From positions 62,001 to 126,000 of the forward strand of contig NZ_FLYE01000034.1 of NCBI RefSeq assembly GCF_900093605.1: a stretch of DNA of 64,000 nucleotides, written 5' to 3'. Position numbers and translations under genes: made by a program. Origin of the DNA: Candidatus Terasakiella magnetica. GTDB taxonomy: Bacteria; Pseudomonadota; Alphaproteobacteria; Rhodospirillales; Terasakiellaceae. The notes beneath the pieces are model-generated. The model did no database searches and was not told the origin of the DNA. It saw only the letters and a list, made by a program, of their open reading frames with translations. Shown here one piece after another: positions 1-64,000 of this stretch; the first letter of the stretch is position 1, and every line of letters begins with the position of its first letter.

Positions 1-139
1 CCATGTCCATTTGCGCTATAACCCGTTCAATTTGTTGACAAATCATGCCATCTACTTCTTCGCGCACACCTGTTAAAGTGCTCACGGCACCGCTGGCAAC
101 TTTGGCCACATCGTCAAAAATACGGTTTTTGCTTTGCAT
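1..139 (-). CDS. ubiK: UbiK/BMFP-family accessory protein (N-terminal part)
   Basis: Reading leftward from an ATG at 137-139 there are 46 codons running off the window edge. The protein begins MQSKNRIFDDVAKVASGAVS and continues with a short helical stretch rich in Glu and Gln. This start resembles the BMFP family (YqiC/UbiK), small trimeric coiled-coil proteins that assist aerobic ubiquinone biosynthesis. A GGAAT ribosome site sits just upstream on the minus strand. The gene is divergent from hldD and lies close to lgt-midA-pgeF, which matches the order I know from other alphaproteobacteria. The C-terminal coiled coil is outside the window. Confidence 0.7.
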   Translation of the reverse strand, partial: MQSKNRIFDDVAKVASGAVSTLTGVREEVDGMICQQIERVIAQMDM

Positions 140-276
140 GGAGTTATTCCTTAATCAACTGGCGAATCGGTGGCGCATTATGCCATGAGTTCTTCATTGC
201 GCAAGTCTTGCTTGAAGACCATCCCCATTCAGCCCTATAACACTATCAGAATTTCAATCCTTATGGGGTCAGACAG

Positions 277-1266
277 ATGTTTGTTATCACCGGGGGCGCC
301 GGATTTATCGGGTCCAATATTATCGCATCACTTGAAGAGCGCTATCCAGATGAAAAGCTGGTGGTGGTAGACCGCCTGCGCGATGGGGTAAAATGGCGCA
401 ACATTGCCAAGCGCGACCTTTATGACATTGTCCATCCTGATGACCTTTATGATTTCCTAAGCCAATATGCGGATGAAATTAAAGCCATCTTCCATATGGG
501 GGCAATCTCTGCCACCACAGAAACAGATGCCGATAAGATCGTTGATAACAACTTTCGCCTAACCACCGCACTTTGGGAATGGTGTACAGACAATAAAGTG
601 CGTTTCATCTATGCCTCGTCTGCTGCGACTTACGGTGATGGTGAAAACGGTTTTGATGATTTCCAAGATCGCAAAAAGCTTAAAGACCTTCTGCCGCTCA
701 ATGCCTATGGCTGGTCCAAACATCTGTTTGATCGCACGGTTGCGCGCAGCCTTGAAAATAAAGAAGCCACCCCACCACAATGGGCGGGTCTTAAATTCTT
801 TAACGTCTATGGCCCTAATGAGAACCATAAAGGCGGGCAACAAAGTGTGGTTGCCCATGTCTTCCCCGATGCCAAGCAAAACCTTATGTGTCGCCTGTTT
901 AAATCCCACCACCCTGATTATGAAGACGGTGGGCAATTGCGTGATTTTGTTTGGGTCGGTGATGTGGTTAATGTCATCTTGTGGCTTTATGAAAATGAAA
1001 AAGTCTCCGGCCTGTTTAATGTGGGCACGGGCAAGGCGCGCTCCTTTAAAGATTTGGCAAAAGCGGTTTATGTCTCTTTAGAAATTGAGCCAAAAATCCA
1101 TTATATCGACACACCTGTTAATATTCGCGACAAGTACCAGTATTTTACCCAAGCCAATATGGATAAGCTGCGCGAAGCCGGATATGACAAGCCCTTTACC
1201 GAGCTTGAAGAAGGTGTGCGCCAATATGTGCAGGATTATCTTAATAAAGACGATCCCTACCGCTAA
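277..1266 (+). CDS. hldD: ADP-L-glycero-D-manno-heptose 6-epimerase
   Basis: A 329-residue extended short-chain dehydrogenase/reductase. It interconverts ADP-D,D-heptose and ADP-L,D-heptose for the inner core of lipopolysaccharide, in the cytosol with bound NADP. The N-terminus carries the nucleotide-binding GGAGFIGSN motif (residues 6-14). The catalytic pair is Y144 and K148 in YGWSK, with the serine-rich segment around 115 in front. Length matches the family (about 310-330). The ATG at 277 follows a GGGG-containing stretch at 265-269. A gap of about 45 bases separates it from lgt on the same strand, so the two may be co-transcribed. Related GDP-sugar epimerases share the fold, but the N-terminal sequence is HldD-like. 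Confidence 0.9.
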   Translation: MFVITGGAGFIGSNIIASLEERYPDEKLVVVDRLRDGVKWRNIAKRDLYDIVHPDDLYDFLSQYADEIKAIFHMGAISATTETDADKIVDNNFRLTTALWEWCTDNKVRFIYASSAATYGDGENGFDDFQDRKKLKDLLPLNAYGWSKHLFDRTVARSLENKEATPPQWAGLKFFNVYGPNENHKGGQQSVVAHVFPDAKQNLMCRLFKSHHPDYEDGGQLRDFVWVGDVVNVILWLYENEKVSGLFNVGTGKARSFKDLAKAVYVSLEIEPKIHYIDTPVNIRDKYQYFTQANMDKLREAGYDKPFTELEEGVRQYVQDYLNKDDPYR

Positions 1267-1311
1267 TTCCCAAGCTTCCCCAAACTGATGGGGATATAAA
1301 AGAGATATACG

Positions 1312-2118
1312 ATGACTTTTGCCATTGCCTTTCCCATGATTGATCCCGTGGCTGTTCAGCTCGGCCCAATTGCCATTCGCTGGTATGCACTGGCTTATAT
1401 CGTCGGTCTTGTGGGGGGCTGGCACTATATCAAATATCTCACCAAGAAATTCCCCGGTAACATCACCCATGAACATGTGGATGATTTTCTCTTTTGGGCG
1501 ACCATTGGGGTGGTGATCGGCGGGCGCCTTGGTTATGTGCTGTTTTATAATCTGGACTATTTCGCCGCCAATCCGGGCGCGATTTTACAGGTCTGGAAAG
1601 GCGGCATGTCCTTTCATGGCGGCTTCCTTGGTGTGGTGGTTGCAGCCATCCTGTTTTGTAAAAAACACAAGCTCCCCATGATGACCTTTGGCGACCTGAT
1701 TGCCTGTGGCGCACCCATTGGCCTATTTTTCGGGCGCATTGCCAATTTTGCCAATTCAGAACTTTATGGGCGTGAAACAGATGTGGCTTGGGGCGTGATC
1801 TTTCCAAATGGCGGGCCAAACCCGCGCCATCCAAGCCAGCTTTATGAAGCAGCCATGGAAGGGCTTATTCTCTTTATCATCATGTTTATCATCTCGCGCA
1901 GAGAAACATTGCGCCACTCAAGCGGGCTGTTTATCGGGCTGTTTATCGCAGGGTACGGCATTGCGCGCTCCATCGTTGAGACCGTGCGCCAACCCGATGC
2001 CCATATCGGGTATTTAAGCGGCGGCTCCACCATGGGGCAATGGCTGTCTATCCCCATGATCCTCATTGGTATTGCCCTGATGGTCATGGCCTTGCGCAAA
2101 AATAAGGAAGAGGCATGA
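1312..2118 (+). CDS. lgt: Prolipoprotein diacylglyceryl transferase
   Basis: A polytopic inner-membrane protein of 268 residues that moves diacylglyceryl from phosphatidylglycerol to the lipobox cysteine of prolipoproteins, the first step of lipoprotein maturation. It shows the Lgt signature GRIANFANSELYGR (141-154), with R142 and R154 as candidate essential arginines, and the H102-G-G loop that corresponds to the E. coli H103 region. About seven hydrophobic segments are visible. Its stop overlaps the midA start by four bases (ATGA), so translational coupling is likely. The next maturation enzyme, lspA, is also in this window (34.3-34.8 kb) but in a different operon. Confidence 0.95.
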   Translation: MTFAIAFPMIDPVAVQLGPIAIRWYALAYIVGLVGGWHYIKYLTKKFPGNITHEHVDDFLFWATIGVVIGGRLGYVLFYNLDYFAANPGAILQVWKGGMSFHGGFLGVVVAAILFCKKHKLPMMTFGDLIACGAPIGLFFGRIANFANSELYGRETDVAWGVIFPNGGPNPRHPSQLYEAAMEGLILFIIMFIISRRETLRHSSGLFIGLFIAGYGIARSIVETVRQPDAHIGYLSGGSTMGQWLSIPMILIGIALMVMALRKNKEEA

Positions 2119-3206
2119 GCCCACTTCACACCCTTTTGCGCCGCCAGATCGAAACCAACGGTCCAGTTTCTGTTTCAGACTTCATGACAGAATGTTTATG
2201 CCATCCCAAACATGGCTATTACATGAACCGTGACCCGTTTGGCACAAAGGGTGATTTCACCACCGCACCGGAAATCTCCCAATGCTTTGGTGAGCTTTTG
2301 GGCCTGTGGGCGGCTATTTCATGGCAACAAATGGGCAGCCCTGCACAGATGCATCTGGTTGAACTTGGCCCCGGTCGGGGGAGCTTGATGAGTGATGCCT
2401 TGCGCGCAACACAAGCGGTACCGGGCTTTCATGACGCGCTTAATATTCATCTCGTGGAAATCAGCCCGACCTTAAAAGAAAAGCAACAAGCCAGCTTAAA
2501 AGACTGCGCCCTAAAGGTGAGCTGGCATGAGAATTTTAGTGATATCCCAGAAGGACCTGCCCTTTTTATCGCCAATGAATTTTTTGATGCCCTGCCCATT
2601 CGCCAGTTTGAAAAAGGTGAAAAAGGCTGGGCGGAGCGTTTTGTTGATATTGAGCCTGAAGGTGAAGGCTTGCGTTTTGTGCTTAAAAGCGATGAAGCCG
2701 CCCTTGCGCTAATGCCCAAGCGTTTAAAAGATAGAAATGAGGCAGGCCTGTTTGAAATCTCGCCTGTGTCCCAAGCCATCGCCTTTGGTCTGGGCCAACG
2801 TATAAAAGAACAAGGCGGGGCCGTTCTTGCCATTGATTATGGTCATCAAGAAGCTGATTTTGGTGAGACTTTACAAGCCCTGAAAGATCATAAATTTGCC
2901 CCTGTCTTAGAAACACCGGGCGAGGCCGATCTTACCGCCCATGTGGATTTTGAAACGCTCGCGCAAAGTTTTGTAGAAGGCGGGGCCAAAACATGGGGGC
3001 CGATGGGGCAAGGCGAATTTCTGGAGCGCCTTGGCATTGCCCAACGTTTTCAAGCCCTGTTACAAACAGCCAATGACGACCAACGCACAAGCCTGATCGC
3101 GGCCCATAAACGGCTCTGTTCGCCAGAAAAGATGGGCAGCCTGTTTAAAGTAATTTGTGCCACCCACCCTGATCACCCTACCCCTGCGGCATTTGAGGAC
3201 TGTTAA
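2115..3206 (+). CDS. MidA/NDUFAF7-family SAM-dependent methyltransferase
   Basis: A 363-residue class I methyltransferase of the MidA (COG1565) family. The mitochondrial relative NDUFAF7 dimethylates an arginine of the NDUFS2 subunit of complex I; the bacterial role is presumed similar but is inference. The SAM-binding glycine motif is LVELGPGRGS (81-90), and an ANEFFDALP segment characteristic of the family follows near residue 153. The start overlaps lgt by four bases and the stop is one base before the pgeF ATG, so lgt-midA-pgeF reads as a single operon. This gene order recurs in alphaproteobacteria. Confidence 0.88.
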   Translation: MSPLHTLLRRQIETNGPVSVSDFMTECLCHPKHGYYMNRDPFGTKGDFTTAPEISQCFGELLGLWAAISWQQMGSPAQMHLVELGPGRGSLMSDALRATQAVPGFHDALNIHLVEISPTLKEKQQASLKDCALKVSWHENFSDIPEGPALFIANEFFDALPIRQFEKGEKGWAERFVDIEPEGEGLRFVLKSDEAALALMPKRLKDRNEAGLFEISPVSQAIAFGLGQRIKEQGGAVLAIDYGHQEADFGETLQALKDHKFAPVLETPGEADLTAHVDFETLAQSFVEGGAKTWGPMGQGEFLERLGIAQRFQALLQTANDDQRTSLIAAHKRLCSPEKMGSLFKVICATHPDHPTPAAFEDC

Positions 3207-3207
3207 C

Positions 3208-3975
3208 ATGAGCCAAGATGCAACTTTTTTGACCTCAGACACGATCACAACCAGCCATGGGTTTTTCACCCGTTTAGGCGGGATTAGTCAGGGGATTTAC
3301 GGCTCGCTTAATTGCGCATGGGGATCAAAAGACAGCCTGACTGATGTGATGACCAATCGCGCCCTTGTGGTGCAAGCCTTGGGCAACCAAGCCTCAGACT
3401 TATTATCTGCCGCCCAAGTTCATTCCAACCGCGTGCAAATTGTTGATAAAGTCTGGACGCGCGAGCGCAGCCCCGAAGTCGACGCACTTGTCACCAAAAT
3501 GCCCAATGTGGCCTTGGGTATTTTAACAGCTGATTGCGCACCTGTTCTCTTTCATGATAGCACCAACAACATCATTGGTGCAGCCCATGCGGGATGGAAA
3601 GGGGCCTTTGGCGGTGTGCTTGAAAATACAGTCAAGGCCATGGAAGAGATTGGGGCAGACCGCTCTTTCATCAAGGCTGCGGTAGGACCGTGCATCCATC
3701 AAGCTTCTTATGAAGTCGATGGTAATTTCAGACAGACCTTCCTTAACCATGACCCTGACTATAGCCGTTATTTCATTGAAAGTGTAAATGAAGGCCACTT
3801 CCAGTTTGACCTGCCCGCTTTTGTAAAAATGAAACTGGATGAGCTCGGCTTAAACGGTATTGAAGGCTCCCCTGTGGACACATATGTTGATGCAGAGCGT
3901 TTCTTTAGTTATCGCCGCACCACCCACAACAATGAGCCCGATTACGGTCGCCAAATATCTGTGATAACGCTTTAA
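3208..3975 (+). CDS. pgeF: Peptidoglycan editing factor PgeF (laccase-domain)
   Basis: A 255-residue laccase-domain (DUF152/YfiH) protein. PgeF removes mis-incorporated L-Ser from muropeptides; relatives show purine nucleoside phosphorylase or copper oxidase activity. Zinc-site residues are visible as H72 in AAQVHS, C110 in LTADCAP and H127 in AAHAGW. An in-frame upstream ATG at 3157 would add 17 residues inside midA, but the ATG at 3208 has a GAGG ribosome site at 3195-3198 and gives the usual family length, so I use it. The 3' end overlaps the convergent TRIC gene by four bases, and no terminator hairpin is evident between them. Confidence 0.9.
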   Translation: MSQDATFLTSDTITTSHGFFTRLGGISQGIYGSLNCAWGSKDSLTDVMTNRALVVQALGNQASDLLSAAQVHSNRVQIVDKVWTRERSPEVDALVTKMPNVALGILTADCAPVLFHDSTNNIIGAAHAGWKGAFGGVLENTVKAMEEIGADRSFIKAAVGPCIHQASYEVDGNFRQTFLNHDPDYSRYFIESVNEGHFQFDLPAFVKMKLDELGLNGIEGSPVDTYVDAERFFSYRRTTHNNEPDYGRQISVITL

Positions 3976-4595
3976 GTCTGTCCACCTTTATAGGGTGGCA
4001 AGCTCCAATGAAAGAGAATGGCAAGCCCGCGCACAACAAAGGTGGCGGTGACGCTAATCAACATAGAGCCTTCTTGCGGGATACCCATATCGATTAAGAT
4101 CAGATAGGCACAACTGCCCACAATAGCAGCCAAGGCATAAATCTCTTTTTGCAGTAATAATGGCACTTCATTACAGACAATATCGCGCAACATGCCGCCA
4201 AAAGTCCCTGTGATCATGCCCATAATCACCACCATGACCGGATGGATATCATAGGTCATGGCAACTTGGGTCCCCATGATGGTAAAAAGCGCCAAACCAA
4301 AGGCATCTGCCCACATTAAAAGTGCATATTTTTTACCATCCAAGCGGTGAACCTGAAAGAAAGACAGCACAGCAACGCCAGCGACCACATAGACATAATT
4401 TAAGTCTTTCACCCAAAAAACATAATCAGCATCAAGCAAAAGGTCGCGCACGGTCCCCCCGCCCACAGCAGGGGCAAGCGCCACAATAATAAAGCCAAAC
4501 AAATCCAGTTTTTTGCGCGCTGCCGCCATTGCGCCAGACAGGGCAAAAACGGCTGTCCCCATCATGGCAAGGAGATAGATAGGATCATCAAACAT
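3972..4595 (-). CDS. TRIC-family cation channel (UPF0126, YadS-like)
   Basis: A 207-residue integral membrane protein with about seven hydrophobic helices and the two-fold internal repeat of bacterial TRIC/UPF0126 proteins. The glycine-rich segments GGGTVRDLLL and GGMLRDIV mark the equivalent helices of the two halves. Characterised prokaryotic TRIC channels form homotrimeric monovalent-cation pores; the physiological role in bacteria is not settled. The start overlaps the end of the upstream SDR gene by eight bases, so the two are probably co-transcribed and translationally coupled. It is convergent with pgeF. Confidence 0.85.
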   Translation of the reverse strand: MFDDPIYLLAMMGTAVFALSGAMAAARKKLDLFGFIIVALAPAVGGGTVRDLLLDADYVFWVKDLNYVYVVAGVAVLSFFQVHRLDGKKYALLMWADAFGLALFTIMGTQVAMTYDIHPVMVVIMGMITGTFGGMLRDIVCNEVPLLLQKEIYALAAIVGSCAYLILIDMGIPQEGSMLISVTATFVVRGLAILFHWSLPPYKGGQT

Positions 4596-5448
4596 CTTTA
4601 TTTTCCTGCGCCCAAATGGCGTTTAAACCTTCTTTATAGTCGGGGTGAATGAGTTCATAGCCAAGTTCTTGCTTGATCTTGGTATTATCCACCTGTTTAT
4701 TATCCTGCCAAAAAGTAAGCGCCATGGGCGACATGATTTTTGCAGCCTCTTCAAAGCTCTTTATAGGTAACATACCCCTGCCCATCAGATCGCAGGCATA
4801 TGCCAAGACCTTAACCGGCTCACAAGCTTCATCATCACATAGGTTATAAGCCGCTCCCACCTTTGGCTTGGCAATTGAAGCCCATAAAACACCTGCGATA
4901 TCATCAATATGAATGCGCGAAAATACATGGTTTGGTTTATCAATCGCGCGCGCACGCCCTGAGCGGACCTGATCAAAGATGCTGCGCCCCAACCCATAAA
5001 TCCCGGCAAGGCGAAAAATATGGATGGGCAGGTTTGTGCCAAGCCAACAGTCTTCAGCTTTTTTGCGTGCCTGTGATCGTGCACTGCTGGGGGCTCGCAA
5101 GCTGTTTTCATCAACCATTGCCCCATCGGCATTACCATACACACCCGTGGTAGATAGATAGCCCATCCACTGTAAGTTCGGTAATTTTTCCAGCTCCTCA
5201 CCATGCAGGTTAAAGACACAATCGCCTGTTTCTTTATGAGGGGGAATGGAATGTAAAATATGGGTGACCTGCTCCAGTCTTTGGGCGAAATTCTCAATCT
5301 TTTCCTGACCATCAAAGAAGATCGTTTCCACGCCTTTTATGGGGTTTTCTTCGCGCGATGTGCCTATCACGCGCCAGCCTTTTGCCATAGCTTGACGCGC
5401 AAAATGTGAGGCAGAATAGCCAAGACCAAAGATAAAGAGTGTTTTCAT
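4588..5448 (-). CDS. SDR-family NAD(P)-binding protein (YeeZ-like)
   Basis: A 286-residue atypical extended SDR. The N-terminal MKTLFIFGLGYSASHFARQA gives a G-x-G-x2-A Rossmann motif like that of YeeZ-type proteins rather than classic epimerases. A YLSTTGVYG stretch near residue 140 matches the SDR segment before the active site, but there is no clear YxxxK pair, so catalysis is uncertain. It is the first gene of a two-gene unit with the TRIC channel. The substrate cannot be inferred from context. Confidence 0.75.
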   Translation of the reverse strand: MKTLFIFGLGYSASHFARQAMAKGWRVIGTSREENPIKGVETIFFDGQEKIENFAQRLEQVTHILHSIPPHKETGDCVFNLHGEELEKLPNLQWMGYLSTTGVYGNADGAMVDENSLRAPSSARSQARKKAEDCWLGTNLPIHIFRLAGIYGLGRSIFDQVRSGRARAIDKPNHVFSRIHIDDIAGVLWASIAKPKVGAAYNLCDDEACEPVKVLAYACDLMGRGMLPIKSFEEAAKIMSPMALTFWQDNKQVDNTKIKQELGYELIHPDYKEGLNAIWAQENKDV

Positions 5449-5506
5449 GGAGCAAAATCGTTCATAAAGAAAAAAGATATCTGTTTTTAATGTAAGGGGA
5501 TTTTTT

Positions 5507-6256
5507 GTGAAACGTCAGGCTTTTCTTGCAGCATTTTCATTTTTGTTTTGCACCTCTATGGCAGCTCAGGCAGCAAGCATTAATCATGGCGAACAATATA
5601 GTGCTTGTATGAACCTTGTGCGCCAAGCCCCTGAAGATGCCTTTGATACGGCTTTAACATGGAAAGGCCTTGGTGGTGGTGAGGCTGCTGAACATTGTAT
5701 TGCAACAGCCCTCATAGCGATGAAACGCTATAAAACCGGCGCAGAACGTTTGGAAAAACTTGCTGACATTTCGCGCCGCCCCAAAGAGTTTAAAGCACAG
5801 ATTTTAGCCCAAGCCGCACAGGGTTGGTTTTTAAACGATGATCTAAACCGTGCACGCGCTGTTCTTTCCACCGCCATCAGCTTGGATGAAAATAATGCGG
5901 AGCTTTATGTGGACCGGGGCCATATCCGCAGCACGCAACAACATTATAAAGACGCGCTTGATGATCTTAACAAAGCCCTTGGGCTGGATGATCTCAATGT
6001 GGATGCCTATGTGTTTCGCGGGGCGGTTCATCGCCTAACAGAAAACTTTGACGCTGCCCTTCTTGATATCAATCGCGCGCTTGATTTAAACCCCGCCCAT
6101 GGGGAAGCTTACTTGGAACGCGGCATGTTACACCGTATTGAAAGCAAAAATGATCTTGCGCGCCAAGATTGGATGCGCGCCATTGAGCAAGACCCCCACA
6201 GCAAAACGGCCCAGACCGCCCGCCTTAATCTTGAAAAAATGGACGTGAAGAATTGA
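5507..6256 (+). CDS. Secreted TPR-repeat protein
   Basis: A 249-residue exported protein. It starts at GTG (5507) with an AAGGGGA ribosome site six bases upstream. Residues 1-22 form a signal peptide (Lys-Arg, hydrophobic core, cleavage after AQA). The C-terminal half (about 120-225) contains three TPR units recognisable from the A-x-L-D-x-N-x-A spacing, for example around NNAELYVDRG and NVDAYVFRG. TPR proteins are scaffolds, so a periplasmic protein-binding role is likely but no partner is evident. A hairpin-forming stretch follows at 6286-6331. Confidence 0.75.
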   Translation: MKRQAFLAAFSFLFCTSMAAQAASINHGEQYSACMNLVRQAPEDAFDTALTWKGLGGGEAAEHCIATALIAMKRYKTGAERLEKLADISRRPKEFKAQILAQAAQGWFLNDDLNRARAVLSTAISLDENNAELYVDRGHIRSTQQHYKDALDDLNKALGLDDLNVDAYVFRGAVHRLTENFDAALLDINRALDLNPAHGEAYLERGMLHRIESKNDLARQDWMRAIEQDPHSKTAQTARLNLEKMDVKN

Positions 6257-6285
6257 GTGCAAAACCTCATACGTAGTCTTACCTC

Positions 6286-6331
6286 ACCCATTTAAGTGAT
6301 ACCAAATGGGTATATATGAAATTTCTTTCAT
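6286..6331 (+). other. Two adjacent short hairpins downstream of the TPR gene
   Basis: Perfect 8-bp arms ACCCATTT (6286-6293) and AAATGGGT (6304-6311) are followed directly by a 6-bp palindrome ATGAAA/TTTCAT (6316-6331). There is no long T run, so this is only a weak terminator candidate. It could equally lie in the leader of the next gene. Confidence 0.4.
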
Positions 6332-6369
6332 GTTGTTTACTGATAAAAAGACAGCGCTAAGGTGATTTC

Positions 6370-6789
6370 ATGAATAGACAGCATATGAACTATGAGGACG
6401 AGCTATACGTCCCTTATCTTTCTCAAAGAAAACGTAAAATTAATAATATTATCGCTTTTTGCGAGTCCTATCCTGCGGCCCTAGATGATCAGAGTTTCAG
6501 AGAATGCGTCTTCTCCCGCCTTTTAAGCCACTTAGAAGAACAACTCCATTATAAAGAGCATTTATATAAAACCATATCCTGTGAGCATCTGGATAAATAT
6601 AAAATTTCCAACCAGCAAAAAGTCACCGATCTCTTAGAAGCTTGCTCGAAACTCCAAGGACGCAGTGAAGATATTGCCACGCATTTTTATAAGCTTGTTT
6701 CACAATGGCAAGAACAGCACCATGATGCGATGCAAAATGAATGTGAGAACTGTGACTTGCTGGCAGGCTGCACGAAACACTTGCGCTAA
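6370..6789 (+). CDS. Unrecognised small His/Cys-rich helical protein
   Basis: A 139-residue cytosolic protein with an AAGGTGA ribosome site six bases before the ATG. I do not recognise it with confidence. It is predicted all-helical, with His/Glu-rich segments (SHLEEQLHYKEHLYKT; HFYKLVSQWQEQHH) whose spacing faintly recalls hemerythrin-type metal sites. The tail has three cysteines in C-x2-C-x5-C (ECENCDLLAGC), which could bind metal. It is followed by a strong terminator and faces irr, an iron-responsive regulator. A metal- or oxygen-related role is a guess from composition and neighbourhood only. Confidence 0.6.
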   Translation: MNRQHMNYEDELYVPYLSQRKRKINNIIAFCESYPAALDDQSFRECVFSRLLSHLEEQLHYKEHLYKTISCEHLDKYKISNQQKVTDLLEACSKLQGRSEDIATHFYKLVSQWQEQHHDAMQNECENCDLLAGCTKHLR

Positions 6790-6817
6790 AAGCTTTTTAT
6801 TTTAACCCTGAAAAAGC

Positions 6818-6849
6818 AAAAGCCGGGCTCCCCCCAGAACCCGGCTTTT
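6818..6849. terminator. Bidirectional rho-independent terminator
   Basis: Perfect 10-bp arms AAAAGCCGGG (6818-6827) and CCCGGCTTTT (6840-6849) sit between the convergent His/Cys-rich gene and irr. A runs on one side and T runs on the other suit termination in both directions. Confidence 0.85.
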
Positions 6850-6877
6850 AATTCGAATAGAGACAGCTCTTTTCGAA

Positions 6878-7297
6878 TTATGACGCAGCGCGAATACGCA
6901 CTACGACGTCAACACTTTCAACTTGCGCACCTTCTGGCGGTGTTGGAATGCCTGAAACTTCAAGCTGCCCATCCGGCACATCAGAAAGAACGCCTGTGCT
7001 TTCATCAAAGAAATGATGGTGGCACGTTGTATTGGTATCAAAGTAAGAACGACCCGCATCCACAACGATTTCACGAAGCAAACCTGCCGTCGTAAACTGG
7101 TGTAGCGTGTTATAAACCGTTGCCAGTGACACACGAATATTACCTGCAAGCGCTTCTGAGTGAAGCTGCTCAGCCGTAATATGGCGATCACATTCATCAA
7201 ACAACAATTTAGCCAAAGCTAGACGTTGACGAGTTGGACGAAGACCAGCATCACGAAGACGATCAAGAGCGTGGCTGAAGGGACGTACTTTTTCCAT
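6878..7297 (-). CDS. irr: Fur-family iron response regulator Irr
   Basis: A 139-residue Fur-superfamily DNA-binding protein. The winged helix includes LRPTRQRLALAKLLF (19-33) and VSLATVYNTLHQF (56-68), very close to alphaproteobacterial Irr, which senses iron through haem and represses haem-synthesis and iron-use genes when iron is scarce. The histidine cluster H93-H95 matches the second haem site of Irr. No Cys-Pro haem regulatory motif is present, as in many non-Bradyrhizobium Irr proteins. I chose ATG 7297 because AGGTG lies six bases before it; an upstream in-frame ATG at 7336 (152 residues) also has an AGGA and cannot be excluded. Confidence 0.85.
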   Translation of the reverse strand: MEKVRPFSHALDRLRDAGLRPTRQRLALAKLLFDECDRHITAEQLHSEALAGNIRVSLATVYNTLHQFTTAGLLREIVVDAGRSYFDTNTTCHHHFFDESTGVLSDVPDGQLEVSGIPTPPEGAQVESVDVVVRIRAAS

Positions 7298-7445
7298 TGA
7301 ATTCACCTGTTCTAACAAATTTTTGCGCCATTTCATCCTAAGTGAAAACCCGTAGTTTTTAATTAGAATGTTTAAACTTTGCGCCGAATATGTCAGATAC
7401 CATTCAAGCTTTACTTGACGCAGGTCAATTTCAGGTGATTTTTCT

Positions 7446-8849
7446 TCAGTCGCCTTTGAGAAGTTGCTCTACAAGATCAGCAACGCTTGGGAAATTCCCG
7501 TTGCGGCCCTCTTGGAAAAGCGGGTCATCTGCAAATTTAAAGGCATTATGACCAGCAAAGGCGAGGTTGTTTTCAACAGAGCCACCATGGGCGATATCTT
7601 GCAGCGTTTTCTGAATACAGAATGAACGTGGGTCTGCCAAACGACCTGTTGTATTTTCCTCATTATCCGCCCAGTTAGAGAATGCACAAGCTGACAGACA
7701 GCCCATGCAACCCGCTTGGTCGGCCAAAATTTCCTGTGATTTTTCAGGTGCCACAAAAATCATGGAGTCATCCGGTGTGCGCATGCCTTCTGTAAAGCCC
7801 TGTGCAATCCAGCCTTCAACATCAGCTTGTTTATCAGCCGCCACAAAGATAGAGCGACCACGTGCGCCAACTTTAACTTCGCCTGTTAATTCTTCTGTCG
7901 CTTTGCGCGAGAAAGTCACCTGACGTGCAGCGCGTTCACCCAACTCTTTCAAGAAATCGTTATTGAGTTGAGATGAATAAAAACCCGTTGGGCTGTATTT
8001 GTTCAAAGACACATCGCCTTCAACCAAATTCAACAAACGGTTTTTCCACGAATCAGGGATCGGGCTTTCTTTTGTCAACAAGGGACGCGAACCAAGTTGG
8101 AAGGCCACCGGACCAATTTCTGGATTATCCAGCCAGTTATCCCAATCACGTAAATACCAAACACCACCCGCCATCACGATGGGAACATCGTTCAAGCCAA
8201 CAGAGTTCATGAACTTGCGAATTTCTGCAACACGGGGGTATGGGTCTTGTGGCTGATCAAAACGTTCTGCATTTGACAGACCATTATGCCCACCAGCTTT
8301 CCACGGATCTTCATAAACCACACCGCCCAAAAGCTTGGCGTGTTTTGAATAAGAGCGTTTCCACAAAGCACGAAACGCACGCATGGAAGAAACGATTGGG
8401 TAATAATACACATCATATTGTGCAGCAATTTCTGCCATTTTATAAGGCATGCCTGCGCCACAAGTCACCCCGTGGATCAACCCTTTTGCACCTTGCAAAA
8501 CACCATGGATGATACGTTCAGTCCCACCGGCTTCCCACAAAGTATTCATGTGAAGGCGACCTTCACCGTTTGAGGCTTCATGAGCGATGCGCGCTTGGGC
8601 GATACCGCCTTCAATGGCATAAGCGATCAGCTCTTCAAAACGCTCTGTACGTTTGTTGTTTTTATAAACTTGGGGAATGGGGTTGCCATCTGCATCATAT
8701 GAATCTGGGTTCACACCGGAAAATGTCCCAACACAACCTGCTGCAGCAAAAGCACCGGCACTTCGACCATTTGAAACAGCGACGCCTTTACCACCTTCAA
8801 TAATAGGGTGAACTTCGCGACCAGAAATAAGAACAGGTTTAATCGACTT
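7446..8849 (-). CDS. Nitronate monooxygenase-family flavin oxidoreductase with C-terminal Cys cluster
   Basis: A protein of about 467 residues of the 2-nitropropane dioxygenase/nitronate monooxygenase type, a TIM barrel binding FMN. The barrel includes IVMAGGVWYLRD and GPVAFQLGSRPLL, matching the phosphate-binding Gly-rich strand ends of the family. It is longer than typical NMOs (about 320-360). The extra C-terminal region holds CMGCLSAC (C-x2-C-x3-C) plus a later Cys in RSFCIQK, which suggests an Fe-S cluster. GTG 8849 is preceded by GGAG at a six-base gap; ATG 8855 and GTG 8879 are alternatives with poorly spaced sites. The physiological substrate is unknown. Confidence 0.75.
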   Translation of the reverse strand, partial: KSIKPVLISGREVHPIIEGGKGVAVSNGRSAGAFAAAGCVGTFSGVNPDSYDADGNPIPQVYKNNKRTERFEELIAYAIEGGIAQARIAHEASNGEGRLHMNTLWEAGGTERIIHGVLQGAKGLIHGVTCGAGMPYKMAEIAAQYDVYYYPIVSSMRAFRALWKRSYSKHAKLLGGVVYEDPWKAGGHNGLSNAERFDQPQDPYPRVAEIRKFMNSVGLNDVPIVMAGGVWYLRDWDNWLDNPEIGPVAFQLGSRPLLTKESPIPDSWKNRLLNLVEGDVSLNKYSPTGFYSSQLNNDFLKELGERAARQVTFSRKATEELTGEVKVGARGRSIFVAADKQADVEGWIAQGFTEGMRTPDDSMIFVAPEKSQEILADQAGCMGCLSACAFSNWADNEENTTGRLADPRSFCIQKTLQDIAHGGSVENNLAFAGHNAFKFADDPLFQEGRNGNFPSVADLVEQLLKGD

Positions 8850-8919
8850 CACAGTCATCTCCAGCAAGTTGTGATGCACCCCTGTAAACGGTGTGCTCTA
8901 TGTGATTGCAATAATATTT

Positions 8920-8935
8920 TGTGTATCAATACACA
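8920..8935. promoter_or_regulatory. 16-bp perfect palindrome, candidate operator
   Basis: TGTGTAT-CA-ATACACA lies about 70 bases upstream of the flavin oxidoreductase start and about 190 bases upstream of the thioesterase start, in the divergent intergenic region. Its symmetry and length suit a dimeric repressor such as a TetR-type protein. No regulator gene is adjacent. Confidence 0.4.
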
Positions 8936-9128
8936 CATATTTGTTTTGTTGCGGACACTAAAGGAAATTGTCATGTTTTACCAGCCGTATTTCATCATTT
9001 GGGATGAGAAATTCCGCCATTCAAGATGAAATCTTATGGTTCAACGTTCTTTTGTCTTTTTTGGAACCTATACATACTATCACACATTCTGCTAAAAAGG
9101 TTTCAAATGATACGAAAGGACGCAGATT

Positions 9129-9557
9129 GTGGCTGATTTAGACCTGACTTGCCAAGACAGTTATAGCTATTGGACAGATGAGAAAATTCGCTTTGCCGAC
9201 CTTGACCGCGTTGGTCATGTCAACAATGCCGCCTTTGCCATCTATTCAGAAAGTGGACGGGTGGATTTTTTAGAAGAGATTTATCCCGGCTGCACCGCAG
9301 GCTCTGGCATTGGCTGGGTGATTGCCAAGCTCACCATCAGCTATTTGGCAGCTGCTTATTATCCCGGTCAAGTCCGCATCGGTAATGTGGTGCGCCGCAT
9401 TGGCACGTCGTCTGTGGTCATTGAACAGGGATTGTTTTGTAACGACAAATGTTTCAGCACCATTGAAAATATTCTGGTCTGGGCCGATACGGAAAATGAA
9501 AAATCCGTTCCTCTCCCCGATGATCTCAGAGAAAAGCTAGGGCTTTACGTGAAGTAA
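9129..9557 (+). CDS. Hotdog-fold acyl-CoA thioesterase (4HBT/YbgC type)
   Basis: A 142-residue single-hotdog thioesterase. The signature D24-L-D26-R-V-G-H-V-N-N (24-33) matches the 4-hydroxybenzoyl-CoA thioesterase I/YbgC catalytic loop, where the Asp acts in hydrolysis of an acyl-CoA thioester. Substrate chain length cannot be read from sequence. It starts at GTG 9129 with AAAGGA eight bases upstream. It is convergent with the AsmA gene, with only two bases between the stops. Confidence 0.82.
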   Translation: MADLDLTCQDSYSYWTDEKIRFADLDRVGHVNNAAFAIYSESGRVDFLEEIYPGCTAGSGIGWVIAKLTISYLAAAYYPGQVRIGNVVRRIGTSSVVIEQGLFCNDKCFSTIENILVWADTENEKSVPLPDDLREKLGLYVK

Positions 9558-9559
9558 CG

Positions 9560-12500
9560 TCAGCGATTCTTCAACACATTTCCCAAACCCTGTAAAAGCT
9601 GCTGCTCAACCGATGGCGGTGGCGTTGAAGAACTGTTGCTGCCCCCTGGGGGTGGAGGTGGCGGTGCGATTATGCCATCCTTAGCGGGCAATGGGGGTGT
9701 GGCTGTTGTTTCTTCAACCTTTGGCGCCGTATTTTTCACCCCGCCGCCGAGCAGGCCGCGAATGATATTACCATAGCCTTTTTTATCAAGCTTATCAGGC
9801 AGCGGAATAATCAAACCGCCCCCACTTGAAACCCCGCCCGTATCGAGCTTCACATCAGGTTTATCCAAGGCCCCTTTAATGGCAAAGGGATAATCCTGTT
9901 TCATCTTGGCTTTTTTCGCCAACAACCCAACAAGGGCGTTTTGCTGAACCTTCAAGGCTCCTGAAATATCAATAAGCCAATTGGGCAAATCCACCTGACC
10001 TGTGGCTGAGCCTGTGGCGATATTAGAGCTCAAACTTGCTGTTGTCAGGGTGGCGACCCCCTTTTTCACCACAGCTTTAGTTGAAATATCAGCCAAGCCC
10101 TTTGACGGGTTTGTCCCAGATAGAACAGCCAAGAGGTTTAAAACATCAAGGGGGGAGCCGCCTTTACCTTTTGATCCCACCGAGACTTTTTGCAACCCAA
10201 AATCAACATCCCCATTGAGGCCAGAGATAAAATCATACTGACTTTGACCTTGAGTCTCAAAGCGACCTTGTAAAGCCACTGTGCCATCAGCACACGTCTG
10301 GCTTCCCAGACCCTTTAACAGAGGTGCCAGCTTCAAACCTGTTGCTTTAACCGAGGTATCAATCTGTGCAATCTCGTTTGCCTGCGTTTTAGAGGTGACA
10401 GATAACTGCCCGCCAAACACGTTCGCAGATGCTTGGCTCACATCCAGAACGCCATCTTTTAAATCCGCCTTTAAAACCACATTCTCAGCCTTCACTTTCT
10501 TATGTAGCAAAGCAGTCGATTGAAGACGGATTTTTGCATCAAGACCGTGAAGGGCGGAAAAATCTATTTTCTCGCGCGACCATTTGCCGCTGGCTGAGGT
10601 TTGCGTTCCACTTCGCGCACGGTTGTTATTGGCCGCAGATTTTGCCTGAGATGATGAACGGGCCTTTACCTGTTTTGCCATAAATGGATCAAGACGCAAC
10701 GCCCCCGTTTTTAAAGACACATCAACAAACGGTTTCTTTTTAAGCTTGTATGTGACCTTACCTGAAATAGCGGACTGCCCAACCTTGCCTGTGATATTTT
10801 CAAGACTTGCACCTGACAGGTTAAAGCTCACATCACTATTAAGCTCAATGTCCCCCGGGTTGCCTGTGGGCTGATAAGAAAGTCCCAGACCACGCGTGAC
10901 TTTACCCAAATTCGCGATCTGCACATTCACACTGGCCTCGCCTTTGGGTAAGGGCAATAAATCAGCCTGACCTGCCACAATCACACTACTTCCCAAGGCA
11001 TCAATGCTCACGTCCAGATTTGGCGCCAAGACTTTACCATTTAATGTACTATTTAGTGAAACAGGACCGATCTTTTGCCAGTTTGCCACATCACCTAAAC
11101 CAAGCATTTGCGCTGCATTGGCCCATGATTTGCCATGGGCTGTCAGGGTGAGGTTTTCAGCAAGCAGGCCTGCCTCAGATTTATTCAACCCTCCAGTAGC
11201 CTCAAGGGACACTCCACCAAAGGAGCCCACAGAAGCCTTCTTAATCACCACATCCCCATTAAAAACGGAAGCCTCCAGCTTGGCTTTTTTAATGGTCTTT
11301 TTCTCATAAGTCACTTGGCCCACTGACAGGTCCAGATTGGCATCAAAACGATCAAGAAACGCTAAAACCTCTAAGGGGTTCACCGGTTTTTGTGGCGCTT
11401 TTGCCTGTGAAGGCTCTTGCGTGGTGGGGCTTGTCGGTGTTGCAACGGGCTTTTTCTCAACCGTCTGTTTCTCCCTAAGATAAGCATCTGCGTTAAAACG
11501 GTCCAGCTGCAAGCTCGCCCCAAAAGAGGGCCTACTTCTTAAAGCAATGGTTGTTGCCCCTGTCAGGGTTGAGCCATCCATAGTGGCTTTCACATCATAA
11601 AGACGCAGTTCTTTAGGCGTTGCTGCAATTTGGCTGCTGAGCATAACTTGTTGGAGGCGATCAGCGCGCACGCCTTTTACATCGACTTCAGCCCATTCAA
11701 GCGCACCGCGCAAATGTGCAACATTTAAATCAAGCGAGCCATCAAACTGGAGCTGACCATCACGCTCACCTGCCACCCCAAATACAGAGACTTCGCCCGC
11801 ACCGGGCAAGATGGCCGATAAACGCTCAAGCGCCAACTCACCTTGGCTGAGTGAAACCGCACCTTGCACCTGACGAATGGCTTTACCTTTTAACAACAAC
11901 GCATCCACGTTAAGAGACAGGCTTGCCTCCATATCCTTGGGCAAAGTAAAAGATTGTGTCGCACCTTGGCCCGCATCACTTGGTTTGTCCTGAACAACCG
12001 GATTACTTAAAACTGTTGAAACCCGTGTACCATCAGAGGCCCCGCTTTCATTTGAGGGGCTAATCACCAACGCCAGTGGCTTGGGTGCCACAACCTGATA
12101 CGGCCTAGCTGTTAGCCATGCATCGCCATCAATTTTATTAAAAGAGGCGCTCGCGGTGAGTTTCTTGGTCTCAAGATTTTCAAAACTAAACTGGAGGGAG
12201 CCACGATCTTGGCCCAGCGCCAAACTCAAGCCATCTTCCCCAAAAGTCAGGCCAGACGGCGCATAAGATACTTCCCCTTCAATATTAAACGGGCGATTTA
12301 GCCCGCCATGCTGTTTGGGTGAGGGATCAAACGCACTGATCAGGCCCGCAAGACTTTCTCCCTTAAAAGCAAGCTTACCTTTCACCTTTGGACCTTCCGG
12401 CAAGTTCACCAAGGTCCCGCTCAAACGCGCAGTAGTTTCACCATGAGCCAGCTTTACTTGGGCAGCAAATGAACCCGTGCGCCCATGAACAATCTTTCCA

Positions 12501-13165
12501 ACCGAGCCATCAAAACCAATAGGAATGCCGCGCACCGTCATGGTTGCGGCCGCTTCAAACGGGCCGTTTAAGGCACCAATGGCAAAGCGGCTATTGATAT
12601 CACTGATTTCTTCTTTAAGGCCTTTGGCTGTATCTTCAAAAATCAAGCGTCCGCGCTCAATAATAAAATCATCAATCTGAAGGGGCAGCGGTTGCTCTTT
12701 ACTTTCTTGAGCATCTTCAAATGAAGGATCGCCTGCTTGTTGGCTGGGCGCACTTGAACTTTCCCCAGCTTGGGCTTGGGTTTTAAAGTCCCAGTTTCCT
12801 TGCCCGCTTGCCAAAACTTCTAGATGAATGGTCGGTTCGATCATGCGGATAGACTGCACATGGACCGTGCCGCGCAGCAACGGCATAAGGGCCACGCGTA
12901 CATCAAGCTGGCGGGTTGAAAACATATCCTGATTTTGCGCACCCTCAGCATTGGCAAAATGCACATCGCTGACCTTTAAAACAGGTGAGGGCAAAAGCGA
13001 TAAAGAGATATCACCGCCAATGAGCAAATCACGCCCTGTGGCCTCTTTTACTTTTTGGGCAATATCCACACGATAGCCAGACCAGTCAATAAAGCTGGGC
13101 ACAACAAGAATTGCAGCAAAAACCAAGGCAACAAAAACGCCAAGGCCGATCAGGACCTTTTTCAC
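9560..13165 (-). CDS. AsmA-family envelope protein (1201 aa)
   Basis: A very large AsmA-like protein. A single N-terminal transmembrane anchor (about residues 4-24, VLIGLGVFVALVFAAILVVP) is followed by a long periplasmic beta-rich body with repeated short strands. The AsmA domain follows the anchor, and an AsmA-2-like region near residues 880-1100 precedes a Pro-rich tail. AsmA-like proteins (YhdP, TamB, YdbH) bridge the periplasm and are implicated in phospholipid transport to the outer membrane. At 1201 residues it is about twice E. coli AsmA and nearer YhdP/TamB in size. It starts at GTG 13165. The last 60 residues are Pro/Gly/Ser-rich and probably disordered. Confidence 0.82.
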   Translation of the reverse strand: MKKVLIGLGVFVALVFAAILVVPSFIDWSGYRVDIAQKVKEATGRDLLIGGDISLSLLPSPVLKVSDVHFANAEGAQNQDMFSTRQLDVRVALMPLLRGTVHVQSIRMIEPTIHLEVLASGQGNWDFKTQAQAGESSSAPSQQAGDPSFEDAQESKEQPLPLQIDDFIIERGRLIFEDTAKGLKEEISDINSRFAIGALNGPFEAAATMTVRGIPIGFDGSVGKIVHGRTGSFAAQVKLAHGETTARLSGTLVNLPEGPKVKGKLAFKGESLAGLISAFDPSPKQHGGLNRPFNIEGEVSYAPSGLTFGEDGLSLALGQDRGSLQFSFENLETKKLTASASFNKIDGDAWLTARPYQVVAPKPLALVISPSNESGASDGTRVSTVLSNPVVQDKPSDAGQGATQSFTLPKDMEASLSLNVDALLLKGKAIRQVQGAVSLSQGELALERLSAILPGAGEVSVFGVAGERDGQLQFDGSLDLNVAHLRGALEWAEVDVKGVRADRLQQVMLSSQIAATPKELRLYDVKATMDGSTLTGATTIALRSRPSFGASLQLDRFNADAYLREKQTVEKKPVATPTSPTTQEPSQAKAPQKPVNPLEVLAFLDRFDANLDLSVGQVTYEKKTIKKAKLEASVFNGDVVIKKASVGSFGGVSLEATGGLNKSEAGLLAENLTLTAHGKSWANAAQMLGLGDVANWQKIGPVSLNSTLNGKVLAPNLDVSIDALGSSVIVAGQADLLPLPKGEASVNVQIANLGKVTRGLGLSYQPTGNPGDIELNSDVSFNLSGASLENITGKVGQSAISGKVTYKLKKKPFVDVSLKTGALRLDPFMAKQVKARSSSQAKSAANNNRARSGTQTSASGKWSREKIDFSALHGLDAKIRLQSTALLHKKVKAENVVLKADLKDGVLDVSQASANVFGGQLSVTSKTQANEIAQIDTSVKATGLKLAPLLKGLGSQTCADGTVALQGRFETQGQSQYDFISGLNGDVDFGLQKVSVGSKGKGGSPLDVLNLLAVLSGTNPSKGLADISTKAVVKKGVATLTTASLSSNIATGSATGQVDLPNWLIDISGALKVQQNALVGLLAKKAKMKQDYPFAIKGALDKPDVKLDTGGVSSGGGLIIPLPDKLDKKGYGNIIRGLLGGGVKNTAPKVEETTATPPLPAKDGIIAPPPPPPGGSNSSSTPPPSVEQQLLQGLGNVLKNR

Positions 13166-13405
13166 TTTATTATTATCCTAGAAAGAAAATATCTGTGCTA
13201 ACCACACCTAAACCCGAATAAGCGTTAAGCAATAAAAATCAATTATATACATCATAAAAGACAGAATATATAAAATTATATGTTTTTTCTATTTTATGGC
13301 TTAAATTCATTCGACTAAGGCTTGATAAATGAACAATAGACGATCATAATTCTAGAAAATAATCAATTTACGCGCAATTTTGTTCGCATGAAAACAGGGA
13401 TACAA

Positions 13406-15121
13406 ATGCAAACAACGCCACCCAATGATGGAAAAACGCAAACCGGGTCTGCACCGGGCGGTAACAATGCGTTTATGGCTTTGGCGACCCTGCCCCCGGG
13501 TACGGATAAAAACACCCTGATCACCACCATTGATAATGCGGTCACCCAAGTCCTTTCTGAGCTTGCCAACCATGAAGAAGGCAATCTACCCGGCGATATC
13601 TTGATGAAAGTTCAAACCTCTTTGAGCTTTTTAGAACAATGTCTGGGCTTTAAGGACGAAGAATTTACCGAGTTTTCAAAAAAGCGCGCCAATGAGCTTC
13701 AAATGGCACTAGGTAATACAATTGCGCGTATCCAAGAAGCCAAGGCTCCGCCGCCTTCTCCTGAGCCGGAGCCGGAGCCAGAAGCAAAGCCTGAACCCGA
13801 AGCAGAAGAAGCCCCTGTAGAAGCTGAAGCCGTTCAGGAGCCTGAAGAAGAGCTTGAGGAAGATGAAGAAGAAGAGCCCTTTGATCCCAAGGCATTTCCT
13901 TATCCTCGTGAAGAAAAAATCCTCATTGATTACGCCTATAAAAAACTATGTGAGCGTTTAGGTTTCTTGCGTGGTGATCATGTGGTTTCAGATGGACGCA
14001 AACAAAAACTGGTAAGCGATGTTCATGAAGATGGCGTTGCCCCTTTCTTCTTGTTCTCAACGCAATTCCCCGAAATTCTACGCCAGCCTTTCATTGACCT
14101 TGTGGAAGAAAAGCGCGACCTGCTCAGCCGGCGTGTCTATATTCACACAGACAAAGATGACAGCGATGAAGATGTTCTTAAACTCTATCAAGAAGAACGC
14201 CACCGCGACATCATCGGCATCATCGGCCTTGCCTTTGATGATTGGGCCGGTGAAATTGCCCGCGCAGGTATTGCGGGTTTGCCACAAGAAATTAAGATTG
14301 TTGGCCCGAAAAAAGAAGAAAGCAGTGCAGGCATTGGCTCTAGCCTGAAAAAGGTTTTCTCCTTTGGCAAGAAAGAGAAAAAAGCAGCTAAAAAAGTCAA
14401 AGCCGTTGATGTGCCCGATACCAACCCCATTCGCATTCACAAAGAATGGCAGGTTCTAGAAAAACAGGGTGTCTTTGATCTTTCACCCCATTTCAGCTTC
14501 AGCCTGTTATCTTATGCCCTGCAATTAAGCGAGAAACAGTTTAATACGGAATTTGAATGTATCTGCCAGATTGTAAATCAGCAGGAAGAACCCGATGTGG
14601 GTCCGGTTATCACCAACCTGAACCGCCTTTATAAATTCTATGACAATATCTTCTTTGATCTGGTCATCTTAAATCTGTTTTATCGCCAGAATAATTTTGA
14701 CGTCAATATGCTGCAAGCAGCCTGCATGTCGCAAAACTTCGTGGTGGACCGCCTGCCTCTGACGATGGATGAATTAAAACGTCGCCCGATGGAACATGCC
14801 AAGAATGTTTTGGCCTGTCTTAAAACAACACAGTTAAACCCGGAAAAAGTAAAACAGGCTCTAGAAGATTATTTCTTTGCCCATCAAACCATTCATTCTT
14901 CGAAAGTGGGTAAACGCATTCAGGCTTCAGAGAATCTGATCAAGCGCCAAGGTGATAAACTCACAGGTAATGCCAAAGAAGTTATCAACGAAATTGACAG
15001 TATCTTGCATGAAGTCGCAGAACTCAAGGCACGCCAAGAAGAAGACGGCGTCTTTCTTGGTGAAGAGATTGAAACAGCTGTTGAAGATGGCATCACACGT
15101 GCTGTCGCACATGTCTCCTAA
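13406..15121 (+). CDS. Unrecognised large acidic cytosolic protein
   Basis: About 571 residues with no family I recognise. ATG 13406 has AGGGA five bases upstream; an in-frame ATG at 13388 lacks such a site. There is no signal peptide or membrane segment. Four regions are visible: a helical N-terminal domain (1-110), a Pro/Glu-rich low-complexity linker (about 113-160, coded near 13742-13885), a mixed alpha/beta domain, and, after a short Lys-rich patch (about 315-335), a mostly helical C-terminal domain. It stands alone between AsmA and nrdA. The layout (domain, acidic linker, domain, basic patch) suggests an adaptor or scaffold, but this is only an impression. Confidence 0.75.
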   Translation: MQTTPPNDGKTQTGSAPGGNNAFMALATLPPGTDKNTLITTIDNAVTQVLSELANHEEGNLPGDILMKVQTSLSFLEQCLGFKDEEFTEFSKKRANELQMALGNTIARIQEAKAPPPSPEPEPEPEAKPEPEAEEAPVEAEAVQEPEEELEEDEEEEPFDPKAFPYPREEKILIDYAYKKLCERLGFLRGDHVVSDGRKQKLVSDVHEDGVAPFFLFSTQFPEILRQPFIDLVEEKRDLLSRRVYIHTDKDDSDEDVLKLYQEERHRDIIGIIGLAFDDWAGEIARAGIAGLPQEIKIVGPKKEESSAGIGSSLKKVFSFGKKEKKAAKKVKAVDVPDTNPIRIHKEWQVLEKQGVFDLSPHFSFSLLSYALQLSEKQFNTEFECICQIVNQQEEPDVGPVITNLNRLYKFYDNIFFDLVILNLFYRQNNFDVNMLQAACMSQNFVVDRLPLTMDELKRRPMEHAKNVLACLKTTQLNPEKVKQALEDYFFAHQTIHSSKVGKRIQASENLIKRQGDKLTGNAKEVINEIDSILHEVAELKARQEEDGVFLGEEIETAVEDGITRAVAHVS

Positions 15122-15200
15122 GACGACTTTTACAAACCTCAGGCTTTGTGCGCCCCGTTTTGCATGCGGAATTTTTTCTCTGTCAAAAAAATGTAAACAA

Positions 15201-15249
15201 ACACTATAATTTGTTGACATTAAGCCTTCAGACACACAATATCTAGACA
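15201..15249 (+). promoter_or_regulatory. nrdAB promoter with two NrdR-like boxes
   Basis: Two sequences close to the NrdR box consensus ACACwATATaTwGwGT lie 33 bases apart: ACACTATAATTTGT at 15201-15214 and ACACAATATCTAGA at 15234-15247, each matching about 12 of 14 positions. NrdR normally binds paired boxes about three helical turns apart. A perfect -35 TTGACA (15214-15219) lies between them, with a weak -10 (CAATAT, 15237-15242) 17 bases downstream and inside the second box. NrdR binding here would block the promoter. The start codon of nrdA is about 320 bases further on. Confidence 0.6.
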
Positions 15250-15565
15250 TGAGGCACGTTCATCACATGGACTTTGCCGCAGAAAAAGCCGCCAAATTCC
15301 GCCGATTTTGCCCCGGTTTTTTCCAATCGACACCGACAACAGAGTCGCTTCGATCTGACGACCGTCTTCTCCCCAAGAGATAGGCGGTCGATGCGCGAAT
15401 CCAGCCTGTATGAACACCCCATAAGACAATAAGGTTCTGCCCATAACAGAACCACTCTGAAAATTTAATAGATGCGAAACAAGGTGAATGCACCCCATTC
15501 ATCCAACAGGCTGTTTCGTGCCTATGGCTATTATATAAGACGTTTGAAAGCGGAGGCGTAAGACA
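15250..15565 (+). promoter_or_regulatory. Hairpin-rich 5' leader of nrdA
   Basis: A gene-free stretch of about 316 bases between the presumed promoter and nrdA. Three strong stem-loops are visible. One is at 15358-15389 (8-bp outer stem CGACCGTC/GGCGGTCG with one G-T pair, plus inner TCTC/GAGA). One is at 15433-15453 (GGTTCTG/CAGAACC). One is two-tiered at 15475-15518 (outer CGAAACA/TGTTTCG, inner TGAATG/CATTCA). The nrdA ribosome site GGAGG follows at 15552-15556. No known riboswitch core, including the B12 box, was recognised. Regulation through this leader is inference. Confidence 0.45.
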
Positions 15566-17434
15566 GTGGAATCAAGTATGCTTGATGTGGTGCAGGTCCA
15601 AGGCGGGGCACAGGTTCATGTGGACCATGCCCGTGACAGTTATCTGACAGATTTCGGTAAATCAGTATTGGCAGATCGCTATCTGATGCCGGAAGAAAGC
15701 TATCAAGACCTGTTTGGTCGTGTGGCTTCTGCTTATGGTGATGACGATGCCCATGCCCAGCGTATTTATGATTATATGAGCCGCCTGTGGTTCATGCCCT
15801 CAACGCCCGTTCTCTCAAACGGTGGCACGACGCGTGGTCTGCCGATTTCTTGCTTCCTTAATGAAGCCAATGACTCCCTTGATGGGATTGTGGGTCTCTG
15901 GACTGAAAATGTCTGGTTGGCAGCAAAAGGTGGCGGGATTGGCTCCTACTGGGGGAACTTGCGCTCTATTGGTGAAAAAGTTGGCCGCGTGGGTAAAACA
16001 TCCGGTGTTGTGCCCTTCATCCGCGTGATGGATTCCATGACCTTGGCCATCTCCCAAGGCTCCCTTCGTCGCGGCTCAGCAGCTGTCTATCTGCCTGACC
16101 ACCACCCAGAACTTGAAGAATTTATTGAGCTGCGCCGCCCAACAGGGGGCGACCCAAACCGTAAAACACCAAACCTGCACCATGGTGTTTTACTGTCTGA
16201 CAAATTCATGCGCGCGGTTGAAAATAACGAAGACTGGAAACTGCTTTCGCCCCATGATGGCACAGTGATGCGCAGCGTCAACGCGCGCGATATGTGGATC
16301 CGCATTCTGACCGCACGTATTGAAACAGGCGAGCCTTACATCATCTATTCTGATCATGTGAACAGCTCTTTACCTGAGCATCACAAGCTTGCAGGCCTGT
16401 CGGTTAAAACCTCAAACCTGTGTGCTGAAATTACGCTGCCTACAGGCATTGATCATCATGGTGAAGAACGCACAGCAGTCTGTTGCCTGTCTTCGGTAAA
16501 TCTTGCCAATTACGAGTCGTGGAAAGACAACCCACGCTTTATCGAAGATATCCTGCGCTTCCTTGATAATGTTCTCGATGACTTTATTGAAAAAGCGCCA
16601 GATGAGATGGCCCGCGCGAAATATTCCGCCATGCGGGAACGCTCTGTCGGGCTTGGGGCCATGGGTTTCCACTCCTTGCTGCAAAAAAACAAAGTGCCGT
16701 TTGAATCTGCCTTGGCAAAGGCCTGGAACCGCAACATTTTTGCACATATCCAGAAAAAGGCCGATGAAGCTTCAGAAACGCTTGCTGATGAGCGTGGGTC
16801 TTGCCCGGATGCAGAAGAATACGGCATCAAGGCGCGTTTCTCCTGTAAAACCGCCATTGCCCCAACGGCCTCAATCTCCATCATCTGTGGTGGCTCAAGC
16901 CCAGGTATTGAGCCCATTGCTGCCAACAGCTATATGCATAAAACACTGTCTGGCTCATTTAATGTGCGCAACCCTTACCTTGCTGAAGTGCTAGAAGAAC
17001 ACGGTCATAATGATGAAGACACATGGACCTCTATTACAGTAAATGAAGGTTCCGTGCAGCATCTTGATTTCCTCAGCCAAGATGAAAAAGACGTCTTTAA
17101 GACCTCTTTTGAACTGGATCAAATCTGGGTTGTGGATTTAGCAGCAGACCGTGCGCCCTTTATTGACCAAGCCCAATCGGTCAACCTGTTCTTGCCTGCT
17201 GATGTGCATAAACGTGATCTCCACCAATTGCATTTCCAAGCTTGGAAGCGGGGATTAAAGAGCCTTTATTATTGTCGCTCCAAATCCATCCAGCGCGCTG
17301 AAGTGGTCGCAACCAAAGACCATATGCCAGATACGCTGAAAGCTTTGTTGGAAAAAGTCGAGACACCGGACAATCCGCGCTTGCCTTTGGCTAATGAAGA
17401 AAATAAATATGATGAATGTCTGGCCTGCCAGTAA
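15566..17434 (+). CDS. nrdA: Class I ribonucleotide reductase alpha subunit, no ATP-cone
   Basis: The catalytic subunit that reduces ribonucleoside diphosphates. Active-site residues are present: C96 (PISCFLN), N284-L-C286-A-E288, C306 of the redox pair, the radical-transfer Tyr pair in LYYCR, and a C-terminal C-x2-C (ECLACQ) for thioredoxin/glutaredoxin. It is only 622 residues against about 760 in E. coli NrdA. The missing part is N-terminal, where the ATP-cone that senses dATP/ATP would be. GTG 15566 has a GGAGG site nine bases upstream, so the short N-terminus looks genuine. It pairs with nrdB 86 bases downstream. Confidence 0.93.
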   Translation: MESSMLDVVQVQGGAQVHVDHARDSYLTDFGKSVLADRYLMPEESYQDLFGRVASAYGDDDAHAQRIYDYMSRLWFMPSTPVLSNGGTTRGLPISCFLNEANDSLDGIVGLWTENVWLAAKGGGIGSYWGNLRSIGEKVGRVGKTSGVVPFIRVMDSMTLAISQGSLRRGSAAVYLPDHHPELEEFIELRRPTGGDPNRKTPNLHHGVLLSDKFMRAVENNEDWKLLSPHDGTVMRSVNARDMWIRILTARIETGEPYIIYSDHVNSSLPEHHKLAGLSVKTSNLCAEITLPTGIDHHGEERTAVCCLSSVNLANYESWKDNPRFIEDILRFLDNVLDDFIEKAPDEMARAKYSAMRERSVGLGAMGFHSLLQKNKVPFESALAKAWNRNIFAHIQKKADEASETLADERGSCPDAEEYGIKARFSCKTAIAPTASISIICGGSSPGIEPIAANSYMHKTLSGSFNVRNPYLAEVLEEHGHNDEDTWTSITVNEGSVQHLDFLSQDEKDVFKTSFELDQIWVVDLAADRAPFIDQAQSVNLFLPADVHKRDLHQLHFQAWKRGLKSLYYCRSKSIQRAEVVATKDHMPDTLKALLEKVETPDNPRLPLANEENKYDECLACQ

Positions 17435-17475
17435 CACTTACGCGTCATGCTGATATAGCTCAGTATCCATATGGT

Positions 17476-17493
17476 CTCTGGCCTGTGCCAGAG
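17476..17493 (+). other. Hairpin between nrdA and nrdB
   Basis: Perfect 7-bp arms CTCTGGC/GCCAGAG around a CTGT loop. There is no T run. It may protect or tune the nrdA-nrdB transcript; the nrdB ribosome site GGAG follows at 17507-17510. Confidence 0.45.
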
Positions 17494-17520
17494 TGACAAT
17501 TCTCGTGGAGTAATTTTAAG

Positions 17521-18480
17521 ATGTCACTTCTGGATGCAAATCCCGTTTATAAACCGTTTCGCTATCCTTGGTGTTATGAAGCGTGGCTCACCCAGCAACA
17601 AGTCCACTGGTTGCCTGAAGAAGTGCCCTTAGCCGATGATGTAAAAGACTGGCATAAAAACCTCTCTGAGGCTGAGCGTCACCTGCTCACGCAGATTTTC
17701 CGCTTTTTCACCCAAAGTGACATTGAGGTAAATAACTGTTACATGCGCCATTACACGCGCGTGTTCCAACCCACCGAAGTGCAAATGATGCTATCGGCCT
17801 TTTCAAATATGGAAACCATCCATATTGCGGCTTATTCCCACCTGCTTGATACCATTGGTATTCCTGAGGCTGAATATGCCGCCTTCCTTAAATATAAGGA
17901 AATGAAGGACAAGTACGACTATATGCAGCAGTTTGGTGTGGATAGCAAAATTGATATTGCCACCACGCTGGCGGTTTTTGGTGGCTTTACCGAAGGGTTG
18001 CAACTGTTTGCCAGTTTTGCCATTTTGCTCAATTTCCCCCGCCTGAATAAAATGAAGGGCATGGGCCAGATTGTCACATGGTCAGTGCGCGATGAAACGC
18101 TGCATTGTAATTCCATCATCAAGCTCTATAAAACTTTCCTTAAAGAAAACCCTGAGATTGATATTAAAGAGCTGCACAAACGCCTTTATGAGGCATGCGC
18201 GACTATTATCGAGCATGAAGATGCTTTCATTGATCTATGCTTTGAAATGGGCGCGGTTGAAGGGCTCACAGCAGATGAGGTCAAGAAATACATACGCTAT
18301 ATTGGGGATCGCCGCCTTGAACAGCTTGGTCTTGAGCCGCAATATAATATTGAGAAAAACCCGCTGCCGTGGCTTGATGCCATGCTCAATGCCGTTGAAC
18401 ATGCCAACTTCTTTGAAAACCGCGCAACGGAATATTCAAAAGCTGCCACACAAGGCACATGGGATGATGTGTTTGATTAA
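17521..18480 (+). CDS. nrdB: Class I ribonucleotide reductase beta subunit
   Basis: The 319-residue ferritin-like subunit that houses the diiron-tyrosyl radical. Ligands are visible in order: D67 (SDIEVNN), E98 and H101 (METIH), E158 (GGFTEGL), and E192 and H195 (RDETLHC). Y105, four residues after H101, occupies the radical-tyrosine position, so this is a tyrosyl enzyme rather than the Phe-containing subclass Ic. The C-terminus ends WDDVFD, giving the acidic/aromatic tail that docks on NrdA. The gene is immediately downstream of nrdA. Confidence 0.95.
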   Translation: MSLLDANPVYKPFRYPWCYEAWLTQQQVHWLPEEVPLADDVKDWHKNLSEAERHLLTQIFRFFTQSDIEVNNCYMRHYTRVFQPTEVQMMLSAFSNMETIHIAAYSHLLDTIGIPEAEYAAFLKYKEMKDKYDYMQQFGVDSKIDIATTLAVFGGFTEGLQLFASFAILLNFPRLNKMKGMGQIVTWSVRDETLHCNSIIKLYKTFLKENPEIDIKELHKRLYEACATIIEHEDAFIDLCFEMGAVEGLTADEVKKYIRYIGDRRLEQLGLEPQYNIEKNPLPWLDAMLNAVEHANFFENRATEYSKAATQGTWDDVFD

Positions 18481-18518
18481 GTTCACTCCCCCTTGGTAAG
18501 AAAAATAGGATCAGCATA

Positions 18519-19433
18519 ATGACACACCGCTTAAAACTCTCAGCGCTTCCCATTATCCTGATCCTTCTTTGTTTTACAGGGCTGTTTGACAGTCTTTATC
18601 ACGCCACGCCCTTGCCCGCCTTTGAAGAAGAAGCCGGGGCCTATCTGGCTGATATTCGCGAGCGGGCAACTTACGCCTATGCCGCAGCACGTACCTTAAA
18701 CGGGGCCATTTCCTTATTAGAATCCGTTGAGCTGGATGCCATGATCATCAGCGGGCAACCCGGTCAAGTGCTGGAACCTGTCAATGATATGGTTGAGCAA
18801 TTTTCTGATTTAATCTTAATCGCCCTTGCCAGCATTGGTGTGCAGGAAATTCTCATTACGGTTCTTGGCGATATTTCATGGGGGTATCTACTTCCCCTTG
18901 CCCTGCTCCCCCTAGCCCTTGCGCCTTGGGTAAAACAGCCATGGCAAAAAAACCTTAAATCTATTGGCAGTATCTTATGCCTAAGTGTGGTGTTTTCACG
19001 CTTGCTCATCCCCGCCATTGCACTCAGTGGACAAACCATTTCAGAACATTATCTAAAGCCCGATTATGCAAATGCAATTGAGCATGTGGAAGAGGTTAAA
19101 GAAAAAACCAGAAAAGCGGTCAGTGATGGCCCCAGCGTTTCCCAACTTCTTCCCCCTGAGATTATCACAGATAAGCCAAAATCAATTTTCTCAAACACAC
19201 CAGCCCAAGCACAAAGCAGCACCATCGTTCCTAATCTGGAAACCATGACAAGTTTGGTGAAATCAGACCAAATCTGGACCATGCTTGATACTGTGCCGCA
19301 AAAGATCATTACCCTGATCACGATCTTCAGCTTTGAGACAATTGCCTGGCCCATCTTGATGGTCTTATTGTGTTTTGGTCTGGGAAAACTTGCTTTGCGT
19401 TTATTTAGGGTCAGGACCTATGAACGCGTCTAA
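18519..19433 (+). CDS. Unrecognised inner-membrane protein
   Basis: A 304-residue protein with AGGA eight bases before its ATG. It has an N-terminal hydrophobic segment (about 9-27), then a polar stretch with a probable helix pair, a cluster of two or three hydrophobic segments (about 100-175), a polar region (about 185-270) and a final membrane helix (about 275-297). I recognise no family. It follows nrdB by 38 bases and may be co-transcribed, but nothing links it to nucleotide metabolism. Its last eight codons coincide with an 18-base sequence identical to one end of the palindromic repeat at 25.5 kb, so the 3' end may be repeat-derived. Confidence 0.7.
   Translation: MTHRLKLSALPIILILLCFTGLFDSLYHATPLPAFEEEAGAYLADIRERATYAYAAARTLNGAISLLESVELDAMIISGQPGQVLEPVNDMVEQFSDLILIALASIGVQEILITVLGDISWGYLLPLALLPLALAPWVKQPWQKNLKSIGSILCLSVVFSRLLIPAIALSGQTISEHYLKPDYANAIEHVEEVKEKTRKAVSDGPSVSQLLPPEIITDKPKSIFSNTPAQAQSSTIVPNLETMTSLVKSDQIWTMLDTVPQKIITLITIFSFETIAWPILMVLLCFGLGKLALRLFRVRTYERV
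19404..19421 (+). repeat. Solo copy of the palindromic-repeat end inside a coding sequence
   Basis: The 18 bases TTTAGGGTCAGGACCTAT are identical to the outer end of the 167-bp element at 25503-25669 (right arm, reversed). Here the match stops at the following GAACGCG, and no second arm is found nearby. It encodes the C-terminal residues of the membrane protein above. Confidence 0.7.
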
Positions 19434-19512
19434 AGAGACCTTCTCCTTGCATTTATCAACTGAAATGGTACATTTTGAATGAACATCAAATACCGTCTGG
19501 GGACATTTATTG

Positions 19513-20403
19513 ATGCGTAAACTCTTAATTGTTGCAATGGTTTTCAGTACAATTTTTGCGTCTGATAGCTTTATATCAACGGCACAAGGTGCCGATGAGG
19601 TCCAAGGACGTAAGGTCGATATTGCCGGGCGCCAACGTATGCTCACCCAACGCATGGCAAAAGCAGCCTGTTTTATTGGTAGCTATAGTGAAGTTGATAA
19701 ACATCACGCCATGCTCATTGATGCCAGTAAACTGTTTGATGACAGCCTCAAGACATTAACCAATGGCAACCCGAGCCTGAACATCCCCGCAGAAACGGAG
19801 CCTTCTATTTTGGCTGAGCTGGAAAATGTGAAGCCCTATTGGCACATGCTGGACTTTGCCACCCGTATTTTGATCGAGTCCCCTGAGACCCCCGGCCTTG
19901 ATGTGAATATGATTGAACAGTTCAATCTGCCAGCACTTAAACAATCCAATGCGGTTGTTCAAACCATGGAACGCGCCTATTATAAGGGAACAAAAAGCAC
20001 CGGTAGTGTACGCGCCATCAACGTGGCAGGGCGCCAACGTATGCTCAGCCAAAAAGCAGCAAAAGAATTTTGCTTTATCTCCTATGGGCTAGATGTCGAG
20101 AAAAACCGACAAGCCCTTAAAAAGACAATTCAGGACTTTGATATCGCCCTTGATGATCTGCGCAATGGCGATTCCATCAAAAACATTCCGCCAGCACCAA
20201 CAATTAATATCCGTTATGCCCTAACCCAGCTTAAATCTGACTGGCAGTCCCCACGCGGTATTTATCTTGCGATCGCCAATGGCGTACAGGCCCATGATGC
20301 TGAGTTTTCAACCATCTCAAAAAGTAATGATCAAATGCTTAAACAAAGTAATGAGATCGTTGGCATGATGGTCAACTACTATAAAAATATGGAAACCCGC
20401 TAG
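19513..20403 (+). CDS. Secreted protein with two PilJ-N-like (NIT-like) domains
   Basis: A 296-residue exported protein with a signal peptide (about 1-26). It has two copies of the domain found at the N-terminus of PilJ and nitrate sensors (type IV pili methyl-accepting N-terminal domain). The core is AGRQRMLTQRMAKAACF near residue 38 and AGRQRMLSQKAAKEFCF near residue 173. In NarX-type sensors a similar Arg-rich core binds nitrate. No transmembrane, HAMP or signalling domain follows, so it is a stand-alone periplasmic protein. ATG 19513 has GGGGA nine bases upstream; a TTG directly before it is less likely. Its paralogue lies next door. Confidence 0.78.
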   Translation: MRKLLIVAMVFSTIFASDSFISTAQGADEVQGRKVDIAGRQRMLTQRMAKAACFIGSYSEVDKHHAMLIDASKLFDDSLKTLTNGNPSLNIPAETEPSILAELENVKPYWHMLDFATRILIESPETPGLDVNMIEQFNLPALKQSNAVVQTMERAYYKGTKSTGSVRAINVAGRQRMLSQKAAKEFCFISYGLDVEKNRQALKKTIQDFDIALDDLRNGDSIKNIPPAPTINIRYALTQLKSDWQSPRGIYLAIANGVQAHDAEFSTISKSNDQMLKQSNEIVGMMVNYYKNMETR

Positions 20404-20564
20404 GGCGAACAAGCCTTTTACTCATTCTACTTATCAGGTATAAATCCTTGTTTTTATTACAAAACTAGGGGTTTATCCTTATATCCATTTGCGCATAATC
20501 AAACTACATATTCTCACTGGATTTGAAACTTGAATACAAGTCAAATGATCAGCGGGATAACAAT

Positions 20565-21338
20565 ATGCATAAAAAAATCGTACTATGTGCCTTTTTGGGG
20601 CTCAGCCTTTTTATGGGGGCTTCTTCAGCTTTAGCCAATAGCACCTCAGACACACTGGCTATGTTGACCCAGCGCATGGCAAAAGCAGCCTGCTTTCTTG
20701 GCACTTTTAGTGAACCAGAAAAATACCGAACTATTCTGTTGGAAAGTCAGGGGCAGTTTGCCCAAAAACTTCAGCACTTAGAAGAAACAGCGCCAACACC
20801 TATTATTAAATTAGCCCTTCGCAAATTGAAACCCGATTGGGCCAACTTGCATTTTGCCTCCTCTATTTTGGCAGATATGCCTGCTTATCCCGGCTTGGAT
20901 GTAAATATGATTGCAGACTTTAATCTTCCGCTTCTGGCCCATTCCAAAAACCTGTCTGAACTTTATAACTCAAATACCAATGTGCAAAAAAACGCAAGTC
21001 GCCTTTCTTTGTTAAGCCAAAAAGCGGCAAAAGAATTTTGTCTTGTGTCTTATGGGTTCAACCCGGCACAAAACAGAAAATATCTGTCTGCCTCTATTCG
21101 CGAGTTTGACCAAATTCTCAAACAAATGGGCGCTCAAGAAAGTTTGGATAAAGCTGACATTCAGGCCCAGCTCAAACGTATTAAAACAAGCTGGAAAGGC
21201 AACAAAGGCGTGATGACAGCCATTGCCAGTTTTATGCGTGCGCGCACATCAGATTTCAATGTGGTCTCCAGCACCAATGAAAATGTGCTTTCACAGTGTC
21301 GCAAGCTGGAAGACTTAATTGCCCAAAACACCCTTTAA
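20565..21338 (+). CDS. Diverged secreted PilJ-N-like paralogue
   Basis: A 257-residue exported protein with a signal peptide (about 1-25, ending SALA) and two PilJ-N-like modules. It is a clear paralogue of the preceding gene: MLTQRMAKAACFLG, PGLDVNMIADFNLP and LSQKAAKEFC are shared nearly word for word. The A-G-R-Q-R part of both cores is lost (TSDTLAMLTQ and NASRLSLLSQ instead), so ligand binding is probably changed. ATG 20565 follows GGGATAACAAT; a TTG at 20523 would add a charged stretch before the signal peptide and is rejected. The stop overlaps the convergent oxidase gene by four bases. Confidence 0.75.
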   Translation: MHKKIVLCAFLGLSLFMGASSALANSTSDTLAMLTQRMAKAACFLGTFSEPEKYRTILLESQGQFAQKLQHLEETAPTPIIKLALRKLKPDWANLHFASSILADMPAYPGLDVNMIADFNLPLLAHSKNLSELYNSNTNVQKNASRLSLLSQKAAKEFCLVSYGFNPAQNRKYLSASIREFDQILKQMGAQESLDKADIQAQLKRIKTSWKGNKGVMTAIASFMRARTSDFNVVSSTNENVLSQCRKLEDLIAQNTL

Positions 21339-22729
21339 AGGGCCACGATTTTACCCGGGTTCATAATATTATCCGGGTCCATGGCTCTCTTTATGGAGCG
21401 CATAATCTCAAGGCCAGCCTCGCCAAACTCATCTTCAAGATATTTCATTTTACCATGGCCGACACCATGCTCACCCGTGCAGGTCCCTTCCATGACAAGG
21501 GCGCGCTCAACAATGCGGGCATTTAAACGCTTGGCTTCAGCCAGTTCCTTTTCATCATTAGGGTCAAAAGCAAACAGGGTGTGATAATTACCATCCCCCA
21601 CATGGCCCACAATCGTGCCCTCCAGAAATGAAGCTTCAATATCCTTCTTGGTTTCTAAAATGGCTTCTGCCAAACGCGATATGGGCACGCAGGCATCCGA
21701 TGACACACCACGACACCCCGGGCGCAAAGCAAGGGCGGCATAATAAGCATTATGGCGCGCATTCCATAAACGGTCGCGTTCTTCTTGCTGGCTGGCCCAT
21801 TGGAAATTCTCCCCGCCAAAATCCTCAGCGATCGATTTCACTTGTTCTACCTGTTCATCCACAGCTGAGGGCGAGCCGTGAAATTCAAAAAACAAGGTGG
21901 GGGCGACTTCATAATTCAGCTTTGAATATTGGTTCACCGCATACATCTGGCGATCATCAAGCAATTCAATGCGCGCAACGGGAATGCCGCACTGAATGGT
22001 GGTGATCACCATATTAACCGCCTCTTCCAAACTTGGAAACGGGCAGACGGCAGCTGTGACTTTTTCTGGTATACCATAAAGGCGCAAGGTTACTTCAGTA
22101 ATGATACCCAGCGTGCCTTCTGATCCCACATAAAGATGGGTAAGGTCATAACCCGCTGCTGATTTTTTAGAGCGTGAAGAGGTGCGGATCACCTCGCCCT
22201 TTGGGTTCACCACCGTTAAGGAAAGGACATTTTCGCGCATGGTGCCATAACGCACTGCATTGGTGCCTGAAGCCCGTGTTGACGCCATCCCGCCAAGCGA
22301 AGCATCTGCGCCCGGGTCAATGGGAAAAAACAATCCGGTATCGCGCAAATATTCATTTAACGCCTTGCGCGTCACCCCTGCCTGCACAGTCACGTCCAAA
22401 TCCTGTGGGCGGGCTTTTATCACCTCATTCATTTGTGAAAGGTCAATACAAACCCCACCATGAAGGGCCGCCACATGACCTTCAAGGGAGGTGCCCGTGC
22501 CATAAGGAATGATCGGTATTTTCTTTTCAGCACATAAACGCACCACAGAGGCGACTTCTTTTGTGCTATGTGTGAAGATCACCACATCCGGGGCGAAAGC
22601 TTCATGGTAAGACTCATCTGTTCCATGTTGATCGCGCAACGCTTGGGAGGTTGAAACCCGCTCCTTGCTTGTCAGTTCAACAAGTTGGTCAAGAAAGCTC
22701 TGGTCGATTGTTCCATATTGTGTGGGCAT
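21335..22729 (-). CDS. FAD-binding oxidase, GlcD/D-lactate dehydrogenase type
   Basis: A 464-residue FAD-linked oxidase of the vanillyl-alcohol-oxidase fold. The PCMH-type FAD domain includes PYGTGTSLEGH near 95 and DPGADASLGGMASTRASG near 150, which bind the pyrophosphate. The C-terminal FAD-linked oxidase domain ends with the family signature CTGEHGVGHGK near 420. Relatives oxidise glycolate, D-lactate or D-2-hydroxyglutarate. With no glcE/glcF next to it, D-lactate dehydrogenase (cytochrome) or a D-2-hydroxyacid dehydrogenase is more likely than the GlcDEF complex; the substrate is not determined. Confidence 0.88.
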   Translation of the reverse strand: MPTQYGTIDQSFLDQLVELTSKERVSTSQALRDQHGTDESYHEAFAPDVVIFTHSTKEVASVVRLCAEKKIPIIPYGTGTSLEGHVAALHGGVCIDLSQMNEVIKARPQDLDVTVQAGVTRKALNEYLRDTGLFFPIDPGADASLGGMASTRASGTNAVRYGTMRENVLSLTVVNPKGEVIRTSSRSKKSAAGYDLTHLYVGSEGTLGIITEVTLRLYGIPEKVTAAVCPFPSLEEAVNMVITTIQCGIPVARIELLDDRQMYAVNQYSKLNYEVAPTLFFEFHGSPSAVDEQVEQVKSIAEDFGGENFQWASQQEERDRLWNARHNAYYAALALRPGCRGVSSDACVPISRLAEAILETKKDIEASFLEGTIVGHVGDGNYHTLFAFDPNDEKELAEAKRLNARIVERALVMEGTCTGEHGVGHGKMKYLEDEFGEAGLEIMRSIKRAMDPDNIMNPGKIVAL

Positions 22730-22872
22730 GTTTTTTATCTTTTTGATTTCACCTCAAATGATACTAAGCGGCTCAAAAGAAAAGAACAATACGGCATTAC
22801 TGCGTAGAAGACTTGACTTAAAGTGTGGGGCATGTTGGATTTAAACATTATGGGTGCAAGGAAAGACTAAGA

Positions 22873-23616
22873 ATGAGTCTGGTTGATGTTCAGTTTTTAG
22901 GGTGTGGCGATGCTTTTGGTACAGGCGGGCGTTTTAACACCTGTTTCCATGTGGTCAGTGCCAAAAACTCTTTCCTGATTGATTGCGGGGCGACTTCACT
23001 TGTGGCTATGCGCAAGTTTGAGATTGAGCCTAACTCCATTGATATGATCTTTCTTTCCCATCTTCATGGGGATCATTTTGCGGGCGTCATCTTCTTTTTA
23101 ATGGATGCGCGTTATGTTTCTGCGCGCACACGCCCCTTGGTGATTGCGGGGCCTAAAGGCACAAAACAACGCTTGATGGAGGCAATGGAAGCACTCTATC
23201 CCGGCTGTTGGGAAAAAGGCGTTGAGTTTGAAGTTATTTTTGTAGAGCTCACCTTAAACCACCTACAAGGTTTAAACGGGGTGAAAGTCTATCCCTATCA
23301 GGCCAAGCACCTTGCAGATGGTAATGACTTTATCTTGCGTTTTGAAGTCGATGAAAAAATCATCACCTTTAGTGGCGATACGGGCTGGACACCCGAGCTG
23401 GCAACTGCGGCTCATGGCTCTGACCTGCTCATCTGTGAATCCTATCATTTTGATGAGAAATGCGAGTTCCATCTGGATTATGAAACCATCCATGAAAACC
23501 GTGGTTTCCTCCATACCCGCAAGCTCATCCTCACCCATCTTGGCCCTGAAGCATTGGCACGTAAAAATGAAATGGACCTTGAAGTTGCCTTTGATGGGCT
23601 TTTGATCTCCGTTTAA
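22873..23616 (+). CDS. Metallo-beta-lactamase fold hydrolase (RNase Z-like group)
   Basis: A 247-residue MBL-fold enzyme with the zinc motif H63-L-H65-G-D67-H68 and a later SGDTGW strand carrying the bridging Asp. The opening FLGCGDAFGTGGRFNTCF is typical of the RNase Z/arylsulfatase-like subgroup. It is shorter than RNase Z (about 305) and lacks the flexible exosite arm, so I do not call it a tRNase. ATG 22873 has AAGGAAAG upstream; a GTG at 22825 would add 16 residues without support. It precedes the ABC-F gene on the same strand. Confidence 0.82.
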   Translation: MSLVDVQFLGCGDAFGTGGRFNTCFHVVSAKNSFLIDCGATSLVAMRKFEIEPNSIDMIFLSHLHGDHFAGVIFFLMDARYVSARTRPLVIAGPKGTKQRLMEAMEALYPGCWEKGVEFEVIFVELTLNHLQGLNGVKVYPYQAKHLADGNDFILRFEVDEKIITFSGDTGWTPELATAAHGSDLLICESYHFDEKCEFHLDYETIHENRGFLHTRKLILTHLGPEALARKNEMDLEVAFDGLLISV

Positions 23617-23699
23617 ATCATTTTCCCATTCCCGCCTGACGGGGAATCTTGTACAAGGACCAGAAGAATTCGGTTTATTGAACAAGGCAATGCAGTCCC

Positions 23700-25505
23700 A
23701 TGGCTCCTCCCCCTCTTTTAACTTTACGTGACATCCATGTAACCTTTGGCGGGCGCCCTGTATTTGAAGGGGTGGAATGCGCCATTCATCCCGGTGATCG
23801 CATCTGTTTGGTTGGGCGTAACGGCTCAGGTAAATCCACCTTGATGAAGGTGATTGCCGGACTTGTTGAAAAAGATGATGGTGAGCGTTTTGTCCAACCC
23901 GGTGTCACTGTCTCCTACCTGCCCCAAGACCCGACCCTGCCTGAGGGGCAAACAGTGCATGATTATGTTCATGCAGGCTTGCGCCATGAAGAAGAATATC
24001 ACCGCGTTGATATCTGCCTTGAGGCCATGAAGCTTGATGGCAGTCGCGATACCGCCACCCTTTCAGGCGGGGAGGGGCGACGCGCCGCCATTGCGCGTGC
24101 GATTGTTTCTGAACCTGATATTTTATTATTAGATGAGCCTACCAACCACCTTGATCTGCCCACCATCCAATGGCTGGAAGAAGAGCTGCAATCTTTTCGT
24201 GGTGCCATGATGATGATCTCCCACGATAGGACTTTCCTGCGCAAACTTTCGCGCCAGCTCCTGTGGTTAGATCGCTCTAAAATTCGCCGCACGGATCGTG
24301 GCTATGAGTTTTTCGACGAATGGGTCGAACATGTGATGGCAGAAGAAGAAAAAGAAGCCACCCGCATCAATATCCAAATCGCTGAAGAAGAGCGCTATAT
24401 GCTCAAAGGCGTAACCGCACGGCGCAAACGCAACATGCGCCGGGTGCGCAAACTGGCAGAACTGCGCGAAACAAAGGCCAATACGGTTAAGACCCAAGGC
24501 ACAGCCAAGCTTCAATTAGAAAGCGGTAAATCATCGGGCAAGCTGGTGATTGAAGCCACGGACCTATGTAAAAGCTTTGATGAAAAAGTCATTTGTAAGG
24601 GCTTTTCCACCCGCGTGATGCGCGGTGATAAAATTGGCCTCATCGGTCCAAACGGGGCGGGTAAAACCACCTTATTAAAAATCCTCACCGGGCAGATCAC
24701 CCCCGATAGCGGAGACATTCGCATCGGCACCAACCTAAGCCCGGCGTATTTTGACCAAAAACGCAATAACCTGCCCCAAGATGTCACCTGCTGGGATTAT
24801 CTTGCCGATACGGGCGGGGATGAAATTTTGGTCCATGAACAGCCCAAACATGTGGTCACCTACATGCGTGATTTCTTGTTTGAGGAACGCCAAGCCCGCC
24901 AGCCCATTCATGCGCTTTCTGGTGGGGAGAAAAACCGCCTGATGCTGGCAAAGCTGCTGGCAAGCCCAACCAACTTCCTTGTTTTGGATGAGCCGACCAA
25001 CGATCTGGATATGGAAACGCTCGACCTGCTGCAAGAAATGCTGGCTGAATATGACGGAACACTTTTGCTGGTTAGCCACGACCGTGACTTCCTTGATCGC
25101 GTGGTCACTTCCACCATCGCCGTTGAAGGTGCGGGTGAGGTGGAAGAATACCCCGGTGGCTATGAAGATTATCTCAGCCAGCGAAAAGCCAAAGAAGAAG
25201 AAATCGCAAGCCCAAAGGCCAAGCCCGCAAGCACCGCCAAGCCAAAAGAACAGGCTAAAAAGCCAAAAGGCAAGCTCAGTTACAAAGACCAGCGTGAGCT
25301 TGATATGCTGCCTTCAAAAATGGAAAAGCTTGGTGAGGAAAAAGACACGCTGGAAAAAGAAATGGCAAATCCTGATCTCTTTAGTAAGAATCCAGATAAG
25401 TTCCAGAAAACCAGTGATCGTTTAACCGCAATTCAAGAAGAGCTTGATCATTGTGAAGAACGCTGGCTGGAGCTTGAAATGTTGGTGGAAGAGTTAAACG
25501 GCTAG
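23700..25505 (+). CDS. uup: ABC-F ATPase, Uup type
   Basis: A 601-residue soluble protein with two ABC ATPase domains and no membrane part. Walker A is GRNGSGKST (39-47) and GPNGAGKTT in the second domain. LSGGE signatures and ILLLDEPTNHLD and FLVLDEPTNDLD Walker B motifs occur in each domain. A charged linker separates the domains, and a Lys/Glu-rich coiled coil forms the last 80 residues, as in Uup. ABC-F proteins act on the ribosome; Uup also affects transposon excision and DNA. The stop codon is the first triplet of the 167-bp palindromic repeat. Confidence 0.88.
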   Translation: MAPPPLLTLRDIHVTFGGRPVFEGVECAIHPGDRICLVGRNGSGKSTLMKVIAGLVEKDDGERFVQPGVTVSYLPQDPTLPEGQTVHDYVHAGLRHEEEYHRVDICLEAMKLDGSRDTATLSGGEGRRAAIARAIVSEPDILLLDEPTNHLDLPTIQWLEEELQSFRGAMMMISHDRTFLRKLSRQLLWLDRSKIRRTDRGYEFFDEWVEHVMAEEEKEATRINIQIAEEERYMLKGVTARRKRNMRRVRKLAELRETKANTVKTQGTAKLQLESGKSSGKLVIEATDLCKSFDEKVICKGFSTRVMRGDKIGLIGPNGAGKTTLLKILTGQITPDSGDIRIGTNLSPAYFDQKRNNLPQDVTCWDYLADTGGDEILVHEQPKHVVTYMRDFLFEERQARQPIHALSGGEKNRLMLAKLLASPTNFLVLDEPTNDLDMETLDLLQEMLAEYDGTLLLVSHDRDFLDRVVTSTIAVEGAGEVEEYPGGYEDYLSQRKAKEEEIASPKAKPASTAKPKEQAKKPKGKLSYKDQRELDMLPSKMEKLGEEKDTLEKEMANPDLFSKNPDKFQKTSDRLTAIQEELDHCEERWLELEMLVEELNG

Positions 25506-25669
25506 GGTCAGGACCTATTAATTTATTGAGTTTGGCAGAGATGAATTTGAAGAAGGATTAGGCATACTCCCCGCAGAAGTACTTGTACTTTAAGGGGTGT
25601 ATAACGACAGCTTTCTTCAAATTCATCCTGTCCCTTTGGGATTTATTAAATTAATAGGTCCTGACCCTA
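25503..25669. repeat. 167-bp palindromic MITE-like element
   Basis: Perfect 23-bp terminal inverted repeats (25503-25525 and 25647-25669) begin TAGGGTCAGGACCTATTAAT. Nested inside are a perfect 15-bp pair (25540-25554 and 25613-25627), a 9-bp pair with one mismatch (25564-25572 and 25594-25602) and an apical AAGTAC/GTACTT. The whole element can fold into one long hairpin. It carries no coding potential and fills the space between two convergent genes, overlapping the uup stop codon. Bases 19404-19421 repeat its outer end. A non-autonomous mobile element is the best explanation; it may also terminate transcription both ways. Confidence 0.8.
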
Positions 25670-25676
25670 AAGCTGT

Positions 25677-26477
25677 CTAGACCTCGATTCGCTCCACCAA
25701 CGCGCCGCTGTCTTCAAAACAGACACAAACAAGCTTGCCGCCAAGCCCACAGCCGCCATCAATGCAGAGCTGGTGTTTTGCCATATGAAAGCCTTCATGG
25801 CGATGGTCATAGCCGCGAATCGTGCGATCATAGCCACTATAGGGGTGATCTAGCTCGCGAAATTCCTGTGTGCCCCACCAAAAAGCATCACTTTGGGCAT
25901 CAAGTGGCATATCGGGCACCACATTGGCATTCACAAACAAAAGCTTCTTATCTTCAGTGTAAGCCGCACGTTTTAGGGCGTCCATATATTGCTCATGCCC
26001 ATCCATCTTATGCATGCTGGCTTTAAGGATATTCATCCAGTCACTCACACCCTTCATGCCACCATGGGCGGCCTCAATACCTTCATCACAACTGGTGCCA
26101 TAGGCCTGCAAGGTACTATCAACACCTTGGTTGGACATCCATGTGAGCACTTCTTCAGGTTCTTTGGCAAAAGGCAGGTGGCGCAGCTTATAAAGCATCT
26201 CTTCCTGACAGCCGCGCAAAAAGATCACATCATCAAGCCCGGCCCCGTCTTGTAAGATAACAAGGCGGCGAAAGTTGAGAATCTCGTTAATGCAGCCTGC
26301 TACATCAGGCCCGCGCCCCATGATATTGCCCGTATAGATCAACACATCACTGGGCAGAAAATGATTAGCCAACTGACCATGCATAGCCTTGAGCTGGTCA
26401 AGCTCCCCATGCACAGCAGAAACGGCCCAAACGCGCCGTTTGCCAGTTATTTCTGCAAATTTAGATGTCAATTGCAT
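25677..26477 (-). CDS. Degenerate PPP-type metallophosphoesterase (probable pseudo-enzyme)
   Basis: A 266-residue protein with the outline of a PPP-family Ser/Thr phosphatase/ApaH fold. The motif blocks align in order but have lost metal ligands: GDxHG is AVHGE, GDxxDRG is GNIMGRG, GNHE is GCQEE, and the later H-A-G block is VNANVVP. Only the first His and the arginine of the second block survive. Catalysis by the usual two-metal mechanism is therefore unlikely, and a binding or regulatory role is inferred. The open frame is intact, so it is not a simple pseudogene. It is convergent with uup across the palindromic element and 83 bases downstream of carD. Confidence 0.65.
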   Translation of the reverse strand: MQLTSKFAEITGKRRVWAVSAVHGELDQLKAMHGQLANHFLPSDVLIYTGNIMGRGPDVAGCINEILNFRRLVILQDGAGLDDVIFLRGCQEEMLYKLRHLPFAKEPEEVLTWMSNQGVDSTLQAYGTSCDEGIEAAHGGMKGVSDWMNILKASMHKMDGHEQYMDALKRAAYTEDKKLLFVNANVVPDMPLDAQSDAFWWGTQEFRELDHPYSGYDRTIRGYDHRHEGFHMAKHQLCIDGGCGLGGKLVCVCFEDSGALVERIEV

Positions 26478-26492
26478 GTGTTAATTTTAGCT

Positions 26493-26532
26493 CCAAAAGA
26501 AAAGGCAGGAGGATCATCTGATCCATCCTGCC
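26493..26532 (-). terminator. carD terminator
   Basis: On the minus strand, arms GGCAGGA/TCCTGCC (26504-26510, 26526-26532) with an inner GATC pairing are followed by a T-rich tract CCTTTTCTTTT. It lies just after the carD stop and before the degenerate phosphatase. Confidence 0.75.
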
Positions 26533-26560
26533 CTTCTAAAAGACGTTATGCAAGAAAAGC

Positions 26561-27067
26561 TTATGCAGCTTTTTCTTTCTGAAGGACGTCTTCCAGTTTC
26601 TCAGTTGCTGCATCTTTGTCAATATTTTCAACAGCTGCGACTTCATGAGCGAGGCGCTCAAGGGCTGCTTCATAGATTTGACGCTCAGAGAAAGACTGGT
26701 CAGGTTGTCCAACATTGCGGTACAGGTCACGTACCACTTCAGCGATCAGAACCGGGTCACCGGAGTTGATCTTTGCTTCATATTCTTGTGCACGACGGCT
26801 CCACATGGTGCGCTTGACTTTCGCTTTGCCTTTAAGCGTTGTAATGGCGGAATCCATGATTTTACCGGAGCTGAGTTTACGCAGGCCAGCAGCTTTAATT
26901 TTGCCAACTGGGACACGAAGTGTCATACGCTCATGTTCGAATGTAATCACAAACAATTGTAGTTCATGACCACCGATTTCTTGTGTTTCAACACCCACAA
27001 CGCGGCCTACGCCATGTGTTGGATATACGACAAAGTCGCCAGAATCGAACGGGAGGTTTTGAGCCAT
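26561..27067 (-). CDS. carD: CarD-family transcription regulator
   Basis: A 168-residue CarD/CdnL protein. The N-terminal RNA-polymerase-interacting domain (about 5-65, FDSGDFVVYPTHGVGRV) contacts the beta subunit, and the helical C-terminal part (about 75-168) binds upstream DNA and stabilises open complexes at sigma-70 promoters. In alphaproteobacteria CdnL supports growth and ribosomal and cell-cycle transcription. It is followed by a clear terminator and preceded by an unusual structured leader (27090-27162). Confidence 0.92.
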   Translation of the reverse strand: MAQNLPFDSGDFVVYPTHGVGRVVGVETQEIGGHELQLFVITFEHERMTLRVPVGKIKAAGLRKLSSGKIMDSAITTLKGKAKVKRTMWSRRAQEYEAKINSGDPVLIAEVVRDLYRNVGQPDQSFSERQIYEAALERLAHEVAAVENIDKDAATEKLEDVLQKEKAA

Positions 27068-27089
27068 ATTTTATTCTCTCTTACTCTTC

Positions 27090-27162
27090 ATAAGGACACG
27101 ACAAAAAAAACCATCTGTCTTTGAAAACAGAAGGGGGTCGATGATGACAGAAGTGTCCTTAT
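27090..27162 (-). promoter_or_regulatory. Large stem-loop in the carD leader region
   Basis: Perfect 10-bp arms ATAAGGACAC (27090-27099) and GTGTCCTTAT (27153-27162) enclose a smaller TCTGT/ACAGA pair. The structure ends 23 bases before the carD start codon. From there to 27314 I see only A/T-rich spacer with no gene. Confidence 0.5.
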
Positions 27163-27310
27163 GTGGTTGGTTGGCCGATCAGAGTTTCATAAAGTTTGAC
27201 AGGTCTATTAGACTCTGGACGGTCAAAAACCGGCCCTGCATGGAACCGGCTGTTGGTAAGTTTATATCACAAAATAGCCCTAAAAAACAGGCCTAAGTTA
27301 CAGATTCATG

Positions 27311-27347
27311 ACGAAAACCTGCTTCTCCAAAGCAGAAAAGCAGGTTT
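27311..27347 (-). terminator. fdxA terminator
   Basis: On the minus strand, perfect 10-bp arms AAACCTGCTT/AAGCAGGTTT (27315-27347) are followed by a short T tract. It lies downstream of the fdxA stop. Confidence 0.75.
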
Positions 27348-27384
27348 AAGAGATAAAAAATGCTGCAGAGCAACAGGTTAAGGA

Positions 27385-27720
27385 TTAATCGCCTTCGCCT
27401 GGTTTTTCGCTCATTTCAGCTTTCTTGCCTTTGCGACCATTTTCCGCATCAGCATTTTCCATTGCGTCTTTCTTGGTCGTGATATTAGGCCAGACTTCAG
27501 AGAATTTCTGGTTAATTTCAAGCCATTCCTCGATACCATCTTCGGTATCAGGCAAGATCGCTTCTGCCGGACATTCAGGTTCACACACACCACAATCGAT
27601 ACATTCATCAGGGTTAATCACCAGTGTGTTTTCACCCTCATAGAAACAATCGACCGGGCAGACCTCGACACAGTCGGTGTATTTACATTTAATACAGTTT
27701 TCCATGACAACGTAGGTCAT
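27385..27720 (-). CDS. fdxA: Seven-iron ferredoxin FdxA
   Basis: A 111-residue low-potential electron carrier with one [3Fe-4S] and one [4Fe-4S] cluster. Cysteines sit at 9, 12, 17, 21 and 25, then 40, 43, 46 and 50, the FdxA pattern with a C-x2-C-x2-C-x3-C-P block second. The tail (about 75-111) is charged and probably disordered, as in other proteobacterial FdxA. GGAG precedes the ATG. It has its own terminator, so it is probably monocistronic. Confidence 0.92.
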
Positions 27721-27990
27721 TTAAATCTCCGTTTATGTGACCGCTTTTTACACAAAACTACCGAATCGGGCTTTTCCAAAGCGAATCGTTAATATTTTTT
27801 CCTTTAAAGGTATTTTCAAGCCATACCTTCAAGAACTGCAATTGAGGTAGCATAATCCCTTCTAGACAGCAACCATATGAATAGTATGGGTATTGGTTTT
27901 TTTAAGCTCTCAAAACCACCTAAACAGGCCATGGGACTTGAACAATCTTAAAAGACTTCATACCTTGCTGATAAAGAAGGAACTTTATTT

Positions 27991-28593
27991 ATGCCCCATC
28001 GCCTCTTTTATCCAGCAACACAACGAAACCGTGATGCAATTTTTTCAATCCTCAAGCAATTTTTACCCCAACAAGGTAACGTGCTTGAAATTGCCAGCGG
28101 CAGTGGCGAGCATGTCATCCATTTTGCACAATCATGTCCAGATCTTAACTGGCAGCCCAGTGACCTTGATCCCGACTGTTTAAAAAGCATCCAGTCTTGG
28201 ATTGAGCATACGGGCTTAAAAAATATCCACTCTCCCTTATCCTTGGATACGACCTCAAACGCAAATTGGCCGCAAACTGAACTTGATGCACTGATATGTA
28301 TCAATATGATTCATATTAGCCCGTGGGAAGCCACCATCGCCTTGATGAAAAAGGCCGCGCATTATCTTAAAGAAGACGGTTTCCTTTATCTTTACGGACC
28401 CTATAAGCGCAATTCTCAACATACCGCACCCAGCAATGTCGCTTTTGAGCAGTGGTTAAAAGAGAAGGACCCACGTTTTGGGGTGCGCGCCATGGAAGAG
28501 GTTGAAGCAGAGGCGGCAAAAAACGGGCTTAAACTGGCTCATGTCTATGACATGCCTGCCAATAATTTTTCCTTGGTTTTTCACCCCGCTTGA
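27991..28593 (+). CDS. DUF938 SAM-dependent methyltransferase
   Basis: A 200-residue class I methyltransferase of the DUF938 family. The SAM motif is VLEIASGSGEHVIHFA near residue 31, and a DLDPDC acidic strand end follows near residue 58. The first residues, FYPATQRNRDAI, are also characteristic of DUF938. The substrate is unknown. It is preceded by a 270-base gap shared with the divergent fdxA, A/T-rich and containing both promoters, in which I see no other gene. Confidence 0.82.
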   Translation: MPHRLFYPATQRNRDAIFSILKQFLPQQGNVLEIASGSGEHVIHFAQSCPDLNWQPSDLDPDCLKSIQSWIEHTGLKNIHSPLSLDTTSNANWPQTELDALICINMIHISPWEATIALMKKAAHYLKEDGFLYLYGPYKRNSQHTAPSNVAFEQWLKEKDPRFGVRAMEEVEAEAAKNGLKLAHVYDMPANNFSLVFHPA

Positions 28594-28610
28594 CGCTATA
28601 TCCTACAGCC

Positions 28611-28844
28611 ATGAGTAAGAACCCAAATTTCAAAGCCGATATGGTGGTCTTTGGCCTCTTTATCTTTTTACTAGGCGTGGTGTTTTCCGTCTTTGTACTG
28701 GAAAAAGACCCGGACGCCCGACTCGGCCTGTTTGGCATCAGCATTTGGGTTCTCGTCATCGTTGGTGCGCTTTATATGCGCAAACGCTCAGCTGAAAAAG
28801 ATGCGCAAGACGATGAGGCTTCTAAAGACGACAGCCAAAAATAA
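28611..28844 (+). CDS. Small two-helix membrane protein
   Basis: A 77-residue protein. Two hydrophobic segments (about 11-30 and 41-58) flank a short charged loop, and the Lys/Asp-rich tail should be cytoplasmic. I do not recognise the family. ATG 28611 is preferred over the in-frame TTG at 28590, which overlaps the preceding stop. It is followed by a strong hairpin terminator. Confidence 0.6.
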   Translation: MSKNPNFKADMVVFGLFIFLLGVVFSVFVLEKDPDARLGLFGISIWVLVIVGALYMRKRSAEKDAQDDEASKDDSQK

Positions 28845-28877
28845 AAGGCCCTGCACATTTATATGCAGAGCCTTTTT
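28843..28877. terminator. Bidirectional terminator
   Basis: Arms AAAAGGCCCTGCA and TGCAGAGCCTTTTT pair with one mismatch between convergent genes (small membrane protein and MaoC hydratase). T tracts are present on both strands. Confidence 0.8.
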
Positions 28878-28904
28878 CATATTCATTATGCCAGAGCACA
28901 ATAA

Positions 28905-29333
28905 TTAGTCGCGAGCAGGAACCATAATGGTTGCATCGCCAACGATGACATTTGTATCACCAACCGTACAAACGGTTTCAAACTTAATCATTTTCTTGGC
29001 ATCGTCTTTTTCAAGAGCTGTCACACGTGCAACAACCGTATCGCCAATTTTAACAGGCGCTTTGAATTTCAGATTCTGCGCAATGTAGATACAGCCCGGG
29101 CCAGGCAACTTTGTGCCAAAAACAGTCGAGATAAAACCAGCACTCAACATACCGTGTGAGATGCGTGTTTTAAACATTGTGCTGGCGGCAAATTCTTCAT
29201 TCAGATGAACCGGGTTTGTATCGCCTGACACACCAGCAAATGCCATGATATCGGCTTCTGTAACGGTTTTAGAAAAAACATCGGTCATACCGACATCGAT
29301 TTCGTCATATGAGTAGCCGTAAAGCTCTTCCAT
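28905..29333 (-). CDS. MaoC-family (R)-specific enoyl-CoA hydratase, PhaJ-like
   Basis: A 142-residue hotdog-fold hydratase. The R-hydratase motif is present with catalytic D38 and H43 in GDTNPVH, followed by RISHGML. Such enzymes hydrate trans-2-enoyl-CoA to (R)-3-hydroxyacyl-CoA, linking fatty-acid oxidation to polyhydroxyalkanoate synthesis (PhaJ). No pha genes are nearby, so the PHA role is only possible. AGGGA lies eight bases before the ATG. Confidence 0.85.
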   Translation of the reverse strand: MEELYGYSYDEIDVGMTDVFSKTVTEADIMAFAGVSGDTNPVHLNEEFAASTMFKTRISHGMLSAGFISTVFGTKLPGPGCIYIAQNLKFKAPVKIGDTVVARVTALEKDDAKKMIKFETVCTVGDTNVIVGDATIMVPARD

Positions 29334-29425
29334 GGTTTCATCCCTTAAATATAATAATTAACGTCTGCGCGGCACTATATACGGAAGTAAAATTCTTCCA
29401 AAGTGAAAATTCCCTCTTTTCTTTA

Positions 29426-30493
29426 ATGAAAAGAATGTTTCATAATGCGCGCGCTATGATCATTGGAAAATTCGCCCTCACCTTTTTTGCATTTTTGCTG
29501 CTCTCCCCTTCTGTCTGGGCCGGGAAAATTGCGCCTGCGCCAAACATGATCTTACCCATTGAGTGCGAACTGGGCTGGAACTGCTGGATTGCCAATTATG
29601 TGGACCATGATCGCACCAAGGCGGCCAAAGATTACGCCTGTGGCACACAAACCTATAATGCCCATAAAGGCACCGACTTCATGATCCGCAATTATCGCGA
29701 TATGCAGGCCGGGGTGGTGGTGCGCGCGGCCAGTGACGGTTTTGTGGTGGGTACGCGCGATGGCATGAAAGATATTGATTTTCGCAAATTACCAAAAGAG
29801 AAAATCGCCAAAAAGAAATGCGGCAATGGCGTGCGCCTTAAACATGAAAATGGCTGGATCACGCAATATTGCCATCTGCGCAAAAACAGTGTGAAAGTCA
29901 AAAAAGGCGATGCGGTAAAACAAGGTGATATCATCGGCCTTGTGGGCCATTCCGGTATGGCAAGTTTCCCTCACCTACATTTTCAAATCGAATATATCCC
30001 TGAAGGGTCCACCAAACGCACAGGCCATGCGGTTGACCCGTTTGTTGGGGTCTCACGCCTTGATAAATGTAAAGCCAGCAATAAAGCACTTTGGCCCAAA
30101 CCCGTGATGAATGAGCTGGCCTATCGCAAGCTGGATATTTTTGATATCGGCTTTTCAGCGACCCAGCCCAAACATAGCGGCTTAGTGCAAGGGCTTTATG
30201 ATGATGAAACCCTTTCTATACGCTCGCCTCGCCTATTTTTATGGGGGCGGTTTTTGCATGTGAAAAAAGGCGATATAATCACTTTCACCATCACCGCACC
30301 GGATGGTGAAAGCGTGCTCAATTACACCAGTACCATTGAGAAAGACCAAGCCTATCGCACCCTTCATGCCGGTTTGCGCAAACCCACATTAAACTGGGAA
30401 AATGGTGTCTATCGCGGGCTGATCAAGCTGGTGCGCAATGATGATAATGGCGGGCGAATTTATAAGTCCGACAGTACAATTACCCTCAAATAA
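29426..30493 (+). CDS. Secreted M23-family metallopeptidase
   Basis: A protein of about 355 residues with a signal peptide ending at SVWA-G and an M23/LytM zinc peptidase domain. The zinc residues are in HKGTDF (H-x3-D) and HLHF (H-x-H). A beta-rich C-terminal region of about 140 residues follows, of unknown role. M23 enzymes cut peptidoglycan cross-links or act as LytM factors, and the intact ligands suggest activity. The start is uncertain: ATG 29426 gives a Lys-Arg n-region; ATG 29435 and ATG 29456 are alternatives, and none has a strong ribosome site. Upstream in-frame codons run into the divergent MaoC gene. Confidence 0.82.
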   Translation: MKRMFHNARAMIIGKFALTFFAFLLLSPSVWAGKIAPAPNMILPIECELGWNCWIANYVDHDRTKAAKDYACGTQTYNAHKGTDFMIRNYRDMQAGVVVRAASDGFVVGTRDGMKDIDFRKLPKEKIAKKKCGNGVRLKHENGWITQYCHLRKNSVKVKKGDAVKQGDIIGLVGHSGMASFPHLHFQIEYIPEGSTKRTGHAVDPFVGVSRLDKCKASNKALWPKPVMNELAYRKLDIFDIGFSATQPKHSGLVQGLYDDETLSIRSPRLFLWGRFLHVKKGDIITFTITAPDGESVLNYTSTIEKDQAYRTLHAGLRKPTLNWENGVYRGLIKLVRNDDNGGRIYKSDSTITLK

Positions 30494-30575
30494 CGATTTA
30501 AAATAATTGTTGATCATCCGAACATTTTAATATATTAGAATATGCTAAATATATTATTTGCGATGGAGAAAATAA

Positions 30576-30929
30576 ATGAGCAAGAATTACCCTGAAATCG
30601 CCAAAGACCTGACAGGTGCGATCAAGACCCTGCGCGGTGCCATTCCTGAAACCATGAGTGCCTTTTCACAACTGGCACAAAGCGCCAGTGCTGATAGTGT
30701 TCTTGATCCAAAAACAAAAGAACTTCTTGCCATTGCCATCGCGATCACAACACGCTGTGACGGCTGTATTGCTTTTCATGTAAAAGCCGCCCTTAAGTTT
30801 GGCGCAACCCGTGAAGAAGTCGCTGAAACCGTTGGTATGGCTGTTTATATGGGCGGTGGGCCGTCTATGATTTATGGTTCCCAAACACTGGAAGCCTATG
30901 ACCAGTTTGCTGAGAAATACAAAAAGTAA
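30576..30929 (+). CDS. AhpD/carboxymuconolactone decarboxylase-like protein
   Basis: A 117-residue all-helical AhpD-like protein. The redox motif C61-D-G-C64 with H68 matches peroxidase-active AhpD-type members rather than the decarboxylase, which lacks the cysteine pair. A role in thiol-dependent peroxide removal is likely. GATGGAGAA precedes the ATG. The gene stands alone, convergent with the M16 pair. Confidence 0.82.
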   Translation: MSKNYPEIAKDLTGAIKTLRGAIPETMSAFSQLAQSASADSVLDPKTKELLAIAIAITTRCDGCIAFHVKAALKFGATREEVAETVGMAVYMGGGPSMIYGSQTLEAYDQFAEKYKK

Positions 30930-30954
30930 TCTCAAACAAACCGATCAGAGTTGA

Positions 30955-32253
30955 TTATAATCCTTCAGGCTGTCCGACAACGACGGCCTGAAACTTTTCT
31001 GGCATCAGTAATGATTTCGCCATCCGGTTTACATCTTCCAATGTAACCGCTTCTACAAGCTTGTTTCTTTGCTCCAAGAAATCTATGGGTAAACGATCCA
31101 TCTGCATAGCGCTCAAGATCGCCGCAATGCTTTCACTTGAATTAAAGCGCAAGGCAAAAGAGCCTGTAAGATAGGTCTTGGCATCACGCACCTCTTCAAA
31201 GCTAACACCCTCGCGGGCAGCCTTTTGCCATTCATGGCGCACCACATCGAGTGTTTCTTTCACACGGGCATTTTGCGTGCCAGCCCCCACCATAAAGAGC
31301 TCGGTCTCCTCATAATTTGCCAGATAGCTATAGACCGAATAGACCAGCCCGCGCTTTTCACGCACCTCTTCATAAAGGCGCGATGAAAAACCACCACCGC
31401 CTAAAATATAATTCAGCACATAAGCAGCATAAAAATCAGCATCGTCACGCTTAATGCCTTTTTGAGCAAACAAAATGCTGCTTTGTGGCACGGGCTTATT
31501 CACCACATCCGTAGTCTTTTTAAACTTCAGCTTCACAGGTGGCAACTGCCAGGGTGCGGCGTGATCGGGCAGGTCTGAAAAGGTTTCATCAAGTAATGAT
31601 TTGAGTTTCTCAGGCGTGATATCACCCGATACACCAATCACCAGATTATCTTTGCCTAAACGGTTTTTCGCAAAGGCCTTTAAATCAGCACGGGTCACAT
31701 TTTCCATTCCCTGTACTGTCCCTTTTGAGCCGCGCGAATAAGGGTGATCACCCATCACTTCCTTATAAATCTTTAGCGCGCCAAGGGCAGCGGGGTCTTC
31801 TTCGCGTTGTTTGAGCTGGGCCAGAATTTGTGCGCGGATACGCTCCACAGGCTCGAGATCAAAGCGCGGGGTCGTTAAGGCCGCTTTAAGCATCTCCATT
31901 GAGGCATCTAAATTTTCACGCAAGGTTAAGACGCGCCCGCCAAAACTATCCATGGAAGCTTCAAAGCGCAAAGTGATGGATAAATCTTCAAGACGGGCCT
32001 GAAAGCCTTGGGAATCCCATTTTCCCGCACCTTCATCCATGGTGGAAGAGACAAGCCGTGCCAGCCCCTCTTTGCCTATTGGATCAAGGGCAGAACCACC
32101 GCGAAAAGCAAACTTAAGTGACACAATGGGATTGCGATGATCTTCAATCAACCATGCCTTTATGCCGGAAGACGAAGTCACTTCCTGAACAGGCGCCAAG
32201 GCAAAGGCGGGAAGAGATAAGAAAAGAGTAAGAGCTAAGACAATATAGCGCAT
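30955..32253 (-). CDS. M16-family peptidase-like subunit, inactive partner
   Basis: A 432-residue protein with signal peptide and two M16 domains. The zinc motif H-x-x-E-H is absent; the corresponding place reads LARLVSSTMDEG. The glycine-rich loop GGGFSSRLYEEVREKRGLVYS of the second domain is intact. In heterodimeric M16B peptidases one subunit carries the zinc and the other supplies the substrate-binding loop, so this is probably the non-catalytic half. The catalytic partner ends one base upstream of its start, in the same operon. Confidence 0.85.
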   Translation of the reverse strand: MRYIVLALTLFLSLPAFALAPVQEVTSSSGIKAWLIEDHRNPIVSLKFAFRGGSALDPIGKEGLARLVSSTMDEGAGKWDSQGFQARLEDLSITLRFEASMDSFGGRVLTLRENLDASMEMLKAALTTPRFDLEPVERIRAQILAQLKQREEDPAALGALKIYKEVMGDHPYSRGSKGTVQGMENVTRADLKAFAKNRLGKDNLVIGVSGDITPEKLKSLLDETFSDLPDHAAPWQLPPVKLKFKKTTDVVNKPVPQSSILFAQKGIKRDDADFYAAYVLNYILGGGGFSSRLYEEVREKRGLVYSVYSYLANYEETELFMVGAGTQNARVKETLDVVRHEWQKAAREGVSFEEVRDAKTYLTGSFALRFNSSESIAAILSAMQMDRLPIDFLEQRNKLVEAVTLEDVNRMAKSLLMPEKFQAVVVGQPEGL

Positions 32254-32254
32254 C

Positions 32255-33598
32255 TTATTTATCTCCCATGCCGAGCAAAATACCTGTCACGGTTTTCTGG
32301 TCTGTTAAGACGGCGCGCATGGCCCGATTTACATCATCAACCGTGATGGATTTAATCATTTCCGGCCAGTTTTCAATACGCTCAAGTGATATATCAATAG
32401 CAAGCGCCCCGCCAATCACTTGGGCTGCGGTGCCCAGATTATCCCGGGCAAACACCGCTTCATTAACCAATGATTTTTGCGCTCGTGCCACTTCATCAAA
32501 GCTCACGCCTTTTTCCAACAAAAGATCGATTTCCTTTTGCAAGGCAGCTTCGCTTTGTTCAATAGAGCCCCCTTGTTGCGGGCTCAACCAAAATGTCATT
32601 TCTGATAGATCAAGGCGGTTTGGTGAATAAGACAGACCTGCTGAAATAGCAATTTTCTTCTCAATCACAAGGGAGGTATAAAGCCGGCTGGTGGCTGAAC
32701 CGCCCATAATATTTTCTAAAATCTGCAACGCATAAGGTGCTTTCGCATCCGTCGCACTATCTTGATAGCTCGGTGCAAAATAACTGCGCTGTAAGCTCGC
32801 TTGGCGCACACGGGCATCGCGTTTGATCACACGGCGGTCCGCATGGGCAGGTGGCTCTGAGGGGCGCATACGTTTCATTTCAGGACCGCGCGCAATCCCC
32901 CCATAATATTTTTCAGCCAGTGGGCGCAGCTCCTCCATGGTGATGTCGCCTTCCACAATCAAAATTGCATTATTGGGCGCATACCATTTTTTATAAAACT
33001 TGCGTAAATCTTCAAGACTTAGGGCTTCAATTTCATGGGCCCAACCGATCACCGGAATGCGATAGGGGTGGTTCATATATTGCGCCGTATCGATTTGTTC
33101 GCGCAATTGGGCGGCGGGGTTATTATCGGTGCGTTGACGGCGTTCTTCCAAAATGACTTGGCGCTCCGGCTCAATTACCTCTTTAGTGAGAGTGAGGTTG
33201 ATCATGCGATCAGCCTCCATCTCCATCACCAAGGCCAAACGGTCTTTGGCAACTGTCTGGTAATAGGCCGTATAATCATAAGAGGTAAAGGCATTATCGC
33301 GCCCGCCATTTTTGGCAACAATTTTGGAAAATTCCCCTGCGGCAATTTTCTTGGTGCCTTTAAACATCAAATGTTCAAAATAATGGGCAATACCAGATTT
33401 GCCTGCGGGCTCATCAGCTGACCCCACTTTATACCACACCATATGACGCACCACAGGCACGCGGTTATTGGTCACCAACACCACCTGCATGCCGTTGTTC
33501 AGCATGAAGCTTTGCGGGTTAAAGACAGCCCCTTGAACGGGATAAGAAAAAAGAAAGGCTGAGAGGACAAACAAGATCAGACGCAAAGGAAACCTCAA
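32255..33598 (-). CDS. M16-family zinc peptidase, active subunit
   Basis: A 447-residue periplasmic protein with a signal peptide (about 1-23). The inverted zinc motif is H72-Y-F-E75-H76, and the distal glutamate lies in ILEERRQR (E151/E152), as in pitrilysin and mitochondrial processing peptidase beta. The second domain has the degenerate fold used for substrate clamping. It is encoded with the inactive paralogue, consistent with an M16B heterodimer that degrades peptides in the periplasm. Confidence 0.88.
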   Translation of the reverse strand: MRFPLRLILFVLSAFLFSYPVQGAVFNPQSFMLNNGMQVVLVTNNRVPVVRHMVWYKVGSADEPAGKSGIAHYFEHLMFKGTKKIAAGEFSKIVAKNGGRDNAFTSYDYTAYYQTVAKDRLALVMEMEADRMINLTLTKEVIEPERQVILEERRQRTDNNPAAQLREQIDTAQYMNHPYRIPVIGWAHEIEALSLEDLRKFYKKWYAPNNAILIVEGDITMEELRPLAEKYYGGIARGPEMKRMRPSEPPAHADRRVIKRDARVRQASLQRSYFAPSYQDSATDAKAPYALQILENIMGGSATSRLYTSLVIEKKIAISAGLSYSPNRLDLSEMTFWLSPQQGGSIEQSEAALQKEIDLLLEKGVSFDEVARAQKSLVNEAVFARDNLGTAAQVIGGALAIDISLERIENWPEMIKSITVDDVNRAMRAVLTDQKTVTGILLGMGDK

Positions 33599-33663
33599 TC
33601 ACACGGAAAAATAAACGATCCATTATGATGTAGTTTCAGATTATGGCCTGACAAGGGCAAGGC

Positions 33664-34257
33664 TTATTTCAAGAAGTCCAGCGCGCCTTCTAAGATCGCA
33701 CCTTCTTTGCGCTCAATCACAACCGCACTTTGACCATCAACGGCCTGACCCAAGGCTTGGGCTTCACGAATGCGTTGGGCTTCTTGTGCCGCATCGATCT
33801 TGGAACCAAACGGTTCTTTGTTTTTCCAGAACATCAAATCTTTTGCAAAAGTTTCCGATTCTGAAATAAAGGCACTTGTTTCGCGATCAATGGTTTGGCG
33901 AATAGATGGGTCTGCATGGACCGCACCGGTTTGTTCCAACAAAGACTTCAAGCCCGGTGACATATTGGAATAGCTTCCCAACGCATCAACTTTTGCCGCA
34001 GCAGCGCGACGCCCGGTTAAGGCACGGCGCGCTTTTTCTTGCTGGTTTTCCGTATTGGGGCGCTCTACACCCGGTGTTGGTGGCTTAAGGGCATAATCTG
34101 GCGGCAAGCTTAAGGGTGCGCGTGTATAAACAGCAAATTCATCAGGAGCTGTTTTTTCCAGACCCAACATTTCTTTGGTGCCACTACAGGCGCTTAGCGC
34201 AACAGCAGCAATCGCCAAACCGAGAAATTTCTTATAGGTACGCACAGACATGTTCAT
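33664..34257 (-). CDS. DUF3035 (BamF-type) lipoprotein
   Basis: A lipoprotein of about 197 residues. A short basic n-region and hydrophobic core lead to the lipobox LSAC, after which a Pro-rich then helical region follows. It matches the DUF3035 family, reported as the BamF subunit of the beta-barrel assembly machine in Caulobacter-type bacteria. The start is uncertain: ATG 34257 gives a normal n-region, while a GTG at 34284 would overlap the lspA stop. It follows lspA directly, whose product would process it. Confidence 0.75.
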   Translation of the reverse strand: MNMSVRTYKKFLGLAIAAVALSACSGTKEMLGLEKTAPDEFAVYTRAPLSLPPDYALKPPTPGVERPNTENQQEKARRALTGRRAAAAKVDALGSYSNMSPGLKSLLEQTGAVHADPSIRQTIDRETSAFISESETFAKDLMFWKNKEPFGSKIDAAQEAQRIREAQALGQAVDGQSAVVIERKEGAILEGALDFLK

Positions 34258-34276
34258 CGCCAAACTTGAAATCGAA

Positions 34277-34789
34277 TTAGTCACTATCTTCAGTTTTAGA
34301 GGAATCTTGCTTACTAAACAAGCTATCTAAGATCAAAAAGGTTGCCCCGCAGGTAATTCCGATGTCTGCCACGTTAAAGGCAGGCCAGTGATAGCCCGCA
34401 ATATGGAAGTCCAAAAAGTCCGCAACCGCGCCCCAATGCAGGCGATCAATACCATTACCAATGGCCCCGCCAATGATGGCACCACACGGAATGGCAAAGA
34501 TAAGTCGCCCTTCACGGATCATCCAAATTGTAAGCCCAACAGCCGCCACAAAGGCCATTGCTGCCAAGACATAGATCTTAATCTGCGAATCCCAGCCAAA
34601 CATCCCAAAAGACACGCCACGGTTCCACGCCATGACGATATTGAAAAAGGACGTCACCTCAATAATCTTGGGCGGCATCATCACATCATAGACGATTTCA
34701 ATCTTGGACCATTGATCCAACAGAAAAATAATCACAGCTGTGAGCAAACCCGCCAGATAGGGCTTTTTTTGAAAAGTCTGGTTCATCAC
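34277..34789 (-). CDS. lspA: Lipoprotein signal peptidase
   Basis: A 170-residue four-helix membrane aspartyl protease (signal peptidase II) that removes the signal peptide from diacylglyceryl-prolipoproteins. The catalytic pair is visible as D124 (AVADFLD) and D142 (FNVADIG), with the conserved GNGIDRL segment before them. It lies between ileS and the lipoprotein gene; ileS-lspA is a very common operon order. Confidence 0.95.
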   Translation of the reverse strand: MMNQTFQKKPYLAGLLTAVIIFLLDQWSKIEIVYDVMMPPKIIEVTSFFNIVMAWNRGVSFGMFGWDSQIKIYVLAAMAFVAAVGLTIWMIREGRLIFAIPCGAIIGGAIGNGIDRLHWGAVADFLDFHIAGYHWPAFNVADIGITCGATFLILDSLFSKQDSSKTEDSD

Positions 34790-34816
34790 ATACCCGTTGC
34801 GCCAAAAGGACCGTTG

Positions 34817-37606
34817 TTAGCCAATTGCATCTTCACAACGTTTACAGATGCCACCCTCAGCACTCACTTCAGGCAGGATTTGCCAGCAACGCTCGCATTT
34901 ACCGCCGTCAGCTTCCTTAAAGACAACACCAACCCCGGCCACATCTTCCATGGTAAAGGCCTCAGCCGGAACGTCGCCTTCAGCCAGACTTGCGCCTGAT
35001 GTAATGGAAAGTTCTGCCAGATCAATACCGCTCATGGCCTCAACATAATCTGCTGTTGCAAAGACTTCCGGTGCAGCTTGTAAAGACGACCCGATGGTTT
35101 TCTCTTTACGCTTCAGCTCAAGCGCACCCGTTACGACTTTGCGCAAATCACGCACCTTAGCCCATTTTGCCGCCAGTGCCTCATCCTGCCAATTGGCTGG
35201 GATTTCCGGGAATGAACGCAAGTGAATAGACTCAGCATCCTCACCAAAACGACAAGTCCAAGCTTCTTCACATGTAAAGACCATAAACGGTGCGAGCCAC
35301 GCGGTTAGTGTATTAAACAAGGTATCAAGAACCGTGCGCGCCGCACGGCGGCGAATGCTATCAGCCCCATCACAATAAACCGCATCTTTGCGAATATCGA
35401 AATAAAAGGCAGAAAGTTCAACCGCGCAGAAGTTATGCAGCTCGGCAAAAGCTTTGTGGAAAACAAAATCGTTACAGGCACCGCGCAGCTGTTGATCCAG
35501 CTCAAACAGGCGATGTAAGACCCAACGTTCCAGTTCCGGCATTTCTTCAACGGGCAGTTTTTCAGCCTCGCTAAACCCTTCAAGGTTACCTAGCATATAA
35601 CGCAAAGTGTTGCGCAAACGGCGATAAACATCTGATTGTTGTTTGATGATTTCAGGGCCGATGCGCAGATCATCTGAGGTATCTGCTGAAACCACCCACA
35701 AGCGCAGGATATCTGCGCCATACTGGTTGTTCACATCCTGTGGGCTTGTCACATTGCCCATGGATTTGGACATTTTGAAGCCTTTTTCATCCAATACGAA
35801 CCCATGGGTCAGCACCGCATCATAAGGGGCGCGACCGCGCGTACCACATGAGGCAAGCAAGCTTGAATGGAACCAGCCACGGTGTTGGTCTGAGCCTTCA
35901 AGATAAAGGGAAGCAGGCCAAGAAAGGTCATCACGCTCTTCCATAACAAAAGCGTGGGTCACACCAGAATCAAACCACACATCTAAAATGTCGGTGACTT
36001 GATCATAATCCTCAAGCTTATACTCACTGCCCAAAAACTCTTGGGGATCACGTGCATACCATGCATCTGCGCCTTCTTCTTCAAAAGCAGCAACAATGCG
36101 GTCCACAACGCTTTGATCACGTAAAGGCTCATCTGTTTTCTTATCCACAAAGACCGTGATCGGCACACCCCATGCGCGTTGGCGCGAAACACACCAGTCT
36201 GGGCGGTCCTTGATCATCCCGCCAATGCGGTTGCGACCAACTTCTGGCACAAAGCGTGTTTCATCAATGGCTTTAAGCGCTTTTTCGCGCAGCTCATTTG
36301 TCTCCATCGAGATAAACCACTGCGGCGTATTGCGGAAAATCAGCTTGGCTTTTGAGCGCCATGAACACGGATAGCTATGGGTGATTTTACCAGAGGCAAG
36401 CAAAGAGCCCACTTCGGTAAGTTGTTCTAACACAAACGGGGCAACTTTATAGACATGGTTGCCTGCAAAGATCGGCACATGTTCATAATAACACCCATCT
36501 GGGCCGACTGTATCGGGCACGGCAATGCCATATTCCATGGAGACTTCCCAGTCTTCCTGACCGTGACCCGGTGCGGTATGGACAAAGCCCGTACCAGCTT
36601 CTGTTGTGACATGATCCCCGGCAATACAAGGCACATCAAAGTCATAGTCACGACCGCGCCATGGGTGTGAACAAATGGTGCCTTCAAGCTCTTTACCCTT
36701 AAACTGTGTCACCAGTTTAAAATCAGCCACTTTGGCTTCGCCCATGACTTCACCTGCCAAGGCTTCTGCCACACAGATTTTCTCACCCACACGGGCAAGC
36801 GAGCCATCATGCACGTCAATGATTTCATAAACGCCATAATCAATGTCAGTACCATAAGCCACCGCACGGTTGCCCGGAATGGTCCATGGTGTGGTGGTCC
36901 AAATCACGATGGTGGCATCTTTCACCGCATCAAATTTGGTTTCTTCCACCTTAAAACGCACATGGATGGTGACAGACTCATGGTCAAAATATTCAACCTC
37001 AGCCTCAGCCAACGCCGTTTTTTCAACGGGCGACCACATGACAGGCTTAGCCCCTTTATAAAGGCTGCCATTCATCAAAAAGCGGCACAGCTCTTTGGCA
37101 ATGATGGATTCGGCCTTGTTGGTCATGGTCAGATACGGATCTTCCCAATTGCCCACCACGCCGAGACGCTTAAATTCTTCACGCTGGATATCGATCCATT
37201 CCTTGGCGAACTGGCGACATTCCTCACGAAATTCCAGAACGGGAACCTGATCTTTATCTTTCTTCTTCTTGCGGTATTTTTCTTCGATTTTCCACTCAAT
37301 CGGCAGACCGTGACAATCCCAACCCGGTACGTAGTTGGCATTTTTGCCCATCATCTGCTGAGAGCGAACAATGATATCTTTAAGAATCTTGTTAAGCGCA
37401 TGACCAATATGCAAATGACCATTGGCGTATGGAGGGCCATCATGGAGCACAAAATCCTCACGGCCTTCGCCGGCTTTGCGCAATTGCTCGTAAAGACCTG
37501 ATTTCTCCCATTTATCCAGAATCAGCGGCTCTTTTTTGGCAAGGCCAGCACGCATTGGAAAGTCGGTTTTAGGAAGGAATACGGTCGATTTATAATCCAC
37601 AGTCAT
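34817..37606 (-). CDS. ileS: Isoleucyl-tRNA synthetase
   Basis: A class Ia synthetase of 929 residues that charges tRNA-Ile and edits Val-tRNA-Ile. The HIGH signature is at H66-I-G-H69, and KMSKS occurs in GFKMSKSMGN near residue 610. The editing domain (CP1) sits between them, with TTTPWTIPGNRA. The C-terminus has a zinc finger of two Cys pairs, CERC and CKRC, typical of the bacterial E. coli-like type. No T-box leader is seen upstream. The operon is ribF-ileS-lspA-lipoprotein, in that transcription order. Confidence 0.97.
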   Translation of the reverse strand: MTVDYKSTVFLPKTDFPMRAGLAKKEPLILDKWEKSGLYEQLRKAGEGREDFVLHDGPPYANGHLHIGHALNKILKDIIVRSQQMMGKNANYVPGWDCHGLPIEWKIEEKYRKKKKDKDQVPVLEFREECRQFAKEWIDIQREEFKRLGVVGNWEDPYLTMTNKAESIIAKELCRFLMNGSLYKGAKPVMWSPVEKTALAEAEVEYFDHESVTIHVRFKVEETKFDAVKDATIVIWTTTPWTIPGNRAVAYGTDIDYGVYEIIDVHDGSLARVGEKICVAEALAGEVMGEAKVADFKLVTQFKGKELEGTICSHPWRGRDYDFDVPCIAGDHVTTEAGTGFVHTAPGHGQEDWEVSMEYGIAVPDTVGPDGCYYEHVPIFAGNHVYKVAPFVLEQLTEVGSLLASGKITHSYPCSWRSKAKLIFRNTPQWFISMETNELREKALKAIDETRFVPEVGRNRIGGMIKDRPDWCVSRQRAWGVPITVFVDKKTDEPLRDQSVVDRIVAAFEEEGADAWYARDPQEFLGSEYKLEDYDQVTDILDVWFDSGVTHAFVMEERDDLSWPASLYLEGSDQHRGWFHSSLLASCGTRGRAPYDAVLTHGFVLDEKGFKMSKSMGNVTSPQDVNNQYGADILRLWVVSADTSDDLRIGPEIIKQQSDVYRRLRNTLRYMLGNLEGFSEAEKLPVEEMPELERWVLHRLFELDQQLRGACNDFVFHKAFAELHNFCAVELSAFYFDIRKDAVYCDGADSIRRRAARTVLDTLFNTLTAWLAPFMVFTCEEAWTCRFGEDAESIHLRSFPEIPANWQDEALAAKWAKVRDLRKVVTGALELKRKEKTIGSSLQAAPEVFATADYVEAMSGIDLAELSITSGASLAEGDVPAEAFTMEDVAGVGVVFKEADGGKCERCWQILPEVSAEGGICKRCEDAIG

Positions 37607-37627
37607 GGTCTGCTCGTATCAAGAGGG

Positions 37628-38578
37628 TTAAAAAGGTTTGGTACTCTTTAGTATGTCTTTGGCTTGGATGCAATCTTTTGCAATCTGCTCTTTAATTTCA
37701 TCCAGACCATCAAATTTCTGCTCAGGGCGGATGAAATCCACCAAGGCCACCCGCAAATGTTTGCCATAAAGGTCACCCTCAAAGTCAAACAGGTGGGCTT
37801 CCAGCAAAATATCACGCTTATCAAAGGTCGGGCGTTTGCCAATATTGGCGACCCCGTCATGCCAGACCGTATGGGTGCCATGGTCCACACCTGCGCGAAT
37901 GGCATAAACCCCAAGGGCCGGTTTTAAATATTCATGCAGTTCAATATTACAGGTGGGAAACCCAATGGAGCGCCCGCGTTGATCCCCTTCAACCACACGG
38001 CCTTCAATCTCAAAGGGGCGACCCAGCACACCACTGGCTTGATGTGGTTCACCCTCAACCAGATATTCACGCACGCGCGTTGAAGAATAAGCCTCTCCGC
38101 CGTTATCGGTCACCGGATTAACACAGGTAAAACCAAAGCCATGCTCGCGCCCCTTATGAAGCAACATGTCAGGGTTGCCTTGACGCTTGGCCCCAAAATA
38201 AAAGTCATAGCCACAGACCACATGTTTAGCGGCTAAGCCATCGACCAGTACTTTCTGGATAAAATCTTCAGCAGAAACTTTGGCGAAATCCATATCAAAT
38301 TGCAGGCAGACCAGATGGTCAACATCCATTTCTTCCACATGGCGCGCTTTAATGCGAAACGGCGTAATGCGAAACGGGTCCTGTTTGGGCATGAAAATCA
38401 TACGCGGATGAGGCTCAAACGTCAGCACAACCCAGGGAATACGGTGTGCTTTGGCAATCCATCCGGCCTCGCCAATCACTTCCCTGTGCCCCATGTGCAC
38501 GCCGTCAAAGTTTCCAATCGCGACTGCGCCCCCTTTGACCTCGGGCGGCAAGTCCTCAAAATGTCTGAAAATGCGCAT
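37628..38578 (-). CDS. ribF: Bifunctional riboflavin kinase/FAD synthetase
   Basis: A 316-residue enzyme that phosphorylates riboflavin to FMN and adenylylates FMN to FAD. The N-terminal nucleotidyltransferase domain begins with GNFDGVHMGH (22-31), and an SSTRVRE loop near 170 closes it. The C-terminal riboflavin-kinase domain includes GRSIGFPTCNI. It precedes ileS by 21 bases, a classic pairing. Confidence 0.95.
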   Translation of the reverse strand: MRIFRHFEDLPPEVKGGAVAIGNFDGVHMGHREVIGEAGWIAKAHRIPWVVLTFEPHPRMIFMPKQDPFRITPFRIKARHVEEMDVDHLVCLQFDMDFAKVSAEDFIQKVLVDGLAAKHVVCGYDFYFGAKRQGNPDMLLHKGREHGFGFTCVNPVTDNGGEAYSSTRVREYLVEGEPHQASGVLGRPFEIEGRVVEGDQRGRSIGFPTCNIELHEYLKPALGVYAIRAGVDHGTHTVWHDGVANIGKRPTFDKRDILLEAHLFDFEGDLYGKHLRVALVDFIRPEQKFDGLDEIKEQIAKDCIQAKDILKSTKPF

Positions 38579-38737
38579 GGCGCGAAGGTAGCGAGATTGG
38601 ACGGTGGGTCAAGAAAAAACACATCAAAATAGGCAAGTTTTAGCCTATATATACGTTCGGCTAGCTTTTCAATAAAAAGAAGGCCTGTTAGTCTTTGAAA
38701 TTCTGGCTATTCCACACCTTCATAAGATAGGCACACC

Positions 38738-40303
38738 ATGAACGTTCAGAACGATAAAAAGAATGAAAATGAACAATGGCTTCTCGCCCTACTCGAATCT
38801 GCGCCTGATGCCACTTTAATCGTTGATCTCAAGGGCATTATTCATTTTGCAAACAAGCAAATGGAAAGCGTTTTTGGCTATAAAAATGAAGAGCTCATCG
38901 GTGAGAATGTGGATATGCTGGTCCCTCAAGCCATACGGGCCCACCACCCTAAAATGCGCGAAAGCTTCAACCAAACATCAAGCGTGCGCGAAATGGGGGC
39001 CGATATTGTTTTAGAAGGTGAGCGCAAAGGCGGCAGCACATTTCCCATTGAAGTGAGCCTGAGCCCCATTGAAACCGATAAAGGCAAATTTATTGCCACC
39101 GCCATTCGCGATGTCACCAAAAGACGCCAAGCTGAACAAAAAATCATTGAACGTGAACGCTGGTTTCGCTCGCTTCTTGAATCCACACCGGATGCCACAT
39201 TAATCGTTGATCATAATGGGGAAATCCAGCTTGCCAATCGACAGGCCGAGGTTCTTTTTGGTTATTCCAAAGAAGAATTTATGGGCGCAAATGTAGACAT
39301 GCTGGTGCCCAGCTCCATGCGCGAACATCACCATAAAAAACGCGAAAGCTTTCATCAAAAAACAGCGGTACGTGAAATGGGCAGCGGACTTGAACTTGAA
39401 GGGGAAAGAAAAGACGGCACGACCTTCCCCATTGAAGTTAGCCTCAGCCCCATTGAAGCGGAAAACGGCCATCATGTTTGTGCCTCAATTCGCGATATTA
39501 CGGAACGCAGGCTTGCAGAGAAGCAGCTCAATGATGCCTATAACGTGATTAAAAGCTCGATCAATTATGCCGCACGTATCCAGCGCGCAACACTTCCGGA
39601 TCACACCACACTTGAAGAAGGTTTTAGCGAGCATTTCGTTTTATGGGAGCCCCGCGACACAGTGGGGGGAGATTTTTACTGGAATAAAAACTGGGGCGAT
39701 GGCTTTCTTCTCGCGCTTGGTGATTGCACAGGCCACGGCGTGCCCGGTGCGTTTATGACACTCCTTTCAACAGGGGCCTTGGAACAAGCCTTAATCAAAT
39801 GTCCTGAAGGGGATCTTAGCTATCTTGCCCATAAAACCCATCAGCTTTTACAAGCCACACTTGGCCAAGATAAAAGTGCTAAAGGGGAGTCCGATGACGG
39901 GGTAGAAATTGGTATTTGCTATTTTTCTCAATCCAAACAGACACTTTCATTTGTCGGGGCGCATTTCCCCATATATGAGGGCTATGAGGGCGAGATTAAC
40001 GAGATCAAAAGTACCAAACAGGCCATGGGCTATCGCCATGTTCCCTCAAACCAACAATATATCGTTCATGAAATCCCTTTAAAAAAAGGGGCCAACTATT
40101 ACCTGACAACGGATGGCTTAATAGATCAAATCGGTGGGCCAAAACGTGTCTCTTTTGGGCGCAAGCGTTTTAAAGCTTTATTGAAAGACACACTCCACCT
40201 CCCTCTTCAGGATCAAAAAAAGCAGATCAGCGCGCTACTAAAAGACTATCAAGGTGATGAAAAACGACGCGATGATGTGTCTGTCATCGGTTTTTCCATT
40301 TAA
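38738..40303 (+). CDS. Cytosolic PAS-PAS-SpoIIE protein phosphatase
   Basis: 521 residues with no membrane segment. Two PAS domains (about 13-135 and 140-262) are near-duplicates of each other, both with LLES(A/T)PDATLIVD and a later FPIEVSLSPIE strand. A linker helix with SINYAARIQRATLP leads to a SpoIIE/PP2C-type phosphatase domain (about 300-521) with VGGDFYW, GDCTGHGVPGAF and a final RRDDVSVIGF holding the metal Asp residues. It probably dephosphorylates an anti-anti-sigma-type partner (RsbV/SiaC-like); none is encoded nearby. The downstream gene is a paralogue. Confidence 0.85.
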   Translation: MNVQNDKKNENEQWLLALLESAPDATLIVDLKGIIHFANKQMESVFGYKNEELIGENVDMLVPQAIRAHHPKMRESFNQTSSVREMGADIVLEGERKGGSTFPIEVSLSPIETDKGKFIATAIRDVTKRRQAEQKIIERERWFRSLLESTPDATLIVDHNGEIQLANRQAEVLFGYSKEEFMGANVDMLVPSSMREHHHKKRESFHQKTAVREMGSGLELEGERKDGTTFPIEVSLSPIEAENGHHVCASIRDITERRLAEKQLNDAYNVIKSSINYAARIQRATLPDHTTLEEGFSEHFVLWEPRDTVGGDFYWNKNWGDGFLLALGDCTGHGVPGAFMTLLSTGALEQALIKCPEGDLSYLAHKTHQLLQATLGQDKSAKGESDDGVEIGICYFSQSKQTLSFVGAHFPIYEGYEGEINEIKSTKQAMGYRHVPSNQQYIVHEIPLKKGANYYLTTDGLIDQIGGPKRVSFGRKRFKALLKDTLHLPLQDQKKQISALLKDYQGDEKRRDDVSVIGFSI

Positions 40304-40381
40304 AAATACCCCATAAAATAACTGTTGGACTCCTTATAAGTTTGCGCCCTAATATAAAGGCGCTCTTATAAGGATAAACCC

Positions 40382-42742
40382 ATGGCAAAACAGGTTCATA
40401 CGGTCAGTATTGCATCTTTAGGGAAATGGTTTGCAGCTGTTTCCATCTTATTGGGCAGCGTGCTTGTCATTTCTTCGCTTCTCATGCGTCAAGATAGCCT
40501 GTTGGTAGATAAAACATGGGCAACCTTTAAAGCCACCCAATCAGAAAAAGCCCGCGCGCTAAACAGCCTTTATGAAGAACTTGGTTATGGCGGCATGATC
40601 CATAACTTCAAAAACTACATCCTGCGCCACGATGAAAAACACCTAAGAAAAGCCGAAGAACGCATCGGGGCTGCAAAATCAGCCCTGCGCCACTTGCGTA
40701 TTTTCATGGATCAGAGCGAAGAAATAAAAGCGCTGAATTACGTTGAAGAAACCGTCAATCAATATAGTGCGTCCCTAAAAACCGCCCAAGAAATGATCAT
40801 AGATAAACGCCCGATCTTAGCTATTGATCGCGCTGTTAAAGTCAATGATGGATCAGCATATTATGGCTTTGGTATTTTAGACAGAGCCGTCTCTCAAGAA
40901 GGGCTGGATGAGATGGCTTTAGGCAAGCCTATACTTTTGCAAAAGCTTCTTCGTGCTTTTGGCTATGGCGGCATGATCCATCATTTTAAAAATTATATCC
41001 TGCGCGCAGAAGCCACCCTTTATCCAAAACTCCAAGACTCTGTTAATCAAGCCCGCAACTTAATTAACGACTATCGCAAACTCACGATCAACAAGGCCGA
41101 AACTGAAGCCCTTCGCCATATCGAACATGTGCTTCTGTCTTATGAGGGTAATGCCCCTCATGTTAAAGTCATGACCATGAACCAGGCGACACCTCAAACT
41201 ATTGATCGCCAAGTGAAGATTAATGACGAGCCTGCCCTAGCGGGTTTTCAAACCCTCACACGCGCGATCATTGATGAAAACCATACTGCCAGCCAAAATG
41301 TTGAAGCCGCCGTTGAGCGTATTCACGATCTTGCACGTTACATGATCTGGGGCGGGCTTCTTCTTTTTCCTGCCATGATTATTTTAAGCAACTGGGTTTT
41401 ACGCTCAAAAGTCATTACCCCGATCAGCAATATAACTGGGGTCATGCGCAAACTCTCAAACGACCAACTCGACACCCCGCTTCATCTGGATGAAAACCCC
41501 AATACAGAATTGGGCATGATGGGGCGCACGGTACGGCTTTTTAAAGAACATGCCCTTGAGCGCAAAAAGGCAGAAAAACGCGTTGCAGAAAGAGAGAGAT
41601 GGTTTCGCGCACTCTTGGAATCAGCCCCTGACGCCACCATCATCGTTAATGATAAAGGCATTATGGAGCTAGCAAACAAACAGGCGGAAAACCACTTTGG
41701 ATATAGCAAGCAAGAACTGTTAGGTGAAAATGTGGACATGCTGGTGCCACAGGCCGTGCGTGCAAACCATCACAAACAGCGTGAAAGTTTTAATAATAAA
41801 TCCGGCTTTCGTGAAATGGGTACGAATTTAGTCTTAAGTGGAGAAAGAAAAGACGGCTCAAGTTTCCCCATTGAGGTCAGCCTCAGCCCCATCATGACAG
41901 AAGAGGGCCGTTTTATTGCCGCCGCGATTCGCGATATTACCGAGAAGAAAAAGGCTGAAAAGCGTCTTAAAGATGCCTATGACGTGATCACCAGCTCAAT
42001 TAATTATGCTGCGCGCATTCAACGCGCCACCTTGCCCGATAATGTCGCCATGCAAGACCATCTCAACGATCATTTCATCATCTGGGAACCCAGAGATACG
42101 GTTGGCGGTGATTTCTACTGGAGCAAGGAATGGGGCAGCGGTTTGTTGCTTATGCTGGGCGATTGTACAGGGCACGGCGTTCCCGGTGCCTTTATGACCC
42201 TGCTTTCAACAGGGGCCTTGGAACAAGCCCTGATCAATACCCCTTGTGGCAACCTCACCCTCTTGATCCAAGATATGCATAAATTGCTGCAATCCACCTT
42301 GGGGCAGAATTTGGACCATGTAGGGGATTCTGATGATGGGCTTGAAATGGGGGCCTGCTTTATTTCCCCACAAGACCAAACGCTTTATTACGTAGGCGCG
42401 CATTTCACGCTTTATCGCTTGCAAAACGGTGAATTGATCGAATTTAAAGGCACACGTGAAGCCATGGGCTATCGCAGCATTCCTTATGATCAACATTATA
42501 CCCTGCATGAACTTGCCTTGGAAAAAGACTGCGAATATTACCTGTGCACCGATGGGTTAATTGACCAGATTGGCGAAACCTCAGGGCGTTCCTTTGGGCG
42601 CAAACGTTTAAAAACGATTTTAAGTGAGATCAATGGTCGCCCAATGAATGAGCAAAAAGAGATCATTGAGAAACGCTTTGCACAATTTCAGGGTAACCAG
42701 AAACGTCGCGATGACGTTTCCCTGCTCGGTTTTAAAATTTAA
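40382..42742 (+). CDS. Membrane sensor with duplicated GYGGMIH module, HAMP, PAS and SpoIIE phosphatase
   Basis: 786 residues. A first transmembrane helix (about 16-36) is followed by a periplasmic region of about 285 residues. That region contains two tandem copies of one module: GYGGMIH(N/H)FKNYILR at 68-82 and 194-208, each followed about 65-80 residues later by IDRxVK(V/I)ND and a GFxxLxRA block (148-170, 274-296). A second transmembrane helix (about 320-340), HAMP (341-393), PAS (405-525) and SpoIIE/PP2C (about 560-786) complete it. The output half is highly similar to the preceding gene. The ligand of the repeat is unknown. Confidence 0.85.
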   Translation: MAKQVHTVSIASLGKWFAAVSILLGSVLVISSLLMRQDSLLVDKTWATFKATQSEKARALNSLYEELGYGGMIHNFKNYILRHDEKHLRKAEERIGAAKSALRHLRIFMDQSEEIKALNYVEETVNQYSASLKTAQEMIIDKRPILAIDRAVKVNDGSAYYGFGILDRAVSQEGLDEMALGKPILLQKLLRAFGYGGMIHHFKNYILRAEATLYPKLQDSVNQARNLINDYRKLTINKAETEALRHIEHVLLSYEGNAPHVKVMTMNQATPQTIDRQVKINDEPALAGFQTLTRAIIDENHTASQNVEAAVERIHDLARYMIWGGLLLFPAMIILSNWVLRSKVITPISNITGVMRKLSNDQLDTPLHLDENPNTELGMMGRTVRLFKEHALERKKAEKRVAERERWFRALLESAPDATIIVNDKGIMELANKQAENHFGYSKQELLGENVDMLVPQAVRANHHKQRESFNNKSGFREMGTNLVLSGERKDGSSFPIEVSLSPIMTEEGRFIAAAIRDITEKKKAEKRLKDAYDVITSSINYAARIQRATLPDNVAMQDHLNDHFIIWEPRDTVGGDFYWSKEWGSGLLLMLGDCTGHGVPGAFMTLLSTGALEQALINTPCGNLTLLIQDMHKLLQSTLGQNLDHVGDSDDGLEMGACFISPQDQTLYYVGAHFTLYRLQNGELIEFKGTREAMGYRSIPYDQHYTLHELALEKDCEYYLCTDGLIDQIGETSGRSFGRKRLKTILSEINGRPMNEQKEIIEKRFAQFQGNQKRRDDVSLLGFKI

Positions 42743-42818
42743 TCGTTGCCCTGACTGGACAGACCTCTTACAAAAGCCCTCAATATCAGCCCATGGTTTA
42801 CGGTTTAGGAGAAGTCCG

Positions 42819-44054
42819 TTGAGCAATCTGTCTTTGGCAAAAGATAAAATCCGCATTCTCTTGTTGGAAGGCGTTCATGAAAATGCTGTGCGTGTATTTG
42901 AAAACGCAGGATACAGCAACATCGAATTCCACAAGAAAGCCTTAGATGAAGACGTTCTGAAAGAAAAAATCAAGGACGCCCACATTGTTGGCATTCGTTC
43001 TCGCACCCAGCTCACTGAAGAAGTGATCAATAGTGCTGAGAAACTTTTCTCTGTTGGTTGTTTCTGTATCGGCACCAATCAGGTAAGCCTGCGCACGGCC
43101 CTGACAAAGGGTGTGCCTGTCTTTAACGCCCCTTATTCCAACACACGTTCAGTTGCAGAACTTGTCTTGGGGGAAGCCATCATGTTGATGCGCGGCATTC
43201 CGGCAAAATCTGAAAGCTGCCATGCTGGTGGCTGGATGAAGTCTGCGACGGGCTCTTATGAAGTGCGTGGTAAAACCCTTGGTATCATCGGTTATGGTCA
43301 CATTGGTAGCCAGCTTTCCATTCTCGCAGAAGCCGTTGGCCTGAAAGTGGTTTACTTTGATGTGGTCAATAAATTGCCACTGGGTAACGCCACACCTTGT
43401 GAAAGCATGGATCAGCTGTTGCAAATGTCTGACATCGTCAGCCTGCATGTGCCTGATACGGCTGAAACACGCAACATGATCGGTGCGCGCGAACTTGGCG
43501 AAATGAAAGCCGGTGCCCATTTCATTAATGCAGCACGTGGTCAGGTTGTTGAAATCCCGGCTCTCGCAGATGCGTTGAAAGATGGTCATATTGCCGGTGC
43601 TGCTATTGACGTTTTCCCCGTTGAGCCTAAAGGCGCAGACGATGAATTTGTTTCTGAGCTTCGCGGCATTCCAAACGTGATCCTCACGCCACATATTGGT
43701 GGTTCCACACAGGAAGCCCAAGCCAATATCGGAACAGAAGTTGCTGAAAAACTGGTGAAATATTCAGATGATGGCTCCACATTTGGCGCGGTTAACTTCA
43801 TGGAAGTATCCCTGCCTGTTAAAGGGGCTGGTACACGCTTTATGCATATCCATGAAAATAAACCGGGTGTGATGGCGCATATTTCTGAAATTATGGTGGA
43901 ACACGGTTTCAACATTCTTGGTCAATTCCTGCAAACCGATGGTGAATACGGTTATGTGGTTGTTGATGTGGATGCCGATATCGAAAAAGGCCAAGGCGTT
44001 CGCCAAGCCTTACGCGATATTCCCGGTACCATCCGCGTGCGTTTCTTGCGTTAA
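42819..44054 (+). CDS. serA: D-3-phosphoglycerate dehydrogenase, short E. coli-like type
   Basis: 411 residues; the first enzyme of serine synthesis. The TTG start at 42819 has AGGAGA upstream and gives an N-terminus that aligns with E. coli SerA from SLxKDKI onward. The NAD site is GIIGYGHIGSQ, the catalytic region includes INAARG and TPHIGGST, and a single C-terminal ACT domain (about 335-411, HENKPGVMAHI) should bind L-serine for feedback control. It lacks the intervening domain of the roughly 525-residue type more common in alphaproteobacteria. It follows the SpoIIE gene by 76 bases. Confidence 0.93.
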   Translation: MSNLSLAKDKIRILLLEGVHENAVRVFENAGYSNIEFHKKALDEDVLKEKIKDAHIVGIRSRTQLTEEVINSAEKLFSVGCFCIGTNQVSLRTALTKGVPVFNAPYSNTRSVAELVLGEAIMLMRGIPAKSESCHAGGWMKSATGSYEVRGKTLGIIGYGHIGSQLSILAEAVGLKVVYFDVVNKLPLGNATPCESMDQLLQMSDIVSLHVPDTAETRNMIGARELGEMKAGAHFINAARGQVVEIPALADALKDGHIAGAAIDVFPVEPKGADDEFVSELRGIPNVILTPHIGGSTQEAQANIGTEVAEKLVKYSDDGSTFGAVNFMEVSLPVKGAGTRFMHIHENKPGVMAHISEIMVEHGFNILGQFLQTDGEYGYVVVDVDADIEKGQGVRQALRDIPGTIRVRFLR

Positions 44055-44084
44055 TCAATCAAAGGCTTCTGCCTTGAGATCGTC

Positions 44085-44116
44085 AATAAAGCCCATATTT
44101 TGCTATGGGCTTTATT
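44085..44116 (+). terminator. serA terminator-like hairpin
   Basis: Perfect 13-bp arms AATAAAGCCCATA and TATGGGCTTTATT around a six-base loop. The T tract is short, so termination strength is uncertain. Confidence 0.7.
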
Positions 44117-44217
44117 ACGGATTAAATACTTGATAAATTTTCTCAGGTATTGTAATCCGAAAAGAACACACATACCTATTAGCTCCACAGTGAATGTCCA
44201 ATGGAAAGGAATGTCTC

Positions 44218-44847
44218 GTGAGCACGAAGCCAAAATTAGACCTCGTTGGGGCAAAGCCCAGCCGTGAAGAAGCCGAAGAAGCCGTCCGCACCTTGATCAG
44301 ATGGACAGGCGATGACCATACCCGTGAAGGCTTGCTTGGCACGCCGGACCGCGTCGTGCGCTCTTATGAAGAATTTTTCGCAGGCTATAATCAGGACCCG
44401 GAAGAAATCCTTAAACGGACCTTTGAAGAGACTGATGGTTATGACGAGATGGTTTTGCTGCGCGATATCCGCTTTGAATCCCATTGTGAACATCACATGG
44501 TCCCCATCCTTGGCAAGGCCCATATCGGCTATATGCCAAAAAACCGTGTCGTGGGTATTTCCAAGCTAGCACGCATTATTGAGGTTTATGCCAAACGCTT
44601 GCAAATTCAGGAAAAGATGACCGCCCAAGTGGCTAATGTCATCCAGGATGTGCTTGAACCCCACGGTGTGGCTGTAGTGATTGAGGCCCAACATCAATGT
44701 ATGACCACGCGCGGTGTGTATAAGCCCGGCGTCACCATGGTGACGTCCCGCATGTTAGGGGCTTTTAGAAACAACATGGCAACGCGCAAAGAGTTTCTCG
44801 CCATGATCGGCAACCCTGCCAGCGGGCAATCGGTTAGCCCATACTAA
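44218..44847 (+). CDS. folE: GTP cyclohydrolase I (FolE1)
   Basis: A 209-residue enzyme converting GTP to dihydroneopterin triphosphate for folate. The zinc residues lie in SHCEHHMVP and in the later QHQCMTTRG. This is the type I, zinc-dependent enzyme. GTG 44218 has AAAGGA seven bases upstream; an in-frame ATG at 44194 would add eight residues and has no such site. The folate polyglutamylation gene folC is about 12 kb away in another operon. Confidence 0.95.
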
Positions 44848-44967
44848 GAATCCTTTACATCACATCAATCATCTCACAGGGCAAGTCACGGTTTACCTTG
44901 ACACAGTGCACAATCACGCTAATTTGCCCCTCTTGATGTTTTGATAAATTATGTGAGTGCGAAATCC

Positions 44968-46884
44968 ATGGTCGCGATTACTTTGCCAGATGGCTCTGTC
45001 CGTGAATTTGAAGGTTCTGTTACGGGGGCTGAAGTTGCAGCCGATATCGGTGCAGGCCTTGCCAAAGCTGCCTTGGCAGTGCGTATCAATGGCGAGATGA
45101 AAGACCTGTCTTTGGAAATTACCGAAGATGTGGATATGTCCATCGTCACCGCGCGTGATGAAGACGCACTGGAACTGCTGCGCCATGACGCCGCTCACAT
45201 TATGGCTCAAGCCGTACAAGAGCTGTTTGACGATGTGCAAGTCACCATCGGTCCGGCTATTGAAAACGGCTATTACTACGATTTTGCCACCAAGAAGCCC
45301 TTCACCGATGACGATCTTGAAAAAATCCAAAAGAAAATGGAAGAAATCGTTGATCGCAACCTCCCTATTGAGCGCGAAGTCTGGGAACGTGACGAGCTGA
45401 TCGCCAAGTTCAAAGACATGGGCGAGCTTTATAAGGCCGAAATCATCGAAAGCATTCCAGCAGGTGAAGACGTCACCGTCTATCGCCAAGGCGACTGGTT
45501 TGATATGTGTCGCGGGCCTCACCTGCCGTCAACGGGCAAGCTTGGCAAGGCTTTCAAATTAATGAAAGTTGCCGGTGCTTACTGGCGTGGTGATTCCAAC
45601 AATGAAATGCTGCAACGTATTTACGGGACAGCTTGGGCAGATAAAAAGGCCCTTCGCCAATATCTCCACATGCTGGAAGAAGCTGAAAAACGCGATCACC
45701 GCAAACTTGGTAAAGAAATGGAGCTTTTCCACTTCCAAGAAGAAGCGGTTGGTTCTGTTTTCTGGCACCCACATGGCTGGTCTATTTACCGCAAAGTCCA
45801 AGAATATATGCGCACACGCCTTGAAGAAGGTGGCTATGTTGAAGTCAACACGCCCCAAATGGTGGATCGCAAGCTGTGGGAAGACTCAGGTCACTGGGAG
45901 AAATTTCGCGAAAACATGTTCATCACCGGTGCTGAAGACAAGGTTCTTGCCATTAAGCCCATGAACTGCCCATGTCACGTTCAGATCTTTAACCAAGGCC
46001 TGAAATCATACCGTGACCTGCCGTTACGTATGGCAGAGTTTGGTTCTTGTTTCCGCAACGAGCCTTCTGGTGCTTTGCATGGTCTCATGCGCGTGCGTTC
46101 CTTCACACAGGATGACGCCCATATTTTCTGTAGCCCGGACCAGATCATTTCTGAAACAAAGATTTTCTGTGACCTGTTACAGTCTATTTATAAAGATTTC
46201 GGTTTCACAGACGTAAAAGTTAAATTCTCTGATCGCCCAGAAGTGCGCGCCGGGTCGGATGAAACCTGGGACAAGGCTGAAAGTGCGTTGAAAGAAGCCA
46301 CTGAAGCTGCTGGTCTGGAATGGACGCTCAATCCGGGTGAAGGTGCTTTTTACGGCCCGAAACTGGAATTTGTTTTACGTGATGCCATCGGTCGTGATTG
46401 GCAGTGCGGCACCCTTCAGGTTGACTTCGTTTTGCCAGAGCGTTTGAACGCCGATTACATCGGTGAAGACGGCAATAAACACAAACCTGTGATGCTTCAC
46501 CGTGCGATTCTCGGCTCCTTTGAGCGTTTCATCGGTATTTTGATCGAAAACTTTGCCGGTCGCTTCCCACTTTGGTTGGCCCCCCAACAAGTGATCGTAG
46601 CAAGCATCACATCGGACCATAACGGTTATGCACAAGAAGTCTGTGATTTGTTAAAATCCAAGGGTTTGTCTTGTGATACGGACTTTAGAAACGAGTCAAT
46701 CAACTATAAAATCCGTGAACATAGCCATGCAAAAGTACCTGCAATTTTGGTTGTGGGTGGCAAAGAAGTTGAAAACCGCACAGTTGCCATGCGCCGTTTA
46801 GGTGGAAAAACGCAAGAAATTCTTGCACTTGATGAAGCTGTAGCTAAACTAGTGGAAGAAGCGGCAAGTCCTTGCGGTGAGTAA
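44968..46884 (+). CDS. thrS: Threonyl-tRNA synthetase
   Basis: A class II synthetase of about 638 residues. The N-terminal TGS domain ([10 protein letters not shown]) is followed by the editing domain with RHDAAH, the H-x3-H metal motif. The catalytic core has [10 protein letters not shown] (zinc Cys), FRNEPSG and GEGAFYGPK motif regions, and an anticodon-binding domain closes it. The start is uncertain: ATG 44968 matches other ThrRS N-termini, while TTG 44941 and GTG 44953 are in frame. It is immediately followed by infC, as in many bacteria. Confidence 0.96.
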
Positions 46885-46935
46885 GGGCTCGCGCTTTTAT
46901 GCATTTTGGCGTAGCAAGATATAGGAGAAGTTTCG

Positions 46936-47487
46936 ATAGCTCGTCGTCCAATGAAGGCGCAACCGGCCCAAGAAGGCCCACGCGTCAATAAAGAAATCCG
47001 CGCCCCGCAAGTTCGGCTCGTAGATGAGAATGGTGAAATGGTTGGTGTCGTCTCTATTGAGGACGCACTAAAACGCGCTAGCAGAGTCGGGATTGACTTA
47101 ATTGAAGTCTCCCCCAATGCTGAGCCACCGGTTTGTAAAATCCTCGATTCAGGTAAATACAAATACGAAGCCCAAAAACGCAAAGCCGAAGCCAAGAAAA
47201 AGCAAAAAGTCGTTCAGGTCAAAGAGATCAAAATGCGCCCAGGCATTGATCAACATGATTATGAAGTCAAAATGCGTAACGTTTTCAAATTTTTGGATAA
47301 TGGCGATAAGGTTAAAGTCACCTTGCGCTATCGCGGTCGTGAAATGGCCCACCAGGAATTAGGTTTGGAAATCCTCAACCGGGTGAAGGCAGATACTGTC
47401 GAAGTCGCCAAGGTTGAACACCATCCTAAAATGGAAGGTCGCCAAATGATTATGATTTTGGGCCCTATTCCAACTGGTGCCAAGTAA
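46936..47487 (+). CDS. infC: Translation initiation factor IF-3 with ATA start
   Basis: 183 residues. IF-3 binds the 30S subunit and rejects wrong start codons. The N-terminal domain (GPRVNKEIR) and the C-terminal domain ([12 protein letters not shown]) are intact. I place the start at ATA 46936: AGGAG lies eight bases before it, and the residues it adds, ARRPM, are typical of alphaproteobacterial IF-3. The first in-frame ATG (46951) has no ribosome site. infC genes commonly use AUU or AUA so that IF-3 represses its own translation. No rpmI or rplT follows; a terminator comes next. Confidence 0.93.
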
Positions 47488-47513
47488 GCATCAAGCTTCT
47501 TGAAGAATTAAAG

Positions 47514-47546
47514 AAACCCGATGGGCTTTTGCCTGTCGGGTTTTTT
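47514..47546 (+). terminator. infC terminator
   Basis: Arms AAACCCGA/TCGGGTTT are followed by a run of six T. It closes the thrS-infC unit. Confidence 0.85.
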
Positions 47547-47568
47547 GCTCTTTGAGAGCCTCCCCACA

Positions 47569-47598
47569 CCGTCATACTGGCGCAGGCCAGTATCCAAA
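47569..47598. repeat. REP-like palindrome
   Basis: ATACTGG-CGCAGG-CCAGTAT in the frame GTCAT...ATCCA. A sequence of the same pattern occurs at 50719-50743. Such GTCAT-palindrome-ATCCA units are common in alphaproteobacterial intergenic DNA. The rest of 47488-47742 shows no gene. Confidence 0.55.
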
Positions 47599-47742
47599 CG
47601 AACTATGAATGCTGGACAAAGACCACGCATATCACTGCATCTTCCACAGAAGAATCTTTCAAGTTGCACAAGGCCTCACCTTCGCAAAGAAGGCGAATCC
47701 CAAAAGTTAACAAAAGGTAAATTTTCATTTATTTTCAATGAG

Positions 47743-48870
<1,128 letters not shown>

Positions 48871-48978
48871 AAGCCCTTAATCCAGACCTCAAGAAAGAAG
48901 GCGCTGCTTCTTTACTTGTCGGAAAATTCGATCATGTGTCTTTCAGCGTTTTCATCAATAAGCGCATGATCAATTGTG

Positions 48979-49010
48979 AAAACCCCAGACCTTTTTAAGG
49001 TTTGGGGTTT
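48979..49010. terminator. Bidirectional terminator overlapping the SulP stop
   Basis: Arms AAAACCCCAGACC and GGTTTGGGGTTT pair with a bulge around a T/A-rich loop. The last codons and stop of the SulP gene form one arm. It serves ccrM from one side and SulP from the other. Confidence 0.75.
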
Positions 49011-50638
49011 CCATTTTCCTCAATGGATAAAATATCATTGGCACAGACAAAACAGTCTGAGCGCGCCAGATGAATATGCACATCATCCACCTGCTCTAAA
49101 ACCCCCATGGTTTCCAGTTTTTGCGCAATATGATCGTGCATACCGACCATCATCACCAACACATCATGGTCACGCGCACCCTCAATAATCTCCTGCAAGG
49201 CATAAGCTGCGGTAATATCAAGATGTTTGATATCGCCAAGATCCAATATAACTGCATCACATTGGTCTTCTGGCACCAAACGCTCCATAATGCCATGGGC
49301 CGCGCCAAAGGTGACATGACCGCCAAAATGGCAATAAAATACCCGATCACCCAAAGCCTCCAGCTTGTCACTTTCATCTTGAGAGAGATGGCTTTTCCCG
49401 TTTCTGCCCGTATGACCGCGCATGGTCTCAAGCTGTAAACTGGTGAGATGCTGCAAGGTTATCAAGCTGGCAGCCACCACACCAAAACCCACGGCAATGA
49501 CCAGATCAACAAAGACCGTGAGCGTTAAGACCGAAAAGGTGAGAAACACGGTTGTTTGGGGCGCTTTTTTCATCACCTTTAAAAAAGGCCAATCAATAAT
49601 ATCCCAACCCACTTTAATCAAAATACCTGCCAAGACCGCATGGGGGATATGGCTGGCAAACCCGCCAAGCCCTAACACAATAGCCAATAAAAGAGCTGAA
49701 TGCAGCACGCCTGCCAGTGGCGTTCTGCCGCCTGCGCGGATATTCACCACCGTGCGCATGGTCGCGCCTGCCCCGGGAATGGCGCCAAACAAGCCTGCCA
49801 GCGCATTGCCGATGCCCTGACCGATAAGCTCCTTATTGGCCTTATGTTTGGTCTTGGTCATATTATCGGCAATGAGGGAGGTGAGCAGACTGTCGATTGT
49901 CCCAAGCAATGCCAGCATTAAGGCTGCTGTGATCATCTCAATCAGCTGGGGCCAGATTATGGTGGGAAGGATAAGGCTTGGCAGGCCGGTTGGGATCTCC
50001 CCAATAATGGGCACCCCATTATCCAGCATGAAAACCAAAGCTGTGCAAAAAATCAGCGCCACCAAGGCAGGCGGGATGAGGTTGGCAAGGGCTTTGGGGC
50101 AAAAGATCATAATGCCAAGGCTCAGCAAACCCACCAAGGCTGCGTTCACATGGATATGGCTCAGAAGCGTTGGCAGGTAAGCCAAGGCCCCAACCGTGCC
50201 GCCTTGGGCAACCGAATGACCCAACAGTGGGGCAAGTTCAATCAGGATGATGATCACCCCGATCCCGCTCATAAAACCTGAGATCACGGAAAATGGCACG
50301 AAACTGACATATTTACCGATCTTTGCCAGACCAAAGCCAATTTGAAACAACCCGCCCATCATCACAATGGTGAAAGCAACGCCGGGCTGATCAATATACT
50401 GCATGATAACAGCGGTCATCACCACCGTCATTGGACCCGTGGGGCCAGAGACTTGGGCAGGTGTACCGCCAAAAACGGAGGCAAAAAAACCAACGATGAT
50501 CGCGCCATAGAGCCCCGCCATGGCCCCTGCACCACTGGCAACGCCAAAAGCCAGCGCAAGCGGCAGCGCCACCACCCCTGCGGTGATCCCGCCATAAATA
50601 TCACCTTTGATATTGTCAAATCGAAAGCTCGCGAACAT
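48995..50638 (-). CDS. SulP-family anion transporter with STAS domain
   Basis: A 547-residue inner-membrane protein. It has 10-14 transmembrane helices with the SulP sequences GLYGAI and SGPTGPMTVV, then a cytoplasmic STAS domain (about 440-545, VILDLGDIKHLDITAAYAL). Family members carry sulfate, bicarbonate or dicarboxylates, usually with sodium or protons. Nothing in the context favours one substrate. ATG 50638 is chosen over the adjoining GTG 50641; AAGGG lies eight bases before it. Confidence 0.88.
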   Translation of the reverse strand: MFASFRFDNIKGDIYGGITAGVVALPLALAFGVASGAGAMAGLYGAIIVGFFASVFGGTPAQVSGPTGPMTVVMTAVIMQYIDQPGVAFTIVMMGGLFQIGFGLAKIGKYVSFVPFSVISGFMSGIGVIIILIELAPLLGHSVAQGGTVGALAYLPTLLSHIHVNAALVGLLSLGIMIFCPKALANLIPPALVALIFCTALVFMLDNGVPIIGEIPTGLPSLILPTIIWPQLIEMITAALMLALLGTIDSLLTSLIADNMTKTKHKANKELIGQGIGNALAGLFGAIPGAGATMRTVVNIRAGGRTPLAGVLHSALLLAIVLGLGGFASHIPHAVLAGILIKVGWDIIDWPFLKVMKKAPQTTVFLTFSVLTLTVFVDLVIAVGFGVVAASLITLQHLTSLQLETMRGHTGRNGKSHLSQDESDKLEALGDRVFYCHFGGHVTFGAAHGIMERLVPEDQCDAVILDLGDIKHLDITAAYALQEIIEGARDHDVLVMMVGMHDHIAQKLETMGVLEQVDDVHIHLARSDCFVCANDILSIEENGNPKP

Positions 50639-50718
50639 CACCCTAGCCCTTCATCAACAACAATAGACTGATATTATTGCATAATTTTGCTCAAAATGGA
50701 ATTTGAGATTACCCTTAG

Positions 50719-50743
50719 TCATTCTGGACTTGATCCAGAATCC
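50719..50743. repeat. REP-like palindrome
   Basis: ATTCTGG-ACTTGAT-CCAGAAT in a GTCAT...ATCCAG frame, sharing the outline of the 47.6 kb unit. It lies in the divergent gap between SulP and pyrF, which holds no gene. Confidence 0.55.
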
Positions 50744-50863
50744 AGCAAAATCAGATGGATGCAGGCCTTCACCAGCATGACGTTTTCCTTTCTCTTTGAC
50801 ATTCCCCCTCAAATCCCCTAATCCAAAATCAACATATCCGTTTATTCAAACCATGCGAGCCTG

Positions 50864-51565
50864 ATGATGAAAGCTTTTGAACGTATTTATGTCGCCCTTG
50901 ATACCACCGAGGTGGAATATGCGATTGAGCTGGCTGAAAAGCTCAAAGGCTTGGTTGGCGGCATGAAGGTTGGTAAAGAATTTTTCACCGCCAACGGCCC
51001 ACAAGGGGTGGCTGCCATTCGCAAGGTCGGCATGCCGGTTTTTCTTGATTTGAAATTTCACGATATCCCCAACACGGTGGCCTCAGCCATTCGCGCCGCT
51101 GGCCCCATCCAGCCCGAAATCATCAATGTCCATGCCCAAGGCGGGCCAGAGATGTTGAAAAAAGCGGCCCAAGCAGGGCGTGAAGCTGGCATCAACTGGA
51201 CCATTGCGGTCACTATTCTTACAGCCCTTGATCAAGATGACCTGAGCGCCATTGGCCTAAACGACAGTGTGGAAGACCAAGTGGTGCGCCTTGCCAAGCT
51301 CACGCAAGAAAATGGTCTGGACGGTGTGGTTTGTTCTGCCAAAGAAATTGCCCCCATTCGTAAAGCCTGTGGAGAAGATTTTAAACTGATCGTTCCCGGC
51401 ATTCGCCCGGCATGGGCGGCAAAAGGCGATCAAAAACGCATTATGACCCCAGCCGATGCCATTAAAGCAGGCGCAGATGTTCTGGTCATTGGTCGCCCCA
51501 TCACCCAAGCGGATGATCCGGTGGAAGCAGCACGTAAAATCGCTCAGGAACTGGAAGGGCTATAA
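50864..51565 (+). CDS. pyrF: Orotidine 5'-phosphate decarboxylase
   Basis: A 233-residue TIM barrel converting OMP to UMP. The catalytic DLKFHDIPNTV block (residues 63-73) holds the Asp/Lys tetrad, and the C-terminal IVPGIRP and VIGRPIT loops bind the phosphate. It is first in a co-directional run that ends in the folC-like genes. The stop codon directly abuts the next start. Confidence 0.95.
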   Translation: MMKAFERIYVALDTTEVEYAIELAEKLKGLVGGMKVGKEFFTANGPQGVAAIRKVGMPVFLDLKFHDIPNTVASAIRAAGPIQPEIINVHAQGGPEMLKKAAQAGREAGINWTIAVTILTALDQDDLSAIGLNDSVEDQVVRLAKLTQENGLDGVVCSAKEIAPIRKACGEDFKLIVPGIRPAWAAKGDQKRIMTPADAIKAGADVLVIGRPITQADDPVEAARKIAQELEGL

Positions 51566-52273
51566 ATGGAAATCCAAGTCCACACGCTTGTTTTTGATGC
51601 GCTTAGTTTTATGCGCGACAATGCGAAGGTCTTTCGCAAATATATCTTTTTGCCTGTGGTCTTTTCCTTTGCCTCGCTCTTTTTGGTGAAGGTCCCAAAT
51701 TTTGGCCTTGCCCTTGCCAGTGTGTCAAACTCCCTCGCGCTTGCTTTGCTTGGGGTTTCGGCCACACGGTTTTATCTTATGGGCAAAGCTGAAAAAGTGG
51801 CTGATGGGGCCAATCGACCTTTTGCGCGTTTTTTCTTTCTCACCTTTTTTATGACCGTTTTGGGCCATATGGCAGAAGTCTTCACGCTTTTGCCCAAAGA
51901 GTTTCAAGGCAGCATGTTTTTATGGATGATCCTCGGCTTTTGGATCAATCTAAAAATCTGCCTCGCCTTTCCCGCCCTTGCCATGGACCATCCCGGCTCG
52001 GTTTGGGATAATATCCGCCTGTCTTTTAACTGGACGCGCGGCTATGGCTTTAAAATCGTCACCGCCTTTTTGGTTTGTTACTGTCCGGTGATTTTCTTCA
52101 CCATGACGCTCATGCAAATCCCAGCGCTCATGCCCGATGAAAAAGATTTCTGGGGCAGCTTGCCACAACTGATGTTTTCAGACTTTTTGATCGTCTTTTC
52201 CATGCTCTGGTCATCCCTTGTCTTAGCCAAGCTTTATGAAGGGATTGCTTTAAAGGGCAATTCTTCCATATAA
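51566..52273 (+). CDS. Unrecognised multi-pass membrane protein A
   Basis: 235 residues with about five or six hydrophobic segments and Trp/Phe-rich loops. The ATG follows the pyrF stop with no gap and has AAGGG six bases upstream, so translation is coupled. A WDNIRLSFNWTRG stretch near residue 150 resembles the QLMRNSFHGLR stretch of the next protein, so the two may be distant paralogues with similar topology. I recognise no family. Confidence 0.75.
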   Translation: MEIQVHTLVFDALSFMRDNAKVFRKYIFLPVVFSFASLFLVKVPNFGLALASVSNSLALALLGVSATRFYLMGKAEKVADGANRPFARFFFLTFFMTVLGHMAEVFTLLPKEFQGSMFLWMILGFWINLKICLAFPALAMDHPGSVWDNIRLSFNWTRGYGFKIVTAFLVCYCPVIFFTMTLMQIPALMPDEKDFWGSLPQLMFSDFLIVFSMLWSSLVLAKLYEGIALKGNSSI

Positions 52274-52279
52274 AGTCTC

Positions 52280-53101
52280 ATGGAAAAAAAACTCGACGAA
52301 AAAATGCCGATTTTGGCAATGGTCAATGGGGTTTACGCCGTCTTATCGCGCAACCCCATGATACTGCTGCGCGCAGGGCTCTTTCCCTTCCTGCTGGTTT
52401 TTCTCATTGCCTTATGGTCCACACCCAAAAGCTGGGGCGTTGAAAGCTATTATGCCCTGCGGGTGGTTGAATGGGGCTTGATGGTTGCCTTTTGGACCTT
52501 TTATGCCAGCCAATTACAACGCTTTGTGCTTAAAGGATCCATGGACGGAGCCGTCTCCTTTTTACCCAAGCTCAATGCGCGCGAAGGCAAATACGCCTTG
52601 GCCTCTGGCCTTATCTTTTTGCCCTTAAGTGCTTTTGCTTTGTGGTTTGATCAGCCGTTATTTTTCCATCAGCCTGACATTTTGATCATGGGCGGGATTA
52701 CCGCACTTGATGGGGTCAGCGCGCATCTTTATGCCAGCTTGATTGTTGGCTGGCTCATCCAGCTTTTTGCCTTTGTGCTGCCTGCTATTACTGAAGATGA
52801 CCCACAATCCATTAAGCAACTGATGAGAAATTCATTTCATGGCCTGCGCCATGACTTTTCTCGCCTGTTTGCCGCAAGCCTTGTTGTGGTTTTGCCCATC
52901 TGGGTCTTAACCTTCATCCTGCGCCTAGTGCTCCATATGCCGTTTTTTACCCGCATGGCGATGGGGGATGACTCATCAGCCCTTGCGTGGAACCTGATCT
53001 TTATTGCCCTTGAAACCTTCAAAGCCTTTGTAGGTGGCGGATTACTCGCTATGCTCTGGGCCTTGGCTTATGGTCGCTGGAGAAATCGCAATGTCATGTA
53101 A
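52280..53101 (+). CDS. Unrecognised multi-pass membrane protein B
   Basis: 273 residues with about six hydrophobic segments. It begins seven bases after protein A and overlaps trpF by 11 bases, so all are likely on one message. Like A, it has a polar segment near the middle (SIKQLMRNSFHGLRHDFSR) followed by a long helix pair. A function in transport or envelope biology is possible but has no direct support. Confidence 0.75.
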   Translation: MEKKLDEKMPILAMVNGVYAVLSRNPMILLRAGLFPFLLVFLIALWSTPKSWGVESYYALRVVEWGLMVAFWTFYASQLQRFVLKGSMDGAVSFLPKLNAREGKYALASGLIFLPLSAFALWFDQPLFFHQPDILIMGGITALDGVSAHLYASLIVGWLIQLFAFVLPAITEDDPQSIKQLMRNSFHGLRHDFSRLFAASLVVVLPIWVLTFILRLVLHMPFFTRMAMGDDSSALAWNLIFIALETFKAFVGGGLLAMLWALAYGRWRNRNVM

Positions 53102-53732
53102 AGTTAAAATCTGTGGACTAAAAAACCGTGAAGATGCCCGCACTGCTATTGAAGCAGGGGCAGATTATCTCGGCTGTGTCTTTTTCCCACCAAGCCCGCG
53201 CCATGTTGAGCCTCAAAACGCTGCTGAAGTGTTTGATATGATCGGGGATGCTGATGTTTTGCGCGTTGGCCTGTTTGTTGATCCAAGTGATGATCAACTC
53301 ATGGAAGTGCTTAATCATGTGCGCCTTGATATCATCCAGCTTCATGGGCATGAAACACCAAGCCGCGTGGAAGAGGTCCGGCTTAATTTCGGCCTTCCGG
53401 TCATGAAAGCCCTGCCTATTGAAACTGCCCAAGATGTTGAGGCCGCACGCGCCTATGACAAGGTGGCAGATCGTTTGTTATTTGATGCCAAACCACCCAA
53501 AGGCGCGACACGCCCGGGGGGCAATGCCATTGCCTTTGATTGGAACTTGTTAACCGATACATCATGGGACAGCCCATGGATGCTTGCAGGCGGCCTAAAC
53601 GTTGAAAATGTAAAGGACGCGATCGCCCAAAGCGGCTGTAAAGCCGTAGATGTTTCAAGCGGTGTGGAAGCTGAAAAAGGCGTTAAAAGCCCCGAGCTCA
53701 TTGAAAAGTTTATTGCCGCTGTGAAGGGGTAA
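53091..53732 (+). CDS. trpF: Phosphoribosylanthranilate isomerase
   Basis: A 213-residue TIM barrel catalysing the third step of tryptophan synthesis. The active Cys is in VKICGLKN (C8) and the active Asp in AVDVSSGVE near the C-terminus. ATG 53091 has GGAG upstream and gives the family length; an in-frame codon at 53034 would add 19 unrelated residues within the preceding gene. Confidence 0.94.
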   Translation: MSCKVKICGLKNREDARTAIEAGADYLGCVFFPPSPRHVEPQNAAEVFDMIGDADVLRVGLFVDPSDDQLMEVLNHVRLDIIQLHGHETPSRVEEVRLNFGLPVMKALPIETAQDVEAARAYDKVADRLLFDAKPPKGATRPGGNAIAFDWNLLTDTSWDSPWMLAGGLNVENVKDAIAQSGCKAVDVSSGVEAEKGVKSPELIEKFIAAVKG

Positions 53733-53740
53733 GCCTTGCA

Positions 53741-53781
53741 GGGGTGAAAACCAGTACCCATTATAGGTTTAGACGCACCCC
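53741..53781 (+). promoter_or_regulatory. Two-tier stem-loop between trpF and trpB
   Basis: Outer GGGGTG/CACCCC (53741-53746, 53776-53781) and inner AAACC/GGTTT pair around a 13-base loop. No Trp-rich leader peptide or T run is visible, so classical attenuation is unlikely. The gap from 53733 to 53875 has no gene. Confidence 0.4.
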
Positions 53782-53875
53782 AGAATGACAAAATATATAC
53801 GTTTTCCTTTGCCAGTGCTTTTGCACATGCGCTATAAGACTTGCAAATTCTCACACCTTTGAAGTGATTGAACAG

Positions 53876-55087
53876 ATGAACACACCCAATACATTTATGG
53901 CTGGACCAGACGAAGACGGACGCTTTGGTATTTTCGGGGGCCGTTTTGTGGCTGAAACCCTGATGCCGCTTATTTTGGAAGTTGAAAAATATTTCAATGA
54001 AGCCAAAGACGATCCTGAATTTCAGGCCGAAGTTCAAGGCTACCTGAAACAATATGTCGGTCGCCCAAGCCCGCTTTATTTTGCCGAGCGTTTTACCGAA
54101 CATTGCGGCGGGGCCAAGGTTTACTTCAAACGTGAAGACCTCAACCATACCGGTGCTCATAAGATCAACAGCTGTATCGGGCAAATCCTACTTGCCAAAC
54201 GTATGGGCAAAAAACGCATTATTGCAGAAACAGGTGCGGGCCAACATGGTGTGGCAACCGCAACAGTCTGTGCGCTCTTTGGTCTTGATTGTACTGTTTT
54301 CATGGGTGCCAAGGATATTGAGCGCCAACAGCCAAACGTCTTTCGCATGAAATTGCTCGGCGCTGAAGTTCGCCCGGTCACAGCAGGTTCAGGCACCCTA
54401 AAAGATGCCATGAATGAAGCTTTGCGCGATTGGGTTGCCAATGTTCATAACACCTTTTATCTCATCGGCACAGTTGCTGGGCCTCACCCTTATCCGGTGA
54501 TGGTGCGCGAGTTCCAAAAAATCATTGGTGAAGAAGTGCGCGAACAGATCATGGAACAAGAAGGTCGCCTGCCTGACACGCTTGTTGCTTGTGTGGGTGG
54601 TGGCTCAAACGCCATGGGTCTGTTCTATCCATTTTTGGATGAGAAAGACGTTCAGATTATTGGTGTGGAAGCAGCCGGTCATGGTGTCGATACCGATGAA
54701 CATGCCGCCTCATTAACAGGCGGGCGTCCCGGTGTCCTTCATGGAAACCGCACCTATCTTTTACAAGATGATGACGGTCAAATCGAAGAAGCCCATTCTA
54801 TTTCTGCCGGGCTTGATTATCCCGGCATCGGGCCAGAACATAGCTGGCTTTATGACATGGGCCGTGTGGAATATCATTCAATCAAGGATGACGAAGCCGT
54901 TGCGGCCTTCCAGCTCTGTACCAAGCTTGAAGGTATTATCCCTGCCCTTGAATCTTCTCATGCGATTGCAGAAGCTGAAAAAATGGCAAAGAAAATGTCG
55001 AGCGATCAGATCCTTGTGGTCAATATGTCCGGTCGTGGTGATAAAGACGTCAATACAATTGCTAAAGCCATGGGGACAGAACTATGA
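53876..55087 (+). CDS. trpB: Tryptophan synthase beta chain
   Basis: 403 residues. This PLP enzyme joins indole and serine. K96 in HTGAHKIN binds PLP, and the GGGSNAMG phosphate loop follows near residue 230. I use ATG 53876; an in-frame GTG at 53864 would add four residues. It overlaps trpA by four bases (ATGA), as expected for stoichiometric alpha2beta2 assembly. Confidence 0.96.
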
Positions 55088-55911
55088 GCCAGACACGACT
55101 TGGAAAACGCTTTGCAGCCCTTAAAGCTGAAGGACGTTCTGCCCTTGTGACTTTTGTTTCAGCAGGGGACCCTGACCTGGAAACATCTAAAAAACTCATC
55201 GGTGGTATGGCGGGTGCGGGCGCAGATGTGCTGGAAATCGGCATGCCGTTTTCTGATCCTATGGCTGATGGCCCTGCCATTCAGTTGGGCTCTCAACGCG
55301 CACTGGCTGCAGGCATGACCTTAAAGGGTGTGCTGGAGCTTGTGGGTGAGTTTCGCGAAAACGATAACGACACACCGATTGTCTTGATGGGTTATTACAA
55401 CCCGATTTATTCTTATGGTGTGGAGGCCTTCATTGCGGCAGCAAAAGAAGTTGGCGTTGATGGCTTCATCATTGTTGACCTGCCCCCTGAAGAAGAAAAA
55501 GAATTTGCACTACCTGCCCAAAAAGCGGGTCTGGATTTCATCTATCTAACCACCCCAACAGCAGATGATGCCCGTCTTGAGATGATTACATCCAAGGCCA
55601 GCGGCTTTATCTATTATGTCTCCATCACAGGGGTGACAGGCACGGCATCAGCCGCCACATCCGATGTAGAATCGGCAGTAAAACGCATTCGCCAATTTAG
55701 CGAGCTGCCTGTTGCCATTGGTTTTGGGATCAATACCCCCGATCAGGCTAAAACCATGGCCTCCATCAGTGATGCTGCGGTTGTTGGCTCTGCGATTGTG
55801 AAACAGATTGCTGAGAATGTAGATGAAAATGGCAAGGCCAAAGACGGTTTGGTTGACGCTGTACTGTCTTATGTGAAAGATTTAGCTAACGGCGTTCGCG
55901 CTGCTAAGTGA
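55084..55911 (+). CDS. trpA: Tryptophan synthase alpha chain
   Basis: A 275-residue TIM barrel that cleaves indole-3-glycerol phosphate and channels indole to TrpB. The catalytic residues are E51 ([10 protein letters not shown]) and D62 (MADGP). It is followed by accD after ten bases, the typical alphaproteobacterial trpFBA-accD-folC arrangement. Confidence 0.96.
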
Positions 55912-55921
55912 GGAAGATTAA

Positions 55922-56947
55922 ATGAACTGGTTAACCAACTACGTAAAACCTAAATTGCGCGACCTTGTGCGCCCAAAGGAAATCCCTGATAACCTTTGGC
56001 ATAAATGTACAAAGTGCGGCCAGATGATCTTCCACCGTGATCTGGATAAAAACCATCACGTGTGCCAACATTGTGGCCATCACATGCGCCTAAGCGTAAC
56101 AGCACGTTTAGAATTGATGTTTGATGAGGGTGAATATACCCGCGCTGAACTGCCAGATGTGCCGAGTGATCCGCTTAAATTTAGCGATCGTCGCAAATAT
56201 AAAGACCGCATCAAAGAAGCCCATGCCAAAACCAAGGAAGACGATGCCTTGATCGTGGCCCATGGTAAAATGGGTGGTCAAAATGTGGTCATTGCCGCCT
56301 TTAACTTTGCCTATATGGGTGGTTCTATGGGAACAGCCGTGGGTGAAGGTCTAGTGGCTGCGTCCAAGCTTGCCATCGTTCAAGATGCCGCCCTTATTGT
56401 TGTGCCAGCCTCTGGTGGCGCACGCATGCAAGAAGGCATCCTCTCCTTGATGCAAATGGCGCGCACCACCATTGGTGTGGAACGTGTCAAAGAAGCAGGT
56501 CTGCCTTATATCGTGGTGCTCACAGACCCGACAACAGGCGGTGTTTCAGCCAGTTTTGCCATGCTTGGTGATGTGGCGATTGCTGAAAGTGGCGCTGTGA
56601 TCGGTTTTGCCGGACGCCGCGTTATTGAACAAACCATTCGCGAACAGCTGCCTGATGATTTCCAGACGGCAGAATATCTTTATGAGCATGGTATGGTGGA
56701 TATGGTGGTGCGCCGCCATGAATTGCGCCCAACCCTCATTAAGGTCTTGAGCCTGTTGCGCAACACAAAACCTGCTGGTGATGTGGTTGAGCTTTCTTCT
56801 GAAGATACGCCGATTGAATCAGAAGCAACAGACAATATCAACCATATCCCTCCACCACCGGATATCCGCCGCCCAGATGGCGCGCCAATTGAAGAAGGCG
56901 AAGCCCCTGTCGCAAAAGAAAAAGACGAGGAGACTCCCGCTGAGTAG
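55922..56947 (+). CDS. accD: Acetyl-CoA carboxylase carboxyltransferase beta subunit
   Basis: 341 residues. It forms malonyl-CoA with AccA. The N-terminal zinc ribbon is C29-x2-C32 and C48-x2-C51. The crotonase-like core has the GGARMQEG oxyanion segment. The last 50 residues are acidic and Pro-rich and appear to be a lineage-specific disordered tail. AGGAAG precedes the ATG, and the stop overlaps the presumed folC start by eight bases. Confidence 0.95.
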   Translation: MNWLTNYVKPKLRDLVRPKEIPDNLWHKCTKCGQMIFHRDLDKNHHVCQHCGHHMRLSVTARLELMFDEGEYTRAELPDVPSDPLKFSDRRKYKDRIKEAHAKTKEDDALIVAHGKMGGQNVVIAAFNFAYMGGSMGTAVGEGLVAASKLAIVQDAALIVVPASGGARMQEGILSLMQMARTTIGVERVKEAGLPYIVVLTDPTTGGVSASFAMLGDVAIAESGAVIGFAGRRVIEQTIREQLPDDFQTAEYLYEHGMVDMVVRRHELRPTLIKVLSLLRNTKPAGDVVELSSEDTPIESEATDNINHIPPPPDIRRPDGAPIEEGEAPVAKEKDEETPAE

Positions 56948-58217
56948 CAAGAAGCTTCTCAAGGAAGTGGAAAAACTCCACTCCAAGGACATTGATCTGG
57001 GCTTGGACAGGTTCCAAGCCCTCTTGTCGCGTTTGGGTAATCCTCAAGACCAGCTCCCCCCTGTTATTCATGTGGCAGGCACCAATGCAAAGGGCTCGAC
57101 AATTGCCTTTTTGCAAAGCTTTTTTGAAACCGTGGGCTACCGTGTTCACAGTTTTACCTCCCCTCATCTTGTTCGCCCCCATGAATGTATCAATTTAAAG
57201 GGCCATGAGATTGATGAGGAAACGTTTTCAAGCCTGCTGCAAGAAGTCATTCAAGCCAATGAAGGTGCGCCCTTAACCGTCTTTGAAGCCATTTCAGCCA
57301 CGGCTTTTCTTGCTTTTTCGCGCATCAAAGCCCATGTGATTTTGCTGGAAACCGGCCTTGGCGGCACGGGCGATACCACCAATGTGGTAAAAGCCCCGGC
57401 CCTTAGCGTTTTAACGCCGATTTCTTATGATCATCAGGAATTTTTAGGCGACACTTTAGGCGAAATTGCCAGCCAGAAGGCCGGAATTTTGAAAAAGAAC
57501 GTACCCTGCGTGATGGCAAAGCAGGATGAAGAAGCTTATCAAGCCATTCGTGAACGCATAAAAGAGCTTGAGATCGACTGGTATCGTGAGGGCCGTGAAT
57601 GGTTTGTCAAAAAAGCAGGCAAACAGATGGTGTTTGAAGGCTGGGACGGTGATAGCGTCTGGCCGCGTCCCAATCTTGCCGGGGACCATCAAATCAATAA
57701 TGCAGGCTTGGCCCTTGCCTGTATTGAAGTTTTAAAAGACCAGTTCAACTTGCCGCGAGAAGCCATCACCAATGCCATGGGCTCAGTTTATTGGCCCGGT
57801 CGCTTAGAGCGAGTTGAACCCGACCCGTTTTTAAAAGACAGTTTTGAGCTTTGGCTGGATGGGGGGCATAATGAGGCCGCTGCCCAAGCCCTGCGCACCC
57901 AGATTAAAAAATGGAATGATCGCCCGCTTTACATCATCCATGGCATGATGAAACGCAAAAACAGCAAAGCCTTCTTGCAAAAAATTGCCGGACTTGCCGA
58001 TCATGTCTATTGCGTGCCTATCCCTGATCAACCCGCCAAAAAACCTGAAAAACTGGCAGGTCAGGTGCAAGAGGCCGGCGGGCTTGCCACAGCCTGTGAA
58101 GATTTGCAGCTTGCCTTTGATTTAATTAAGGCCGAGCGTGATAAGCCAGCGCGCGTTCTGCTATGTGGTTCCCTTTATCTTTTAGGTGCATTTTATGACT
58201 TACAAGGATGCGCTTAA
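56940..58217 (+). CDS. folC: Dihydrofolate/folylpolyglutamate synthase, apparent CTG start
   Basis: 425 residues if started at CTG 56940, which has GAGGAG seven bases upstream; the only in-frame ATG that keeps the conserved DIDLGLDRFQ block is at 56878, deep inside accD. FolC adds glutamate to dihydropteroate and tetrahydrofolate. The P-loop GTNAKGST (Ala where Gly is usual), the SPHLVRPHECI block, the Lys of SQKAGI (carbamate site) and DGGHNEAA of the C-terminal domain are present. It leads the two FolC-like genes downstream. Confidence 0.9.
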   Translation: MSSKKLLKEVEKLHSKDIDLGLDRFQALLSRLGNPQDQLPPVIHVAGTNAKGSTIAFLQSFFETVGYRVHSFTSPHLVRPHECINLKGHEIDEETFSSLLQEVIQANEGAPLTVFEAISATAFLAFSRIKAHVILLETGLGGTGDTTNVVKAPALSVLTPISYDHQEFLGDTLGEIASQKAGILKKNVPCVMAKQDEEAYQAIRERIKELEIDWYREGREWFVKKAGKQMVFEGWDGDSVWPRPNLAGDHQINNAGLALACIEVLKDQFNLPREAITNAMGSVYWPGRLERVEPDPFLKDSFELWLDGGHNEAAAQALRTQIKKWNDRPLYIIHGMMKRKNSKAFLQKIAGLADHVYCVPIPDQPAKKPEKLAGQVQEAGGLATACEDLQLAFDLIKAERDKPARVLLCGSLYLLGAFYDLQGCA

Positions 58218-59307
58218 TCACATCTTTGCAAGCTACCTTTCAGTCAAGCCTTTGCTGAAAGGCAAGCTGGATCGTGAGACCCGCAAGCCTGAGATTATCC
58301 TCAAGCTTGCGCGCACACTTGACCTTCTACCCAATGCGCAAAAAACCCTTAAGATCACCGGATCAAAAGGGAAAGGTACGGTCGCGCGCCTTAGCGCCAA
58401 CGCCCTTGAAAGCCAAGGCAAGGTGGGTTTGTTGATCTCACCGGAAGAGATTGACCATACAGATCGTATGCGCATCAATGGGGTGGCGATTTCTAAAGAG
58501 CGTTTTGTTGCTTGCTATGAAAAGCTCCTGCCTCACTTAAAGCAACCTCAAAAACCAGATTATCTGTCGCCGTATGGTCTTTTCCTGCTCATTGCCCTGC
58601 AATGGTTTAAAGAAGAAGGCGTTGAGTTTTTCGTCATTGAAACAGGCCGTGGCGTGCGCTTTGATGAAGGTGGGCAACTGCCTGCCCATGTGGGTGTGGT
58701 CACTTCCATTTTTAAAGAGCATGCAGATTATCTCGGCCCCAGCCTTGAAGAGATCAAGGTAGATAAACTGTCTATTACCCAAAGCTGCACCCATCTGGTC
58801 CTTGGCAACACGGATGAGGCAAACAACAGCTTGAGGCCTCATTGGTTTGCCCAATGCCAAGAAACCGCCCATGAAGCCTTAACTGTCTTTTTAGGCCAGA
58901 GCTTGCCCGTACCAGCTTGCCCCGTTGCCTCTTTTGGGCAAAAAGGAAAGTGGTATTATGAAGGCATGATTGCCTGTGAAAGTGCTGATCAAGTTTTTTT
59001 AGAACGCCTGATAAAACAGCATCAAGGCCATCTGCGCTTTATCCTCTCCCTGCCTGATGATAAAGACATTGAGGGTATCTGTGAGCTCTTGGCTGGGTTA
59101 AACGCCACAATGGAGCATGTGATTTTAACAGGGGAGCGCGGATTTCTCTCTTATGAAAAAGCACGTCTTCACACCGTCTGTTATGAAGGCCCTTTTGATG
59201 ATGTGAGCGCCCTTCAAAAGGCCTTAAAGCTGGATGAAACACAAGCGAGCTATTTTATCGGCACACAGACTTTTCTTCGATTGATCAAACAGGCCTATTT
59301 TTTATGA
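58195..59307 (+). CDS. FolC/Mur-ligase-like protein 1
   Basis: 370 residues of the FolC/Mur ligase fold. The P-loop is TGSKGKGTVA (near 52-61), and the SPEEIDHTDRMRING block parallels the SPH...RIxxNG block of FolC. The central Lys (KVDKLSI) and acidic VIETGRGVRFDEG loop survive. The C-terminal D-x-A-H-N motif that binds the incoming amino acid is not visible. ATG 58195 has AGGTG six bases upstream and overlaps folC by 23 bases. I cannot assign a substrate. Confidence 0.75.
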   Translation: MTYKDALNHIFASYLSVKPLLKGKLDRETRKPEIILKLARTLDLLPNAQKTLKITGSKGKGTVARLSANALESQGKVGLLISPEEIDHTDRMRINGVAISKERFVACYEKLLPHLKQPQKPDYLSPYGLFLLIALQWFKEEGVEFFVIETGRGVRFDEGGQLPAHVGVVTSIFKEHADYLGPSLEEIKVDKLSITQSCTHLVLGNTDEANNSLRPHWFAQCQETAHEALTVFLGQSLPVPACPVASFGQKGKWYYEGMIACESADQVFLERLIKQHQGHLRFILSLPDDKDIEGICELLAGLNATMEHVILTGERGFLSYEKARLHTVCYEGPFDDVSALQKALKLDETQASYFIGTQTFLRLIKQAYFL

Positions 59308-60413
59308 GCGGACTTGAACGACTTTTAGAACTCCCCCGTTTTGGCGAGCCCGGCGTGATTGAACGCATGGAGAGCTTCACCCAAGGCCTTGAGATGGTGC
59401 CAACAATTAAAGTGGTTGGGTCTAACGGCAAAGGCACCACCGCCCATATGATGGCGCAAATGGCGATGGAGCTGGGTAAAAAGGTCGGGCTTTATACTTC
59501 ACCGCATATTTTGCGCGTGGGCGAGCGTATCCGCATTAATGGGCAGGAAATTGAAGAACGTGGTCTCAACTATATTCTCAACTGGGCCATGGATAAAATT
59601 GCGGCTACAGATGGTGTGGGACGTTTTGAAGCCTTAACATTGGCAGCGCTTTATCATTTTGCCCAATCCGATGTGGATATTGCCATTATGGAAGCTGGCC
59701 TTGGCGGGCGGTTTGATCCTGTGAAAGTGGCACGCGGCGATATATCAGTACTGACATCAATTGATCTGGAACATACCGCCATTTTAGGGCAAACCCATGA
59801 GGCTATCGCCACGGAAAAAACCGCCATTTGTAAAACAGGTGACACACTCATCAGCGCCTATGGCCCCGCCGAGAACGGCCTGCCCAAGGGGGTTAATTAT
59901 ATTGATTGCAGCTCTCCCGCCCTTGCACCTATGCAAAGCAATGCGCGGCTAAGCGCCCACGCCATCCAGCATCATTTCAAACTGGGGCATTTACCTGATA
60001 CCCATGGCGCGCGCATCCCGGCACGCTTGCACAAAGTTTCAATCAACCCGCCGGTTTATATTGATGTGGCCCATACCAAAGCTGCGATTAAATCGGTGCT
60101 TGATCATTTTAAAGGCCGCCCCATCAGCCTGATTTGTGGCTTTAAAAATGATAAAAACATTCTTGATATTAAAGCGAGCTTTCACCATCTCATCGCCCTT
60201 CAGCCAGAGCCGGACATGATGACCTGTGATGATATCATCAGTTGCCTTCAAGGCGAACATAAAGAGGCCTGCGACACAATTGAGCAAGCCCTTGAGCTTG
60301 CCAGTGCCCGCCTGCCTGAAAATGGCCTGATCCTCTGTCTGGGTGGATTTAATATCGCAGGGCGCATGCTCGCACATCATCGGGATGTTCACTATGATGT
60401 GATTAGCTTGTGA
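59304..60413 (+). CDS. FolC/Mur-ligase-like protein 2
   Basis: 369 residues. It is closer to FolC than protein 1: P-loop GSNGKGTTAH, TSPHILRVGERIRING, EAGLGGRFDPV, TSIDLEHTAILG, the Lys of EKTAI, and a C-terminal DVAHTKAA in place of D-x-A-H-N. It is shorter than FolC, mainly in the middle and C-terminal part. Its start overlaps the stop of protein 1 by four bases, so the two should be made together. A non-folate acyl-amino-acid ligase acting with protein 1 is my inference. Confidence 0.78.
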   Translation: MSGLERLLELPRFGEPGVIERMESFTQGLEMVPTIKVVGSNGKGTTAHMMAQMAMELGKKVGLYTSPHILRVGERIRINGQEIEERGLNYILNWAMDKIAATDGVGRFEALTLAALYHFAQSDVDIAIMEAGLGGRFDPVKVARGDISVLTSIDLEHTAILGQTHEAIATEKTAICKTGDTLISAYGPAENGLPKGVNYIDCSSPALAPMQSNARLSAHAIQHHFKLGHLPDTHGARIPARLHKVSINPPVYIDVAHTKAAIKSVLDHFKGRPISLICGFKNDKNILDIKASFHHLIALQPEPDMMTCDDIISCLQGEHKEACDTIEQALELASARLPENGLILCLGGFNIAGRMLAHHRDVHYDVISL

Positions 60414-60466
60414 AGGCGCATCAGCGTAAAGTGAAAGGGCTGTAAATCACAACTGGATTTCGCCCC

Positions 60467-61150
60467 ATGCTGCGCATCATCTTACTCCTCACTCTTCTCG
60501 TCTTCACCCCAACTCACGCCCCTGCAAATGAACGCCTCAGCGTGGTTGAACTCTTTACCTCACAAGGATGTTCAAGCTGCCCGCCTGCTGATGCTTTTTT
60601 AGGAAAGCTTGCCAAGCGCCCAGATGTGCTCGCCCTTGCCTATCATGTGGATTATTGGGATTATATCGGCTGGGAGGATGTGCATGCCAAGGCCGCCTTT
60701 TCTGATCGCCAACGTGATTATGCCAAAAAGTTTAACCTGCGTTATGTCTATACCCCGCAGATGATCGTTAATGGGACATATCAATCAAGCGGCAATAAGC
60801 AACATGCGGTAATCGGTTCAATAAAAAATGACCTGTCTTCGTCTAAAGGATTAGAAGTTAGCCATAATGGAACTGTGTTAAACATCACTGGCAGTGATCA
60901 TAATGATACAATCAGCATCTATCATGTGCGCTATCTTAAAGAAGTTACAACAGAAGTCAGACGTGGGGAAAATCGCGGTAAAACCCTGACAGATTACCAT
61001 ATTGTCACGTCCCTTAAAAAACTTGGCAACTGGCAAGGTGGCTCACAGAGCCTTCCCTTAGGTGCTGTAAATAAAGAAGAAAATGAAGATCAGGCTATTT
61101 TCTTACAACGCCAAAGTGATATGAAAATCCTCACTGCCATAAAATTATAA
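60467..61150 (+). CDS. DUF1223 secreted thioredoxin-like protein
   Basis: 227 residues with a signal peptide (about 1-20, ending PAN). The DUF1223 signature VVELFTSQGCSSCPPAD (near 26-42) carries a C-x2-C resembling a thioredoxin active site, followed by the conserved YHVDYWDYIGW. It is exported and probably redox-active; the partner is unknown. It begins 53 bases after the FolC-like pair. Confidence 0.85.
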   Translation: MLRIILLLTLLVFTPTHAPANERLSVVELFTSQGCSSCPPADAFLGKLAKRPDVLALAYHVDYWDYIGWEDVHAKAAFSDRQRDYAKKFNLRYVYTPQMIVNGTYQSSGNKQHAVIGSIKNDLSSSKGLEVSHNGTVLNITGSDHNDTISIYHVRYLKEVTTEVRRGENRGKTLTDYHIVTSLKKLGNWQGGSQSLPLGAVNKEENEDQAIFLQRQSDMKILTAIKL

Positions 61151-61225
61151 CATTCCTCTCCTTGAAGTCATTCTTATTCAAACTATATCACTTATGAAGC
61201 TAAAAAGCTGAAATTGGAGATACAT

Positions 61226-61435
61226 ATGCTCTTTGGTATGAATATGAGAAAGCCTGCGCAAAAGCAGGTCAACATCACCACCTCCCCATTTGGTGAAGGC
61301 GGTGTTGAGCCGAAACTTGCTGATTTACTATCTGATCCCATCATCCATCTTATTGCCCAAGCTGACCGTATCAAACCGGGTGAGCTTGACGGCTCAGTTG
61401 AAACCATGCGCCAACGCTTGCGCCGCAATCATTAA
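61226..61435 (+). CDS. Small unrecognised protein
   Basis: 69 residues. GGAG lies seven bases before ATG 61226; a TTG at 61214 is in frame. The centre holds a predicted helix (DPIIHLIAQADRI) and the end is Arg-rich. There is no signal or membrane segment. A strong terminator follows. It could be a small regulator, but nothing specific can be said. Confidence 0.55.
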   Translation: MLFGMNMRKPAQKQVNITTSPFGEGGVEPKLADLLSDPIIHLIAQADRIKPGELDGSVETMRQRLRRNH

Positions 61436-61445
61436 TAATAACGCA

Positions 61446-61477
61446 TTAAAAAAGGCCGCACATTTAAGCGGCCTTTC
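61446..61477. terminator. Bidirectional terminator
   Basis: Perfect arms AAAGGCCGC/GCGGCCTTT (61451-61459, 61468-61476) lie between the convergent small gene and htpG. Confidence 0.85.
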
Positions 61478-61506
61478 TCATGATGTAAAGCGGTTTGGTA
61501 TAAACG

Positions 61507-63369
61507 TTACATCAAGCCTTTTTCCATTGCACTTGTCATGCGACGCGCAAATGAAGTCATATCGGGGATATTTTCGCCTTCAATGATACGGGCTTGATCC
61601 AGCAAGAGATGTGCTGCATCATCCAACGCTACATTTGTGCCTTCAGCAGATAGATCAACCAGCTTTTTAATCAAGCTATGGGTCGGGTTGACTTCCAAAA
61701 TTGGTGCATCATCCGGCACGGCCTGACCATGTTGTTTCAACATACGTTGTAAGTTGCGATCCATAGCTGTTTCAGAAGCCACGATACAAACTGCACTGTC
61801 TGTTAGACGATCTGTTGAGCGCACTTCCTGCACACTGTCCCCCAAAGCCACTTTAAAGGCAGCACATAGGCGGTCCACACCGTCTTTATCTGCACTGTCT
61901 TCTTTGGCTTCTTCTTCGCTTTCACCGTCTTTTTTGATTTTAGACAGGTCTGCGCCACCTTTGGTGATGGACTGGAAGTTCTTTTCTTCAAACTGACCAA
62001 CTGATGGGATCCAGAACTCATCAATCGGGTCTGTCATCAAGAGAACTTCAACGCCCTTGGCTTTAAAGCCTTCCAATTGTGGAGAACGTTTAAGCGCATC
62101 AAGGTCATCCCCAGAGATATAGAAAATCTCGTCCTGACCTTCTTTCATACGCTCCACATAATCAGCTAGTGAAACCCAATCATCCCCATTGGTTGATTTA
62201 AAGCGTGCCAGTGCGAGGCAATCTTTTTGATGGGCGAAATCTTCGTAGATGCCTTCTTTCATGACAGCACCGAAGTTCTCCCAAAATGCAGCATAACCTT
62301 CTGCATCTTTTTCAGCTTTTTTCTTCAGCTCACCCAAGACTTTTTTCGTCAGGCCCGCTTTGATCTTTGCCAAGACCGGATTGTGCTGCAACATTTCGCG
62401 CGAAACGTTAAGCGGCAGATCACCACTATCCACAACACCGCGCACAAAACGCAGATATTGCGGGATCACTTCATCACAATCATCTGTAATGAACACACGG
62501 TTTACATAAAGCTTGAGATGGTTTTTACGCTCTGGCGTGAATAAATCCATCGGGCGTGTTCCCGGGATAAACAGAAGATTGGTATATTCAATCACCCCTT
62601 CAACCCGGTTGTGCAAAGTCAGCCATGGGTCATCAAACGCGTGAGCCACATGGTGGTAGAATTCTTTATATTGTTCTTCTGTGATATCGCTTTTGCTGCG
62701 TGTCCAGATGGCAGAGGCCGAATTCAGTGTTTCTTCTTCCTCACCCTTCAACACAACCGCAATATCGATATGGTCTGAATAGGTCTTGATGATGTTGCGA
62801 ATGCGCATGTCATCAAGGAATTCTTCTTGGTCTTCGCGCATCTTCATGGTGATGGTTGTCCCATGACCATCGCGCTCGCCATCGGTGATGGTGTATTCAC
62901 CTTGGCCCGTGCTGGTCCAGACCCAAGCCTTATCTTCACCGGCTTTGCGTGTACTCACGATGACCTCATCAGCCACCATGAAAGAAGAGTAAAAGCCCAC
63001 ACCAAACTGACCGATCAGATTTACATCTGAATTACCGGATTCTTCAGCAGCTTTTAAGAAAGCTTCTGTACCGGATTTGGCGATCGTGCCCAGATTGTTA
63101 ATCAGGTCATCATGGTTCATGCCGATGCCGTTATCAGCCAAGGTTAGTGTCTTGGCCTCTTTATCCGCACTGAGCGTGATTTTAAATTCCGAATCACCAT
63201 CAATGAGGGAAGAATCGGTTTGAGACTCATAACGTAACTTGTCACACGCATCTGAGGCGTTGGAGATCAATTCACGCAGGAAGATCTCTTTGTTACTGTA
63301 AAGAGAGTGCGTAACGATGTGGAGAAGTTTGCTGACTTCTGCCTGAAACGAAAGTTTTTCTTCAGTCAT
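61507..63369 (-). CDS. htpG: Hsp90-family chaperone HtpG
   Basis: A 620-residue cytosolic ATP-dependent chaperone. The GHKL ATPase pocket is visible: the catalytic Glu in FLRELISNASDAC (near 30-42), DNGIGM, and GQFGVGFYS (the lid/G2 box). The middle and C-terminal dimerisation domains are of normal length. It stands alone, divergent from hpf. A possible sigma-32 promoter is noted just upstream. Confidence 0.96.
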   Translation of the reverse strand: MTEEKLSFQAEVSKLLHIVTHSLYSNKEIFLRELISNASDACDKLRYESQTDSSLIDGDSEFKITLSADKEAKTLTLADNGIGMNHDDLINNLGTIAKSGTEAFLKAAEESGNSDVNLIGQFGVGFYSSFMVADEVIVSTRKAGEDKAWVWTSTGQGEYTITDGERDGHGTTITMKMREDQEEFLDDMRIRNIIKTYSDHIDIAVVLKGEEEETLNSASAIWTRSKSDITEEQYKEFYHHVAHAFDDPWLTLHNRVEGVIEYTNLLFIPGTRPMDLFTPERKNHLKLYVNRVFITDDCDEVIPQYLRFVRGVVDSGDLPLNVSREMLQHNPVLAKIKAGLTKKVLGELKKKAEKDAEGYAAFWENFGAVMKEGIYEDFAHQKDCLALARFKSTNGDDWVSLADYVERMKEGQDEIFYISGDDLDALKRSPQLEGFKAKGVEVLLMTDPIDEFWIPSVGQFEEKNFQSITKGGADLSKIKKDGESEEEAKEDSADKDGVDRLCAAFKVALGDSVQEVRSTDRLTDSAVCIVASETAMDRNLQRMLKQHGQAVPDDAPILEVNPTHSLIKKLVDLSAEGTNVALDDAAHLLLDQARIIEGENIPDMTSFARRMTSAMEKGLM

Positions 63370-63410
63370 GGCCCTAATTCATAAGTCCCTAGTTTAAAAA
63401 TGGATGTACA

Positions 63411-63441
63411 GGATATGTTTTAAATTCGTCTCATATGCAAG
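63411..63441 (-). promoter_or_regulatory. Candidate heat-shock promoter of htpG
   Basis: On the minus strand a CTTG (63438-63441) lies about 18-20 bases before CATAT near the -10 position, roughly like the alphaproteobacterial sigma-32 pattern CTTG-N17/18-CYTAT. The match is partial; the call also rests on htpG being a heat-shock gene. Confidence 0.3.
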
Positions 63442-63591
63442 CCCTTCTTGTAAAGAATCTGCAAAACATCAATCTCTTATGTTGCACTTACGTGAAGAAG
63501 AAGGTATGAGGAATAAATTTTCACTGATCTTCGCACCATTTGGGGGCGTCTTAGATCGCCATCTTTAAAAAGAATATAGGGCTCAAGTTTA

Positions 63592-63951
63592 ATGCAGTCT
63601 CCATTGCAAATCGTTTTTCGCGACGTTGATCACTCTGACGCTGTAGAATCGCGCATCCGCGAAAAAGTTGAAATGTTGGAAAAACACTCTGACAAAATCG
63701 TTGCTTGCCGCGTCACTGTTAGCGCACCGCACAAAAGCAAAACCAAAGGCAACTTCTACGATATCCGTCTTGATATCACATTGCCGGGCGAAGAAATTGT
63801 TGTGAACAAAACTCACAATGACGACCACGCGCACGAAGACGTTTACGTGACCATCCGTGACGCTTTTGATGCTGCTCGTCGCCAAATTAAAGAATGGGTT
63901 CAACGCAACCGCGGTGAAGTCAAAGCCCACGGCGAAGCTGCTGTTGGCTAA
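63592..63951 (+). CDS. hpf: Short ribosome hibernation factor (HPF/RaiA family)
   Basis: 119 residues of the S30AE/RaiA fold, with the KKxxxxY-like basic surface reduced. It binds the 30S decoding centre and stops translation in stationary phase or stress. It lacks the C-terminal dimerisation domain of the long form common in many alphaproteobacteria, so it matches the short type, with a His/Glu tail. It is not in the lptB-rpoN-hpf-ptsN context I would expect. Confidence 0.88.
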   Translation: MQSPLQIVFRDVDHSDAVESRIREKVEMLEKHSDKIVACRVTVSAPHKSKTKGNFYDIRLDITLPGEEIVVNKTHNDDHAHEDVYVTIRDAFDAARRQIKEWVQRNRGEVKAHGEAAVG

Positions 63952-63978
63952 GACTGACCCAGTCTGAAAAGAGTTAAA

Positions 63979-64000
63979 CCCGTCTTCAACTGGAGGCGGG
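63979..64000 (+). terminator. hpf terminator (cut by the window end)
   Basis: Arms CCCGTCT/AGGCGGG (one G-T pair) form a stem ending exactly at the window edge. The T tract would lie outside. Confidence 0.55.

Follow-up and report, generated by a model that had tools for sequence, protein, structure and literature searches.

An uncatalogued tandem sensor module, predicted to be a four-helix bundle, ahead of a SiaA-like phosphatase domain in Candidatus Terasakiella magnetica

The window analyzed here, a stretch of 64,000 nucleotides from Candidatus Terasakiella magnetica, carries a gene whose 786-residue product is ordered as a first transmembrane helix (TM1), two copies of a sensor module, a second transmembrane helix (TM2), a weak HAMP match, a PAS domain, and a SpoIIE/PP2C phosphatase domain (Table 1). 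The original prediction had placed a duplicated sensor module at 40382-42742. The gene was correctly chosen, but this span is the entire gene, and the modules occupy only about 40544-40900 and 40925-41281. Both copies sit between two hydrophobic stretches recognized by hydropathy (residues ~16-38 and ~319-346), and they are therefore expected to be extracytoplasmic.

Table 1. Features of the sensor phosphatase gene and of its upstream neighbor, in window coordinates.
Feature	Residues	Position	Strand	Basis
Upstream sibling gene, PAS-PAS-SpoIIE, without membrane sensor	521 aa	38738..40303	+	ORF list, Pfam
Whole gene	786 aa	40382..42742	+	ORF list and Pfam scan
TM1	~16-38	40427..40495	+	Hydropathy; helix 10-52 in AlphaFold model
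Sensor module copy 1	55-173	40544..40900	+	Copy alignment, hydropathy, AF2 models
Motif 1 of copy 1, GYGGMIHNFKNYILR	68-82	40583..40627	+	Sequence, family alignment
Motif 2 of copy 1, IDRAVKVND	148-156	40823..40849	+	Sequence, family alignment
Sensor module copy 2	182-300	40925..41281	+	Copy alignment, AF2 double-module model
Motif 1 of copy 2, GYGGMIHHFKNYILR	194-208	40961..41005	+	Sequence, family alignment
Motif 2 of copy 2, IDRQVKIND	274-282	41201..41227	+	Sequence, family alignment
TM2	~319-346	41336..41419	+	Hydropathy
HAMP linker	340-387	41399..41542	+	Pfam, 21.2 bits, below the cut-off of 25 bits
PAS domain	408-519	41603..41938	+	Pfam scan
SpoIIE/PP2C phosphatase domain, SiaA C-terminal-like	522-786	41945..42739	+	Pfam and NCBIfam

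The output domain is a PP2C phosphatase of the SiaA kind. Its motifs DTVGGDF, GDCTGHG, TDGLID, and RRDDVS are all intact, and the SiaA model (NF038263) matches residues 522-786 with 219 bits, against the 700-bit equivalog cut-off that a full-length SiaA has to reach. Like SiaA of Pseudomonas aeruginosa, the protein combines a membrane sensor, a HAMP linker, and a PP2C domain, the likeness to the model covering its C-terminal 265 residues. Unlike SiaA, it has a sensor region that the model leaves unmatched, an additional PAS domain, and no place beside siaB and siaC. In P. aeruginosa, SiaA is the phosphatase and SiaB the kinase of SiaC (PMC7647112). Neither siaB nor siaC was found next to the window gene; the SiaB/SiaC pairs of this genome lie on other contigs. 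They comprise four SiaC and four SiaB homologues, all paired (L055, L056, L057, and L058), and two of the pairs have an adjoining phosphatase. Together with the 17 SpoIIE domains of the same genome, the four pairs constitute a large partner-switching set. The window phosphatase domain shares 51% and 47% identity with the two phosphatases of the SiaB/SiaC locus L057, and by analogy its substrates may be found among the four SiaC proteins. The gene directly upstream encodes a soluble product that matches residues 393-786 of the sensor protein (394 residues) with 60% identity, and the two genes form a tandem pair differing by the absence or presence of the membrane sensor. Scans for promoters and terminators yielded no usable signal.

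The internal repeat announced by the original prediction is present in full. The words GYGGMIH[N/H]FKNYILR, starting at residues 68 and 194, and IDR[A/Q]VK[V/I]ND, starting at residues 148 and 274, recur in the two copies, their exact forms being GYGGMIHNFKNYILR and GYGGMIHHFKNYILR for the first motif and IDRAVKVNDGSA and IDRQVKINDEPA for the second. The copies align ungapped over 115 residues with 34% identity (E 1e-21). A chance repetition was rejected: the local score between the copies is 177, while 2000 shuffles gave a mean of 29, a standard deviation of 5.2, and a maximum of 63. Across the same 345 bases, the DNA of the two copies is only 46% identical, so the duplication must be old.

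Searches of the domain libraries returned no name for the module. In the sensor part of the window protein, Pfam and NCBIfam had no match, and over the module in its relatives they had none above cut-off; the Pfam model of the NIT domain (PF08376), too, was silent on it. A sequence search of the PDB with the module gave no match reaching the cut-off, the matches of a PDB profile search were mainly designed helical bundles and were judged to be due to chance, and no paper was found with the motif words. The earlier statement that no named domain could be recognized is thus borne out, and a characterized sensor domain with a known ligand, which would have spoken against it, did not emerge from Pfam, NCBIfam, or the PDB.

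The module is nevertheless far from unique to this protein. A scan of public genomes identified 17 relatives in named genomes, in whose reading frames the module stands, single or double, ahead of methyl-accepting chemotaxis protein (MCP), histidine kinase, or GGDEF outputs. Sensor kinases, MCPs, and GGDEF proteins were the classes that the original prediction had proposed to search, and the module was found in all three; across the family, the outputs seen are MCP, histidine kinase, GGDEF, and PP2C. In a whole-genome search of the phylum, 58 of 299 genomes matched at E 1e-5, some of the weaker matches reaching only the TM2/HAMP end; strong matches to the module, counted by eye, occur in about 30 of the 299. 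A wider sample of the class contained it in 20 of 289 genomes, and the phylum of a spirochaete-labelled relative (L019) in 8 of 247. The distribution is patchy but wide, with members in a second phylum as well. The window's own genome encodes a second module protein, a single-copy hybrid histidine kinase of 731 residues (L020:1970..4165).

The alignment of the family, although its mean column identity is only about 40%, contains a set of nearly constant positions. Among 92 distinct module copies from the sampled genomes, and in the numbering of window copy 1, these are G68 (99%), Y69 (87%), G71 (96%), H74 (98%), K77 (95%), N78 (92%), R82 (93%), Y128 (91%), D149 (96%), and D156 (91%). The position of G71 is not fully invariant, being A or E in the second copy of L009 and L011.

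Four contexts of the module were encountered: single, in tandem, inside the NIT domain near its C-terminal end, and behind a 4HB domain. Many NIT matches break off at about profile position 204, exactly where, without a change of frame, the module starts; the terminal part of the NIT profile picks up again beyond the module. With local profiles, the order NIT (1 to ~214), module, NIT tail was obtained for L039, L044, L045, L046, L047, L049, and L050, while L041 and L042 have NIT followed by the module and no recognized NIT tail; the insertion point accordingly falls at profile positions ~204-214. For L039, Pfam confirmed NIT 1-204 and MCPsignal. This domain-in-domain insertion is the most unusual part of the finding. 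It came up unexpectedly during the NIT search and proved to be the most informative result. Like the single-copy proteins and the soluble neighbor of the window gene, it was absent from the original prediction. In the remaining context (L012:5506-7734), a complete 4HB_MCP_1 domain precedes two tandem modules, part of a second bundle, and then HAMP.

A tree of 85 modules, most of whose forks are weakly supported, mostly places the first copy of a protein beside first copies from elsewhere, and likewise the second copy beside second copies. Copy position changes 10 and 11 times on this tree, compared with shuffled means near 21, and the NIT-inserted modules require two changes. Since the copies group by position across proteins, the tree fits an old tandem unit that was passed among different output domains, as opposed to a local duplication.

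Structure prediction, proposed earlier as a check for a four-helix bundle, yielded such a bundle for the module. The AlphaFold model of a single module (28 alignment rows) is all-helical, with a pLDDT of 93.8 and a pTM of 0.83; its helices span 18-30/35-44, 48-69, 75-103, and 120-140, the first being broken at GYGG. The double module (12-row alignment) was modeled with a pLDDT of 87.8. Each modeled copy consists of helix 1 broken at GYGG, a short HxxKNxxxR helix, two long helices, a cap that carries a short IDRxVK helix, and the final helix. In an up-down bundle, helix 1 ends on the same, membrane-distal side as the loop joining helices 3 and 4, so motifs 1 and 2 should meet there, a clustering of the conserved polar residues deduced from the helix order only. 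In Foldseek searches, most of the top matches of the single module were to sensor bundles of bacteria, namely MCP2201, LytS-N, Adeh_2942, Vc1313, and Tar, with TM-scores of about 0.5-0.6. The double module gave McpS first by E-value, with a low TM-score, and NasR (0.99) and Adeh_2942 by probability. For neither query was there a match at E 1e-3 or better. Four-helix bundles readily match one another in structure comparison.

Taken together, the input region is probably a tandem pair of four-helix-bundle sensors that respond to a small ligand, probably a polar or anionic one, and so regulate the SiaA-like phosphatase, which may act on SiaC-type partners. The computed basis of this reading consists of the duplication, the architecture, the family conservation, the predicted fold, the domain swapping, and the phosphatase motifs; from these we infer ligand binding, ligand chemistry, the direction of signaling, and the SiaC targets. 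In the proposed mechanism, H74, K77, N78, and R82 would lie on the short helix past the GYGG break, and D149 and D156 in the cap joining the third and fourth helices, presumably at the same membrane-distal end. The solute would bind either at this break-and-cap end or at the interface of two copies, both being plausible candidate sites; the interface would be intramolecular in tandem proteins and would form between protomers in single-copy proteins. Binding would shift the membrane-connected helices, and the shift, relayed via HAMP and PAS, would alter the activity of the phosphatase, which in turn would dephosphorylate one or more SiaC-type partners encoded elsewhere in the genome. The ligand site or gating helix that the original prediction saw suggested by the conserved Gly, His, and Lys is a conjecture at this stage.

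A more far-reaching version of this mechanism is conceivable, if rather speculative. GYGGxIHxFKN would then mark a new plug-in sensor in wide use, dedicated to a single small anion or metabolite and mobile enough to serve as a co-sensor in nitrate-type domains; in the tandem, two alike half-sites would hold the ligand jointly within an intramolecular pseudo-dimer.

The conservation of the H, K, N, R, and D residues could, on the other hand, be structural instead of ligand-related. The module would then be mainly a spacer or a dimerization or mechanical stalk, in which these residues brace the helix-1 break and the cap by salt bridges and hydrogen bonds. Such a role would suit its position in or beside complete sensor bundles (NIT, 4HB) that are able to sense by themselves, and the positive K77 and R82 could merely pair with the negative D149 and D156. 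We nonetheless consider it unlikely, since single-copy proteins, including L020:1970..4165, have no other recognized extracytoplasmic domain, and a spacer would hardly be expected to hold G, H, K, N, R, D, and D in more than 90% of its copies at a mean column identity of about 40%.

The sensor reading leads to the question of whether the module belongs to a named family. In the window protein, CHASE3 (PF05227) is undetected by Pfam, 4HB_MCP_1 (PF12729) scores 9.9 bits against a cut-off of 27, and HBM (PF16591) 12 against 29.8. None of the three is thus reached, and no family member rises above any curated cut-off over the module. Several members do give weak, sub-threshold matches: 4HB_MCP_1 in 7 of 12 (best E 1.3e-4), CHASE3 with a best E of 1.1e-3, and HBM at E 0.01. 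Profile comparison by hhalign brought the module to CHASE3 at E 1.7e-4, where the reversed control gave 0.62 and shuffled double-module profiles 0.011 at best, and to HBM at E 0.002-0.005; a match to 4HB_MCP_1 (E 2.8e-5) was discounted, as it includes TM1 and its reversed control reaches 1e-3. These values could point to a divergent member of a named family (4HB_MCP_1, CHASE3, HBM, or TarH) that escapes the Pfam models, but this appears quite improbable. The CHASE3 alignment opens only at KNYILR, opposite RGYLLTG of CHASE3, is limited to about 70 columns past motif 1, and excludes the signature GYGGMIHxF. Furthermore, by the same procedure, CHASE3 lies equally far from other accepted families (E 2.1e-4 to 4HB_MCP_1 and 4.2e-4 to HBM). 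With NIT, the comparison gave E 0.16-0.44, similar to reversed and shuffled controls, and membership in this domain, at which Foldseek and adjacency had hinted, was ruled out.

By its distance to CHASE3, which equals that between accepted families, and the absence of similarity to NIT, the module is best described as an uncatalogued family outside every named one. Its place in the four-helix-bundle sensor superfamily is well supported, as the AF2 model, the mostly sensor-type Foldseek matches, and the hydropathy profile together predict an extracytoplasmic up-down bundle flanked by TM1 and TM2. The fold class is thus a well-known one, and the family within it is new. With CHASE3, 4HB_MCP_1, and TarH (PF02203), it shares this location between two transmembrane helices and the combination with several kinds of output, and the RGYLLTG of CHASE3 aligns with the NYILR-x-D end of its helix 1. 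It differs from them in falling below the curated cut-offs, in the GYGG break of helix 1, in the conserved HxxKN...R, and in the cap with two aspartates. The helical bimodular domain (HBM) of McpS likewise has two bundle modules inside one transmembrane pair; those of the window protein are complete, alike in sequence, arranged in tandem, and also found singly in other proteins. Adeh_2942 (PDB 4k0d) is another up-down four-helix bundle lacking a Pfam match (PMC3831638), with a TM-score of 0.59 to the single module and a sequence identity of only 12%.

The NIT domain of NasR, a nitrate/nitrite domain, resembles the module in being helical and of similar total size, and differs from it in sequence profile and in the nitrate motif. 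In NarX- and McpN-type sensors, this motif is GxxR (PMC8199190; for the N-box of McpN, PMC6381276), and in nitrate kinases the mutation of its arginine even to lysine abolished the response (PMC8199190). That the module senses nitrate, nitrite, or another oxyanion in the NarX/McpN/NIT manner, with GxxH replacing GxxR, is very unlikely: the register G-G-M-I-H does resemble the nitrate motif A-G-x-x-R (PMC8199190) and the McpN N-box (PMC6381276), the module is inserted in NIT domains, and NasR is among the Foldseek matches of the double module, but the required arginine is histidine in 98% of the 92 modules, the preceding G71 may be A or E, similarity to the NIT profile is at control level, and certain NIT domains do not themselves bind nitrate (PMC6381276). 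As the register gives GxxH, the nitrate reading is unsupported.

An input domain that is invisible to Pfam and NCBIfam leaves the receptors carrying it annotated without a sensor, and one profile would annotate them all. If the module senses as proposed, identifying its ligand could reveal at one stroke what stimulates a range of chemoreceptors, kinases, cyclic-di-GMP enzymes, and phosphatases. Its insertion in NIT may also be relevant to the failure of some NIT receptors to respond to nitrate. As a hint to the ligand, the neighboring genes of ten relatives were examined, and no common theme was seen among them; those met encode a helicase, a CoA transferase, an aldolase, an MCP, a LuxR regulator, MsrAB, an acetyltransferase, a rhodanese, an ankyrin protein, oxoglutarate dehydrogenase, a phosphorylase, and SecG. 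The hybrid histidine kinase gene of the window's own genome stands just after a gene for a translation GTPase of the LepA kind.
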